Below are positions 1 through 51,309 of a stretch of 51,309 nt of DNA, in pieces (within the stretch, counting starts at the first letter, position 1; each line of letters starts with the position of its first letter). Both the position numbers and the translations under genes were made by a program. The stretch covers positions 1 to 51,309 of the forward strand of contig JAFGXP010000002.1 of NCBI GenBank assembly GCA_016936535.1, given 5' to 3'. The stretch comes from Thiotrichales bacterium (lineage in GTDB: Bacteria > Pseudomonadota > Gammaproteobacteria > Thiomicrospirales > Thiomicrospiraceae). The notes beneath the pieces are model-generated. The model made no database searches and was not told the origin of the DNA. It saw only the letters and a program-made list of their open reading frames with translations.

Positions 1-1
1 A

Positions 2-85
2 TGGTGCGAGCGGAGAGACTCGAACTCTCACACCAAAGGCGCCAGAACCTAAATCTGGTGCGTCTACCAATTCCGCCACGCTCGC
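2..85 (-). tRNA. tRNA-Leu (anticodon UAG)
   Basis: Read on the minus strand this folds as a class II tRNA. The acceptor stem GCGAGCG pairs with CGCTCGC and is followed by an encoded CCA. The D-arm carries AATTGGTAGACGC. The anticodon stem CCAGA/TCTGG encloses TTTAGGT with anticodon TAG. A variable arm precedes the T-arm GAGAGTTCGAGTCTCTC. The 84-nt length including CCA and the extra arm fit leucine. Confidence 0.95.
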
Positions 86-96
86 AAAGCGCTGCA

Positions 97-125
97 AATT
101 CTAACGATTTTGTCATCGCCGTCAA
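97..125 (-). promoter_or_regulatory. Probable sigma70 promoter of tRNA-Leu
   Basis: On the minus strand there is a -35 TTGACG (125-120) and a -10 AGAATT (102-97) separated by exactly 17 nt. The tRNA starts about 11 nt downstream of the -10. This was assigned by eye from the consensus and is not experimentally supported. Confidence 0.55.
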
Positions 126-190
126 GCCGGTAACGCAATTATTTTTAGTAACCAGTTGATAACGGTCACTGTAGAAGGTTTTCTGAAAAG

Positions 191-287
191 GGCGAAAGGT
201 TAACGCCGAAGAAATCCTTGCTTAGGAAGGAAAGCATTCAAATCACCTAAGGCAAAAAGTTTTGCCTGCGTGCATGTAATTTTCGGC
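191..287 (+). other. Possible structured RNA or inverted-repeat cluster upstream of ferritin
   Basis: This is part of the 434-nt gap between tRNA-Leu and the ferritin gene, with no credible ORF. Several complementary segments nest. GCCGAA (205-210) pairs with TTCGGC (282-287) and could extend to 8 bp with a G-U pair. Inside it CTTAGG (221-226) pairs with CCTAAG (246-251), next to a GGCAAA/TTTGCC hairpin (251-266). A competing GGCG/CGCC hairpin (191-194 with 204-207) would exclude the outer stem. The CGCCGAAG and AGGCAAAAAG strings recall parts of the glycine riboswitch, but the full aptamer does not fit. Function unknown. Confidence 0.25.
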
Positions 288-421
288 TTCAAAGACTGTG
301 TAAAGTCAATTGGATAGGGTTATCCTCTATTTGCTTATAAAACTCATGGTCTGAATGAGATCTACTTTTATTATTTTGTTAAATACTATATTAATCAACA
401 AGATAGTGTTTTTTTATTGGC

Positions 422-450
422 TTGCTGTCGGTAGATAAATTTATTAAGAT
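422..450 (+). promoter_or_regulatory. Probable promoter of ferritin gene
   Basis: TTGCTG (422-427) and TAAGAT (445-450) are 17 nt apart in a very AT-rich stretch, about 70 nt upstream of the ferritin start. The spacer contains the 10-bp palindrome ATAAATTTAT. I see no convincing Fur box. Confidence 0.45.
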
Positions 451-519
451 GATTTTTGATTAGATAGTAAGGCTCTATTAATCTCTGTTTTACAATTAAT
501 TCTTATTTAGGAGCTCAAT

Positions 520-1029
520 ATGTTAAAACCGGAAATTGCCAAATTGTTAAATGATCAAGTCAATGCGGAATTTAATGCGTCAAATGTCTATCTGCAATTA
601 AGTGCATGGTGCGAATATGAAGGCTTAGAAGGCGCTGCGCTGTTTTTCCGTGGCCATAGCTTAGAAGAGCGCACGCATATGGATAAAATTTTTGATTACT
701 TGTCTGAATGCGGGGCCAAGGTCACCATTGGCGCGATTGCCGCACCGCCTACCGAGTTCGCGAACCTGATGCAAGTTATTCAAGCCGCGTATCAACATGA
801 GTTAAAAGTATCGGCCATGATTAAGAATATTGCCAATGAAGCGTTTAAGGCGCAGGACTATACCACCTTTAATTTTATCGAATGGTTTATCGCCGAGCAG
901 CACGAAGAAGAAGTGCTGTTTGGTAAGGTGTTAAGTAAAGCGAAAATGCTTGGTTTCGATGGTTCTCCGGGGCAAGCGCTGCATCATATGGATAACTTCC
1001 TGCGTGCTTTAGGGCAGCAAGGAAGTTAA
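520..1029 (+). CDS. ftnA: Non-haem ferritin (FtnA-type)
   Basis: The gene encodes a 169-residue four-helix ferritin subunit that would assemble into a 24-mer cage, oxidise Fe(II) and store ferric mineral in the cytoplasm. The ferroxidase ligands are visible at E17, E50 and H53, the same numbering as E. coli FtnA, and a second acidic cluster occurs in the EQHEEE stretch around residue 126. Length is typical. An AGGAG Shine-Dalgarno sequence lies 7 nt before the ATG. It is monocistronic, since the next gene is 120 nt away behind a palindrome. Iron storage suits a cytochrome-rich lithotroph. A bacterioferritin is unlikely because length and motifs match FtnA better. Confidence 0.92.
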   Translation: MLKPEIAKLLNDQVNAEFNASNVYLQLSAWCEYEGLEGAALFFRGHSLEERTHMDKIFDYLSECGAKVTIGAIAAPPTEFANLMQVIQAAYQHELKVSAMIKNIANEAFKAQDYTTFNFIEWFIAEQHEEEVLFGKVLSKAKMLGFDGSPGQALHHMDNFLRALGQQGS

Positions 1030-1078
1030 CCGATTTCCTCCCGATGAGTTTGCAATTCAGGCAGTTGCTGCCTTTAAT

Positions 1079-1098
1079 TTATTAGTGATCACTGATAA
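1079..1098. repeat. 20-bp near-perfect palindrome
   Basis: TTATTAGTGATCACTGATAA is self-complementary except for one position pair. It lies about 50 nt upstream of the small secreted protein gene at 1150 and 50 nt downstream of ferritin. Shape and position suit an operator for a dimeric regulator. No T-run follows, so it is not a good terminator. Confidence 0.4.
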
Positions 1099-1149
1099 GA
1101 TTGTTGCGGTTTTTACGTATCAAAATGCAATGAAGAATCAGGAGCAAGA

Positions 1150-1467
1150 ATGAAAACAAAATTATGGATTGGTGCGGCACTGGTGGCTGCAACCCTTAGC
1201 ACTTCCGCGCAAGCAGAACCGACCTACTTTATCGGTGTCGCTTACACATTTGGCGGTGAGTTTGGCGTAACCGGTAAAATCCTTACCGATGACGAGCAGG
1301 ACAGTTTTTCGGCCAGCGTTGGCGCCACCTACTATCCCTATGCGTATGAAAAGTTTGGGGTTGATTTAGGTGGTACCTATGCATTTGACAAGATTGCATT
1401 GGGTGCAGGGTTTGATTTCGTCAAAAATGCTCCGGTCATTAGTGCGGGTTATGCCGATACCAAATAA
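1150..1467 (+). CDS. Small secreted protein of unknown function, beta-rich
   Basis: The product is 105 residues with a clear Sec signal peptide: basic MKTK, a hydrophobic core, and cleavage after the AQA near residue 22. The mature part alternates short hydrophobic/aromatic strands with glycine-rich turns (GVAYTFGGEFG, SVGATYYPYAY, LGGTYAFD, LGAGFDF), as in outer-membrane beta-barrel strands. At about 80 mature residues it is too short for a full 8-strand barrel. It could be a mini-barrel, a barrel fragment or a periplasmic beta protein. Shine-Dalgarno AGGAGC precedes the ATG. I do not recognise a named family. Confidence 0.7.
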   Translation: MKTKLWIGAALVAATLSTSAQAEPTYFIGVAYTFGGEFGVTGKILTDDEQDSFSASVGATYYPYAYEKFGVDLGGTYAFDKIALGAGFDFVKNAPVISAGYADTK

Positions 1468-1720
1468 TCCCACTGCGCATCACTTGCGTTATCGTTTTGC
1501 ACCATGAGAATTGCCTAACCAAAAAGCACGAAGAGCCATGAGTGGACTGACGATTTTCAGTTATTTAACCTTTTGGGTATTTCTAGGTTGTTTTATGGCT
1601 GGTTAAGCAGAGTTTGAACCGTGCGAAAATGCTTTGGTGCGTATTGTGTGGTTGGCTGTAAAGTCTTCTTATAGCGTGTGAAATACAGATAACTCTCTGC
1701 GTGCCAAAATGCGGTATTTC

Positions 1721-2617
1721 TTATCTTTCGCCCATCTTTTCGGTGATGAAGTTGAGAAAAGCCCGCGTTTTGGCCGGAACATAATCCCGATTGGGATAAA
1801 TACACCATATTTGCTCATCGGCTTGTAAGTAGCCCGCCTGATAATCAGGCAAAATCATTTGCAAATCGCCAGTTTGCAGTGCCTCAGTAACCAGCCAATC
1901 TGGTAATAAAGCCACGCCTTCTCCTGCGATACAAAGCTGCTTTGCGGCACGTTCATTGGTGACCAGTAAGGTTTGTTGCACGCCGACTTCGTGACGAATT
2001 TGTTTCGCATCGACAAAGCACCAGCGCCAAGCATCTTTTTTGGGAATAAAGTTCAGGCAGGGGGTTCGACTTAAATCTTGGGGTTGGTGAATCCTATGGT
2101 TTTGTAAAAACTTCGGACTGGCGCAGGCAATAAATCGCAATCTTTTTAAGGGTTTCGCCACCCAATTATTCTGCTCAATCCGTCCAATCCGAATGCCAAG
2201 GTCAATTTTTTGCTGTTCAAGATCCAGGCACTCATCCGTAATTAATAATTCTAGTGCCAGTTGCGGGTGCTGCTGACGAAATTCCGGAATTAAAGCAACC
2301 AGCTGTGCATCGGCTAAGCCAATTGGCACGGTCACTCTCAAGGTGCCTTGCAGCTGTTGTTTGATATCTAATGCCCTTTGTCGGGCGCTGGCGAGTTGCT
2401 GCAAAATGGCAGGCAATTGCGCAAAGTACAGTGCTCCGGCTTCTGTCAGCGCCAATTTGCGTGTGCTGCGTTGTAAAAGTGGCAGACCTAAGGTTTTTTC
2501 CAGCATCTGCACACTGCGAGAAACCGAGGTTGCATTGAGTTGACGACGTTCGGCGACAGCGGCAAAACTGCCGAGTTGGACCACCTCAACAAATATTTCC
2601 AATTGTTCGATTTGCAT
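1721..2617 (-). CDS. LysR-family transcriptional regulator
   Basis: A 298-residue LysR regulator of standard length. The N-terminal winged helix-turn-helix spans about residues 1-60 (IEQLEIFVEVVQLGSF, then ATSVSRSVQMLEKTLG). It is followed by the usual linker helix and an effector-binding domain in two periplasmic-binding-protein-like lobes. It is transcribed divergently from the azoreductase and pirin genes, 123 nt away, and the shared intergenic region contains a TGC-N7-GCA motif. That arrangement suggests it controls those two genes and itself. The inducer cannot be read from sequence; a quinone, electrophile or redox signal is an inference from the target genes. Confidence 0.9.
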   Translation of the reverse strand: MQIEQLEIFVEVVQLGSFAAVAERRQLNATSVSRSVQMLEKTLGLPLLQRSTRKLALTEAGALYFAQLPAILQQLASARQRALDIKQQLQGTLRVTVPIGLADAQLVALIPEFRQQHPQLALELLITDECLDLEQQKIDLGIRIGRIEQNNWVAKPLKRLRFIACASPKFLQNHRIHQPQDLSRTPCLNFIPKKDAWRWCFVDAKQIRHEVGVQQTLLVTNERAAKQLCIAGEGVALLPDWLVTEALQTGDLQMILPDYQAGYLQADEQIWCIYPNRDYVPAKTRAFLNFITEKMGER

Positions 2618-2637
2618 TTTGCCTTCCAGTTTATTAC

Positions 2638-2650
2638 TGCGTATATTGCA
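2638..2650. promoter_or_regulatory. Candidate LysR-type operator (T-N11-A)
   Basis: TGC GTATATT GCA fits the T-N11-A dyad of LysR regulators. It lies 21 nt from the LysR start and about 90 nt from azoR. A second dyad, GTTTC-N7-GAAAC, sits near 2705-2721, closer to azoR. Both could be sites for the divergent regulator. Confidence 0.45.
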
Positions 2651-2740
2651 GCATTAATCTGCATTCTACCTGCTTTTTGTTAGGGTTAAAGCCGATTACA
2701 CTGGTTTCGTTTTTAGAAACAACCGCCAGAGGAGACGGTA

Positions 2741-3337
2741 ATGCAAACACTCTTACGAATTGATGCCAGCTTACAAGCCCCCGAACAATCGGTTTCAAAA
2801 CAGTTAGGTGACTTTTTAGTCGAAAAACTGGCCGTGCCGAATATCACTCATCTTGATTTGGGTAAAACCCCGCTTGCTTCGGTTGATCCGTTGTTTCTGG
2901 CTGCGTTGTTTAATCCAACTCCCAATGCCGAAGAGCAAGCGCGCCTTGCCGAATCCGACCATTGGATTGCCCAGATTGAAGCGGCAGATGCGCTGGTGAT
3001 CACCACCCCAATGTATAACTTTGGAATGCCCAGTCAGTTAAAAAACTTTTTTGATCAGGTTCTGCGTGCTGGCAAAACGTTTCGGTACACTGCGCAAGGC
3101 CCTGAAGGGCTATTGAAGGATAAGCCTGTTTGGTTAATTGTCAGTTCAGGTGGCGATTATCGAGAAGGGCCGGCCCAAACAATGAACTTTTTGGATGGCC
3201 ATTTGTTCACGCTGCTTAATTTTATCGGTTTAAAACAGATTAATCTGATTCACGCTGCCGGTTTAGCCATGGGCGATGCCCCTGGGGTGAAAGCCGCCGC
3301 GGAGCAGCAAATTTTAACGGCTTTAGCTGCAAACTAG
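2741..3337 (+). CDS. azoR: FMN-dependent NADH:quinone/azo reductase
   Basis: A 198-residue flavodoxin-fold enzyme of the AzoR family. It starts with the flavin-phosphate-binding region (LLRIDASLQ...SVSKQLGDFLVEKL), then the hallmark TTPMYNFGMPSQLKNFFDQV segment around residues 87-106 and a SSGGDY loop near residue 142. Members reduce quinones and azo dyes with NADH through FMN and protect against thiol or electrophile stress in the cytoplasm. GAGGAG lies upstream of the ATG. It precedes pirin by 27 nt and probably forms a two-gene operon under the divergent LysR regulator. Substrate not deducible. Confidence 0.88.
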   Translation: MQTLLRIDASLQAPEQSVSKQLGDFLVEKLAVPNITHLDLGKTPLASVDPLFLAALFNPTPNAEEQARLAESDHWIAQIEAADALVITTPMYNFGMPSQLKNFFDQVLRAGKTFRYTAQGPEGLLKDKPVWLIVSSGGDYREGPAQTMNFLDGHLFTLLNFIGLKQINLIHAAGLAMGDAPGVKAAAEQQILTALAAN

Positions 3338-3364
3338 AGACAACGCAAAGAAGGAGGGCCCAGG

Positions 3365-4225
3365 ATGTATCGACCCATTCAACAACTCAGTCAAGCGCAA
3401 CCGGCTACCGATGGAGATGGTGTTGCGCTCTTTCGCAATGCACTCTTTAACGGACGGCTAGACCCCTTTTTAATGTTGGATGAAATTAAGGCGGCTCCGG
3501 AAGATTCGGTTGGTGCCTTTCCCATTCATCCTCATCGTGGTATTCAAACCTTGAGTTATTTGATTAATGGGGCAATGGGACACCGCGATTCGATGGGGAA
3601 TGCTTCCACTGTGCGAGCTGGAGGCTTGCAGTGGATGCATACTGGCCAAGGCATTGAACATGGCGAAATTCCACAGGTGGACGACCAAGGTCTTTGGGGA
3701 TTTCAATTTTGGTTGAATGTACCTCGTGCTGAAAAGTACCAGGCGCCGCGCTATCAAGATGTCAGTGCCGAGCACTTACCCTGGTGTCCATTGTGCACCG
3801 ATAAGGTGCTATTGAAAGTGGTGGCCGGTACGGTGCAATTAAATCAGCAAGCCTACGATTCGGTGTTTCGGGAATTGAGTGGTACGGCCGCCTTGGCGGA
3901 TGTGATTTGGCAAGATGCCGAGTCGCTTGAGTGGCACAGTTCTCATTCCAGTGCGGCCCTCTATGTGTTAAGTGGACAAGTCCAACTCAATGAACAGACT
4001 ACTGTTAAGCCCGGACAGTTGGTGCAGTTGAGTAATCAGAATGACCTACCACTTCTTATTGATGGGCAGTCGGGAAGCAGAGTCCTGATTTTTTCTGGTG
4101 AGCCAATTGGTGAGCCGATTGTTCATCGTGGGCCTTTTGTGATGACAACTCAGCAAGAGATAGATCAGACTTTGCAAGCCTATCGACAAGGAACATTGGT
4201 GCCGTCAACTAACCACTCGGTATGA
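3365..4225 (+). CDS. Pirin family bicupin protein
   Basis: A 286-residue pirin. The N-terminal cupin carries the metal-binding signature FPIHPHRGIQTLSY (H55, H57) and, further on, HTGQGIEHGE (H99, E101). A second, metal-poor cupin follows from about residue 170. Bacterial pirins have been linked to quercetin dioxygenase activity and redox sensing, so the role here is uncertain. The ATG is preceded by GGAGGGCC. Being co-transcribed with a quinone reductase under a LysR regulator suggests handling of aromatic or quinoid compounds. The gene is followed by a strong hairpin terminator. Confidence 0.9.
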   Translation: MYRPIQQLSQAQPATDGDGVALFRNALFNGRLDPFLMLDEIKAAPEDSVGAFPIHPHRGIQTLSYLINGAMGHRDSMGNASTVRAGGLQWMHTGQGIEHGEIPQVDDQGLWGFQFWLNVPRAEKYQAPRYQDVSAEHLPWCPLCTDKVLLKVVAGTVQLNQQAYDSVFRELSGTAALADVIWQDAESLEWHSSHSSAALYVLSGQVQLNEQTTVKPGQLVQLSNQNDLPLLIDGQSGSRVLIFSGEPIGEPIVHRGPFVMTTQQEIDQTLQAYRQGTLVPSTNHSV

Positions 4226-4275
4226 TGAAAAAGTTCCATTAACCAAAATAGGGGGAACGGCTTAAAGGCTTTGTT

Positions 4276-4312
4276 CCATAAAAAAACCGCAAAACATGCG
4301 GTTTTTTTATGG
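4276..4312. terminator. Bidirectional rho-independent terminator
   Basis: CCATAAAAAAACCGC (4276-4290) and GCGGTTTTTTTATGG (4298-4312) form a perfect 15-bp stem around a 7-nt loop, with T-runs on both strands. It lies between pirin (plus) and the end of the cytochrome operon (minus), so it can terminate both. Confidence 0.9.
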
Positions 4313-4330
4313 AAAAGATTTTTTTGGTTT

Positions 4331-4423
4331 TTAAACCACAGTCACCATACTGAGTAGCCACATCAGGAAAATGGTGCCAAAAGTAAGAAACAGTCCCCAC
4401 AGGATTGCGCTTTTTCCGTTCAT
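4331..4423 (-). CDS. 30-residue single-pass membrane microprotein
   Basis: An ORF of 31 codons starting ATG AAC GGA AAA AGC, preceded by a good AGGAG Shine-Dalgarno 7 nt upstream and ending TAA. The peptide begins MNGKSAILWG and continues as one hydrophobic helix rich in L, F, M and T, with almost no soluble tail. It starts 9 nt after the dihaem cytochrome gene ends, as the last gene of the sulfide dehydrogenase/bd-like operon. By analogy with CydX of cytochrome bd, it may be an accessory subunit of the membrane module. This is inferred from size, topology and position; there is no clear sequence similarity to CydX. Confidence 0.65.
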   Translation of the reverse strand: MNGKSAILWGLFLTFGTIFLMWLLSMVTVV

Positions 4424-4432
4424 ATCCGACTC

Positions 4433-5146
4433 CTATTGACGATCCATTGCGGCGTAATACTCAGCCAAAGCCTGAATTTCTTCATCGCTCAGGTCATGAG
4501 TAAATTGCGACATACCTTTCTGCACGTCATTATGACGTTCACCGCTTTGGTAGGCTTTCATGGTCCGCACAAAATATTCAGGCACTTGGCCGGCTAATGC
4601 AGGTACCACTCCGTTTCCTTCACCTTTCGCACCGTGACACGACGCGCAAGGGGTCAGCATCCGTTCAAAATCGCCTTTACGAACCACCTTGTCGGTCGGT
4701 GCTTGTTCAGCGGCCGCTAAAGGCTGCGCATATGTCCATGGTTGGGTTTTGTGCTGTGCATAGAAGCTGGCTAAATCGGCAATCTGCTGATCATTCAGCG
4801 CTTGCGAAATTTTGACCATAATCTCTGCCTGGTGGTAGTTTTCCCAACGGCGACCATCGCGATAATCCAGCATCATCTTAATGGTGTAGGCTTCCGGCTG
4901 GCCATTGAGTGAAGCGTAGTTACGAGAAGGGGATTCGCCCTTTTCACCGTGGCAAGCATTACACATCATTTGCGAGTGAATGTCTTGTCCGCGCGTGGCA
5001 TCGCCAGACGGCATGGCTCGAATTTGGTTATCCAGGCTGAAATGGGTCCAAGGATTGGCTTGCGGCTTTTCACCGTGACCACCGCTGGCAATCGCGATGG
5101 CTGAAACGCTGAATAAAGCGGCCGCCAATAGGGTACGTTTTAACAT
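4433..5146 (-). CDS. Periplasmic dihaem cytochrome c (FccA/c4-like)
   Basis: A 237-residue exported dihaem cytochrome. The signal peptide is at residues 1-21. Two haem c sites follow: CNACH (C62, C65, H66) and CASCH (C167, C170, H171), each in a class I domain with downstream methionines as sixth ligands (for example YTIKMMLDYRDG and YFVRTMKAYQSG). The two-domain plan is that of cytochrome c4 and of the FccA subunit of flavocytochrome c sulfide dehydrogenase. The start at 5146 is chosen because GGAGG lies 9 nt upstream and a signal peptide begins there; a longer in-frame reading from 5197 has no such support. It follows the flavoprotein gene by 22 nt and is the likely electron acceptor of that subunit. 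Confidence 0.88.
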   Translation of the reverse strand: MLKRTLLAAALFSVSAIAIASGGHGEKPQANPWTHFSLDNQIRAMPSGDATRGQDIHSQMMCNACHGEKGESPSRNYASLNGQPEAYTIKMMLDYRDGRRWENYHQAEIMVKISQALNDQQIADLASFYAQHKTQPWTYAQPLAAAEQAPTDKVVRKGDFERMLTPCASCHGAKGEGNGVVPALAGQVPEYFVRTMKAYQSGERHNDVQKGMSQFTHDLSDEEIQALAEYYAAMDRQ

Positions 5147-5168
5147 GGCTAATTCCTCCACCACTTTA

Positions 5169-6500
5169 TTAAGAGAACACATCTTTGACAAATTCACGCT
5201 GCCAGTTTTTCTGGTACACCGCTTCCAAAATTGGCTGAGCGGGTTTATCGGTAATCGGTGAAACGCCTTCGGATTTGCCTTTAGGTTGAATTAAGCCATC
5301 GCGCACTTCGTAGATAGCCGCAATGGATACGCCATAGTTATCACCGGCCAAACTGTAACAAACGTTGGCATAAACCGACTTGGTTAGCGGGCGATCTCTT
5401 AGCGTATCGGCGACCGCTTGAGCACAAACTTTGGCTTGTGAATTGGCGGAATATCCAGATTTGGGCATCGCATCGGCAATGGTGCTATCGCCAAGAACAT
5501 AGACCTCTTTTTGTAAAGAGGATTCAAAGGTGAAACGATCAATTGGACACCAGCCAGAAGCATCGGTTAAGCCGAGAATTTGGGCCAATTTACCCGCGCG
5601 CTGGTTCGGGATTAAATTAATCATATCGGCTTTAAAAGTTCCCGCCATGGTTTCTACACTATTGTTTTTGCCATCTACCGACAGCACGCGCCCACCGTCT
5701 GAACCGGATACCCATTCAATTAAAGAATTGTCGGTTTGATAACCATATAGACGCTCCCAAGCCTTTTTAAAAGGCCCATCTTTGGTAAAGCGGTCTTTAG
5801 GGTCCAGCACAATTACTTTGGCGGTTGGATTATGTTTTTGAAAGTACTCGGCAAAAAATGAGGCCCGTTCGTAAGGTCCGGGTGGACAGCGGAACGGGTT
5901 TTGTGGTGGCGCAATAATCGCCGTACCACCTTTCGGAACCGATAACAGCTGTTCACGCAACGCTAAGGTTTGTGGGCCGGCCTTATAACCATGGAAAATT
6001 TTAGTTTCGGCCAACTCTTTGCTGTGCCCTTCGTAGTCTTCAAACTTGAAGTCAATTCCGGGTGAGACGACCAGTTTGTCATAGGCGATGACTTGACCTT
6101 TGGCAGTGGTGACGGTTTTTTTGTCAAAATCTGCGCCGATCGCCTTATCAATAATCACGTTTACTTGGTATTTGGACTGTACAGTATCTAAATTAAAGGT
6201 CAGCTCATCCAAAGTGTGGTAACCCACAATCACATCGTTACTGCGCAAACAGGTAATGTATTCGGGGTATTGCTCGATAATTGTAATTTTGACGTCTGAA
6301 TCAGCAAAACGTAGGTATTTGGCAAAGGTGGAACCACCCACACCTCCCCCAAGCACGACCACATGCGGGGCCGATTTTGCATAGGCATTTTTGCTGGCAC
6401 CAAATAGGCCGCTGGCGGCAACGGCACTGATACCAAACCGCTTAATCAGTTCACGACGACCTAATTTACCGTTAGAAAGGGATTGTGCAAATTGACTCAT
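5169..6500 (-). CDS. fccB: Flavocytochrome c sulfide dehydrogenase, flavoprotein subunit (FccB-like)
   Basis: A 443-residue FAD protein of the FCSD family, which oxidises sulfide to sulfur or polysulfide in the periplasm and passes electrons to a haem c partner. A Tat-type signal is visible (LGRRELIKRFGISAVAASG, twin arginine at 15-16). The FAD fold starts with VVVLGGGVGGSTFAKY (residues 47-62). C84 in the EYITCLRSN motif matches the cysteine that binds FAD covalently in the family. C205 (NPFRCPPGPYERA) and C318 (GWCPIDRFTFES) match the redox-active cysteine pair. Its ATG overlaps the TGA of the preceding monohaem cytochrome gene by 4 nt, and a dihaem cytochrome follows. A sulfide:quinone reductase is less likely given the Tat signal and cytochrome partners. 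Confidence 0.9.
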   Translation of the reverse strand: MSQFAQSLSNGKLGRRELIKRFGISAVAASGLFGASKNAYAKSAPHVVVLGGGVGGSTFAKYLRFADSDVKITIIEQYPEYITCLRSNDVIVGYHTLDELTFNLDTVQSKYQVNVIIDKAIGADFDKKTVTTAKGQVIAYDKLVVSPGIDFKFEDYEGHSKELAETKIFHGYKAGPQTLALREQLLSVPKGGTAIIAPPQNPFRCPPGPYERASFFAEYFQKHNPTAKVIVLDPKDRFTKDGPFKKAWERLYGYQTDNSLIEWVSGSDGGRVLSVDGKNNSVETMAGTFKADMINLIPNQRAGKLAQILGLTDASGWCPIDRFTFESSLQKEVYVLGDSTIADAMPKSGYSANSQAKVCAQAVADTLRDRPLTKSVYANVCYSLAGDNYGVSIAAIYEVRDGLIQPKGKSEGVSPITDKPAQPILEAVYQKNWQREFVKDVFS

Positions 6501-6889
6501 TGTTTTTCTCCTGCAGCCTGTGCACCGGCTTGCTGTGCGCTAAGCGACTCTTGCAACGTTGTTTGCTCCCAAGGTTTGATCGGCTGTTTGGCAAACCATT
6601 GTGCCATCGCATTTAACTCTTCATCGGTAAAGCCGCGGGCCACGCGATCCATAATCACCGCTGGGCGTGTGCCTTCGCGATAGGCAAGCATGGCATCCAT
6701 AAATTGTTTTACGGGCATTCCTGCCAAAGGTGGCATGGCCTCGCTGAATTCTTGGCCATTGACCCCGTGGCAGGGCGCACATTGCCAAGCCATCGCTTGG
6801 CCGGTTGCCATTTGCGGTTCAGCGTGGGCGTGTGTTGCCGCCATTAGGCTGACCGCAGCAATCAAAGTTTTTAAAGGGGATGTTTGCAT
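6497..6889 (-). CDS. Periplasmic monohaem cytochrome c
   Basis: A 130-residue class I cytochrome c with a signal peptide (cleavage after AHA, residue 23), one CAPCH haem site (C37, C40, H41) and conserved downstream methionine positions (AEPQM, AMPPLAGM). The C-terminal tail is Gln/Ala-rich. It resembles one half of the dihaem cytochrome encoded two genes downstream (shared AMLAYREGTR / MMLDYRDGRR-type segment), suggesting common ancestry. It starts 9 nt after the second membrane subunit and overlaps fccB by 4 nt. Its likely role is to shuttle electrons between the flavoprotein complex and the haem c domain of the membrane subunit. Confidence 0.87.
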   Translation of the reverse strand: MQTSPLKTLIAAVSLMAATHAHAEPQMATGQAMAWQCAPCHGVNGQEFSEAMPPLAGMPVKQFMDAMLAYREGTRPAVIMDRVARGFTDEELNAMAQWFAKQPIKPWEQTTLQESLSAQQAGAQAAGEKQ

Positions 6890-6898
6890 AGTGGCTCC

Positions 6899-8146
6899 TT
6901 ATTTGGCCCAGATGTAGAAACCGACCGCAAAAAATTGGATCATCCATAGCACCATAATCCAGATAGCGACGGTTCCCATTTTGTTGACGGTGGCACTTGG
7001 GGTATAAACGCCGACGGTTTGTCCGGCTTTCCAAGCGATGGTCAAAAAATAGGCCAATACCGATCCGCCAACTAAGGCAAAGGTTAAGAAAAAGAGGCCG
7101 GTGGAGTACCAATCCATCACGATTTTGTAATCGAAAAAGTTGTAATTGAAGAAGCCGTTAAGAATGTCGTAACGAAGCACTTCACGTGAGGTGGCGACAA
7201 TCAAACCAATAACAAGGGCCATTGGCAGAGCCATGTAGCTGCAAAACTTGGCTTCACCGCGCAAACGAATTTGTGCCCAAAGTGCATAGCCAATCACCCC
7301 GAGGCCACCAAGAATACCCCAGAAAGAGGTGGCAAAATTGCCTGCAGTTTCGGGTAGGCTCGCCATCCAGGCGACATACAACACAAACGAGATAATCGAT
7401 CCGACCAAAATCCATTTTTTACCCACCTCAGCGGCAAAGTTCAAATAGGTGTGGTCGGCATCGCTGCGTACGGACTTGAAGCGGCGATAGGTAACCAGCA
7501 TCGCACCGGTAACCGGAATGGCCATGCTGATAAAGAACGCAAAGCGCCAAGGGTTATAAGCGTGCAGCTGCGAGCCACTAAAATCTAACTTGCCTTGGTT
7601 TGAATACCAAGATTGCCAAAGTTCTGGGTGAAGCATCTGCGTGGTTAAGCTGTGCATAATAAAGCCAACCACTAACATCAGCGCCATGCTCACAATCAAT
7701 GACCAACGCGATTTTGGCTGAGCCGTTTTGTCTTCCCGTTTATAGTTTTGAAAGTAAAAGTAGTACATTGCCCAATAGGCGAGAATCAGCAAAATAATAA
7801 ACGAGATGACCCAATCGGCAGAAAGTACGTTAGAGGTGTACCACTGCGGATCATAGACGACTTGCACAAACAGTAAGGGTGCTACGCCGATAACAATCGC
7901 CACAGAGACAGAAACCTTGGCGACATCAATCATCGCTGCCCCTAAACGGCGCCATAAAGGGTGGTTGTTATAAGCCGCATACAGCGCCACCAGAGAGGTA
8001 CCTAAAAGCAGTTGTACAAATAAAATGTGCATTGCAAAGGTTAGAACCCCTAAAGCCACAAAGATAATGGGATAAGTTGGCAAGCCGGCCGGATTACGCA
8101 GCGCGTACATCATGTCGGTGACTTGTGCAATTTGTTGAGCATCCAT
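6899..8146 (-). CDS. CydA-like integral membrane subunit II of a bd-like complex
   Basis: A 415-residue protein with about nine to ten hydrophobic helices. Near the N-terminus TFAMHILFVQLLLG (H40) closely resembles the E. coli CydA segment TAMYHFLFVPLTLG around haem-ligand H19. Further histidines lie in MHSLTTQMLH and other helices, and ATSREVLRYDI occurs near residue 310. It has no haem c motif. It therefore looks like a second CydA-type subunit rather than CydB. Two-CydA-like arrangements are known from divergent branches of the bd superfamily, such as archaeal CydAA'. Its ATG overlaps the TAA of the upstream subunit by one base, which fits coupled translation. Whether it binds haem b or quinone is not determinable here. 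Confidence 0.75.
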   Translation of the reverse strand: MDAQQIAQVTDMMYALRNPAGLPTYPIIFVALGVLTFAMHILFVQLLLGTSLVALYAAYNNHPLWRRLGAAMIDVAKVSVSVAIVIGVAPLLFVQVVYDPQWYTSNVLSADWVISFIILLILAYWAMYYFYFQNYKREDKTAQPKSRWSLIVSMALMLVVGFIMHSLTTQMLHPELWQSWYSNQGKLDFSGSQLHAYNPWRFAFFISMAIPVTGAMLVTYRRFKSVRSDADHTYLNFAAEVGKKWILVGSIISFVLYVAWMASLPETAGNFATSFWGILGGLGVIGYALWAQIRLRGEAKFCSYMALPMALVIGLIVATSREVLRYDILNGFFNYNFFDYKIVMDWYSTGLFFLTFALVGGSVLAYFLTIAWKAGQTVGVYTPSATVNKMGTVAIWIMVLWMIQFFAVGFYIWAK

Positions 8147-9597
8147 TATTTGCCCTCCATTTCAATCGCGGCAATCTTGTCTTGCGCATTTTTCTCGACA
8201 AGGGCGCGCTCACGTTGTTCAATTTCCAAATCAATCGCTGCAGTTACGGCCGGTTGCCCACCCTTATTGTTGAGCACAAGGTAGGCTGCGAGTGCCTCGG
8301 CTTCGTCATCACGCATTGGCATTTTCGGCATATAGGCGATGTTACCGGTGGTGAGAACCCCTTTTACATAGTCGGCAACCCGTTCTTGAGTGACGCCTTC
8401 AGGGAAATAGCGATGCAGGGGGCGAATGCCGGTTTCACTGGGTGAGTGGCAGTTAGAGCAGTAGGTCATTGCAATGAATTCACCCGCTTGAATCTGGTTG
8501 CCGTTGTTAAGTTCGCGCAGATGATCTGGCGTGAAAGGGTGAGCCTGTAAAATGCCAACCTTTTCAATAATCGGCAATTGAGATTCAATCCCCATGCCAG
8601 GAACATCACGGCCAATCACTTGGTTTGAGTACACATACTGACCGGCAACCCAAGGTTTACGCATTGATTCACGCGCGGTTTCTTCTGGCCATAAGCCGGC
8701 AACCAGAATGGTAACGGCCATAAACCCAGCAAAACCCTGAACCAAGGTCTGCGGACGCAGCATGGTGATAATAAAGTAAGCTAGGGTACCGGCTAAAACG
8801 GCAATGATGCTGGTTTGAAAATATTCAGGAAGACGATTTTCCATGACCAACAGGGCCTGGTCCGGTACTGAGGTCAAGTACCACTGGAACATGGCCGCGC
8901 CGGTTAAGGTGGCGATAATCCCAAGCCAACCCAGTTTGCGTGTCATCTCTTTCTTAAAAGCAGGATCTTTGATGGAAGCAACAACGATTCCACCAACCAC
9001 CGCAGTCATGGTGAACATGAAGGCCATGCGCATACCGGTTTGAATAAAGGTATTCGTGCCGTAGAAGCCGTTAAGATAGCCGCCTTCTTCAAACCAAACT
9101 TCTTTGCCTGGCATCATCATAAACGACAAAATACCTACGATAATCACCATGGTTGCCAGTGAAGCTACCCCGAAAATCACCGAGATTTTCATATGCGTGC
9201 GTTTATCGACTCGGCCAACAAGGTAAACAATCATATAGACGCCGACCACCTCGATGACAAAGAACACCCATTCGGTTGCCCATTTCCAAACGAAGGAGTG
9301 AATAAGTGCACCAATGCCGTTCGGGCTGGCCACTGTGGTTGAATACCAGATGCCAGGGCCAGTAATTGAGCCGGCTACGTAGGTAAACACCATTAAAAAC
9401 AGACCGTATTTTTTAATGAAATCAAGAAGATCATCACGATCTTCTCGATAAGCTTTATGCGACAAATAGGCAAAAAGTAAGGCTGCGCCCACCGAGGTAT
9501 GGGAGGCCAGTACGTGGAAGGTTGCAATTAATGCAACCACCCAGCCGGAGCCAACCGTTGGCTCATACCAAGTTGGGTAGAGGCTAATCAAGTCCAT
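8146..9597 (-). CDS. CydA-like membrane subunit I with C-terminal cytochrome c domain
   Basis: A 483-residue protein. Residues 1-330 are polytopic and CydA-like: IATFHVLASHTSVGAALLFAY (H28, H33) matches the H19 region of CydA, ATEWVFFVIE matches its acidic helix, and ESMRKPWVAGQY near residue 310 corresponds to the GRQPW motif. The region after the last helix carries CSNCH (380-384) with YMPKMPM about 40 residues on as the probable methionine ligand, giving a periplasmic haem c domain. CydA homologues fused to cytochrome c are known in non-quinol branches of the bd superfamily (the OR-C type). It is the first gene of the operon, with AAGGAAAA before the ATG. Oxygen reduction is plausible but unproven; electron transfer to the quinone pool is the alternative. 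Confidence 0.8.
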   Translation of the reverse strand: MDLISLYPTWYEPTVGSGWVVALIATFHVLASHTSVGAALLFAYLSHKAYREDRDDLLDFIKKYGLFLMVFTYVAGSITGPGIWYSTTVASPNGIGALIHSFVWKWATEWVFFVIEVVGVYMIVYLVGRVDKRTHMKISVIFGVASLATMVIIVGILSFMMMPGKEVWFEEGGYLNGFYGTNTFIQTGMRMAFMFTMTAVVGGIVVASIKDPAFKKEMTRKLGWLGIIATLTGAAMFQWYLTSVPDQALLVMENRLPEYFQTSIIAVLAGTLAYFIITMLRPQTLVQGFAGFMAVTILVAGLWPEETARESMRKPWVAGQYVYSNQVIGRDVPGMGIESQLPIIEKVGILQAHPFTPDHLRELNNGNQIQAGEFIAMTYCSNCHSPSETGIRPLHRYFPEGVTQERVADYVKGVLTTGNIAYMPKMPMRDDEAEALAAYLVLNNKGGQPAVTAAIDLEIEQRERALVEKNAQDKIAAIEMEGK

Positions 9598-9710
9598 GAA
9601 TATTTTCCTTGAATCAAAGTTTCACAATTCTGTGCCGAATGCACGATTGACATGCGTATTGTAAAAGTGAATGGGCAAAAGGTTAAAACTAAAAAGTTTT
9701 ATTAATGGGT

Positions 9711-9740
9711 ATATAAAATAATTTATAGTTTAGGGGTCAA
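9711..9740 (-). promoter_or_regulatory. Candidate promoter of the sulfide dehydrogenase/bd-like operon
   Basis: Minus-strand TTGACC (9740-9735) and TTATAT (9716-9711) are separated by 18 nt, about 115 nt upstream of the first operon gene. The leader between them and the ATG contains a 6-bp inverted repeat, AAAACT-N4-AGTTTT (9685-9700), that could be an operator or a weak hairpin. Confidence 0.35.
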
Positions 9741-9816
9741 GAGCGATTGTGCACTGACCTACGTACTTTTCCGCTTAAAGTGTAGTGTTTTATTGAGGGA
9801 AGACAAGCGAAGGAAG

Positions 9817-9888
9817 ATGAAACAAAATGAAGAATGGGTGAAAGATGAAGTAAAGCTGCGCAAAGTCAAAAAAGTGCGTCGAAAATGA
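9817..9888 (+). CDS. Possible 23-codon microORF in the 9598-9992 gap
   Basis: The 395-nt gap between the bd-like operon and the methyltransferase has no sizeable gene. It contains a short ORF (MKQNEEW... rich in Lys, Glu and Val, ending VRRK) with AGGAAG directly abutting the ATG and GAGGGAAG about 13 nt upstream, so Shine-Dalgarno spacing is poor. It may be chance or a degraded gene. Confidence 0.15.
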   Translation: MKQNEEWVKDEVKLRKVKKVRRK

Positions 9889-9933
9889 ATAGACCATGAC
9901 CAAGTAGCTTAAGAAGAAAATAAGGTTGCCCAC

Positions 9934-9962
9934 ATCGAGTTCCCACTTTTTGGGAGCTCGAT
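9934..9962. terminator. Stem-loop downstream of the PIMT-like gene
   Basis: ATCGAGTTCCCA (9934-9945) and TGGGAGCTCGAT (9951-9962) pair over 12 bp with one G-T wobble around a 5-nt loop. It sits 30 nt beyond the stop of the minus-strand methyltransferase gene. No T-run follows on either strand, so terminator function is uncertain. Confidence 0.4.
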
Positions 9963-9992
9963 AAGGATTTGTTAAATGTGCGATTGGCTGAA

Positions 9993-10640
9993 TTAAAAGG
10001 AAAACGTTTTTTTAGGTTGGCTGTTTGTGAGGTATTTTAAATCGGTCTCAAAGAGCGATTCGCAACTGAATTGGGTTTCGGTGACACGGGTAATCAGTTG
10101 CGCGCTCATGGCGGGGGAGCGACCGCACACCAAAATGAGACGTCCGCCCACACGCAGTTTTTGTTGAAAGGCCTGTGGTACTTCGGCCACTGCACCGGTT
10201 AGGATAATTGCGTCGTAGGTTTTGCCATCGTCCCAATCTTGGCTAGCATCCCCTAGGTGAAAGGTAATATTGTCAAAGGCTTGCAGGCGTGATTTGGCTT
10301 TATCTTGCAGACTGCGGTGTAATTCAATCGTGGTGATTTCTTGGGCCATTGAAGCCAGCAATGCGGTCATATAACCGCTGCCGGTACCCACTTCTAGAAC
10401 GTGATCGGTTTCTGTTAGAGCCAACGCTTGCAGCAGTTTGCCTTCAATTTTGGGCGCCATCATCGCTTCACCTTCACCTATTGGTAGCTCAATGTCACTG
10501 TAGGCCAGAGCTTGCTGCGCTTCACACACAAACAAATGGCGCGGCGTGTCCATCAACAGATCAAGAATTTTAGGGTCCAAAACATCCCATGGACGGATTT
10601 GCTGTTCAACCATAAAAAAACGGGCTTGATCAAAGTTCAT
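9993..10640 (-). CDS. Protein-L-isoaspartate O-methyltransferase family protein
   Basis: A 215-residue SAM-dependent methyltransferase of the PIMT fold. Motif I is HVLEVGTGSGYMTALLA (about residues 79-95), motif II is FHLGDASQDWDD, and AIILTGAVAEVP and GGRLILVCG follow. The N-terminal VEQQIRPWDV region and PRHLFV are typical of the Pcm-like proteins often found beside tolC. Pcm repairs isoaspartyl residues; members of this subgroup have no firmly assigned substrate. No tolC is adjacent here. It is monocistronic. Confidence 0.85.
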   Translation of the reverse strand: MNFDQARFFMVEQQIRPWDVLDPKILDLLMDTPRHLFVCEAQQALAYSDIELPIGEGEAMMAPKIEGKLLQALALTETDHVLEVGTGSGYMTALLASMAQEITTIELHRSLQDKAKSRLQAFDNITFHLGDASQDWDDGKTYDAIILTGAVAEVPQAFQQKLRVGGRLILVCGRSPAMSAQLITRVTETQFSCESLFETDLKYLTNSQPKKTFSF

Positions 10641-10791
10641 TCGGTATCCTTTGCGAGAAAAGCGGCCAGGGTCATAAAGACTTATGCACTGTCATAAAAT
10701 TTAACCGAGCGATTATAGCGAATAATTCTTGGGGAATGAATCATTCAATTTTTTACCAATGACAATTTTTGATGGATTAAGGAGTCGATGT

Positions 10792-11748
10792 ATGACATTC
10801 CGTCCAGCGACAGTGGGGTGTTTGCCGGAAAGTTTTCGCCACCATCCGGATTTCTGGCGCGTCCGTTCGGCGAGGCTGCGGCCAAGTTTCTTTCAAGACA
10901 GCACGCATCAAATATGGTATTTGACCGGAGAACAGCAGGAACAGAGTGTGCTGAAAGTGTGCGACTATTCACAGGTGGCTCAGAATCGGTTTTGGATGCG
11001 GATGCAGCAATGGTTTGCGGCGGATCTCCGCGAGAGCTATCCATGGCAAGCTCAGTTATTTGATTTTTTTGCCGAACACAGTACTTTTGCGATTCCGTGC
11101 TTGTTGGCCAGTTTTGCGCCCTCAGAACTCTCGTCGCAAGACTTCGCTTGGTTGTGGGTTGAAGCGATTGAGGGGCAAGACCTCTGTGCGGATGCTATTT
11201 TGCCACGACATTGCCACATTTTAGGTCAGCATCTGCAGCGTATGCACGCCTTGAGTTTCAAGCCGGATGCCTTTGGGGAACCTATCCAAGCACTTGCCAA
11301 GGCGTTAGCCGGTCAGGTAGCACCGAACATGACGTTTACACAGAAAATGGCGGATTTTTTAGAGAAAGACACATCGGGCCGTAGCTTTGCATCGACCTAT
11401 CCACAAGATTTTCAGGAAATCAAGCAAGCGTTGTTGCAATGGCAGCCTCAGCAATGGGTGCCAATGCTCATGGATTTTCGGTGGGATCAATGCCGAGAAG
11501 ACTCCGCTGGACAACTCTATTTGCTGGATTTGGAGGCGGCGATTGTTGCACCGATTGAATTTGATTGGTTGTTAATGGAGGTGCTGTTGACCCCAAGCCA
11601 ATGGCAGCAGGTGGTTTCGGCTTATGCGCAACCCTTACCGAGTTTAAGGGCTTCTCGAACCCTTGCCAGGGCGGTGTTTTATCACCTTGAGTTGCTTGGC
11701 CCCAAGTCTTGGGATTGGTGGCGCGCTTTGGCACACTATGCCCCATAG
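10792..11748 (+). CDS. APH/choline-thiamine kinase-like phosphotransferase
   Basis: A 318-residue kinase-fold protein. QEQSVLKVCDY looks like the ATP-lobe lysine strand and LLDLEAA the metal-binding DxE motif. The catalytic Brenner motif, usually HGDLxxxN, appears as MDFRWDQ, keeping the Asp but replacing the preceding His-Gly. The start at 10792 is chosen for AAGGAG placed 7 nt upstream; an in-frame TTG at 10729 has no ribosome-binding site. Because it converges on a thiamin uptake cluster, a thiamine kinase (ThiK-like) role is plausible. This is context inference only; an aminoglycoside-resistance role is not supported. Confidence 0.7.
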   Translation: MTFRPATVGCLPESFRHHPDFWRVRSARLRPSFFQDSTHQIWYLTGEQQEQSVLKVCDYSQVAQNRFWMRMQQWFAADLRESYPWQAQLFDFFAEHSTFAIPCLLASFAPSELSSQDFAWLWVEAIEGQDLCADAILPRHCHILGQHLQRMHALSFKPDAFGEPIQALAKALAGQVAPNMTFTQKMADFLEKDTSGRSFASTYPQDFQEIKQALLQWQPQQWVPMLMDFRWDQCREDSAGQLYLLDLEAAIVAPIEFDWLLMEVLLTPSQWQQVVSAYAQPLPSLRASRTLARAVFYHLELLGPKSWDWWRALAHYAP

Positions 11749-11780
11749 AAAGGGCCTTATGAAAACGCGCTCGATTGCGA

Positions 11781-12395
11781 TTAGTGAGTCAGGTGTTTAC
11801 GCCAACGACGATAGCCGTACCAAGCTAATACTAGATAAAGACTAAACATAAGCAGGGTGGGGTAGAAGCCGCTATGCCAATAGAGAACAATCGCAAACGA
11901 ATCAATCACAATCCAATAGAGCCAGTTTTCTAACACTTTACGTGCCATCAAAAACGTGTTCATTACCGAAAAAACGGTAACTGCAGCATCTAAATACGGC
12001 AGTTGGCTTTGAGCCTGGTTTTGCAAAAACCAGCCGATGCTCAAACTCAGCAGAAAGCCAATAGTGATAAATCCCAGATGAAAGCCTAAGGGTTTACGGT
12101 GAATCTGTACACCCTGTATCGGGTTGATCTGCTGGGTGGTAGGGGTCGATTGTTGCCATAGCCAAAAACCATACACGGCCATTAGCAGGTAATAAGCATT
12201 CAGCAAGGCCTGCATCGGCAGTTGTTCTTGCCAAAACAGCAGGGTGTAAATAAGGGTACTGACAAACGCACTGGGCCAGGCCCATTTGCTTTGCTTGGCC
12301 GCGAGTAGGACATAGGCAATTCCGAGAGCCACGGCCAGCCACTCCCATGGCGATTGCCCCACTGCTATTTGTAGAAACGCGATTAATTCCGACAT
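11781..12395 (-). CDS. pnuT: PnuC-family permease, probable thiamine transporter (PnuT)
   Basis: A 204-residue inner-membrane protein with about seven helices and the PnuC family pattern: KWAWPSAFVSTLIYTLLFW, NAYYLLMAVYGFWLW, and DAAVTVFSVMNTFLMARKV followed by NWLYWIVIDSFAIVLYW. PnuC proteins move vitamin precursors by facilitated diffusion, trapped by phosphorylation. The PnuT branch carries thiamine and sits behind TPP riboswitches. Here it closes a minus-strand cluster led by a TPP riboswitch, so thiamine is the best substrate call; nicotinamide riboside (PnuC proper) is the alternative. It starts 6 nt after the YkoF-like gene. Confidence 0.85.
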   Translation of the reverse strand: MSELIAFLQIAVGQSPWEWLAVALGIAYVLLAAKQSKWAWPSAFVSTLIYTLLFWQEQLPMQALLNAYYLLMAVYGFWLWQQSTPTTQQINPIQGVQIHRKPLGFHLGFITIGFLLSLSIGWFLQNQAQSQLPYLDAAVTVFSVMNTFLMARKVLENWLYWIVIDSFAIVLYWHSGFYPTLLMFSLYLVLAWYGYRRWRKHLTH

Positions 12396-12401
12396 TCAGC
12401 G

Positions 12402-12671
12402 TTATTCACAAGCACGAATATTGGCTTTTTGCCGATCAGTGCCCAGAAGTTTTAGCACAAACACGGTTTGAGGCAGCGTTTGAAGGGCCTTTAGCATTTC
12501 ACGGTTGAGTAGCGCCATAACGGGGGCGTAATTACCATAAATATGCGTGCTCATGCTGTTGCGTTCAATCTGCACGCTTGGTTCTTTTTCCAGGGCGGCA
12601 ATAAACTCAATAATCGGCTGACAATAGTCTTCATGTAATGGATACATACTGATATCAACGGAAACTTTCAT
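12402..12671 (-). CDS. YkoF-like thiamine/HMP-binding protein (copy 2)
   Basis: An 89-residue protein with the pattern VSVDISMYPLHEDYCQPI at the N-terminus, then RNSMSTHIYGNYAPVMALLNREM. This resembles the repeated domain of YkoF and related thiamine-binding (DUF77-like) proteins. Such proteins bind thiamin or its pyrimidine moiety, probably to trap or present it after import. It is a paralogue of the 80-residue protein at 13452-13694: the two share MSTxxxGxY and the TVFVLKL or SVFVLKL end. It follows the methyltransferase gene by 114 nt and precedes pnuT by 6 nt. It has no signal peptide, so it is cytoplasmic. Confidence 0.78.
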   Translation of the reverse strand: MKVSVDISMYPLHEDYCQPIIEFIAALEKEPSVQIERNSMSTHIYGNYAPVMALLNREMLKALQTLPQTVFVLKLLGTDRQKANIRACE

Positions 12672-12785
12672 GTTTTTTTCCTTTTTTATCTTTCTTATAT
12701 TTTTGATCTTGGTTTGAGGTCAAGTTTCTGTTTAAGCGTCTAGGCAAAAGGCACCGAGTGTATTTCGATGCCAATCGGCAAAGCC

Positions 12786-13439
12786 CTATGAGCCGAGCGG
12801 GGATGGGTGCTCGATTTTACGGGCGCGGAGCACAATAAAAGTGCCGCACTCGTGTCCGGGTAAAATCACTTGGCTTGAATAACCGCTGGAAGGCGGAAGT
12901 ACAGTTTGTACGCTCTGTTCCGGCGACCAGCCGGCTTGTTTCATAAACTCGACAATTTGCGCATAGTGGTAGAAGGTCGCATCACAATAGAACGGACTTT
13001 GTGCTTTATGTTTTTCGTATTGCTGGCCGAGTTCCGAATCGCGTTCTAAAAACGCAACTAACAAATATCCCCCTTGCCGAGTGACTCGTGCCGCTTCTCG
13101 ATAGGCCTTAAGGGGATCATCCAAAAAGCAGGTTGAGGTAATAAAAGTTGTAAAGTCAAAGCTTTGCTCGGCAAAGGGCAGAGCTTCTGCAACGCCATCG
13201 ACTAGAGTTAGACCGCGCATTTGCTGCGCTCTTTGACGCATGGCCGCAGCCGGTTCTATTCCCGTGTCGATTTTGAGCGGTTGCGTAAAACGGCCGCTGC
13301 CGGCACCGATTTCCAGCCCTTTACCGTCAGGCAGCAGTTGTTGAATGGCTGCGATTTCGGCTTGATAAAGCTCAGGGTTTTCATCAAACCATTGATCATA
13401 GTCGGCACTGTGCTGTTCATAACCGGTTGTTTTTGGCAT
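12786..13439 (-). CDS. SAM-dependent methyltransferase (UbiE/class I type)
   Basis: A 217-residue class I methyltransferase. Motif I is GLEIGAGSGRFTQPL (about residues 39-53), the post-I acidic residue lies in KIDTGIEP, then VDGVAEALPFAEQSFDF and TRQGGYLLVAFLER. The short N-terminal YEQHSADYDQWF is typical of methyltransferase domain 11 proteins. It is embedded between two YkoF-like thiamine-binding genes (13 nt after the first), which is unusual, and its substrate is unknown. A role in modifying a thiamin precursor or degradation product is speculation. The start ATG has AGGAG 9 nt upstream (ATTAAAGGAGTCAACTC). Confidence 0.82.
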   Translation of the reverse strand: MPKTTGYEQHSADYDQWFDENPELYQAEIAAIQQLLPDGKGLEIGAGSGRFTQPLKIDTGIEPAAAMRQRAQQMRGLTLVDGVAEALPFAEQSFDFTTFITSTCFLDDPLKAYREAARVTRQGGYLLVAFLERDSELGQQYEKHKAQSPFYCDATFYHYAQIVEFMKQAGWSPEQSVQTVLPPSSGYSSQVILPGHECGTFIVLRARKIEHPSPLGS

Positions 13440-13451
13440 GAGTTGACTCCT

Positions 13452-13694
13452 TTAATGGCACGCAGCAGAAAGTTTGAGTACAAAAACACTGTGCGGTAAC
13501 ACACTTAGGCTCTGGGCGATTTCTCGCTCCAAAAGCGCCATCAGTTGAGCATAGTCGCCGTGTAAGCTTGTGCTCATGCTGTTTTGGCTCACGCGTATTT
13601 CGGGATCGCCTTGTAAACGGCGAATAAAGTCGGTAATTGGCGCTTTATAGTCCTCTTGCAGAGGGTAAAAGCTGATGTCTATTGAAACTTGCAT
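13452..13694 (-). CDS. YkoF-like thiamine/HMP-binding protein (copy 1)
   Basis: An 80-residue cytoplasmic protein paralogous to the one at 12402-12671. VSIDISFYPLQEDYKAPI and SQNSMSTSLHGDYAQLMALLEREI match the YkoF/thiamine-binding pattern, and the two differ mainly at the C-terminus. It starts 11 nt after the TonB receptor, so it belongs to the riboswitch-led operon. Two half-size paralogues could form a hetero-oligomer, because YkoF itself has two such repeats in one chain. Ligand inferred from family and context. Confidence 0.76.
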   Translation of the reverse strand: MQVSIDISFYPLQEDYKAPITDFIRRLQGDPEIRVSQNSMSTSLHGDYAQLMALLEREIAQSLSVLPHSVFVLKLSAACH

Positions 13695-13704
13695 TGAGTC
13701 CTCG

Positions 13705-15711
13705 TTAAAAGTATAGGCGGGCGGTTACACCAAGTTGACGCGGGTCCCCTAGGCGCAAGTATTTCTGTTCGCCATCCCCATCGTAGTGATCAAAAAAGTA
13801 ACCGCGGGTTGCATAGCGTTCATCGGTTAGGTTTCGGCCCCAGAGATAGATTTCGTAATCAGCGGTCTCATAACCAATCCGTGCATTTAATAATTGGTAA
13901 GCATCAGATTGTTGATTATGTACATTATCAAAGTAAAAGCTGTCCAGTGCGGTGAGATCGGCTTGCGCGTAAAACCCTTGATGATGACGGTATTTAGCAC
14001 CAAAGTTGGCTTGGTAATTGGGGGCATGGGCTTGTTCTCGGCCGGCGATAACATAAGCTTGCGTGTCACTGCCTTCGACTTTGGTTTGAATTAAGCCCAG
14101 TGCTCCGTATAGGTTCCAACTCGGCGAAAGTGTCCAATCGAAACGGCCTTCAAAGCCATAGTTTTGGGCGGCGGCAAAGTTTTCGGTGTAGAAAGTGTAT
14201 AAGCCATTCACTACCGTGTAGCCGTCAAATTGCGGTTGATGGCGATCCATATAAAAGAGTGTCCACTCGGTTTTTAAGCCAAGTTCGGTAAAGTCGGATT
14301 TTAAGCCTACTTCATAGTTGTAAAGGGTTTCGCTTTCAAAGCGAAGTTGTTCGGTATTGACTAAGTCTGCATTAAATCCGCCGGCTTTAAAGCCACGAGT
14401 GACTGAAGTGTAAGCACTGTGCGTGCGGTTATAGCGATAGGCGTAGCTGAGGCTGGCGCCCAGGAGATTTTCATTTGGCGAGAAGCGATCGCTGCCATTG
14501 TTGAAATCGCTGCTTTGATGTTCAAGACGCAAACTGGCAGAAACGGTCGTTTTTGGATTGAGGTGATAGTCTAACTGTCCAAATGTTGCCAGTTTTTTTA
14601 AGCGATAGTCGGTGGCAACATAATTTTGGTTGGTTTCATCCAGATGCGAGCCGTACAAACCGAATGCCCAGTCGGTATGACCAAGCAGAGGGGTTTTTGA
14701 AACCCAGCGTAGCTCTTGCGTTGCGGCGTAACGTTCTTTCAGGTTTTGGTAATCGCCATAGTCGCCAACGGTTTCAATCCAGTTCATGTCATAACTGTAT
14801 TCCATATTCGATTTTGACAGAGCTGTGCTACTGGTAAAAATGGCATTGGGAAGATGTTCTGAAGTGACTTTAAGTGCCAAAGCATTGGATTTTTGGCTGT
14901 CTTTTCCCGGATTGTCCGACCGAGTTGTATAGGTATTCTCGCGAGACCACGCATCGTAGTTATTATCTAGATTGCTATGCAGCAAGGTCAGATCGACTTG
15001 GCTTTGCGCATCCGGGAACAGACGTAGCTTGGCTTTGGCGGTGAGCTCATCTCGGCCATTGGTATCGGTACGATTAAGAGTGCGATTATTTCGGAATCCA
15101 TCGCTTTGATGGCTGAACACAGAGATGCGATAGAGTGCGCTGCTGTCATCACTGCTAATCGGTCCACTGTGCACCAGGCCGAGTTCGGTTAGCTGGTCTC
15201 CGCCTCGCGTTGCTTCCACCATGCCTTCGGCTTCGGCGGACGGTTCATTGCCCTGAATGTTGATTAAGCCACCAATCGCACTTTGTCCATAGCGCACATT
15301 TTGTGGGCCACGTAAGACTTCGACCTGTTTAACGTCAAACAGATTGGCCGCCATGCCAATCCCGCTAAAGTCGATGCCGTCTAGAGCAAAGCCGATGCTG
15401 GAATTGGGCGCGCCGGTGTATTCATCGCGCTCGCCAAGGCCGCGAATTTGCAGGTAACGAGCACGAGAACTTTGGCCGGAAAAATTGACATTGGGTATTT
15501 TTAGCAGCAGATCGTCAAAGTGGGTTGCCCCTTGATCCTGGAGTTCGGCTTGCGTTTGGACAACAACACTGGCCGCTAAATCTTGCACATCGGCATTACG
15601 TAAATCGGCGCTAACAGTAATGGGTTCTAGCGTCTCGGCAGCATAAGCGGGTACGGATAAAGCGGCGCTGAGTGCGCTCAAGAGTAAGGCGTTGTTTCGA
15701 TGGAGATGCAT
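13705..15711 (-). CDS. TonB-dependent receptor, probably for thiamin or a precursor
   Basis: A 668-residue outer-membrane receptor. Signal peptide to about residue 24 (PAYAAE), TonB box in LEPITVSAD, plug domain with QIRGLGERDEYTG and VEVLRGPQNVRYGQSAIGGLINI (about residues 65-150). A 22-strand barrel follows, ending in the aromatic VTARLYF. Length is normal. The TPP riboswitch in its 5' leader is the main reason to assign thiamin as ligand; the gene by itself is close to generic siderophore-type receptors. The ATG is preceded by TGAGGAAAACC. It heads the operon with two YkoF-like genes, a methyltransferase and pnuT. Confidence 0.88.
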   Translation of the reverse strand: MHLHRNNALLLSALSAALSVPAYAAETLEPITVSADLRNADVQDLAASVVVQTQAELQDQGATHFDDLLLKIPNVNFSGQSSRARYLQIRGLGERDEYTGAPNSSIGFALDGIDFSGIGMAANLFDVKQVEVLRGPQNVRYGQSAIGGLINIQGNEPSAEAEGMVEATRGGDQLTELGLVHSGPISSDDSSALYRISVFSHQSDGFRNNRTLNRTDTNGRDELTAKAKLRLFPDAQSQVDLTLLHSNLDNNYDAWSRENTYTTRSDNPGKDSQKSNALALKVTSEHLPNAIFTSSTALSKSNMEYSYDMNWIETVGDYGDYQNLKERYAATQELRWVSKTPLLGHTDWAFGLYGSHLDETNQNYVATDYRLKKLATFGQLDYHLNPKTTVSASLRLEHQSSDFNNGSDRFSPNENLLGASLSYAYRYNRTHSAYTSVTRGFKAGGFNADLVNTEQLRFESETLYNYEVGLKSDFTELGLKTEWTLFYMDRHQPQFDGYTVVNGLYTFYTENFAAAQNYGFEGRFDWTLSPSWNLYGALGLIQTKVEGSDTQAYVIAGREQAHAPNYQANFGAKYRHHQGFYAQADLTALDSFYFDNVHNQQSDAYQLLNARIGYETADYEIYLWGRNLTDERYATRGYFFDHYDGDGEQKYLRLGDPRQLGVTARLYF

Positions 15712-15782
15712 GGTTTTCCTCAGGCATTAAGACTGGCAAAAGACCGAGTCTCAGCGTGAAAAAACCGATTTACGCTTTGCTC

Positions 15783-15876
15783 GCCCTCCCTACGCCAGTA
15801 TGATCTGGATCAGGTGCAAAGGGTTTTTCTCAGATAGCATTGAGAAATCTCAGGCCAAATTGGCCACCCCTAGGCA
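15783..15876 (-). ncRNA. TPP riboswitch (THI element)
   Basis: The minus strand carries the conserved THI parts in order: TAGGGGTGG, CTGAGA, then ACCCTTTGCACCTGATC and GGCGTAGGGA. These match the pyrimidine-sensor and pyrophosphate-sensor cores of the TPP aptamer. It ends about 70 nt before the TonB receptor start. That leaves room for an expression platform, which includes AGCGT...ACGCT pairing around a T-run near 15758-15777. Repression when TPP is plentiful is expected. Edges are approximate. Confidence 0.93.
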
Positions 15877-15961
15877 GATGTTTGTTAGATGATTTACATT
15901 AATTAGATGATAATCTTTTTTCGTTAGGCGCTGATTTTACTCCGAATCATGCCAGAATTAA

Positions 15962-16888
15962 ATGTTCTTATCCCTGATAACGCTTTATCAACCGAGGTGT
16001 CTTTTGTCCGAAGCCAGTGTTTCTAAAGAAATTGTCGATCGCCTTGCTCAACTGGGTGATTTGCCCCATGTTCCGGAAGCCTTGTTGAAACTTGAGCAGT
16101 TACTCAGCGAAGATTCGCAGGCAGAGATTGGCGATATTGTGAATCTGATTGCCATGGATTCCCGTCTGACGGCAGGCATTATTTTTATGGCCAATACCGT
16201 CAAATATTCGCTAGGTGCCAAGGTAACTGAACTGTTTGAAGCGGTGATTCGGATTGGCTTGCATGATGTTCGAATGCTTGCCTATGCCATAAGTTATCAG
16301 CATTCATTCAAGCGTAAGCCGCCTTTTAGTGAGGAGCGGTTTATGCAGCAATCAATGCTGTGTGCTTTGATTGCCAACCATTTGGCTCAGGCGGCCAATT
16401 TAAAAAGCGGAGAGGCTTTTCTCGCCGGTTTACTCAAAGATATTGGTATCTATTTGTTAGCGTTAGAGAGTCGAGAAAAGTATCTTGAGGTGTTGGAGAA
16501 AATTGACTTCAACATTTTAAAGTTACCCTTGGTCGAGAATCAATATTTTGGGACTTACCACGCTTTGATGAGTGCTCGTCTGCTGCAATTGTGGAATTTC
16601 TCTCAAGAGGTGATTATGGGCGTGGCTTACCATCACATTCCTGAAAAGCTGTCTGGTCCGTCGCAGGTTTATGCCTTTGTTACCTTTTTAAGTGAGCTGG
16701 GTGCCTTTAAGTTAGGGTTTGATAATGGGATTGGCGAAATTCCGCCCGAACATTGGCCAATGCTACAGGCTAAGACTGAACAAGCTTTACAGGCATTGGG
16801 TTTAGAGAGCGAGGCCTATGCGCGCATACTACAAAACGCACTGGCTGAATTTGAGCATTTGAATGTTCAATCCTATTCCGTGCAATAA
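15962..16888 (+). CDS. HDOD domain signalling protein
   Basis: A 308-residue HDOD protein. The domain runs from about residue 27 (LPHVPEALLKLEQLLS) through MDSRLTAGIIFMANTVKY, AVIRIGLHDVRMLAYAI and FLAGLLKDIGIYLLA to a conserved VAYHHIPE near residue 220. HDOD proteins lack full HD phosphohydrolase metal sites and act as adaptors in signalling. No other domain is visible. The listed ATG lacks a ribosome-binding site; an in-frame TTG at 16004, 6 nt after GAGG, is a strong alternative start and would remove 14 residues. It is divergent from the thiamin cluster. Confidence 0.83.
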   Translation: MFLSLITLYQPRCLLSEASVSKEIVDRLAQLGDLPHVPEALLKLEQLLSEDSQAEIGDIVNLIAMDSRLTAGIIFMANTVKYSLGAKVTELFEAVIRIGLHDVRMLAYAISYQHSFKRKPPFSEERFMQQSMLCALIANHLAQAANLKSGEAFLAGLLKDIGIYLLALESREKYLEVLEKIDFNILKLPLVENQYFGTYHALMSARLLQLWNFSQEVIMGVAYHHIPEKLSGPSQVYAFVTFLSELGAFKLGFDNGIGEIPPEHWPMLQAKTEQALQALGLESEAYARILQNALAEFEHLNVQSYSVQ

Positions 16889-17016
16889 GTGGGTGCCCAA
16901 CTTTGATAGGGCGAGCCTATCTTCTTCATGCAAAATATCTTTTTTTGCCACGGCAGAAAATGCTAATATCTTACGTTTTCTTATTTCACGCATAAATTTC
17001 AAAAGAGATACTTCTT

Positions 17017-18963
17017 ATGCCAATCATTACTTTACCCGATGGGTCCACCAAAGCCTTTGAACAGGCGGTTTCTGTGATGCAGGTTGCTCAAAGCATTGGT
17101 TCAGGTCTTGCTAAAGCCACGATTGCGGGGCGTGTAAACGGCCAGTTAAAAGATGCTTGTGACCTGATTACTCAAGATGCCAGCTTGGAGATTGTGACCC
17201 TGAAAGATGAAGACGGTGTGCATATTATGCGTCACTCTTGCGCGCACCTGCTTGGTCATGCGCTCAAGCAACTGTATCCCGATGTCAAAATGGCCATTGG
17301 TCCAGTGATCGAAAACGGTTTTTACTACGATATCGACATGGATTACAAGGTAACTCCTGATGATCTGCAAGTTATTGAAAAGCGTATGCAGGCGTTGGCA
17401 GCAACCAAATATCCAGTGGTTAAGAAAATGCTCTCACGCGAAGAGGCGATAGCGACTTTTAGCGAACGTGGCGAAACCTACAAATTGGAATTGATTCGTG
17501 ACTTGCCGGGCGAAACCCAGTTTGGTTTCTACCATCATGAAGAGTATGTCGATATGTGCGTTGGTCCGCACGTACCCAATATGTCTTTTACCAAAGCCTT
17601 CAAATTGACGCATGTTGCAGGGGCTTACTGGCGCGGTAACTCCGAAAATAAAATGCTGCAACGTATCTACGGTGTGGCTTTTGCGACCGCGGATGATCTT
17701 AAAGATTATCTAAAAATGATGGAAGAAGCTGAAAAACGTGATCATCGTAAACTCGGCAAAGCACTGAGCCTCTTTCATGTCGATGAAATTGCTCCTGGAA
17801 TGGCGTTCTGGCATCCAAAAGGGACTACGCTGTATCGCGTTGTTGAAGAGTATATGCGTGGTCAATTGGTGGCAAACAATTACGATGAAGTTCGCACGCC
17901 TTTCATTATGGATCGCAGTCTGTGGGAGAAATCCGGTCACTGGGATAAGTTCAAACACAATATGTTTACAACCGAAACCGACAACCGCGACTATGCCGTC
18001 AAGCCAATGAACTGCCCAGGTCACATTCAAGTTTATAACCAGCATTTGCACTCATATCGCGATCTACCGGTACGAATTGCCGAGTTCGGCACGGTTCATC
18101 GTAATGAGCCTTCTGGGACTTTGCACGGCTTGATGCGTGTGCGTTCTTTTACCCAGGATGATGCGCATATTTTTTGTACGCCTGAACAAATAAAGCAAGA
18201 GGTACAGGGCTGTATCGATCTGGTGTATGAGACTTACGCAGATTTTGGTTTTGATAAGATTGCCGTGAAGTTTTCAACTCGTCCGGAAATGCGTGTTGGC
18301 TCAGATGAGGTTTGGGACTTGGCCGAGCAGGCTTTAGAAGCAACTCTACAAGATGCCGGTTTAGATTATGCACTTCAGCCAGGTGAAGGTGCATTCTATG
18401 GCCCCAAAATTGAATTCCAACTCAAAGATTGCATTGGTCGCGTTTGGCAGTGCGGAACCATTCAGCTGGATTTCTCAATGACCCAGGCTGAGCGTTTGAA
18501 TGCGGTTTATGTGGATTCAGATAATGAGAAAAAGCACCCAGTGATGATTCACCGTGCAATTTTAGGTTCGTTAGAACGTTTTGTTGGTATTTTGGTTGAA
18601 CATTACGAAGGTAAATTCCCAACTTGGCTGGCACCGGTTCAGATTGTAATCGCCTCAATTTCCGAAGTTCACAATTCCTATGTTAGCGATTTTGCAAATA
18701 AATTGAAAAAACAGGGGTTTAGAGTCGAAACGGACTTGAGAAATGAAAAGGTTGGGTTTAAAATCCGCGAGCACACAATCCAGCGCGTTCCATACATCCT
18801 TGTGGTTGGGGATCAAGAGATGGAACAAGGCACCGTCAATGTACGTGCCCGCGGTGGAAATACCTTAGGATCATTTGATTTTGATCAGATGCTTAAGTTG
18901 TTGCAAGACGACGTTGCCAATTTAGGGCGAGTCGTTGAATCAGCCGACATTCAAAATAACTAA
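17017..18963 (+). CDS. thrS: Threonyl-tRNA synthetase
   Basis: A 648-residue enzyme that charges tRNA-Thr in the cytoplasm. The TGS domain is at 1-62 ([16 protein letters not shown]), then the editing domain with the [10 protein letters not shown] metal/editing histidines (about 74-83). The class II core has [13 protein letters not shown] with the zinc-binding Cys, [25 protein letters not shown] (motif 2), and [20 protein letters not shown] (motif 3, with a zinc-ligand His). The anticodon-binding domain lies from about 540. Length is normal. It leads the conserved translation block with infC 15 nt downstream. Confidence 0.98.
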
Positions 18964-18978
18964 CTGGAGGAATTTGCT

Positions 18979-19539
18979 ATCGCAATTCGTAGAGGAGGCG
19001 GCCGTCCAAGACCGCAACAGCCTGAAGCACCTAAAGACCGTATTAATCGTGCCATCACCTCAAAAGAAGTGCGTCTGATTGACGCAGAGGGCGAACAGGC
19101 AGGCGTTGTTCCGATTCAACAAGCTTTAGAAATGGCTGCTTTGGCTGGTTTAGATTTAGTAGAAATTGCCGCCAAAGCCAATCCTCCAGTTTGCAAAATC
19201 ATGGACTATGGCAAGTATCTGTATCAACAACAGAAAAAGCAGCATGAGGCCAAGAAAAACCAAAAGCAAGTTCAGGTTAAAGAAGTTAAATTTCGCCCAG
19301 GAACTGAGGAAGGGGATTATCAGGTCAAACTACGCAACCTGATAAAATTCTTAGAAAAAGGGGATCGCGTCAAGGTAACCATCTGGTTCCGCGGCCGTGA
19401 AATTACCCATAAGGAACTGGGATTGAAAGTGCTGGAGCGCGTTAAGGACGACATTCAAGAGGTGGGAGCCGTTGAACAGATGCCGAAAATGGAAGGCCGT
19501 CAAATGCAAATGATGGTTGCGCCAGCCAAAAAGAAATAA
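18979..19539 (+). CDS. infC: Translation initiation factor IF-3, AUC start
   Basis: A 186-residue IF-3. The N-domain ([24 protein letters not shown]) and C-domain ([42 protein letters not shown]) are canonical. No ATG, GTG or TTG lies near the correct N-terminus. Instead ATC at 18979 follows GGAGG with 8-nt spacing and opens the frame with the typical Arg/Gly/Pro-rich IF-3 leader. An internal GTG at 19069 would cut into the N-domain. Non-AUG starts (AUU, AUC or AUA) on infC are the known basis of IF-3 autoregulation, since IF-3 discriminates against its own start codon. IF-3 binds the 30S subunit and controls start selection. Confidence 0.95.
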
Positions 19540-19709
19540 ATGATTATTCGTTTGTTTCGCCCACAACAGCTGGGGTTTTGATTTATCAAATACTTCCGGT
19601 GCAGCTCCCTCAGTGCTGTTTGTTGTTTCCCGGTGGCCTCTTGTGAGGCCAATATAGAAATCAAGTCCGGTGCTTTTATCACTTGGACTTAAATGCGGAG
19701 TTTTATTTC
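19540..19709 (+). promoter_or_regulatory. infC-rpmI intercistronic leader with hairpins (probable L20 operator region)
   Basis: There are 170 nt between infC and rpmI without a gene. A perfect hairpin GGCCTC-TTGT-GAGGCC sits at 19635-19650, and a longer one pairs AAGTCC (19663-19668) with GGACTT (19685-19690), ending 19 nt before the rpmI ATG. In E. coli and Bacillus, L20 represses this operon by binding structured RNA at this point. Position and structure suggest the same here; the L20 contact motif was not matched base by base. Confidence 0.5.
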
Positions 19710-19907
19710 ATGCCTAAGATGAAATCTAACAGCAGCGCTCTTAAGCGCTTCAAAAAAACGGGCTCTGGCCGTTTTAAATGCAAACAAGCTCACCTACGTC
19801 ACATTCTGACTAAGAAAACGACTAAGCGTAAACGTCAGCTTCGTACCGGAAGCATGATTCACGATCACGATGTGGCAATGGTTCGCCGCATGTTACCTTA
19901 CGCTTAA
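19710..19907 (+). CDS. rpmI: 50S ribosomal protein L35
   Basis: A 65-residue L35, very basic, with [22 protein letters not shown] and [14 protein letters not shown], standard length. The ATG at 19710 is taken because it gives the universal MPKMK start and has GGAG 10 nt upstream. An upstream in-frame codon at 19683 would add nine non-conserved residues. It is co-transcribed with rplT 15 nt downstream. Confidence 0.97.
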
Positions 19908-19922
19908 TCAGGAGTTTGAAAG

Positions 19923-20279
19923 ATGGCAAGAGTTAAGAGAGGCGTCATTGCACGTCGTCGTCATAATAAAGTACTAAAAGCGGCCAAGGGTTACTATGGC
20001 ATGCGCAGCACGGTTTTCCGTGTTGCTCGTCAAGCGGTGATCAAAGCCGGTCAATATGCATACCGTGACCGTCGTCAGCGTAAACGTCAGTTCCGTCGCT
20101 TGTGGATCGCGCGTATTAATGCCGCTGCTCGCATCAACGGTATGACCTACAGCCGCTTCATCAATGGTGTGGCGAAAGCAGGGATCCAAGTGGACCGTAA
20201 AGTTCTAGCGGACATCGCGGTACACGATAGCGTTGCATTTGCAGCGATTGCTGAAAAAGCCAAAGCGGCTCTTGTGTAA
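19923..20279 (+). CDS. rplT: 50S ribosomal protein L20
   Basis: A 118-residue L20, needed for early 50S assembly and the autogenous repressor of the infC-rpmI-rplT group in well-studied bacteria. It shows the canonical [29 protein letters not shown] start cluster and the [12 protein letters not shown]-like segment ([18 protein letters not shown]). Normal length. Shine-Dalgarno AGGAG sits before the ATG. A rho-independent terminator follows 30 nt downstream. Confidence 0.98.
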
Positions 20280-20310
20280 GCAGGTCGTTGCCGTGTAAAC
20301 GGTATTCAAA

Positions 20311-20340
20311 ATAGGGGGCTTAGGTCCCCTATTTTTTTCT
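20311..20340 (+). terminator. Rho-independent terminator after rplT
   Basis: ATAGGGGGC-TTAG-GTCCCCTAT forms a GC-rich stem followed directly by TTTTTTT. It ends the thrS-rplT transcript at least partly, so pheST would use its own promoter. Confidence 0.92.
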
Positions 20341-20356
20341 TTTCATTTCTATCCAC

Positions 20357-20431
20357 AAATTCGTTATAGAACCAGCGAGCATTTTTTTATAGCGAGGCTT
20401 AGGCTATAATCGCTTGTTTTATAACGAATTT
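20357..20431. repeat. 12-bp perfect inverted repeat flanking the probable pheS promoter
   Basis: AAATTCGTTATA (20357-20368) is exactly complementary to TATAACGAATTT (20420-20431). Between them lies a perfect -10 box, TATAAT (20405-20410), with only a T-rich, weak -35 17 nt upstream. If transcription starts after the -10, only the right arm is in the transcript, so the repeat may act at DNA level as paired operator half-sites. In a read-through transcript it could fold. Confidence 0.5.
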
Positions 20432-20434
20432 TAA

Positions 20435-21499
<1,065 letters not shown>

Positions 21500-21537
21500 G
21501 CAACCTGCATAAGCGAAAAACAAAGGCACCTAATAAA

Positions 21538-23925
21538 ATGAAATTGAGTGAAAATTGGTTACGGCAATGGACCAACCCAGACTGGAATAGTAATGAATTG
21601 GCTGAAGCCTTCAGCTTGGCAGGTTTAGAAGTGGATTCGGTAGAGCCGGTTGCAGGCCGTTTTACGGACGTCGTCGTGGGTCATGTTTTATCGGTTGAGA
21701 AGCATCCGGATGCCGATAAACTGAATGTGACTCAGGTTGATGTGGGCGCGAGTGAGCCGTTACAAATTGTGTGTGGCGCAAAGAATGTGGTGGTCGGCAT
21801 GAAGGCCTGTTGTGCTAAGGTTGGCGCGGTTTTACCAGGCGACTTTACCATCAAAAAAGCTAAGCTGCGCGGTGTTCCTTCTAACGGCATGCTGTGTTCC
21901 AGTAAAGAGCTTGGACTGCCAGACGATGGGGTTGACGGTTTATTGTTGTTGGCAGACGATGCCCCGATTGGGATGGATTTGCGCACCTATTTAGACTTGA
22001 ACGATCACACAATTGAGGTCGATTTAACGCCCAACCGTGCTGATTGTTTCAGCGTTTTAGGCTTGGCGCGCGATCTACATGCGATCAGTGGTGCTCAATT
22101 CAATATTCCGTTTCAAGAAGCGGCCGTGATAACCGGTAACGCCTGCTCGATTTCGGTTGCCGTGCAAGATGAATCGGCTTGCCCAACCTATTTGGGTTGT
22201 CTAGTAAGTGATTACAATCCAAATGCCAAAACGCCACTTTGGATGCAACAACGCCTACAACGTTCCGGCGTTCGCCCATTAAGTTTGATAGTCGATATCA
22301 CCAACTATGTTTTGTTGGAGTTGGGTCAGCCGATGCACGCCTTTGATGCCGACAAATTGCAGGGTAGTGTGCAAGTGCGTTATGCCAAGGCGGGCGAAAT
22401 CCTACTGACGTTAGATGAAAAAACCGTCGTATTGAAAGCGGACACCCTGGTCATTGCTGACGATTCTGGTCCGATTGCCTTGGCGGGTGTGATGGGTGGT
22501 CTTGCCACTGCCGTGAGCGACAGTACCCGACGAGTGTTCTTTGAGTGTGCCCATTTTGCGCCGGCAGCGATTACCGGTAAAGCTCGTCAATATGGACTGC
22601 ACACCGATTCTTCGATGCGTTTCGAGCGTGGTGTGGACCCGCTTCTGCCGTCGCGTGCTTTGAACCGGGCTTTGGCTTTGCTGCAAGAAATTGCGGGCGG
22701 TGAAGTCAGTCAAATTGTACGATGCCACAGCCCCGAATCGCTTCCAGAACGCTCCCCGCTTCTTTTGCAGCGCCGTTCCCTACTGGATAAGCTTGGGGTT
22801 CGCGTCGCCGATGCACAGGTTGAAGCGATTTTTACGCGCCTTGGGTTTACCTGGCAGGCCACGGATGAGGGCTGGCAAATGCAACCGCCGTCTTATCGAT
22901 TTGATATGCAGATTGAGATGGATTTGGTTGAAGAAGTTGGCCGAATTTTCGGATATAACAATCTGCCTGAAGACCCGGTCATGGCACCGATTGCGTTGTG
23001 CGAGTTGCCTGAATCCGAGCAAGCGCTGATGGCATTAAAAAATGCTTTGGTCCAGCGCGGTTATAACGAAGTTGTGACCTACTCTTTTGTTGAGGAGAAA
23101 AAGCAGCAGGCTTTGGTTCCCGATTTGCCCCATGTTTTGTTGCAGAACCCCATTTCGGAAGAGATGAAGGCGATGCGTACGACACTGTTTCCAGGCTTAT
23201 TGAACACGATTGCTTACAACCAGAATCGTCAACAACCACGAGTACGAATCTTTGAATCCGGCTTGGTGTTTTACCGCAATGACCAAGATCCAACCGGTGC
23301 AACCCAGGTTCCGATGATTGGGGGTGCCATTGTGGGGCCGGTTGCCGCTTCGGGTTGGGATGAGCAAAGCCGACAAGCGGATTTTTATGACCTAAAAGGT
23401 GATGTCGAAACCCTATTACGCATGAGCCACCAGCTTGGCAAAATTCGCTTTACGGTCTGTCAGCACCCAGCTTTGCATCCGGGACAATCTGCCGCTTTAA
23501 TTCAGAATGGAAAAGAGGTTGGTTTAATCGGGCAATTACATCCACAATTGCTTAAAACCTACGGTGTTTCTGGGCAAATTTATTTATTCCAGATTCGTCA
23601 AGACGCTCTGATGACCATGGATATCCCCAGTGCGCAGGCCATTTCTAAATACCCAGAAGTGCAGCGTGACTTGGCTTTTGTTTTAGATCAGGCGATCCCG
23701 GTTCAAGCATTATTGGATGCGATTGCTATTCCATCGCCCATTTTGCGCTCGGTGGACATTTTCGATGTTTATCGTGGGCAAGGCATTGCTCCAGATCAGA
23801 AAAGTGTCGCCTTAACCTTGAAACTGCAACATCAAGAACGCACTTTAGAAGACGCCGAAGTTGAAACGTTGGTTGAACAGATTCTTCAAGCCGCTAAGAC
23901 GGCGGTGAATGCAGTTTTACGTTAA
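21538..23925 (+). CDS. pheT: Phenylalanyl-tRNA synthetase beta subunit
   Basis: A 795-residue beta subunit of standard length. The N-terminal OB-fold tRNA-binding domain is at about 40-150 ([24 protein letters not shown]). The B3/B4 editing domain contains [20 protein letters not shown] and [10 protein letters not shown]. The catalytic-like B6/B7 domains and a C-terminal ferredoxin-like anticodon domain ([15 protein letters not shown]..., from about 700) follow. It acts in the cytoplasm with PheS. ihfA follows 34 nt downstream. Confidence 0.97.
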
Positions 23926-23959
23926 TTTAAGTACAGAAATAAAATAGGAAGTTCGCAAC

Positions 23960-24295
23960 ATGACCGCTAACACAGAGTCTGTGAATGCAGATGAAGGCTT
24001 TACGCTGACCAAAGCGCACATTGCGCAACAGCTTTCTGATACCTTTGGTTTCAATAAGCGCGAATCCAAAGAGTTGGTTGAGCAATTTTATGAAGAAATT
24101 AGCGATATTCTCAGTTCCGGCGAGCAAATCAAACTTTCCGGTTTTGGTAATTTTGAATTGCGTGATAAATCCTCCCGCCCTGGACGCAATCCACGCACCG
24201 GTGAAGATGTTCCTATTTCCGCGCGAAGAGTGGTAACATTTAAACCCGGTCAAAAATTACGCGCACAGATAGATACCTTCAATGGCGGCAACTAA
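23960..24295 (+). CDS. ihfA: Integration host factor alpha subunit
   Basis: A 111-residue DNA-bending protein of the HU/IHF family. It has [31 protein letters not shown], then [44 protein letters not shown] with the beta-arm proline in RNPRTG. It pairs with IhfB. It carries about 10 extra N-terminal residues ([13 protein letters not shown]) relative to the E. coli protein. AGGAAG precedes the start. The gene overlaps the MerR gene by 14 nt. Confidence 0.96.
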
Positions 24296-24710
24296 TACCC
24301 ATCGTTTAGATCCGAAGTCCATTCCGGTCAAAAAATACCTCACTATTGGTGAGGTATCACGTTGCACCGGCATTAAAGATCATGTTCTGCGTTATTGGGA
24401 GCAGCATTTCGATCAACTTACGCCCAGTAAACGCAGCGGTCGGCGTTACTACCAGCGTGCCGATGTGCTACTGATTATCGAAATCAACCGCTTACTCAAT
24501 GAAGAAGGCTTAACGATTGCCGGGGCACAAAATCGGTTGCAAAAAAACAGCAAAAGCCCGGCCAGTCATCTTGAGGTTCCCGTCTCTCCACTAGAATCTC
24601 GCTCTGCAAACCTAACGCTCTCTGAGTTGCAACAAGCCCAACAACTAAGCCAACAGGTTCTTGAACAACTGGAACAGTTTGCTCAGCATTTGCAGCAAAC
24701 TTACCCCTAA
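24282..24710 (+). CDS. MerR-family transcriptional regulator
   Basis: A 142-residue protein with an N-terminal MerR winged helix ([30 protein letters not shown] and [33 protein letters not shown], residues 19-88). A short Gln/Leu-rich coiled-coil tail follows without an effector domain or metal-binding cysteines. This gene conventionally follows ihfA, just before a tRNA-Pro, in gammaproteobacteria. Its targets are unknown. It overlaps ihfA by 14 nt, so translation is coupled. Confidence 0.92.
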
Positions 24711-24818
24711 ACGTTTTTAAAAGAAAGCAACGGCGTTAAAACTGTGGTTTTTTAAGAAAAAGCGCAAATCGCTATTTTCAATTTGAATTTTTTACTTATA
24801 ATAGCGGCTCATTAAAAT

Positions 24819-24895
24819 CGGGATGTAGCGCAGTCTGGTAGCGCACCACGCTGGGGGTGTGGTGGTCGCAGGTTCAAATCCTGTCATCCCGACCA
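24819..24895 (+). tRNA. tRNA-Pro (anticodon GGG)
   Basis: A 77-nt cloverleaf. The acceptor CGGGATG pairs with CATCCCG, with an encoded CCA. D-arm AGCGCAGTCTGGTAGCGC, anticodon arm CCACGCTGGGGGTGTGG with GGG at the anticodon, and T-arm GCAGGTTCAAATCCTGT. TATAAT at 24797-24802 lies 16 nt upstream as a probable -10. Confidence 0.96.
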
Positions 24896-25151
24896 ATTCC
24901 CCATTTTTTGCGGTTTCTGTCCGCATCGTTTTTTTTCTACTCTTCTTTTCTTTAGATACGACTATTTGGTGGTGGTTTTCTCTATCCAGGTGGTAGCCTT
25001 TGAGCAACCCAATCATCTTTTGCCAATCATCTTTTTGTGCCGATGTTTCTGGTTCTTTTCGATTAGATTTAGTTTTATGCAATAAGACAGCGGTTTTTTT
25101 TGACTGTTAAAGAACAGCGAAAATCGTTAGAAAAAGCCGTGTTGATGGCGG

Positions 25152-25171
25152 CCCGCCTGTAAACAGGCGGG
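25152..25171 (+). other. GC-rich hairpin in the 24896-25264 intergenic region
   Basis: The 369-nt gap after tRNA-Pro contains no credible gene; ORFs there are shadows or overlap the tRNA. CCCGCCTG-TAAA-CAGGCGGG is a perfect 8-bp stem with a tetraloop, followed by AGTTTTCAA. It may be a weak terminator for tRNA-Pro read-through or for an unannotated small RNA; no promoter was found for the latter. Confidence 0.45.
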
Positions 25172-25264
25172 AGTTTTCAATTCAGAAGAAAACAGCAGAG
25201 AGGGGTATTAAAGACAAAATCGTGTGGTTAAGGTGCCTTCAGCACTTAACGAAGTGCGAAATGC

Positions 25265-25483
25265 TTAAGCAGCGATCGCATAGGTGGTTCCAGTGTGTTT
25301 GCACTTCACCACCAGTTGGGTTTGCAAATCCACATTCAATAAGTTAGTGGGCTGCAATCTGAGCTCTCCACCGGCTTTTTCTAAAGCGTTTTGCAGTTTT
25401 CGCGCGCCCGGTAATTCAATAAAACCGGCATGAATTTGATCAATTAGGTTGAAATCGGCAAGGTTTTGCTGGGTAATTTTCAT
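25265..25483 (-). CDS. Small protein of unknown function
   Basis: A 72-residue cytoplasmic protein beginning MKITQQNLADFNLIDQI. It appears to be one alpha-helical half followed by short beta strands (GELRLQPTNLLNVDLQTQLVVKC) and ending TYAIAA. No signal peptide, transmembrane segment or recognised motif. The start at 25483 is preferred (GAGAG 9 nt upstream); an in-frame GTG at 25504 is possible and would add seven residues. It stands alone. Codon use resembles its neighbours, which supports a real gene. Confidence 0.6.
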   Translation of the reverse strand: MKITQQNLADFNLIDQIHAGFIELPGARKLQNALEKAGGELRLQPTNLLNVDLQTQLVVKCKHTGTTYAIAA

Positions 25484-25621
25484 CAGAAAGACTCTCTTAA
25501 TCACAGATCCACTTTGGCCTCTGTTTCATCGTGGCCAAGAATTATAGCCAGCCTTCATAAAAAATTCATCTAGTGCTTTTACTTAGTCTTATGGGGATGG
25601 GCACTGAGCCATTTTAGGTGA

Positions 25622-28102
25622 TTAGGATTTTAAATGTCGTTTGAGTTGATTGGCGCTCATGCGAAGAAACGGTTTTTGAGATAACCAACCAACGCTTAAT
25701 AAAATCAGCAAGCTGATGGCCAAGGTTGACCCCCAGAGCATAGGTGAAAAATGCGGTGCGGAGTCTAATAGTTGATAGGCTATCAGAATGCTGACCAATT
25801 GAGCAAAACTGGCCGCTAAGATTCCCGCTAAAAGTCCAATTAAGGCAAACTCAGTTAGACCAATCCAGCGAATTTGGCGGCTGCTTGCTCCCAGGGTGCG
25901 CAGCAAAAGCCAAGTTTGAATACGCGATTCTTGACTGGCCAGCGTGGCGCTGAACAAGACTGCAATACTGGCTGCGAGGGTAAATACGAACAAAGCGCTG
26001 ACTGCACCACTGGCTTGATCCATAATCTGGCGAATTTGTTGAATGATTTGTTCAACATCCACGAGCAGCACGCCAGGGGCTTCTTGAGCCAGTTGCTGTG
26101 TCAGCGCATTGCGCTGCACTGCCGATGATTGATAAAAACTGCTGATGTAACTGATTGGCAGGGATTGAGTTGAATCAGGTTCGACAATAAAAAAGAAGTT
26201 GAGTTCAAAGCTTTGCCATTGCACTTGGCGCAGAGAACGAACCTGATATTGACGGGTTTGCCCAGCAAAATCAAATAGCAGTTGATCACCGAGCTGAAGA
26301 CCGAACAAGGCAGCGATATCAGCCTCGACAGAGACCCCGAGTCCCTGATAATCCTCCACGGGAAGCTGTGCTAGGATGCGATTATGTTCGGGCAATTGTG
26401 CCAGTACAGCAATATTCGCTTCGCGTTGTAACAACCGTTGCGCTCTCGCTTCGGTAAAGTCTTCGGCCAACAGAGGTTGTTGGTTGCGTTCAATTAAGCG
26501 TCCGCGCGCCATCGGCACCATGGCCGTGACAATTTTCTGAGATTGCAGCAGGTTCTGCACGGAATCCTGTTGATCAGGCTGGACATTTAAAATAAAAGTA
26601 TTGGGTGCCTGCGATGGCAAGCTGTTTTGCCAAGCTTGTAATAAATCTTGACGAACAAAGGTCATCAGCATCAAGACAAACAACACGAGACCAATTGAAA
26701 TCAGTTGAATTTTAATCAACGGCGATTGCTTTAAAATCCCGGCAATGCTGATTTTGAGCCAGCCACGACTTGAAGGGTGAACGCTTTTTAAAAGGCGTAG
26801 TAGTGCAGCGGCACTGCTGTAGAAAACCAGACTTAAGAGCAAACCCAGCAGCAAAATCCAACCCAAATAATGCCATTGCACTATCAACGATAACATCAAG
26901 AGCATGAGCGCAAAGGAAATCAGCCAATGATAAAAAGGCACTTTATTTTGCAGATTTTTTAGCACTTGTAAGGGCGTGGTGGCCATGGCTTCTTGGAACG
27001 CCTGCCAAGCGAAACTCCATAACACGAGCAAGCCGCTTAAGAGTCCAAGACTCATTGGCAGCAAGAAACCTGCAGAAACAAACGGCGAAAACTGCTGTTC
27101 CAACCAAGGGTTAAGGAGTTGAATCACCAACCAACCCAACACAACGCCCAAACCGCTGCCGCTTAAACCAATCCAAAAAAATTGCCACGCAAACAAGCGG
27201 CGTAGCGCACGATCTTGACCGCCAAAGGCGCGCAGCAAGGCGAGCGTACTGTGCCAACGCTGGAGATAAAAACGACTGGCAATCAGAATACTTAAACCGG
27301 CCACAAATACCGCAGAGAGGGCTGCCAAGTCTAAAAAGAGCCAAGCTCGGTCAAGGGTTTTTCCCAAATCTTCGGAAGGGGCGTGCGCTGAAATGACCTC
27401 AACAAAATTTGGGGCGTCGCGCTTAAGGGTTTCTCTAAAACGTTGAAGCGCGCTTGGATCTCCGGCCACCGCGAGTTCGTAAGTGATGCGACTGCCAGGT
27501 CCGAGCAATTGGGTAGCCGCAAAGTCGCTGAGCAGCATCGTGATTTGTGGGGCAAATTGGCTCATTGGATTGAGCAGGCTGCTGGGTTGAATGCTGCCGA
27601 TTACCTTCAGTTGACTAGCGCCAAGCAGCAATTCACCGCCGGCCTCAAGCTTCAATTGCTCGATTAATTTGGGTTCAATCCAAACCTGATCTGCTCCGAG
27701 GGGCTGCCAAGGAAGTTCTGGACTGGGTTGAATTTGACCTCGCAGAGGTTCGGCTTGTTCAACGGCACGTAAGTTCACCAATTGAAAATTCGTGTCAAAC
27801 TTTGGATTCAACGCCATAGTAACGGTGTTCAAGCTGTTTTGCGTTTGCAGTCCCAGCGTTTGCGCTAAGGATTGCCAGCGGGGTTCTAAAGGGCGGCTGG
27901 ATCGCAAAATCAAATCGGCCCCCAAATTCTGAGCGGCCTTGTCCAGCATGCTTTGTTTCATGCTTTGGCCCAAGTAGCTGATGCTGGTAACACTGAGACT
28001 GGCGATGATAATGGCGATAAAGAGCCATAACCAGTCGCCTTGTTTTAGGCTGCGAAAAAACCACCGCCAAGCGGTAAGACTTTCGCGTGCTTTACGATAC
28101 AT
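25622..28102 (-). CDS. ABC transporter permease, FtsX/MacB-like (YbbP type)
   Basis: An 826-residue inner-membrane protein with the duplicated FtsX/MacB permease plan: one transmembrane helix near the N-terminus (WLWLFIAIIIASLSVTSISYLG), a large periplasmic domain, three helices around residues 255-370, a central helix block, a second periplasmic domain and three final helices (from about 695). This matches YbbP, the partner of the YbbA ATPase. Members of this group use ATP hydrolysis to drive extraction or mechanotransmission; cargo is unknown. Its start overlaps the end of the ATPase gene by 11 nt, and a TesA-like esterase is divergent upstream, the classic ybbP-ybbA/tesA neighbourhood. Confidence 0.9.
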   Translation of the reverse strand: MYRKARESLTAWRWFFRSLKQGDWLWLFIAIIIASLSVTSISYLGQSMKQSMLDKAAQNLGADLILRSSRPLEPRWQSLAQTLGLQTQNSLNTVTMALNPKFDTNFQLVNLRAVEQAEPLRGQIQPSPELPWQPLGADQVWIEPKLIEQLKLEAGGELLLGASQLKVIGSIQPSSLLNPMSQFAPQITMLLSDFAATQLLGPGSRITYELAVAGDPSALQRFRETLKRDAPNFVEVISAHAPSEDLGKTLDRAWLFLDLAALSAVFVAGLSILIASRFYLQRWHSTLALLRAFGGQDRALRRLFAWQFFWIGLSGSGLGVVLGWLVIQLLNPWLEQQFSPFVSAGFLLPMSLGLLSGLLVLWSFAWQAFQEAMATTPLQVLKNLQNKVPFYHWLISFALMLLMLSLIVQWHYLGWILLLGLLLSLVFYSSAAALLRLLKSVHPSSRGWLKISIAGILKQSPLIKIQLISIGLVLFVLMLMTFVRQDLLQAWQNSLPSQAPNTFILNVQPDQQDSVQNLLQSQKIVTAMVPMARGRLIERNQQPLLAEDFTEARAQRLLQREANIAVLAQLPEHNRILAQLPVEDYQGLGVSVEADIAALFGLQLGDQLLFDFAGQTRQYQVRSLRQVQWQSFELNFFFIVEPDSTQSLPISYISSFYQSSAVQRNALTQQLAQEAPGVLLVDVEQIIQQIRQIMDQASGAVSALFVFTLAASIAVLFSATLASQESRIQTWLLLRTLGASSRQIRWIGLTEFALIGLLAGILAASFAQLVSILIAYQLLDSAPHFSPMLWGSTLAISLLILLSVGWLSQKPFLRMSANQLKRHLKS

Positions 28103-28817
28103 GCCCCGACCCTAACGTTGGTGTTTGCTTCAGGGGTTGCAGGCGACCTTGTTGCAATTGCAAAACTTGATCGCAAGCGTGCGCGTAGTGCATATCGTGG
28201 GTGACAAGAATCAGGCTGGTCTTTTGGGTTTGCTGTAATTCAAACAGTAGAGCCTGAATTTGGTGTGCGGTCTGCTCGTCAAGGTTGCCTGTGGGTTCAT
28301 CGGCAAAGAGCACCTTGGGCGCGGTGACAAAAGCGCGGGCAATGGCGACGCGCTGCTGTTCGCCTCCAGAGAGTTGGTTCGGGAGATGCTTTGCACGCTG
28401 ATGTAAACCAACTTTGTCCAGTGCCGCTAAGGCTTTTTCTCGTGCCTGCTCAATTTGGAACAACTCTAGCGGTAGCAAGACATTTTCTAAAGCGGTCATG
28501 CTGGGCAGTAGTTGAAAGTTTTGAAAGACAAATCCGACTTGTTGAGCGCGTAATTTGGCACATTCGTCTTCGCTCAGTTGTGAGATTTCTTGGCCCAAGA
28601 GAAAAGCCCGCCCTTGTGTAGGCTTTTCCAAGCCGGCCATAATCGCCAACAAGGTCGATTTGCCCGAACCCGAGCGCCCAACAATCGCCACGCTTTGGCC
28701 TGGTTCAACGTGGAGTTGACAGTGCTCTAAAATTGACAGCGTCTGCCCATCATTGCGGACTTGATAGCCGATATTGTCGAGCTGGATAATGGGAGCCGAT
28801 GAAGGTATTTGGGTCAT
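28092..28817 (-). CDS. ybbA: ABC transporter ATPase, LolD/YbbA-like
   Basis: A 241-residue ATPase of the LolD/MacB-type family. Walker [17 protein letters not shown] (about residues 47-62), Q-loop [15 protein letters not shown], signature [15 protein letters not shown], Walker [14 protein letters not shown] and H-loop LVTHDMHYA. It powers the FtsX-like permease encoded directly downstream with an 11-nt overlap. The start is taken at 28817; the ATG at 28832 is also possible but would overlap the divergent tesA start. The gene starts are almost back to back, so the promoters must lie within each other's coding regions. Confidence 0.9.
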
Positions 28818-28830
28818 AAAGGAGCGTTCC

Positions 28831-29550
28831 ATGAATCGACAGCGAGTAGGGGCAGCGGTGAAAGATGAGGTATGGGCAGTGTTTTACGCCCTTTTTCTGG
28901 GTTTCACAACCCTTATTTATCCTATTTCACTCTTAGCGGAACCGCAACCGCTACCCATGATTGAGGCTGCACCACTTCAGGATACATCCACGCTTCTGGT
29001 GCTGGGTGACAGTTTAAGTGCCGCCTATGGCATTGAACGTGAAAAGGGGTGGGTGGCGCTTCTGCAAACGCGTTTCGCCCAACAGCCGCAGACCAAAAAT
29101 TGGCAGTTGATTAACGCGAGCGTGAGTGGCGAAACCACTTTTGGGGGGCTGCAACGCTTGCCGGCTTTACTCAAACAACACCAGCCGGGGCTGTTGATTT
29201 TACAGCTTGGCGCGAATGATGCACTCAGGGGCCAGAACTTGATGCAAACCAAAGCGAATCTGGCGCGAATGATTGACTTGTGCGCAGCGCAAAGCACGCC
29301 TTGTCAAACCCTGTTGCTCGGTATTCGCCTGCCTAGCAACTACGGTCCTGTCTATTCACGGGTGTTAGAAAGTTTGTATCGAGATCTTGCCAAGCAGTAC
29401 ACGCTCAACTTCGATCCCTTCTTTTTAGAGCCCGTTGCCCTTAATCCTGACTTAATGCAAGCCGATGGCCTGCATCCCAATCAAAAGGCGCAACCGCAAA
29501 TTTTAGAGCGCCTTTGGCCGCGCTTACAAATCTATTTTCCGCCGGGTTAA
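28831..29550 (+). CDS. tesA: TesA-like GDSL/SGNH esterase (lysophospholipase/arylesterase)
   Basis: A 239-residue SGNH hydrolase. A long hydrophobic N-terminus (VFYALFLGFTTLIYPISLLA) serves as signal peptide or anchor. The catalytic Ser is in LVLGDSLSAAYGI (S61), the Gly block in NASVSGETTFGG, the Asn in LQLGANDALRG, and the Asp/His pair in DGLHPN (D212, H215). E. coli TesA is a periplasmic thioesterase I/lysophospholipase L1. AAGGAG lies before the ATG at 28831. Divergent from ybbA as in E. coli. Confidence 0.9.
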   Translation: MNRQRVGAAVKDEVWAVFYALFLGFTTLIYPISLLAEPQPLPMIEAAPLQDTSTLLVLGDSLSAAYGIEREKGWVALLQTRFAQQPQTKNWQLINASVSGETTFGGLQRLPALLKQHQPGLLILQLGANDALRGQNLMQTKANLARMIDLCAAQSTPCQTLLLGIRLPSNYGPVYSRVLESLYRDLAKQYTLNFDPFFLEPVALNPDLMQADGLHPNQKAQPQILERLWPRLQIYFPPG

Positions 29551-29572
29551 AAGTTAAGGGTGTTTGTCAGTT

Positions 29573-29601
29573 GGGGATAACCGTCAATGGCGGTTGTCCC
29601 C
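29573..29601. terminator. Stem-loop between tesA and lon
   Basis: GGGGATAACCG (29573-29583) and CGGTTGTCCCC (29591-29601) pair over 11 bp with one wobble, 23 nt after the tesA stop. There is no T-run, so it is either a weak terminator or a mRNA 3'-end stabiliser for tesA or the convergent lon. Confidence 0.5.
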
Positions 29602-29690
29602 TTGGCGCTGGTTAAGGCCGCCTACCAAACGGCTAGGCGCTTTTAGGCAAGTAACTGTTTTTGGAAGCGAGGACGCACCGGTGCTGGAGC

Positions 29691-32351
29691 TTAATGGTGT
29701 GTGCTTGGATCCACCGGTGTTTCTTTTTGCGCTAAATAGTGTTTAAGCGCTTCAGATTTACTGCGGATATTAAAGGTTAAGCGTGCTACCTCGTCAAACA
29801 GTTTGGCAAAGTGAACCTGAATGCCTTCTTTAAGATAATCGGGTAACTCCTGGAAGTCCTTGCGATTATCTTCGGGCAGAATTAACTCTTTAATGCCGAT
29901 ACGCCGCGCTGCAATCACCTTCTCGCGAATACCGCCTACGGGAAGAACATGGCCGGTAAGGCTTAATTCGCCCGTCATGGCCATTGGGTTTTTTACCGGC
30001 TCGTTGCGCGCTAAAGACAGAAGGGCAGTTGCCATGGTAATGCCCGCACTGGGCCCGTCTTTTGGTGTGGCACCGTCAGGTACGTGCAAATGAACAAACG
30101 CTTTATCAAAGAACTCTGGATCGGCTTTGTATTTTTCCAAGTTCGCGCTAATAAAACTGTAGGCAATACCTGCCGACTCTTGCATCACCTCACCCAGTTG
30201 ACCCGATAACTTAAAGCCCCGATTCTGGGTGTGCACACGGCTCGCTTCAATGGTTAAGGTTGCTCCGCCCATCGACGTCCAAGCCAAGCCGGTGACCGTA
30301 CCGATTTGTTGGTTGATTTTTTCTGGATGAAAACGAGGTTGGCCGAGCATCTGCTCCAATTCATTGACATGGATTTTGGCTTCGTGAATTTCACCTGTTA
30401 CAAATTTTAATGCCAGTTTTCGCACCAGTTTAGCCAGTTGCTTCTTCAGGTTGCGTACCCCGGATTCACGCGCATAACCTTCTATTACATGGCGAATTGC
30501 GGGCAGGGTGATTTGCACCTTGTCGCGATTTAACCCCGATTCCTGTAGCAATTGCGGCCAAAGGTGGTGTTTGGCAATCAGAATTTTTTCTTCAGTAATA
30601 TAACCGGACAAGCGAATGACCTCCATGCGATCCAGCAAGGGAGCAGGAATCGTATCCAAGGTGTTGGCCGTACAGACAAATAAGGTTTTCGATAAGTCAA
30701 AACGCAGGTCCATGAAATGATCCATAAACTCGCTGTTCTGTTCTGGATCAAGAACTTCAAGTAGCGCTGAGGCCGGATCGCCGTGATAGGAAGCGCCAAT
30801 CTTGTCGATTTCATCGAGCATAATCACGGGATTCGCGGTTTCACAATCTTTTAAGGCTTGAATAAATTTACCCGGCATCGCGCCTATATAAGTACGGCGG
30901 TGGCCTTTAATTTCAGCCTCATCGCGCATTCCACCAACGGAAAACCGATAAAATTTCCGGCCAAGCGCTTCGGCAATGGATTTTCCAATCGATGTTTTGC
31001 CGACACCAGGTGGCCCGACCAAACAGATAATGGAACCGGAAACTTCGCCTTTTAAAGCGCCCACGGCTAAAAACTCCAAAATGCGCTGCTTCACATCATC
31101 GAGACCATCGTGCTTTTTATCCAGAATTTTACGAGCGCGTTTTAAATCAAGATTGTCATCGCTGAGTTGGCCCCAGGGCAATTGGGTTAGCCAGTCTAAC
31201 CAGTTACGCGCCACATTATATTCGGGTGATTGTGGGTCAAGAATGCTGAGCTTATTCAACTCTTCATCGGCTTTTTTTAAGGCCTCATCGGACAGCGCCA
31301 GTTTTTCGATACGCTCCTCAAAGCGATCGCGGTCGGCGGTCTGATCATCTTTGACAATCCCCAATTCTTTTTGAATCTCTTTTAACTGCTGGCGCAAGAA
31401 AAAGTCGCGTTGGTGTTCGTTTAAACTCTCTTCGACCCGCTCACGAATCGTAAACTGCAGCTTCGTAACTTCCTGTTCATGCTTGAGCAGCGCTAACACT
31501 TTTTCCAGTCGCTGTTCCAAATCCAGCGTTTCAAGAATGCTTTGCAACTTATCGTTCTCAGCCGTGGTCAGGCTGGCGGCAAAATCGGCCAAACGCGAAG
31601 GCTCGGTGGCGCTGTAACGATTTAGAAAATACCGCAACTCTTCACTGTACAGCGGATTGAGTGGCAACAGCTCGCGGAAAGCATTCATAATCGCCATACC
31701 ATGGGCTTTGAGTACATCGTCGCTGCAGGTAATCACATCCTGTGGATAGCTAACCACCGCTCGATAGGGGGCTTGGCTCGACACCCAAAAATCAATTTTG
31801 AATCGACAAACGCCTTCCGCAACCAGTTGAATATAGTCCTCGCGCACTTTTGGATTACGAATTCGAATCAAGGTGCCGATTTGACTGAACTCCTCCGGTG
31901 GCGTCTTGTCGTGTTCATCGTGATCGACATACACCAGACCCAAGTATTGGCATTTATTCTGCATCAGTGCATCAAAGGTCTCTTGCCACATAGCGCGAGA
32001 TAATAAAACCGGCAACTGTTGGCCTGGAAAAAAAGGCCGTTCTTTCACCGGTAAAAGAAAAATTTCGTGCGGATAGGTTAAGTCCGGTTTCGCTAACTCG
32101 CCAAATACGCGACGGCTGGCATTGTGTTCAACTTCTTCTTTTGCGTGAGTCAAAATTTCCAGCAGGTTTTCGGCAAGGTCGGGATGAATGGCCTGTGAAT
32201 CATCGCCTTCGACCTCAATAATGACCGGCTCGCGTGCAGCGACAATCTCTCCCGTCTCGGCGGCCGGTAAGGCTGGCGAAATGTCGCCGGTTTCCAGCTG
32301 GGCGTTGGCTAAGGATTCCGGGGTGTCTAGTCGATCCTGTTTATCACTCAT
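29691..32351 (-). CDS. lon: ATP-dependent protease Lon with extended N-terminus
   Basis: An 886-residue Lon. LON substrate-binding domain from about residue 95 (EIFLLPVKERPFFPGQQLPVLL), coiled-coil helical region, AAA+ module with Walker A GPPGVGKTSIGKSIAEALGR and Walker B VIMLDEIDKIG, and protease domain with the Ser-Lys dyad S768 (DGPSAG) and K811, 43 apart as in E. coli. The catalytic Ser is 89 positions later than in E. coli Lon. This reflects an acidic, Ala/Glu-rich N-terminal extension. The start at 32351 (ATG) is preferred over an in-frame TTG at 32408; neither has a clear ribosome-binding site, so the start is uncertain. It degrades misfolded and regulatory proteins. Confidence 0.95.
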   Translation of the reverse strand: MSDKQDRLDTPESLANAQLETGDISPALPAAETGEIVAAREPVIIEVEGDDSQAIHPDLAENLLEILTHAKEEVEHNASRRVFGELAKPDLTYPHEIFLLPVKERPFFPGQQLPVLLSRAMWQETFDALMQNKCQYLGLVYVDHDEHDKTPPEEFSQIGTLIRIRNPKVREDYIQLVAEGVCRFKIDFWVSSQAPYRAVVSYPQDVITCSDDVLKAHGMAIMNAFRELLPLNPLYSEELRYFLNRYSATEPSRLADFAASLTTAENDKLQSILETLDLEQRLEKVLALLKHEQEVTKLQFTIRERVEESLNEHQRDFFLRQQLKEIQKELGIVKDDQTADRDRFEERIEKLALSDEALKKADEELNKLSILDPQSPEYNVARNWLDWLTQLPWGQLSDDNLDLKRARKILDKKHDGLDDVKQRILEFLAVGALKGEVSGSIICLVGPPGVGKTSIGKSIAEALGRKFYRFSVGGMRDEAEIKGHRRTYIGAMPGKFIQALKDCETANPVIMLDEIDKIGASYHGDPASALLEVLDPEQNSEFMDHFMDLRFDLSKTLFVCTANTLDTIPAPLLDRMEVIRLSGYITEEKILIAKHHLWPQLLQESGLNRDKVQITLPAIRHVIEGYARESGVRNLKKQLAKLVRKLALKFVTGEIHEAKIHVNELEQMLGQPRFHPEKINQQIGTVTGLAWTSMGGATLTIEASRVHTQNRGFKLSGQLGEVMQESAGIAYSFISANLEKYKADPEFFDKAFVHLHVPDGATPKDGPSAGITMATALLSLARNEPVKNPMAMTGELSLTGHVLPVGGIREKVIAARRIGIKELILPEDNRKDFQELPDYLKEGIQVHFAKLFDEVARLTFNIRSKSEALKHYLAQKETPVDPSTHH

Positions 32352-32468
32352 AGGGAGGGGCGTGCCTTCTGTTTTTAGGGTGGATGGGTTGAATGCTGCG
32401 CTTAGCAAACTTTACGGTATGATATGGGGCGCAAATTCGGCAATTCAAGTGAAACTCAAAGGAAATTG

Positions 32469-33020
32469 ATGGAAACTTCAGTGGTTAAAATCGGCTTTGT
32501 TACCATTTCCGACCGCGCATCGCGGGGAGAATATGAAGATTTAGGGGGGCCAGCCATGCAAGCATGGATTCAATCAGCGTTACGCACTCCTTGGCAGGCT
32601 TGCGCGCGGGTGATTGAAGACGACCAAGCCCTGATTGAACGAACGTTGTGCGAACTGGCGGATCAACAAGGCTGTTGTTTGATTTTAACCACCGGCGGTA
32701 CCGGTCCAGCCAAGCGGGATGTCACCCCGGAAGCGACCGCAGCCGTCTGTGACAAGATTTTAGACGGTTTTGCCGAACAAATGCGCGCCGTTTCACTGCG
32801 GTATGTGCCCACTGCGATTCTCTCTCGACAAATCGCCGGAATTCGCGGGGAAAGTTTGATTATTAATTTACCCGGTAAACCCTCGGCGATTGGCGAATGC
32901 CTCGAAGCGGTGTTTCCGGCAGTGCCTTATTGTATTGATTTAATCGATGGGCCCTATCTGCAAACTTACGATGATTTCATCTCGGCATTTCGCCCCAAGC
33001 ACGCAATTAAAAAAGACTAA
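32469..33020 (+). CDS. mog: Molybdopterin adenylyltransferase (Mog/MoaB family)
   Basis: A 183-residue MogA/MoaB-fold enzyme that adenylates molybdopterin before metal insertion. Visible motifs are GFVTISDRASRGEYEDLGGPAM, TTGGTGPAKRDVTPEAT (the MPT-binding TGGTG loop) and INLPGKPSAIGECLEAV. The ATG at 32469 follows AAAGGAAATTG, fitting Shine-Dalgarno spacing. Divergent from lon. It is followed by prmB 13 nt away. No other molybdenum cofactor gene is in the window. Confidence 0.93.
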   Translation: METSVVKIGFVTISDRASRGEYEDLGGPAMQAWIQSALRTPWQACARVIEDDQALIERTLCELADQQGCCLILTTGGTGPAKRDVTPEATAAVCDKILDGFAEQMRAVSLRYVPTAILSRQIAGIRGESLIINLPGKPSAIGECLEAVFPAVPYCIDLIDGPYLQTYDDFISAFRPKHAIKKD

Positions 33021-33033
33021 GGAGGCGATGGTG

Positions 33034-33966
33034 ATGCAACTGAATTATGAATATGAGGGTTTAGAAACGCTTCTCGATTTTGTCCGCTGGGGTGGTTCTC
33101 TGTTTCGACAAGCCAATCTTTATTTTGGCCATGGTACCGATAATGCATTTGATGAGGCAAGGGTGCTGGCTTTTTATCGCCTGCATTTGCCGCCGCAAGT
33201 GCCGGACTCTTATTGGCATGCGCGTTTGACGCAGGCCGAAAAACAGCAGGTAACGGCGTTATTTCGTCAACGAATTGAAACACGTAAACCAGCGGCTTAT
33301 CTGACAGGTGAAGCCTGGTTTGCCGGATTACGTTTTGTGGTTTCGGAAGCGACACTCGTTCCTCGTTCGCCGATTGCCGAGTTGATTGCCAATCGCTTTG
33401 AGCCTTGGGTTAATCCTGAGGCCGTCGGTCGGGTATTGGATTTATGCACGGGCAGCGGATGCATTGGGATTGCTTGCTTGCAGGCGTTTCCCAATGCCGA
33501 AGTCGATTTAGTCGATATTTCGCGAGAGGCATTAGACGTGGCGCAACAAAATGTTGCCCTGTATCAACTTGAAGAGGTGGCGCATCCCATTCACTCCGAT
33601 TTGTTTCAGGCGCTCTCTGGTCGCAAATACGATTTGATTGTTTCCAACCCACCGTATGTGGATGAAATTGAGATGCAGCATCTGCCGGCTGAGTTTCGAT
33701 GCGAACCGGCGCTTGGCTTAGCGGCGGGGGCGGATGGCTTGGATTTAGTCCGTGAAATTTTAGCCCAAGCGGCCGAGCATTTAACCGACCAAGGGGTGTT
33801 AGTCGTTGAAGTCGGTGTCTCCCAATTTTATTTGCAGCAAGCTTACCCAGATTTGCCTTTCTATTGGTTTGAGTTTGAGCAAGGCGGAGAAGGGGTTTTT
33901 GCGATTCAAAAATCAGAATTGGAACTCTTTGCGGCTGAAATTGCGGCGCAACGTCTTGTCTCGTGA
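33034..33966 (+). CDS. prmB: Ribosomal protein L3 glutamine N5-methyltransferase
   Basis: A 310-residue class I methyltransferase of the HemK/PrmB family. N-terminal helical domain (LLDFVRWGGSLFRQANLYFGHGTDNAFDEA is PrmB-type), then VLDLCTGSGCIGIACLQAFPNAEVD (SAM motif I) and IVSNPPYVDEIEMQHLPAEF with the catalytic NPPY that positions the Gln side chain. Start at 33034: AAGGAGG lies 8 nt upstream, whereas an ATG at 33028 is only 2 nt from it. PrmB modifies Gln150 of L3 in E. coli. Confidence 0.93.
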   Translation: MQLNYEYEGLETLLDFVRWGGSLFRQANLYFGHGTDNAFDEARVLAFYRLHLPPQVPDSYWHARLTQAEKQQVTALFRQRIETRKPAAYLTGEAWFAGLRFVVSEATLVPRSPIAELIANRFEPWVNPEAVGRVLDLCTGSGCIGIACLQAFPNAEVDLVDISREALDVAQQNVALYQLEEVAHPIHSDLFQALSGRKYDLIVSNPPYVDEIEMQHLPAEFRCEPALGLAAGADGLDLVREILAQAAEHLTDQGVLVVEVGVSQFYLQQAYPDLPFYWFEFEQGGEGVFAIQKSELELFAAEIAAQRLVS

Positions 33967-34098
33967 AAGGCGCGGCATTCAATCTTAATTGGCACGTTAA
34001 TCGCTTAATGAATCGCTTGAATGAATGACTTAATTTCAAAGACCGTTCAATCAGTGAGCGGGGGTTTTGTGGTTAAAAAGCGATAGGGGAAAAGGTCT

Positions 34099-35097
34099 AT
34101 GCGTTTTGCAAGCAAGCGAATTCAGCAAGTCGCCTGCCATGCGGCACGGTTTGGTGTTTTGATATTCGGTGGCTTAGCTTTGACTGGCGCGCCGGTTTAT
34201 GCTCAAGAGCCGCCATTGATTGATTTGGGCGCGGAGTTGGAACAGTTGCAGCAAAAGCCGGCTTCACCCTCTGGGCAAGCGGTTCAGAATCCGGCACCGC
34301 CCGAACCCGCTTCGCCGGAGAAACTCTCCAAGCCAGCCAAGGCGGCAACGAAACCCGTCGAAACGCCTCCACCGGATTGGGGTTACCAAGGTCAAAACGG
34401 TCCTCAAGCTTGGGGCCGTTTAGCGCCCGAATTTTCGCTGTGTGCCACAGGTAAAAATCAGTCACCGATTGATTTACGCGATGCCCGTGCAATCGGTACT
34501 CAAGGCCTGCCAAGCTTGGATATTTTTTATCGGGATGTCCCGCTGAAATTGCAGCATACCGGTAAAGGAGTCCAAGTGAATTATCCGATCGGCAGCGGTT
34601 TTATTCAGGTTGCCGGGCAACGTTATGAGTTGATGAGTTTGGCGTTACATACGCCAAGCGAGCATTATAAAGAGGGCTTTTCGTATCCGTTAGAAGTTCA
34701 AATTGAGCATCGCAACGGCGACGGTCAACGTGTGATGATTGCGGTTATTTTTCAAGAGGGGGCATTCAATCCACAACTGGATGTGTTGTTGGGTCCGCTG
34801 CCCAAAACGGCCGGCAAAGAGCTGTTCTTTCGTGGGTTAAGCTTGAATCCAGTGCAGTTTTTGCCAGGCAATACCGAGTTTTACCAGTATAACGGTTCTT
34901 TAACTCAGCCACCTTGTAGCGAAGGGGTCTATTGGATGGTGTTTAAGCAGCCGTTGGAGGCTTCGGCTGAGCAAATTCAGCGTTTAACCGAGGTGCTTGG
35001 CGACAATGCTCGGCCTCCTCAAGCCTTGAATGCCCGCCATTTGTTGAAGTCATGGTCGGAGTTGCCGTTGGAAAACCGGCCTTATGAGTTTTATTAG
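34099..35097 (+). CDS. Alpha-carbonic-anhydrase-fold protein lacking two zinc ligands
   Basis: A 332-residue exported protein. Signal peptide to about residue 35 (APVYAQ), a Pro/Ala-rich linker (52-91), then an alpha-CA domain: WGYQGQNGPQAWGRLAPEFSLCATGKNQSPIDL, LPGNTEFYQYNGSLTQPPCSEGVYWMVF and PPQALNARHLL are all canonical. The zinc site is broken. The family FHFH pair reads LALH (A182, H184), and the ExHxVH stretch reads EVQIEH (Q201), so the histidines equal to human CAII H94 and H119 are Ala and Gln. Normal reversible CO2 hydration is therefore unlikely. Possible roles are a scaffold, bicarbonate/CO2 binding, or a different metal site. Shine-Dalgarno-like AGGGGAAAAGG is upstream. Confidence 0.85.
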   Translation: MRFASKRIQQVACHAARFGVLIFGGLALTGAPVYAQEPPLIDLGAELEQLQQKPASPSGQAVQNPAPPEPASPEKLSKPAKAATKPVETPPPDWGYQGQNGPQAWGRLAPEFSLCATGKNQSPIDLRDARAIGTQGLPSLDIFYRDVPLKLQHTGKGVQVNYPIGSGFIQVAGQRYELMSLALHTPSEHYKEGFSYPLEVQIEHRNGDGQRVMIAVIFQEGAFNPQLDVLLGPLPKTAGKELFFRGLSLNPVQFLPGNTEFYQYNGSLTQPPCSEGVYWMVFKQPLEASAEQIQRLTEVLGDNARPPQALNARHLLKSWSELPLENRPYEFY

Positions 35098-35117
35098 GGT
35101 CTGCGCAAGGGTAAATC

Positions 35118-35582
35118 TTAATAAAACGCAGAACTCGTTCCCTTATTTCCAGCGTGGTTTGATTGCGCTAAGGTGGGCGTTTCATCGTAGGGTGCGATAA
35201 ATTCTTTGGGGATTTTCTTAGGGAGATGTGTGTCGAGCGTGATGCACACATAACGGCTCTGCGCGCGAAAAATAATCGTCTCATCCTCAAGTCGCTTAAA
35301 CTCAAAGTAGCGCGTTCGCTGGCAGCAGCCTTCTCTTACGCCAATCCACGTTTTCAGCTCAAGGGTCTGCCCCAGATAGCCACTGGCCAAATAATGCATT
35401 TGGTGTTCTCGTACCGCAAAAATCCGGTTTAAGCGCTTTTGCAAAGCGGGTGAGATGCCCACCGCTTCTGCGTGTGCCCAAGCAAGGCGCTCCATCCATT
35501 CTAGATAACGTTTGTTGTTAACGTGTCCTAGAAAATCTAAATCGTCGGTTTGTATCAGATAGGTTTCAGCATAGGATTTCAT
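35118..35582 (-). CDS. Acyl-CoA thioesterase, hotdog (4HBT/YbgC-like)
   Basis: A 154-residue hotdog-fold protein. TDDLDFLGHVNNKRYLEWMERLAW carries the 4HBT signature with the catalytic-type Asp and the GHVNN turn; HYLASGYLGQTLELKTWIG and FRAQSRYVCITLD fill out the fold. It probably hydrolyses an acyl-CoA or acyl-ACP thioester. The start at 35582 is chosen because homology begins here; the reading frame continues upstream to 35699 but that segment shows no thioesterase similarity. Converges on the carbonic-anhydrase-like gene. Confidence 0.85.
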   Translation of the reverse strand: MKSYAETYLIQTDDLDFLGHVNNKRYLEWMERLAWAHAEAVGISPALQKRLNRIFAVREHQMHYLASGYLGQTLELKTWIGVREGCCQRTRYFEFKRLEDETIIFRAQSRYVCITLDTHLPKKIPKEFIAPYDETPTLAQSNHAGNKGTSSAFY

Positions 35583-35756
35583 GCGTTGTCTTAGACCTGT
35601 AAGCGTTTTATGACGGCAAAGATTGAACCATAAAAAGGCAGGCAATACGATTTTTTGCCGGTAAACGACTATCTGGATGGAGAGCTTGAGTGTCTTCATC
35701 GTTAATTTCCAGTAAAATACCGTTCAATTTTTACAATCTCAATTTGTGGTAAAGCT

Positions 35757-36872
35757 ATGTCTGGAAATACGTTAGGTCAAAATTTTCGCGTCACTACCTT
35801 TGGCGAGAGTCATGGGATTGCCTTAGGGTGCATTGTGGATGGCTGCCCTCCAGGTTTGGCGTTGTGCGCGGCAGACATTCAAGCCGAGTTGGATCGTCGT
35901 AAACCCGGAACTTCAAAGCATTCGACTGCCCGACGTGAAGACGATGAAGTGCAAATCCTATCCGGTGTTTTTGAAGGTAAAACCACCGGAACGCCAATTG
36001 GCATGATGATTTACAACAAAGATCAGCGTTCGCAAGATTATTCAAAAGTGGCCGAAACTTTCCGTCCTGCCCATGCGGATTACACCTACACCCAAAAATA
36101 CGGCTTTCGCGATTATCGTGGTGGCGGGCGTTCTTCGGCTCGTGAAACCGCCATGCGTGTGGCGGCAGGCGCCATCGCCAAAAAATACTTAAAAGACCGT
36201 CTAGGCGTTGAAGTCAAAGGCTACCTGTCGCAGCTTGGGCCGATTAAGGTAGAAAATGTCACTTGGCCGTTTGATAACGACAACACTTATTTTTGCCCTG
36301 ACCCGCAAAAGAGCGAAGAAATTCGTCAATATATGGACGAATTGTTAAAACAAAAAAATTCGGTCGGTGCAAAGATTTCGATCATTGCTAAAAATGTTCC
36401 TGTTGGGCTGGGAGAGCCCGTATTTGATCGTTTGGATGCGGATTTGGCACACGCGTTGATGAGCATTAACGCGGTGAAAGGCGTTGAGATTGGTGATGGT
36501 TTTGCGGTTGCCGCTCAGCTTGGTACCGAGCATCGTGATGAGATGACTGCAGAAGGTTTTCAATCCAACCATGCTGGGGGGATTTTGGGAGGCATTTCGA
36601 CTGGTCAAGACATTATCGCGCACATTGCGCTCAAACCGACCTCCTCCATTATGACCCCGGGTCGTTCAATCAATTCAGCGGGTGAAACAATTGAGATGGT
36701 GACCAAAGGGCGGCATGATCCTTGTGTTGGGATTCGCGCTACGCCGATTGCCGAAGCGCAAATGGCGATTGTACTGTTGGATCACTTTCTGCGTAATCGT
36801 GCTCAGAATGGCGATGTTCAGGCACCGATTGTCGATTTGGCCACAAAATATTTGGCGACAAAATCGGTCTGA
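35757..36872 (+). CDS. aroC: Chorismate synthase
   Basis: A 371-residue FMN-dependent enzyme converting EPSP to chorismate, the last shikimate step. [59 protein letters not shown] and [16 protein letters not shown] are signature stretches, with the active-site His residues in GESHG and RPAHADYT. Normal length. Monocistronic, followed by a strong terminator. Confidence 0.98.
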
Positions 36873-36960
36873 AAAAGGGTAGAACAGGTTCCGATTTCGT
36901 CTCTGCGCAGCGCGAACGAAAAAACGTTTATCTCGTTCTAGTTTTTATGGGCAGGAAGCA

Positions 36961-36995
36961 AACGCTGTAAGATTTTCTTGCAGCGTTTTTTGTTT
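36961..36995 (+). terminator. Rho-independent terminator after aroC
   Basis: AACGCTGTAAGA (36961-36972) pairs with TCTTGCAGCGTT (36976-36987) over 12 bp with one G-U pair and a 3-nt loop, followed by a T-run. It lies only 24 nt before the next start codon. Confidence 0.9.
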
Positions 36996-37018
36996 CAGCC
37001 ATTCATGATGAGAGCAAA

Positions 37019-38176
37019 ATGCAAAATTTGAGTCATCAAGATCAGTGTTCGTGCTGGCCTTTGTCGGTGCATTATTTTCTGTATTTCTCCCTGTTGGGGA
37101 CGATTCTCCCGTATTTGGCACTTTATCTTCGCTCGCTGGATTTTTCACCGGCGCAAATTGGTGAGCTATTGGCCGTGTTTATGCTCACTAAAGTAGTAGC
37201 CCCAAATTTATGGGGATATTTTTCCGACCGGAGTGGTCGGCCGATTTTTTGGGTGCGGCTTGCGACCTTTTTGGCCTTGTTGTTTGCGCTTGGTTTTTTT
37301 CTTTGGCGCAGCTATTGGGGATTGTTTGCGGTGTTGTTGCTGTTTAGCTTTTTTTGGCACGCCAGTCTTCCGCAATTTGAGTCCTATACCTTTAAGCAAC
37401 TGGGTTCAGCCAAGCATCGGTACGGCCAGATTCGGCTTTGGGGCTCGCTCGGGTTTATTGCTGCTGTTCTGTTATTTGGTTGGTTATTTGAACAGACCGG
37501 TGTTGCCTTGTTGCCGTGGGTCTTGAGTTTGCTGTTGCTGCTGGTGTGGGGCAGTAGCTTTTTGGTAAAAGATCAGCCGAATTTGCATACTCCATCCATT
37601 CATCGTGAACGGTTTTTAACGATTTTGCGTCGTCCAGAAGTGTTTGCGTTGCTGATAGCCAGTTTTTTGCTACAGGCTTCGCACGGTGTTTACTACAGTT
37701 TTTTCACCATTCAAATGACCGGTTTGGGGCTGAGTAAAACCTTAACGGCTTGGCTCTGGGCCTTGGGGGTCTTGGCCGAGATTGCCGTTTTTTGGTGGAT
37801 GGCGCAGTTATTTATCCATTTTTCAGTACGAAAACTGATTTTACTGGCGGCGGCCCTGAGCGTGGTACGTTGGGCGATTACTGGGCAACTTGAAACCTCT
37901 TTGGCTTGGTTGGTTTTTGCACAAACCTTGCATGCGGCCAGTTTTGGTCTGTTTCATGCCGGTGCTATCCATTTAATTGACCGTTATTTTACCGGCGCAC
38001 ACCACGGCAAAGGACAGGCGTTGTTTGCCGCCTCCAGTCATGGTCTGGGAGGCGCCATCGGCATGTTGATAGCCGGCTACGCTTGGGCAGCAGGTGGGGC
38101 GAGTTTGAGTTATGCCTTAATGAGTGGATTGGCATTGCTGGCATTAGGCATTGCCTGGCGTTGGGTGAAAGAATAA
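37019..38176 (+). CDS. MFS transporter, HcaT/PPP-like
   Basis: A 385-residue inner-membrane transporter with about twelve helices. YFSLLGTILPYLALYLRSLDFSPAQIGELL and the loop 2-3 motif GYFSDRSGRP (a variant of GxxxDRxGRR) place it in the MFS family, and the overall pattern (FWHASLPQFESYTF, GQIRLWGSLGFI) is that of the HcaT/phenylpropionate-permease group. The substrate is unknown and this group is frequently misnamed. It lies upstream of the zur-like gene by 94 nt but need not be co-regulated. Confidence 0.85.
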   Translation: MQNLSHQDQCSCWPLSVHYFLYFSLLGTILPYLALYLRSLDFSPAQIGELLAVFMLTKVVAPNLWGYFSDRSGRPIFWVRLATFLALLFALGFFLWRSYWGLFAVLLLFSFFWHASLPQFESYTFKQLGSAKHRYGQIRLWGSLGFIAAVLLFGWLFEQTGVALLPWVLSLLLLLVWGSSFLVKDQPNLHTPSIHRERFLTILRRPEVFALLIASFLLQASHGVYYSFFTIQMTGLGLSKTLTAWLWALGVLAEIAVFWWMAQLFIHFSVRKLILLAAALSVVRWAITGQLETSLAWLVFAQTLHAASFGLFHAGAIHLIDRYFTGAHHGKGQALFAASSHGLGGAIGMLIAGYAWAAGGASLSYALMSGLALLALGIAWRWVKE

Positions 38177-38270
38177 TTTGCGGGTCTTGGCAAAAACACG
38201 TTAAGGTAAGTGCGGCCATTTTAGGTCTGCGCTTTGGCGCTGAGTATTATCGTATTATTGGAGTGGAGCA

Positions 38271-38720
38271 ATGACCCCTTTACAACAAGCTAAACAGATT
38301 TGTGCCTCAAATGGCCAAAATCTAACGCCAATTCGTGAGGCGGTTTTTTCCATCTTATTGCAGGGCGCTCAGCCAATGAGTGCCTATGAAATTTTAGATC
38401 GTTACCGACAAAATCAACCATCTGGCGCACAACCCCCAACCATTTATCGAGCCTTAGCTTTCTTGGAAGAAAATGGCCTGATTCATCGGATGGCCTCCAC
38501 TCGGCAGTTTTTGGTTTGTGATCATCTTGGTGAACATCATGCCCATGATGTGACGCAGTTTTTTATCTGCGATGCGTGCGGTGCGGTGGAAGAATCGATT
38601 ATTTCGCACGCTTTGTGGCATGAAATTACCGATCAAGCCGCCAAAATTCAGTTTCAGGTAAAGCAACCCAGTCTCGAAATTCATGGCGTGTGCCGCAACT
38701 GCCGAACCGGTGTCAACTGA
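38271..38720 (+). CDS. zur: Fur-family zinc regulator (Zur-like)
   Basis: A 149-residue Fur-fold repressor. Winged helix LTPIREAVFSILLQGAQPMSAYEILDRY...PPTIYRALAFLEENGLIHR, then a C-terminal dimerisation and metal domain with FLVCDHLGEHHAHDV, CDACG and CRNCR, giving the two CxxC structural zinc sites and the His-rich sensor site. Zur rather than Fur is favoured by length, the Cys pattern and the Zur-box-like palindromes in front of the next genes. Zn-bound Zur would repress the COG0523, lipoprotein and ZnuD-like genes downstream. Confidence 0.88.
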   Translation: MTPLQQAKQICASNGQNLTPIREAVFSILLQGAQPMSAYEILDRYRQNQPSGAQPPTIYRALAFLEENGLIHRMASTRQFLVCDHLGEHHAHDVTQFFICDACGAVEESIISHALWHEITDQAAKIQFQVKQPSLEIHGVCRNCRTGVN

Positions 38721-38804
38721 ACGGAAAGTAAGATCACTTTTGCTTAAGGTTTTAAGGCGATAGGGGCCTTGGATATTAAATAACGTTTTCTTATTTAATT
38801 GTGG

Positions 38805-38847
38805 TTGACTCTGGTTGAGTTGTAGTGTGTTATGTTATAGCATTTGC
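38805..38847 (+). promoter_or_regulatory. Promoter with overlapping Zur box of the COG0523 gene
   Basis: TTGACT (38805-38810) and TGTTAT (38828-38833) are 17 nt apart. The palindrome GTGTGTTATGTTATAGCATTTGC (38825-38847 in two halves around the centre) resembles the enterobacterial Zur box (ATGTTATA-N-TATAACAT) and covers the -10, as expected for repression. Confidence 0.6.
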
Positions 38848-38869
38848 ATGATTCAAGAGGGAAAAAGTT

Positions 38870-40078
38870 ATGCCAGTCAATTCAACGCGTCTACCGGTAA
38901 CGGTGCTGTCCGGTTTTTTAGGAGCGGGTAAAACCACTTTGCTTAATCATATTTTGAATAATCGTGAAAATTTGCGGGTTGCGGTCATTGTCAATGACAT
39001 GAGCGAGGTGAATATCGACGCTGATTTGCTTAATAGCGAAGTGGAACTGAACCGCGCCGAAGAGAAGATGGTGGAGATGTCCAACGGCTGCATCTGCTGT
39101 ACCTTACGCGAAGATTTATTGATTGAGGTTGGCAAGCTGGCAGAATCGGGGCGTTTTGATTATCTTCTGATTGAGTCAACCGGCATTTCCGAGCCCTTGC
39201 CCGTGGCGGAAACCTTTACCTTTACCTTTACCTTTGCCGATGAACAGGGGCGTTCTCTTTCTGATGTGGCGCGTTTAGATACGATGGTCACGGTCGTGGA
39301 TGGCAAACATTTTTTACGCGATTTTTATCAAGCCCAACCTTTACAAGAGAGCGGTGAGCATTTAGGCGAAGAAGATCTGCGTTCTGTAGCCGATTTATTG
39401 ATTCAACAGGTTGAGTTTGCCGATGTGCTGCTCATTTCTAAAACCGATTTAATGAATAAAGATGAGGTGAATACGCTTAAAGCAACCTTATTGACGCTCA
39501 ATCCACAAGCCAAAATTTACCCGATGGAACAGGGGAAGATTGATTTGCACCAGGTGTTAAACACCGGCTTGTTTGATTTTGATCAGGCGCAACAAGCGCC
39601 AGGTTGGCTCAAAGAAATGCGCGGAGAGGCTATGCCAGAAACTGAAGAGTATGGCATTAGCAGTTTTGTGTTTCGGGCGCGCCGGCCTTTTCATCCCCAA
39701 AAATTTTGGGAGTTTTTGCATCAAGATTTACCGCAAGGCAAATTACTGCGTTCCAAAGGGTATTTTTGGTTAGCCTCACAGCCGCAAATGGCGGGGATTT
39801 GGCAACAAGCAGGTGGAATTGCCCATCACGGCTGGGCAGGCATGTTTTGGAAAGCCGTACCGGAAAGCCAATGGCCAAGTGATGCAGAATCGCGTGGATT
39901 GATTGCTAAGAAATGGGTCGAGCCCTTCGGTGATATGCGTCAGGAACTGGTTTTTATTGGTCAGGCGTTAGACAAAAAACAGATGATTCGCCAGCTTCAT
40001 GCCTGCCTGCTGGAAGAAGATGAGCTTTATGCCGGTATGGCCTATTGGCAGAAAATGCACGATCCCTTTGCCGCTTAA
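38870..40078 (+). CDS. COG0523 GTPase, zinc metallochaperone-like (ZigA/YjiA type)
   Basis: A 402-residue G3E GTPase. P-loop [15 protein letters not shown] (15-29), [13 protein letters not shown] (Walker B region), the CICC metal-binding motif (C74, C76, C77) and [10 protein letters not shown] (NKxD-like guanine specificity); C-terminal CobW domain. Such proteins move zinc to client enzymes or spare it during starvation. A four-unit ACCTTT repeat encodes T115-F122 as alternating Thr-Phe. It follows zur with a Zur-box promoter between them, so zinc rather than cobalt or nitrile-hydratase function is favoured. Confidence 0.88.
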
Positions 40079-40089
40079 AAAAAAGCGAT

Positions 40090-40110
40090 AAATGTTATGT
40101 TATTACGTTT
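40090..40110. promoter_or_regulatory. Zur-box-like palindrome 1
   Basis: AAATGTTATG-T-TATTACGTTT, a 21-bp imperfect palindrome with AAA...TTT ends and a GTTA/TTAC core, resembles the Zur consensus. It lies 79 nt upstream of the lipoprotein start. Confidence 0.55.
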
Positions 40111-40115
40111 TATTT

Positions 40116-40134
40116 AATGTTATATTGTAACGCG
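40116..40134. promoter_or_regulatory. Zur-box-like palindrome 2
   Basis: AATGTTATA-T-TGTAACGCG aligns with the Zur consensus, closely on the left half. It is centred 25 bp from box 1, about 2.4 helical turns away, so two dimers could bind side by side. It lies between the COG0523 and lipoprotein genes. Confidence 0.65.
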
Positions 40135-40188
40135 TTTTTTTCCAGCTCTCTTTTAGTAGATACATAAGATGATTAATAGGTACACAAG

Positions 40189-41262
40189 ATGATTTTTCAC
40201 AATGCTCGGTTTTCCTTTGTTCCCAGCCAATTGGCGCTCATTTTAAGTTTCAGCACCTTACTCTTGAGTGGTTGTGGTGGGGGATCGGGTTCATCCCCAC
40301 TACCTCCCGCGCAAGAACCGGCCGCCGAGCCACGCTTCTTGGGCTTACCGGCGGGCTTAACCTTGAGTATGGTGGATACGCACGGCCTGAAATATTACGC
40401 CTTCAATACCGACAGCGAAACCTTGACCGATTTAAATGCCTTGGCCGACGCCAGTTCAGATAGCGCCGTGCAAGCACTGCGCATCAGTGACGCGAGCCTT
40501 TTAGGGTCGTTTTTGCAATGGCCGGATTTTCGGGTGGTGAACGCAGTCGAAAAACTAGACGGAAAATATCTGTTGATGAAACCGGCTTATCAAGCCGGCA
40601 CGGCGGTTATCGCCGGTACGGCCGACAATCCGGGCGACTTTACCCAGTTAACGCATTTTCATGATACGGAGCTGGCTGCGCACAGTGACGCCGAGTTTTA
40701 TGGAGCGGATAGCTGTACTCAAGCCGACCAAGATGCTGGAACCTGTAGCGGAAAATATTATGGTATGCAGCGTTTAAATGCCTTTGTGGCCGAGCAAAAC
40801 GAATTAGAAGCTGAGTTGGCTGGGGTCTTACCGCAAGACCAAACCCTGTGTCGTGCTTATGTTGACCCTTATCAGAAATTTGAGCTAGAACAGGCAACTG
40901 CCGAAGAGACTCACGCGCACGGTGATTTGATGCACTTTGCCTTGACCGAAAGCGGACGAATCTATTTTTACACCGAAGGCGAAAACGGGCTGCAAAGCGC
41001 TCAAGGTTTTGTCGCGCTGAATGGCCTAAGTTCAGAAAACCCGATTATGAATTGTGCTCGCACCGCCGTGAGCCGAGTTAGTGAAGAGGGCATTTTGGTC
41101 TTTGTGCCAGAAACTCAAAAATTGTATTTGGTCGATTCGCATGGCGGCGACTTCCACCAACATTCGCAATGGGATCTGGCAGATTTGCTGCCGCAAGGCG
41201 TTACGGTGGATCTGATGGCGATTCTCGGTGAAGGCAGTCACGAAGAACACGCACACGAATAA
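40189..41262 (+). CDS. His-rich periplasmic lipoprotein, probable zinc-binding
   Basis: A 357-residue lipoprotein: the signal peptide ends in the lipobox LLLSGC followed by a Gly/Ser/Pro linker. The mature part contains several His clusters: THFHDTELAAH, EETHAHGDLMHF, DSHGGDFHQHSQWD and the C-terminus GSHEEHAHE. Aspartates and a few cysteines are interspersed. No named domain was recognised. Under two Zur-box-like sites and just upstream of a ZnuD-like receptor, it probably binds zinc at the outer membrane or in the periplasm. Its start region carries a 14-bp near-duplicate (40161-40174 and 40181-40194); only the second ATG opens the gene. Confidence 0.75.
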   Translation: MIFHNARFSFVPSQLALILSFSTLLLSGCGGGSGSSPLPPAQEPAAEPRFLGLPAGLTLSMVDTHGLKYYAFNTDSETLTDLNALADASSDSAVQALRISDASLLGSFLQWPDFRVVNAVEKLDGKYLLMKPAYQAGTAVIAGTADNPGDFTQLTHFHDTELAAHSDAEFYGADSCTQADQDAGTCSGKYYGMQRLNAFVAEQNELEAELAGVLPQDQTLCRAYVDPYQKFELEQATAEETHAHGDLMHFALTESGRIYFYTEGENGLQSAQGFVALNGLSSENPIMNCARTAVSRVSEEGILVFVPETQKLYLVDSHGGDFHQHSQWDLADLLPQGVTVDLMAILGEGSHEEHAHE

Positions 41263-41302
41263 ATAGGAAATCGAAACCGATTTTTTCACGATCAATGGAA
41301 AC

Positions 41303-41320
41303 AGGCAGGGAAACCTGCCT
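41303..41320 (+). other. Intercistronic hairpin with GAAA tetraloop
   Basis: AGGCAGG-GAAA-CCTGCCT is a perfect 7-bp stem with a stable GNRA loop. It ends 9 nt before the ATG of the TonB receptor gene, where the ribosome-binding site should be. No T-run follows, so it may affect translation or mRNA processing rather than terminate transcription. Confidence 0.6.
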
Positions 41321-41329
41321 TTGGTGCTT

Positions 41330-43435
41330 ATGAAAAACACATTTTTACGGGTCTTGGTTGGGCCTTTTTTTGTGATTTGGACGCAAACTGTGGCTGCCCT
41401 CTCAACCGAACCGGCAAGTGCAGTCTTGCCAAAGGTCGAAATCGAAGCCCAGTCCTCTAATGAATCCGATCGTTTGACGCAATCGACCGATCATCTGCAA
41501 AAACAGACATCCGGGGAAACGCTAGGCGATTATTTGCAAAACCTCCCCAATGTGGATTCGGCCAGTTATGGTCCTGCCGTTGGCCGTCCCGTGGTGCGTG
41601 GCATGAGTGGGTATCGGGTACAGATTTTGCAAAATGATCAGCCGATAAGCGATTTATCAGCGATGAGCCAAGATCATGCGGTGGGCATTAATGCCAAAAC
41701 CGCCCAGCGTATTGAGCTGTTAAAAGGTCCGGCTTCTTTGCTGTATGGCGCCCATGCTGGTGGTGTGGTGCGGGTTGAAGATGCTTTGGCGCAGGGGTTT
41801 CCCCAACCGGGCGTGCAGGGGGAATTCGAGGCTTCTACTAACAGCAACAGTGCTGCGAAAAATTGGGTTGCCAAACTGCAAGCCGGAGGCGAACGTTTTG
41901 CGTTGCAGTGGAGTGGCGTAGCGCAGCAGGCCGACGATTATCAGGCCGCAAACAGACAGCGGATTGCGGATTCAGATTTAACCAATCGTCAAATGCAACT
42001 CGGTTTGAACTATCGTCTTGCGCCACAGCAATGGGTGCAACTCTTCGGCAGCCGTTTGTATAAGGATTATGGCATTCCCAATCAAACCGCTGAGGCAACT
42101 CGGATTGAGATGGATCGTGAGGTGTTCGGTATCCGTTGGCAAGCCGAAGCCTTTCATCCTTATCTGGATAAACTGAGCGTGGAGGTGCAACGAAGTGATT
42201 ATTTGCATCTGGAAACTGAAGGTGACAGCCTAGATGGCCGTTTTGGTCAACAGCAAGATCGTTTGACACTAAGTGCCGATTACAGCCTGGATGCTTGGTG
42301 GGGAAGTACGCGTTTGAGTCTGCTCGATTCGGCACTCAACGTTTGTCATGAGCACGGTCGCTGCCAAAGCTTTCGCGAAGCCGAACGCACGGGCGCTCCT
42401 TTGGGGGATTCATTGGAGCAGTATCTGCTCAATACCGGTCGTCCTTACTCGCACGGTCATCCGATGCCAGATACGCAAACCCAGTCGCTGCAATGGGCAC
42501 TGAATGGACAGCGTGAAATGGGGTCTTGGGGACAGCTGGAGCTGGGCGCCAATGTGGAATACCGAGCCCTGCGAGCAAATCCCGCCAATATTCAAGAAAC
42601 GTGGGTTTATCCAGAACGTCTCGATGCAAACTATTATCAAACTGAACGCGATTACGCAGTGAGTCTCTCGACCGCTTGGCGCAAAGCCTTGCTGCCAGGG
42701 CTGCAAAGCGATCTGAGTTTGAGTTATTTGCAACGTTTGCCCAGTGTGGATGAGCTCTATTGGAACGGCTTTCACCATGCTACCGACAGCTATATCTTCG
42801 GCAATCGTGATTTAGAGATTGAGCAATCTGTAAATGTGGATTGGGATTTGACGTGGAGCCATGCGTCTGGTAATTGGCAACTGGGCTTGTTTTACGCCCA
42901 TTTTTGGGACTATATCTATCAAACCATTGCGTACGATGCTACTGGCCAAGCGCTGAGCGATCCTTTTCATCAAAGCGAGGTGTGGACCACTGAGCAGGAG
43001 AATGCACGGATTTATGGTGGTTCGATCAGCCATCGTTTTACCTTAATCGAACTGGCGAAAACGCCATTGCAGTTGAGCAATCAATTCGATGGCTTGCAGG
43101 CAAAACGCCGTAATGGTGAAAACCTTCCCAGAACTGCTCCCTTAAGTTGGCAGCTTGGCCTAAGCTATCAGCCGACACGTTGGAGTGCGCAGCTGATGGC
43201 CAAGCGGGTTTTTCGTGCCACCCAACTGGCTGATAACGAAAGCTCGACGCCAAGTTACACTTGGCTGTCTGCGTATCTGGATTGGCAAGCACCCCGTCAG
43301 TACGGGCAGTGGACCCTATGGCTCAAAGGTGACAACCTCTTAGACAGTGATGCGCGCAACCACCTCTCATTTTTAAAAGAGCGTGCGCCCTTGATGGGAC
43401 GCAATCTCAGCGCAGGGGTGCGATTGGTTTTTTAA
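41330..43435 (+). CDS. znuD: ZnuD-like TonB-dependent zinc receptor
   Basis: A 701-residue outer-membrane receptor. Signal peptide (cleavage near LSTEPA), plug with LPKVEIEAQ, PVVRGMSGYRVQILQNDQPI and RIELLKGPASLLYGAHAGGVVRV, then the barrel ending GVRLVF. Loop His/Cys clusters VCHEHGRCQSF and YSHGHPMPD resemble the zinc-binding loops of ZnuD. Its place after Zur-type operators and the His-rich lipoprotein (67-nt gap) favours zinc uptake. The ATG at 41330 is taken as start; the frame can be read from TTG at 41321. The hairpin at 41303 is just upstream. Confidence 0.86.
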   Translation: MKNTFLRVLVGPFFVIWTQTVAALSTEPASAVLPKVEIEAQSSNESDRLTQSTDHLQKQTSGETLGDYLQNLPNVDSASYGPAVGRPVVRGMSGYRVQILQNDQPISDLSAMSQDHAVGINAKTAQRIELLKGPASLLYGAHAGGVVRVEDALAQGFPQPGVQGEFEASTNSNSAAKNWVAKLQAGGERFALQWSGVAQQADDYQAANRQRIADSDLTNRQMQLGLNYRLAPQQWVQLFGSRLYKDYGIPNQTAEATRIEMDREVFGIRWQAEAFHPYLDKLSVEVQRSDYLHLETEGDSLDGRFGQQQDRLTLSADYSLDAWWGSTRLSLLDSALNVCHEHGRCQSFREAERTGAPLGDSLEQYLLNTGRPYSHGHPMPDTQTQSLQWALNGQREMGSWGQLELGANVEYRALRANPANIQETWVYPERLDANYYQTERDYAVSLSTAWRKALLPGLQSDLSLSYLQRLPSVDELYWNGFHHATDSYIFGNRDLEIEQSVNVDWDLTWSHASGNWQLGLFYAHFWDYIYQTIAYDATGQALSDPFHQSEVWTTEQENARIYGGSISHRFTLIELAKTPLQLSNQFDGLQAKRRNGENLPRTAPLSWQLGLSYQPTRWSAQLMAKRVFRATQLADNESSTPSYTWLSAYLDWQAPRQYGQWTLWLKGDNLLDSDARNHLSFLKERAPLMGRNLSAGVRLVF

Positions 43436-43486
43436 GCCACCCTAAAATACGCGATAATGGCCGCACGCAATTGCAGGAGAAAAACC

Positions 43487-44590
43487 GTGTGGCAAAAATG
43501 GAAAGAGCGGCTGTGGATAAGTGCAGACCAATCGTTGAATTTAGAACCGTCTGCCGCCCCTCTGCCAACGCTCTGGTTATTGGGGAAAACGGGGGCGGGA
43601 AAGTCCTCGTTGGTACAAGCCATTACCGGTTTGGATTCGGTGGCAGTGGGGAACGGTTTTGCCCCCTGTACCCAAACCGCCAACGTTTATTTCTATCCAC
43701 AAACTCAACCGTTGATGCGCTTTCTCGATACCCGCGGTTTAGGGGAAGCGAATTACGATGCCCACGACGATGTCGCTCAAGCTCGTAACGCCAGTCATGG
43801 TCTGGTGGTGGTAGCCAAACTGGAAGAGGTCGAGCAAAGCCACCTTTTGCACGCTCTGCGTCAAATTAACCCACGTGATTTTCCCCATACTTTGCTTTTA
43901 TTGACAGCCGCCCATTCGGTTAAGGCTTCCGAACGTTTGTCACTTCAGACTTATCAGCACCAGCAGTTTTCTCAAGCATGGCGTGCGCCCTTACCCGTGG
44001 TCACCGTGGATTTTCTGCAGCCGGCTGATTCCCCCAGCGACGAAGATTTTTTTGGACAGCAGGCGCTGTTTCGTGCGCTGGCCGATCAGTTACCGATTCT
44101 GCATCTGATGCTAAATCGAAGCCAATATAGCGATGCCGAACAGGTGCGATATCAAAGTGTTAAGCAAGAGATTTTGTGGTATGCCGGTTCTGCCGGAGCA
44201 TTCGATGCTTTACCCGGCCTGGGTTTGGTTTCGGTACCTGCGGTGCAAGCGTTAATGCTGCGCAATCTGGCAGCGCGTTATGGCATTGCATGGAGTCGAA
44301 CACGCTTGGCGCAACTTTTAGCGGCATTGGGCAGTAGCTTTGCCTTGCATTATGCGGCCAATCTTGGTGCGCGCCAATTGGGCAAGTTGATTCCAATTTA
44401 TGGACAAACCGCGGGTGCCGCTTTGGCTTCCGGCGTCAGTTTTGCCACTACCTATGCTCTTGGGCGAGCCGCTTGTTACTATTTTTATCAATTACAACAC
44501 GAACAGCCTATTTCTGAAGAGACGCTGCGGCGTCTCTACCGAGAGGCTCTGCAAATGGGCAAAAAAGGGGGCGGTAATGCCACTTCGTAG
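43487..44590 (+). CDS. P-loop GTPase with C-terminal DUF697-like membrane region
   Basis: A 367-residue protein. GKTGAGKSSLVQAITG (about residues 25-40) is the P-loop, FLDTRGLGEANYD the G3/switch II region; a clear NKxD is not visible (LLTAAHSVKA is at its place). The C-terminal third (GAFDALPGLGLVSVPAVQALML... ALGSSFALHYAANLGARQLGKLIPIYGQTAGAALASGVSFATTYALG) is the amphipathic/hydrophobic segment of DUF697/YcjF-type proteins. Start is GTG 43487 because AGGAG lies 7 nt upstream; an ATG at 43457 has no ribosome-binding site. It overlaps the next GTPase gene by 14 nt. Function unknown; membrane remodelling or stress response is conjecture. Confidence 0.75.
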   Translation: MWQKWKERLWISADQSLNLEPSAAPLPTLWLLGKTGAGKSSLVQAITGLDSVAVGNGFAPCTQTANVYFYPQTQPLMRFLDTRGLGEANYDAHDDVAQARNASHGLVVVAKLEEVEQSHLLHALRQINPRDFPHTLLLLTAAHSVKASERLSLQTYQHQQFSQAWRAPLPVVTVDFLQPADSPSDEDFFGQQALFRALADQLPILHLMLNRSQYSDAEQVRYQSVKQEILWYAGSAGAFDALPGLGLVSVPAVQALMLRNLAARYGIAWSRTRLAQLLAALGSSFALHYAANLGARQLGKLIPIYGQTAGAALASGVSFATTYALGRAACYYFYQLQHEQPISEETLRRLYREALQMGKKGGGNATS

Positions 44591-46151
44591 ATTGAATTGG
44601 TTAGGGCGCTTTAGCCAAGGCCAGTGGCGTTGGTCGCTGGCCTTGTATGGTCTGCCGCTGCTGCTGTTTGTGGGATTTTCTTTATACAGTCTTTATCAGC
44701 AGGATTTATTGTTAGCTTTGGCCGTTCTCAGTGCCCTAGCCAGTTTATTGGTGTGGCTGGGGGCGTGGATAGGGCGCTGGCGGAAAAACCGCTCGAAACA
44801 ACAGCTTGAACCGATTCCTGCGAGCCCAACTCTTGACCCTACTTGGGTTGAGCCGTCGGCTGAATGGTCTGAGGCCGAGCAGTTGCTTTGGCAGCAAATG
44901 AATCAACAAATTGGCGCTTTGCTGCAAATGGATGCCAATTGGTCAACTCTGGAAAAACACGCTTGGGCTCTCTCGGATCAAGTGGCACAAGCCTATCAAA
45001 AAAAACCGCTACAGGTTTCGCTGCCGGAAATGTTGCTGTTAACGCAGCAGTTAAGCCAGCGAGTTCGAGCATTACTTTTAGCGCATTTGCCTTTTGCCGA
45101 GCAGCTTAAGCTCTCTCAAGTGGTGCGCGCCTATCGTTTTTACGAAGATTATGCCGACTTAGGGCAGGGCGCTTATCGAACTGGGATGGCCGGCTATCGC
45201 ATTGCCCGGATGTTGATTAACCCGTTACAGGCCTTAGCGGCGGAAGCCAAGGATGTTGCCAGCGGTGCTGTATTGACGGAGTTCAGCGACACGTTGCTGC
45301 GCAATTTAAAATACGCGCTTTTGCAAGAAGCGGTAGCCGTCAGTATTGAACTCTATTCTGGACGTTACCAAGTGGCTGACAGTGAACGGAAAATCTCCGA
45401 TGCCGCCCAACAAGACGCCACGCGAATGGCCGCCGATTTTGAACCCTTAAGAGTCGTTTTGATCGGCCAAATCAGTGCCGGAAAATCTTCCTTGATTAAT
45501 GCCTTACGCCAGGGGTTTATGGCCGAAGTCAATCTTTTGCCAACGACGCATCAGTTGCAAGTCTATGAGTTTCTTCAAGGCGGATCCGTACAGATGCATT
45601 TGGTGGATACCCCCGGTTTAGACAACAACGAGAAAGGGCAGCGCCAACTTCTGCAACAGATGCAGCAAGCCGATTTAGTACTCTGGTTATTGCGAGCCAA
45701 TCAACCGGCCAAGCAATGGGATGTTATGCTGAAAGCGGCTTGGGATCGCTTTTACCAATCGCCCGAAAATATGCATCGTCAAAAGCCACCCATTATCGGG
45801 GTGGTGACCCATTTACAGCGCATTGCAGGTTTGGATCTCAACCAAGCCCCATTTAATCTACAAACCCCGGAAACGCAAGCGGAGCAAACGTTGGCCGCCT
45901 TGCTGGTTTATTCACAAACGCTGCTCGATCTGCCTCTGGTGTTGCCCGTTGATTTAGAGAACCCGCAACAGCCATTTGGCCTAGAACTCATTGAACAAGC
46001 CTTAAGCGATCGTCTGGATCAAGCCCGTAATGCACAGCGCAACCGGCAGCGCTTAGACAGTAGCACCACGCGGTCACTGTGGCGCACCCAAGGCAAACGC
46101 CTGCTCAAAAGCAGTGGCGCTCTGTTTCAACTCTGGCGAAAAAATTACTGA
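44577..46151 (+). CDS. Membrane-anchored P-loop GTPase
   Basis: A 524-residue protein with two N-terminal transmembrane helices (about 22-41 and 44-66), a helical stretch with coiled-coil character (95-290), then a GTPase domain: [14 protein letters not shown] (G297-L310, P-loop), [12 protein letters not shown] (G3), VTHLQRI at the place of NKxD. The layout resembles dynamin/YeeP-like GTPases that insert into membranes. Start at ATG 44577 is chosen for GGGGGCGG 8 nt upstream. It overlaps the previous GTPase by 14 nt, so the pair is probably translationally coupled. No named function. Confidence 0.75.
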
Positions 46152-46255
46152 AATCGGCCTGGTATTCTCGCCGTAGGGTTTTGTCGTTTCTTTGCTCAAA
46201 TCACACTGCTACAATAGCGGCGTTTTATTTACCTCCATCAGGAAGAGGATGTCCA

Positions 46256-46651
46256 ATGCGTCTATTGCACACAATGCTCCGAGTGGGCGACTTAGAGCGT
46301 TCCATTGCGTTTTACACCGAAGTTTTGGGGATGCAGCTCCTGCGCCGCAAAGACTATCCAAAAGGCGAGTTTACGCTCGCCTTTCTGGGTTACGGAAACG
46401 AGGAAGAAAATACCGTTCTGGAACTGACCTATAACTGGGGCGTTGAATCTTATGATTTAGGCAAAGGTTACGGCCATATCGCCATTGAAGTAGCGGACGT
46501 TTACCAAGCCGCAGAAGAGGTCAAAAAAGCCGGCGGTAAAGTGATTCGCGAAGCGGGGCCGATGAATGCCGGCACCACCATTATCGCGTTTGTCGAAGAC
46601 CCGGACGGTTATCAAATCGAATTTATCGGCGCGGACCACGTTCGCACTTAA
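46256..46651 (+). CDS. gloA: Lactoylglutathione lyase (glyoxalase I)
   Basis: A 131-residue glyoxalase I, converting the methylglyoxal-glutathione hemithioacetal to S-lactoylglutathione. [26 protein letters not shown] holds metal ligand H5; [19 protein letters not shown] and [10 protein letters not shown] carry the Glu and His ligands. Normal length. ATG at 46256 follows AGGAAGAGG. Upstream frame is ignored because it overlaps the GTPase gene. It precedes ppnP by 29 nt. Confidence 0.95.
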
Positions 46652-46680
46652 TTTTAAAAATTTAAGACAAAGGAAAAAAG

Positions 46681-46998
46681 ATGTCTGAATTTAACAATGT
46701 CACCGTTGTGCGCGAAGCCAACGTCTATTTCGATGGCAAAGTCACCAGCCGCAAAGTCATTTTTGCCGACGGTTCCTACAAAACTCTTGGCATTATGATG
46801 CCGGGTGAGTACGAGTTCGGCACGGCCGCTGCGGAAATCATGGAAATGATGGCAGGCGACGTCGAAGTATTGCTTCCCGGACAAACCCAGTGGCAAGCGA
46901 TTCCGGCCGGCGAAAGCTTTGAAGTGCCTGCGAACTCGAAGTTCGGCATCAAAGTCAACAGCATCGCCGACTACTGCTGCACCTACCTGACAGAATAA
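46681..46998 (+). CDS. ppnP: Pyrimidine/purine nucleoside phosphorylase (PpnP)
   Basis: A 105-residue cupin of the PpnP (YaiE, DUF1255) family: VVREANVYFDGKVTSRKVIFADGSYKTLGIMMPGEYEF and PAGESFEVPANSKFGIKV with the final DYCCTYL. PpnP cleaves diverse nucleosides to base and ribose-1-phosphate. Normal length. It follows gloA, with a terminator downstream. Confidence 0.94.
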   Translation: MSEFNNVTVVREANVYFDGKVTSRKVIFADGSYKTLGIMMPGEYEFGTAAAEIMEMMAGDVEVLLPGQTQWQAIPAGESFEVPANSKFGIKVNSIADYCCTYLTE

Positions 46999-47020
46999 TC
47001 CAGACCGATTATTTCGTCCA

Positions 47021-47051
47021 AAAAGCCAAGCAAAAACGCTTGGCTTTTTTT
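47021..47051 (+). terminator. Rho-independent terminator after ppnP
   Basis: AAAAGCCAAGC (47021-47031) pairs with GCTTGGCTTTT (47038-47048) in an 11-bp stem around a 6-nt loop, followed by a T-run. It ends the gloA-ppnP transcript and separates it from the CRISPR-associated region. Confidence 0.92.
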
Positions 47052-47115
47052 ATGTCGGAAAGATAATTTTTAATATTGAAAAAAGTATTTTTAGAAATAG
47101 AATGGCAGATTAATC

Positions 47116-48105
47116 ATGGATTGGCGTCTGCGTTTGAAAAAGTCTCTACGACAAGAAAAACTTTATAATTATCTGCTGTCTCTCAACCAAGCGGTCGCTG
47201 TCGCGGTATTGGCGGAGCATTTTGCCTGCAGCTTAAAGACCATACGCCGCGATATTGAGGAACTAGCCGAATGCAAAAAGTCGCCTTGGTATATTTTCGA
47301 GAATAAAGTTTATATTGACCAAGAACAAAAAAAACGCTTTCAAATTGAGGATAACTGGCTCAGCAGCGAAGAATTGAATGGTTTGATTGCGCTCTATCAT
47401 AGCGTTGACAACCTCTCCAACGGCGCGCTGCAAGGGTTGCTCAATCCGGTTAAAGAGCGCATCATCGGAGCGATTTCACAGCAACAATCGGCGAGCAAAT
47501 TACCGCAATCGCCGATCAAAATCATTGAAATAGCCAATCGCCAACTCGACCCGCAGCTTTTCCAGCAATTACATCGTTGTATTGCCCAGCGCACTGTGAT
47601 TACCGTACTTTACTGGAAGCGCAGCGATGATCAACAGCAAATTCGGACACTTTCCCCTCAACAGCTTGTTCGTTATAAAGATAATTGGTATGTCGATGCC
47701 TATTGCCACCAAGTCAATGACCTGAGAAGTTTCGCTTTAGACGCGATTATCAAGGTGACAGAATCCTTGCCAAGCCAATATCGGCAAATTGAACCAAGAG
47801 AAATTGACCGCCATTTTCAACAAAGTTATGGAATCTTCAGCGGCCAAGCCACTCAAACTGCAAGCTTACACTTTGATGAATACATCACCCGTTGGGTTGA
47901 ACACGAAATCTGGCATCCGCAGCAGATTAGCGAAAAGCAACCCGACGGTAGCCTGATTATGCACCTGCCATATCACCACGATATTGAACTCATTCAAGAC
48001 ATTCTAAAACACGGCTCCAATGTCAAGGTTCTTGCCCCGCAAGACCTCAAAGACAAAGTCAAACAACGCCTAGCACAAGCTTGGGAGGCGTATCAAAGTG
48101 AATAA
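47116..48105 (+). CDS. WYL-domain transcriptional regulator
   Basis: A 329-residue regulator. N-terminal HTH (YNYLLSLNQAVAVAVLAEHFACSLKTIRRDIEEL, about 20-54), then a WYL domain with TVITVLYWKRSDDQQQIRTLSPQQLVRYKDNWYVDAYCHQVNDLRSFALDAI, and a WCX tail (ASLHFDEYITRWVEHEIWHPQQ). WYL proteins sense nucleotides or nucleic acids and often stand next to CRISPR and other defence genes. It precedes cas3 by 84 nt on the same strand. A role in controlling the cas genes is inferred from context. Confidence 0.88.
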   Translation: MDWRLRLKKSLRQEKLYNYLLSLNQAVAVAVLAEHFACSLKTIRRDIEELAECKKSPWYIFENKVYIDQEQKKRFQIEDNWLSSEELNGLIALYHSVDNLSNGALQGLLNPVKERIIGAISQQQSASKLPQSPIKIIEIANRQLDPQLFQQLHRCIAQRTVITVLYWKRSDDQQQIRTLSPQQLVRYKDNWYVDAYCHQVNDLRSFALDAIIKVTESLPSQYRQIEPREIDRHFQQSYGIFSGQATQTASLHFDEYITRWVEHEIWHPQQISEKQPDGSLIMHLPYHHDIELIQDILKHGSNVKVLAPQDLKDKVKQRLAQAWEAYQSE

Positions 48106-48189
48106 AACACCCATGAACAACTTTAGGGACAAGATTTGACCGTTAGGCAAGGTATATTGCTTAGCGTCTGCAAAAGAGGATAGAGCAAA

Positions 48190-50778
48190 ATGATGAGAAG
48201 AAGCATGAAAAAAGAGACGCAAATGAGTAATGAAACCAATGTGCCATTACCCGCTTGTCTTGCCAAAACTTGGAAACAATCGGAAGGTTCGGTCCTTGCA
48301 GGCCGTGATGTTTTGACCCATTGTTTGATTGTAGGCACGGTCGCTCAAAGATTGATTGAGCAAATGCCGGATTGGCTCAAAGAGGCTTACTTTCCGGAAG
48401 GTTCCGCCTTGGTGGTAGCCTGTCATGATGATGGCAAGGTGAGCCCGACTTTTCAGCACAAAATTTATAACAATCTATCTGCAACGCCGGAAGATATCTG
48501 GGCGGTTCTTAAAAGTCATACGCTGGATGAAAATGCTCAATGGGGCGGTCATGCCGGAGTCAGTCAGGTGACTCTAGAACATCTTGATGTTGGAAAATAT
48601 ATTGCCGAAATTGCCGGTCAACATCACGGCTGGTCGCCTAATATCGGCGCACGCCAAGCCATTGCCGAAGTGTTTGGCGGTCAGTCTTGGTTGTCGCAAC
48701 GCATAGTGCTGATTGAACAGCTTAAAACCGCATTGAAGCAAGATTTTCCTGCGGTTGAAAATGCAATCCAAGCCAAGTTACTGGCTGGTTTAACCACCGT
48801 ATCCGATTGGATTGGCTCAGGCAGTTTATTTGATGACCCAAATGAAGATTGGCAACCCAGAATCGAGCAAGCCATTGAACAAGCTGGCTTTGTTGCGCCA
48901 AAAATTAAGCAGAATCTCAGCTTTGCGCAACTCTTTGGCTTTGAGCCTCGGCAAGCTCAGACAGCGTTAATTGAGCTGGCTAACCAGCCGGGTGTTTATG
49001 TGCTTGAAGCGCCGATGGGATTGGGCAAAACGGAAGCGGCACTCTATGCCGCTTATCAATTGCTTGCCCAAAATAAAGCAACCGGCCTGTATTTTGCCCT
49101 GCCCACCCAGCTTACCTCGGAAAAAATTCACGAGCGCGTCGATGCCTTTTTAAAGACCATTCTCGAAGAGGATTCATTGCATAGCAGCCCGCTTTTACTG
49201 CATGGACAAGCTTGGTTAAAAGCCCAGATGGGTGAAGATGCCGCACCGGGAGGCGAATGGTTTAGTCAAGGTAAGAAAGGAATTCTCGCGCCTTTTGCAG
49301 TGGGCACGATTGATCAAGCTTTGATGGCCGTTTTGCACGTTAAGCACGGTTTTGTGCGTACCTTTGGCTTGGCCGGAAAAGTGGTGATTTTGGATGAGGT
49401 GCATACTTACGATGCCTATACCGGCACGGTGATGGATGAGTTAGTGGATGCACTGCGCCAACTGCATTGTACGGTGATTATTCTCAGTGCCACGCTGACC
49501 CAAGAGCGTCGTCAGGCGTTACTCAAAACCCCCGTTGTTGAGCAAGCTTATCCGCTTATCAGTGGCGTGGCGCATGACATACTCACAGAAATCACGATTG
49601 AGCAGATGGAGGCGAAATCCGTTGCGATTCAAATGGAAGCGGATACACAAGCCGCCATCGAAGAGGCGTTAAACAGAGCCGATCAAGGCCAGCAAGTGTT
49701 GTGGATTGAAAACACGGTCGCCGAAGCGCAAGCGGTATTTTTAACCCTCACGGCACAAGCGTCAGGTTTAAATATCGCAACCGGTTTGCTTCATTCACGC
49801 TTTACGCAAACCCACCGTCAGATTAATGAGCATCAGTGGGTCACCGCCTATGGCAAGGCAGGATGGGCAGAGCGAAACCAACAAGGGCGTATTTTGGTGG
49901 GGACACAAGTATTGGAGCAATCGCTCGATATCGACGCCGACTTTCTTGTAACACGCCTTGCGCCCACCGACATGATTTTGCAAAGGCTTGGGCGTTTGTG
50001 GCGACATGATAACCCTAATCGTCATGCACAGGCTCAATGCGAGGTTTGGTTGTTGGCACCCGCATTGGCGCAGGCGATTGAAAATCCTAAACAGGCTTTT
50101 GGTCATTCTGCTTGGGTCTATGCCCCTTATGTGCTTTGCCGCACGTTGGAGGTGTGGCAAGACCTAAGCCAAGTGAGTTTACCACAAGATATTCGTACCT
50201 TAATTGAGGCCACTTATCAAACGCGTACCGAAACAGACTCGCTCGCCAGCTATTTGCACGAGTTAGAAACACAGCGCAAAAAACTACGCAGCTTAGCTCT
50301 GCAAGGGATGAGTGCGATTGGTCGTGCCAAGCCGGATGAGGCTGTCACCACACGATACTCGGAACAAGAAACGCTCGAAGTCTTATTGCTAAAGCAAGTC
50401 GAGCTCAATCAAATGCACCAAAATCAACTAGGCACCTGGCTCACTTTCAGCGACGACCATCGCGAATTTTATCCTCACAATGGTCGCGCTTTTGGCCACA
50501 AAAAATGGCGAGAGCTTGCCGCTAAGCTGCAACTTAATTTAGTCAAGATTGCTATTCATCAAACGCCGAAAGTTGTCAAACAAAAAACCTTAGCTTGGCT
50601 AAAAGACTATCTCTATTTGGGATTTCCAGACGCTCAGGCCGATGCCAAAGTCCGCTTGGCAATTATTCGAGAAGACGACCAATTAATCACTTTGGATGGC
50701 AGTACCCAAATCAACGAAAAATACACCCTCAGCTATAACGATTGGTTGGGGTATCAAACACTAAAAACGGAGGGGTAA
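48190..50778 (+). CDS. cas3: CRISPR-associated nuclease-helicase Cas3 (type I)
   Basis: An 862-residue HD nuclease plus SF2 helicase. HD domain: H44, H79-D80 in CHDDGK, H121 in GGHAG, H145-H146 in GQHHGW; it ends with VSDWIGSGSLF. Helicase: Walker A GLGKT (277-281), Walker B LDEVH (DExH, 402-405), ILSATLT motif III, GTQVLEQSLDID and LQRLGRLWRH (motif VI). It unwinds and degrades target DNA recruited by Cascade. GAGGA lies 9 nt before the ATG. The type I label is secure; subtype is not determinable because the rest of the cas operon lies beyond the window. No CRISPR repeats occur in the window. Confidence 0.93.
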   Translation: MMRRSMKKETQMSNETNVPLPACLAKTWKQSEGSVLAGRDVLTHCLIVGTVAQRLIEQMPDWLKEAYFPEGSALVVACHDDGKVSPTFQHKIYNNLSATPEDIWAVLKSHTLDENAQWGGHAGVSQVTLEHLDVGKYIAEIAGQHHGWSPNIGARQAIAEVFGGQSWLSQRIVLIEQLKTALKQDFPAVENAIQAKLLAGLTTVSDWIGSGSLFDDPNEDWQPRIEQAIEQAGFVAPKIKQNLSFAQLFGFEPRQAQTALIELANQPGVYVLEAPMGLGKTEAALYAAYQLLAQNKATGLYFALPTQLTSEKIHERVDAFLKTILEEDSLHSSPLLLHGQAWLKAQMGEDAAPGGEWFSQGKKGILAPFAVGTIDQALMAVLHVKHGFVRTFGLAGKVVILDEVHTYDAYTGTVMDELVDALRQLHCTVIILSATLTQERRQALLKTPVVEQAYPLISGVAHDILTEITIEQMEAKSVAIQMEADTQAAIEEALNRADQGQQVLWIENTVAEAQAVFLTLTAQASGLNIATGLLHSRFTQTHRQINEHQWVTAYGKAGWAERNQQGRILVGTQVLEQSLDIDADFLVTRLAPTDMILQRLGRLWRHDNPNRHAQAQCEVWLLAPALAQAIENPKQAFGHSAWVYAPYVLCRTLEVWQDLSQVSLPQDIRTLIEATYQTRTETDSLASYLHELETQRKKLRSLALQGMSAIGRAKPDEAVTTRYSEQETLEVLLLKQVELNQMHQNQLGTWLTFSDDHREFYPHNGRAFGHKKWRELAAKLQLNLVKIAIHQTPKVVKQKTLAWLKDYLYLGFPDAQADAKVRLAIIREDDQLITLDGSTQINEKYTLSYNDWLGYQTLKTEG

Positions 50779-50781
50779 ACG

Positions 50782-51309
50782 ATGAAAGCTCAAAACCAAA
50801 TGCAACTCTTTACCACGCCAGATGGTGCTGTGAGTCTTGAAGTCACTTTAAATCAAGACACGGTTTGGCTTAATCAAACCCAATTGATTGATTTATTTGG
50901 TCGTGATCAATCTGTTATTTCTAGACATATTAACAACGTCTTTAAAGAGGGTGAGGTAGACAAGCAAAGCAATATGCAAAAAATGCATATTGCAAATTCA
51001 GATAAACCCGTGACCTATTACTCATTAGACGTCATTATTTCGGTGGGTTACCGCGTTAAATCTTTACGTGGCACGCAGTTTCGCATTTGGGCCGCCCAAA
51101 TTCTTAAACAGCATCTTTTGCAAGGTTACACGTTAAACCAACAGCGTTTTGAAGAAAATGCGCAAGCTTTAGAGCAAGCGATTGAGCTAGTGCGAAAAGC
51201 AGCACGATCACCTGAGTTAACACTGGAATCTGGACGAGGGTTAGTGGATATCGTGAGCCGTTATACCCAAACTTTTTTATGGTTGCAGCGTTATGACGAA
51301 GGCTTGCTG
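50782..51309 (+). CDS. RhuM family protein, partial at window edge
   Basis: At least 176 residues; the reading frame runs off the end. It starts ATG after GGAGGGG, only 3 nt behind the cas3 stop. TVWLNQTQLIDLFGRDQSVISRHINNVFKEGEVD, KPVTYYSLDVIISVGYRVKSLRGTQFRIWA and QRFEENAQALEQAIELV are the RhuM core. Many RhuM proteins carry a Fic/Doc domain after a segment like DIVSRYTQTFLWLQRYDEGL, which is seen here, so the unseen C-terminus may be Fic/Doc. Its role is unknown. Position inside a cas operon is unusual. Confidence 0.8.
   Translation, partial: MKAQNQMQLFTTPDGAVSLEVTLNQDTVWLNQTQLIDLFGRDQSVISRHINNVFKEGEVDKQSNMQKMHIANSDKPVTYYSLDVIISVGYRVKSLRGTQFRIWAAQILKQHLLQGYTLNQQRFEENAQALEQAIELVRKAARSPELTLESGRGLVDIVSRYTQTFLWLQRYDEGLL

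Follow-up and report, generated by a model that had tools for sequence, protein, structure and literature searches.

Catalysis by the usual alpha-carbonic anhydrase (alpha-CA) route requires zinc held on three histidines. The ORF at positions 34099 to 35097 of the 51,309-nucleotide stretch of DNA analyzed here (the window) encodes an alpha-CA homolog that retains only one of them, raising the question of what such a protein might do in an organism that appears to fix CO2. The window makes up contig C47 of an assembly of 2.12 Mb and 97.5% completeness; among the close relatives of this genome, those with names are Thiomicrorhabdus, followed by Hydrogenovibrio and Sulfurivirga. The host had been presumed autotrophic from the window alone, and this was well founded: the genome carries two RuBisCO large-subunit genes, carboxysomal csoSCA, and DabA. 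A search of this genome for a stand-in CA of the alpha or beta class found no second alpha-CA and no beta-CA (PF00484). Comparing tables by eye, we saw no clear pattern between a broken zinc site and the presence of beta-CA or csoSCA.

Domain architecture and zinc site of the window protein

The predicted protein matched the PF00194 profile at 111 to 112 bits, against a curated cut-off of 27, over residues 100 to 317 and profile positions 1 to 252 of 254, and thus belongs to this fold family. PDB 4xz5 was both the nearest solved structure (288 to 289 bits) and the top fold match, covering the whole domain; an NCBIfam search with the protein returned no family. An AlphaFold model of the whole protein (pLDDT 51.9) was too poor for use, and a model of the domain (mean pLDDT 66.5, pTM 0.71) served just to confirm the fold. 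From the N terminus, a signal peptide recognized by eye is followed by EPPLIDLGAELEQL, a linker rich in Pro, Ala, and Lys, and then the alpha-CA domain in full. The ORF and the alpha-CA motifs quoted in the preliminary description are present in the translation, and the mature protein would be expected to reside in the periplasm, carry a disulfide, and bind a partner. Its features are as follows.

34099..35097 (+): CDS of a putatively zinc-less alpha-CA homolog (candidate bacterial CA-related protein, CARP), 332 aa, with orthologs at the same locus
34099..34203 (+): probable Sec signal peptide, residues 1-35; by eye, a hydrophobic run, then VYA-Q
34213..34236 (+): N-terminal PLIDLGAE motif, residues 39-46, from a loose pattern and ortholog comparison
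34237..34374 (+): variable Pro/Ala/Lys-rich linker, residues 47-92, from the translation; evolution is faster in the N-terminal part than in the domain
34375..35055 (+): alpha-CA domain, residues 93-319; PF00194 match, with 4xz5 the top match
34564..34566 (+): K156 in place of the proton-shuttle H64, by alignment
34636..34638 (+): S180 in place of Q92, a position changed in 7/7 broken lineages
34642..34644 (+): A182 (GCG) in place of zinc ligand H94, by alignment
34648..34650 (+): H184 (CAT), equivalent to zinc ligand H96, kept, by alignment
34660..34662 (+): E188, equivalent to gatekeeper E106, kept here and in 17/17 broken orthologs
34699..34701 (+): Q201 (CAA) in place of zinc ligand H119, by alignment; Gln in 16/17 broken orthologs
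34903..34905 (+): T269, equivalent to gatekeeper T199, kept here and in 16/17 broken orthologs
35056..35094 (+): C-terminal tail with an aromatic end (PYEFY), residues 320-332, from ortholog comparison

Using hCA II numbering, in which we take the zinc ligands to be H94, H96, and H119, alignment with orthologs and 4xz5 gave the triad A-H-Q, confirming the broken site reported in the preliminary description (A182 and Q201, with H184 left). The proton shuttle H64 is gone and T200 is replaced by Q270, while the gatekeepers E106 and T199 are in place. With an alpha-CA fold that is missing at least one zinc histidine, the protein has the structural hallmark of a CARP. It shows the looser x-H-Q pattern, not the exact R-H-Q found in cytosolic CARPs of animals. 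A sequencing error is very unlikely, since GCG shares no base with either His codon at any position and the family includes 16 other genomes with a broken gene. Left with one His and one Gln, the protein is very unlikely to catalyze by the usual route, and from its residues we infer that it does not hydrate CO2.

Repeated loss of the zinc site at one locus

In the window's family, 57 of 62 genomes matched PF00194, and translation of the loci yielded 54 distinct long-type orthologs, 37 with H-H-H and 17 broken, once near-identical copies of one gene and L053 (G040; a weak PF00194 match with no BLAST hit) had been dropped. The residue tally, the 54-row tree, and the cone test described below left out 14 complete paralogs or outside homologs and two fragments. 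What had been presented as one odd gene belongs to a recurrent bacterial pattern. The window genome (G000) shares A-H-Q with G031; E-H-Q occurred in five orthologs (G007, G036, G062, G065, and G070), R-R-Q in three (G076, G077, and G081), Q-K-Q in two (G075 and G082), and G-H-Q (G018), S-H-Q (G013), T-H-Q (G078), V-R-Q (G079), and T-H-H (G080) in one each, the last being the sole broken family ortholog that keeps H119. Position 94 was thus A, E, G, S, T, R, V, or Q and position 96 was H, R, or K (R or K in 6/17), with Gln at 119 in 16 of the 17 and H64 missing from 12. The preliminary description had proposed that Ala and Gln conserved across relatives would indicate selection for a noncatalytic role; this held for Gln119, but not for Ala, given the variety at position 94. 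Internal stop codons were absent from all 17 broken genes. In genus g5 (nine genomes), all eight alpha-CA genes found were broken, yet retained, and 16 of the 17 broken genomes had no second alpha-CA, the exception being G031 with the intact L030.

The gene prmB adjoined the CA gene in 53 of the 54 orthologs (16/17 broken and 37/37 intact), and the one lacking it, L070, starts at a contig end. Where the stretches reach, other neighbors were also shared: lon and mogA on the upstream side, and on the downstream side an MFS gene and aroC, the latter not adjoining L065, L066, L068, L080, and L081. A CA-domain tree with the zinc columns masked (66 rows, excluding the fragments L084 and L045 and the distant paralogs L076 and L077; repeated with 54 rows) required three changes between intact and broken, all forced by well-supported branches, and holding all 17 broken genes as one clade was rejected in the 54-row tree (p-AU 3.1e-6). 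A tree of flanking proteins (52 rows, 16 of them broken), made by a quick method with most rows under half filled and excluding L070, which has no prmB on its contig, required seven changes, six of them forced. As counts of change, under the assumption that the three histidines are never regained, these figures indicate that the zinc site was lost at one chromosomal address at least three times, and probably six or seven.

The two trees conflict in that the CA tree unites 12 of the 17 broken genes (support 90/90), which the flanking-protein tree scatters, and joins the E-H-Q genes of genus g6 (100/92), which the flanking-protein tree splits. Rather than many separate losses, the grouping of the 12 might reflect homologous recombination that passed one ancestral broken allele between lineages at this conserved locus. 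We regard this as unlikely, since those 12 genes are diverged and long-branched, making long-branch attraction the preferred explanation of the conflict. Moreover, the best matches of the window protein were the intact L012/L006 (60% identity), which are also near the window gene in the flanking-protein tree, and even the CA tree forces three changes. In G073, a tandem pair of intact alpha-CA genes (L079) lies between prmB and aroC, one of which (L079b) is missing both the N-terminal motif and the aromatic tail.

Other loci in the window were also inspected. A possible zinc-acquisition cluster lies 3 kb downstream (38271-43435). Its genes encode a regulator of the Fur family that by eye looks Zur-like, a GTPase of the CobW/COG0523 type, a His-rich ORF product that resembles a lipoprotein and matches no Pfam family, and a TonB-dependent receptor containing His-rich stretches. 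Zinc starvation was considered as the cause of site loss, and no link is claimed, as neither the Fur-family gene nor the CobW GTPase turned up in the sequence examined downstream of the broken genes of G013 and G018. Behind the TonB receptor are two adjacent GTPase genes (43457-46151; MMR_HSR1 and MMR_HSR1/Dynamin_N), and a WYL-domain regulator followed by a Cas3 HD-helicase (47116-50778) perhaps marks where a CRISPR-Cas locus begins, at the window end.

To place the family in a wider context, we surveyed alpha-CAs at the class and phylum levels. Among 369 genomes of the class, the 80 loci read (covering 82 of 96 match rows; five of the other 14 were genes already in the set) comprised 76 H-H-H genes and four broken ones (A-H-Q, D-H-Q, R-L-Q, and R-I-Q). 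Across 398 genomes of the phylum, 20 loci of 70 match rows were read, mostly low-scoring ones and hence biased toward broken genes, so that the five broken genes found (K-H-Q, E-R-Q, Q-H-Q, R-H-Q in L190, and a doubtful E-H-H in L189) give no frequency estimate. Two of these five belong to a second family, in which 29 genomes held 28 alpha-CAs, 22 of them broken and 19 of those with Gln119, including two H-H-Q genes. In this second family, 27 of the 28 loci (L193-L220) share a neighbor that resembles, by eye, a SPOR-domain lipoprotein, beside intact and broken genes alike. In total, the surveyed Pseudomonadota held 46 distinct broken genes, 41 with Gln119, a count in which L183/L202 and L186/L204 (the same genes) enter once and which includes L189, whose alignment is doubtful and whose E106 was read as Gly. 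In a rough 194-domain FastTree phylogeny, prone to join long branches and with 48 broken rows (both copies of L183/L202 and L186/L204 included), the broken or intact label needed 11 changes, eight of them forced. An apparent T-T-T in L117 was discarded as a frame artifact, the other frame reading H-H-H, and gapped rows for L158, L160, L164, and L166 proved to be split alignments whose other half was H-H-H.

Selection on the broken genes and their possible roles

No broken gene is close enough to the window gene to be paired with it; dN/dS (NG86, CA domain) was determined for pairs of broken genes from other genomes. Seven of the eight pairs gave values of 0.02 to 0.15 (L071/L072 was not computable): 0.021 for L065/L066 (dS 0.97), 0.025 for L069/L067 (dS 1.40), 0.043 for L071/L074, 0.044 for L072/L074, 0.066 for L075/L073, 0.078 for L068/L081, and, highest, 0.153 for L082/L083. 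Intact pairs ranged from 0.005 to 0.047 in six of ten cases, the other four being not computable, and the intact/broken pair L036/L038 gave 0.083. L065/L066 and L069/L067 carry the most weight because high dS is saturated, and both fall inside the intact-pair range. Purifying selection thus acts on broken relatives of the window gene. Some relaxation did occur, judging by the value for L082/L083 and by the long branches of several broken domains in the CA tree (L080, L082/L083, and L075/L073).

Changes were concentrated around the empty site. Among 79 near-invariant columns of the intact domains, the 12 lining the cone, picked from what we take to be the anatomy of hCA II, changed in a mean of 2.58 of seven lineages, against 0.57 for the other 67 (permutation p about 1.5e-4, triad excluded); with the three lineages of the CA tree, the means were 1.15 and 0.20 (0/20000 draws). 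Cone residues 61, 92, 121, 143, and 200 changed in several lineages, to differing residues. In contrast to the cone, E106, H107, E117, H122, P201, P202, W209, and both cysteines were kept in 17/17 broken orthologs, and T199 and the terminal motifs largely stayed. The pocket has been taken apart and the fold spared. A PLIDLGAE-like motif (loose pattern) was present in 17/17 broken and 34/37 intact long orthologs and a terminal Y, F, or W in 14/17 and 36/37, respectively, and neither occurred in the 14 complete paralogs or outside homologs. Conserved in intact orthologs also, these termini mark a shared partner or a need for export or anchoring, not a CARP-specific function. The C-terminal aromatics of long orthologs include YEFY, YYFDF, and FYLY, endings reminiscent of outer-membrane-protein C-termini or PDZ ligands.

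We consider it probable, on present sequence evidence, that the window protein is a zinc-less, nonenzymatic bacterial CARP, a periplasmic binding or scaffold protein that keeps its fold and binding surfaces. The noncatalytic, CARP-like exported protein suggested in the preliminary description is thus supported by repeated loss at one locus, purifying selection, and the kept scaffold. The zinc site would have been lost in place while selection retained the exported fold, including the pair of cysteines. Through its PLIDLGAE segment and aromatic tail, the protein might be tethered to whatever partner the ancestral enzyme had, with the rigid alpha-CA body supplying the binding surface. CO2 hydration would then be a second function that is dispensable, or perhaps unwanted, in some lineages. 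Because selection keeps the fold, both cysteines, and both terminal segments, we favor a role in structure or binding that the ancestral enzyme also had and that outlasted the loss of catalysis.

The main rival is a periplasmic sensor of bicarbonate, CO2, or another small anion, with an open pocket where E106 and T199 hold the anion and Arg, Lys, or a bound cation replaces zinc. Such a role has been suggested for EcaA, an alpha-CA of cyanobacteria (excerpt of PMC9570166), and it would fit the retention of E106 in 17/17 and T199 in 16/17 broken orthologs despite loss of the zinc ligands, as well as the basic residues at positions 94 and/or 96 in R-R-Q, V-R-Q, Q-K-Q, R-L-Q, K-H-Q, and R-H-Q genes. 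However, the window protein has neither Arg nor Lys at these positions (A and H), E106 and E117 may be retained for folding, and the cone residues vary to differing residues where one conserved ligand predicts otherwise, so that we judge a sensor unlikely, if the most credible of the alternatives. An enzyme using another metal or a two-ligand zinc site, such as Glu-His-Gln binding Fe, Mn, or Zn, could account for E-H-Q in 5/17 broken orthologs, and human CA II with Asn in place of H94 was still active at a reduced level (Lesburg 1997, cited in an excerpt of PMC5437132). Against this idea, also raised in the preliminary description, are A, G, S, T, R, V, or Q at position 94 in the other 12, R or K at 96 in 6/17, the loss of H64 in 12/17, and the single His and single Gln offered by the window protein, which together make it improbable. 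Weighing against the main reading, one broken ortholog (T-H-H) keeps H119, and the two H-H-Q genes outside the window's family may still be active, as is the Plasmodium eta-CA with Gln at 119 (PMC5437132). Decay under relaxed selection would agree with the longer branches of several broken lineages and the dN/dS of 0.153 in one pair; this explanation, like a sequencing artifact, is already largely contradicted by the 17 genes free of internal stops, the retention of all-broken genes in genus g5, dN/dS of 0.02 to 0.08 in six of seven computable broken pairs, the concentration of losses in the cone with the scaffold kept, and the recurrent Gln119, and we give it very little credence. A structural or binding CARP role therefore remains the favored reading, ahead of the anion sensor.

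More broadly, we propose tentatively that bacteria repeatedly make CARPs by one favored path, in which H119 becomes Gln, almost any residue can replace H94, the shuttle usually disappears, and both gatekeepers and scaffold remain, with animals and an apicomplexan independently following the same path. Gln119 may keep the empty pocket folded and so make possible a role in the periplasm of autotrophs and other Pseudomonadota, either in sensing (bi)carbonate or in binding a partner. The question of CARP function could then be tested in bacteria, using matched intact and broken sister species of sulfur autotrophs. Genes of this zinc-less kind score far above the PF00194 cut-off, and surveys of CO2-concentrating mechanisms could list them among the carbonic anhydrases.

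Comparison with known alpha-CA-like proteins

Among solved structures, 4xz5, titled as the alpha-CA of Thiomicrospira crunogena XCL-2, has an H-H-H site, in contrast to the A-H-Q of the window protein, which also lacks H64 and Q92; judging from relatives, the two genes probably occupy a common locus. The plant protein dioscorin (4twl), also with an alpha-CA fold, was among the nearest solved structures. Dioscorin is a yam storage protein. A literature search for bacterial CARPs, with most subscription journals outside its scope, found no report among the papers listed. The literature comparisons that follow draw on excerpts of the cited papers. In T. pelophila, the transcript of a gene labeled alpha-CA did not change significantly under DIC limitation (PMC12628692), and if genus g5 is Thiomicrospira, this gene would be one of the broken ones. 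Alpha-CA-like proteins of diatoms are described as lacking the three zinc histidines (PMC9570166) and, on that description, resemble the window protein, albeit in eukaryotes.

A parallel in the active site is Toxoplasma TgCA_RP, which has F-H-Q, Lys at 64, and its gatekeepers kept, and whose recombinant protein was inactive, even after the histidines were restored (PMC5437132). Like the window protein, it combines x-H-Q with Lys at 64 and intact gatekeepers, and unlike it, TgCA_RP is a GPI-anchored protist protein close to the eta class. The Plasmodium eta-CA is active with an H-H-Q site, including Gln at 119, and the excerpted text states that reports of CARPs in early branches are absent (PMC5437132).

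In animals, cnidarian and other CARPs carry R-H-Q and secreted forms were invented recurrently, under little structural constraint (PMC4981384). The third ligand is Gln in CA10 and CA11, and all animal CA-RPs replace Gln with Glu at a position, in that paper's own numbering, that we equate with Q92 (PMC4393933). As far as these excerpts describe them, animal CARPs (vertebrate CA8/10/11 and cnidarian) thus resemble the broken bacterial genes in an alpha-CA fold without the zinc histidines, Gln119, and a changed Q92. They are eukaryotic and of separate origin, and their position 94 tends to Arg, whereas it is variable in the broken bacterial genes. Animal CARPs arose beside active copies. In contrast, 16 of the 17 broken bacterial genomes have no second alpha-CA beside the altered one.
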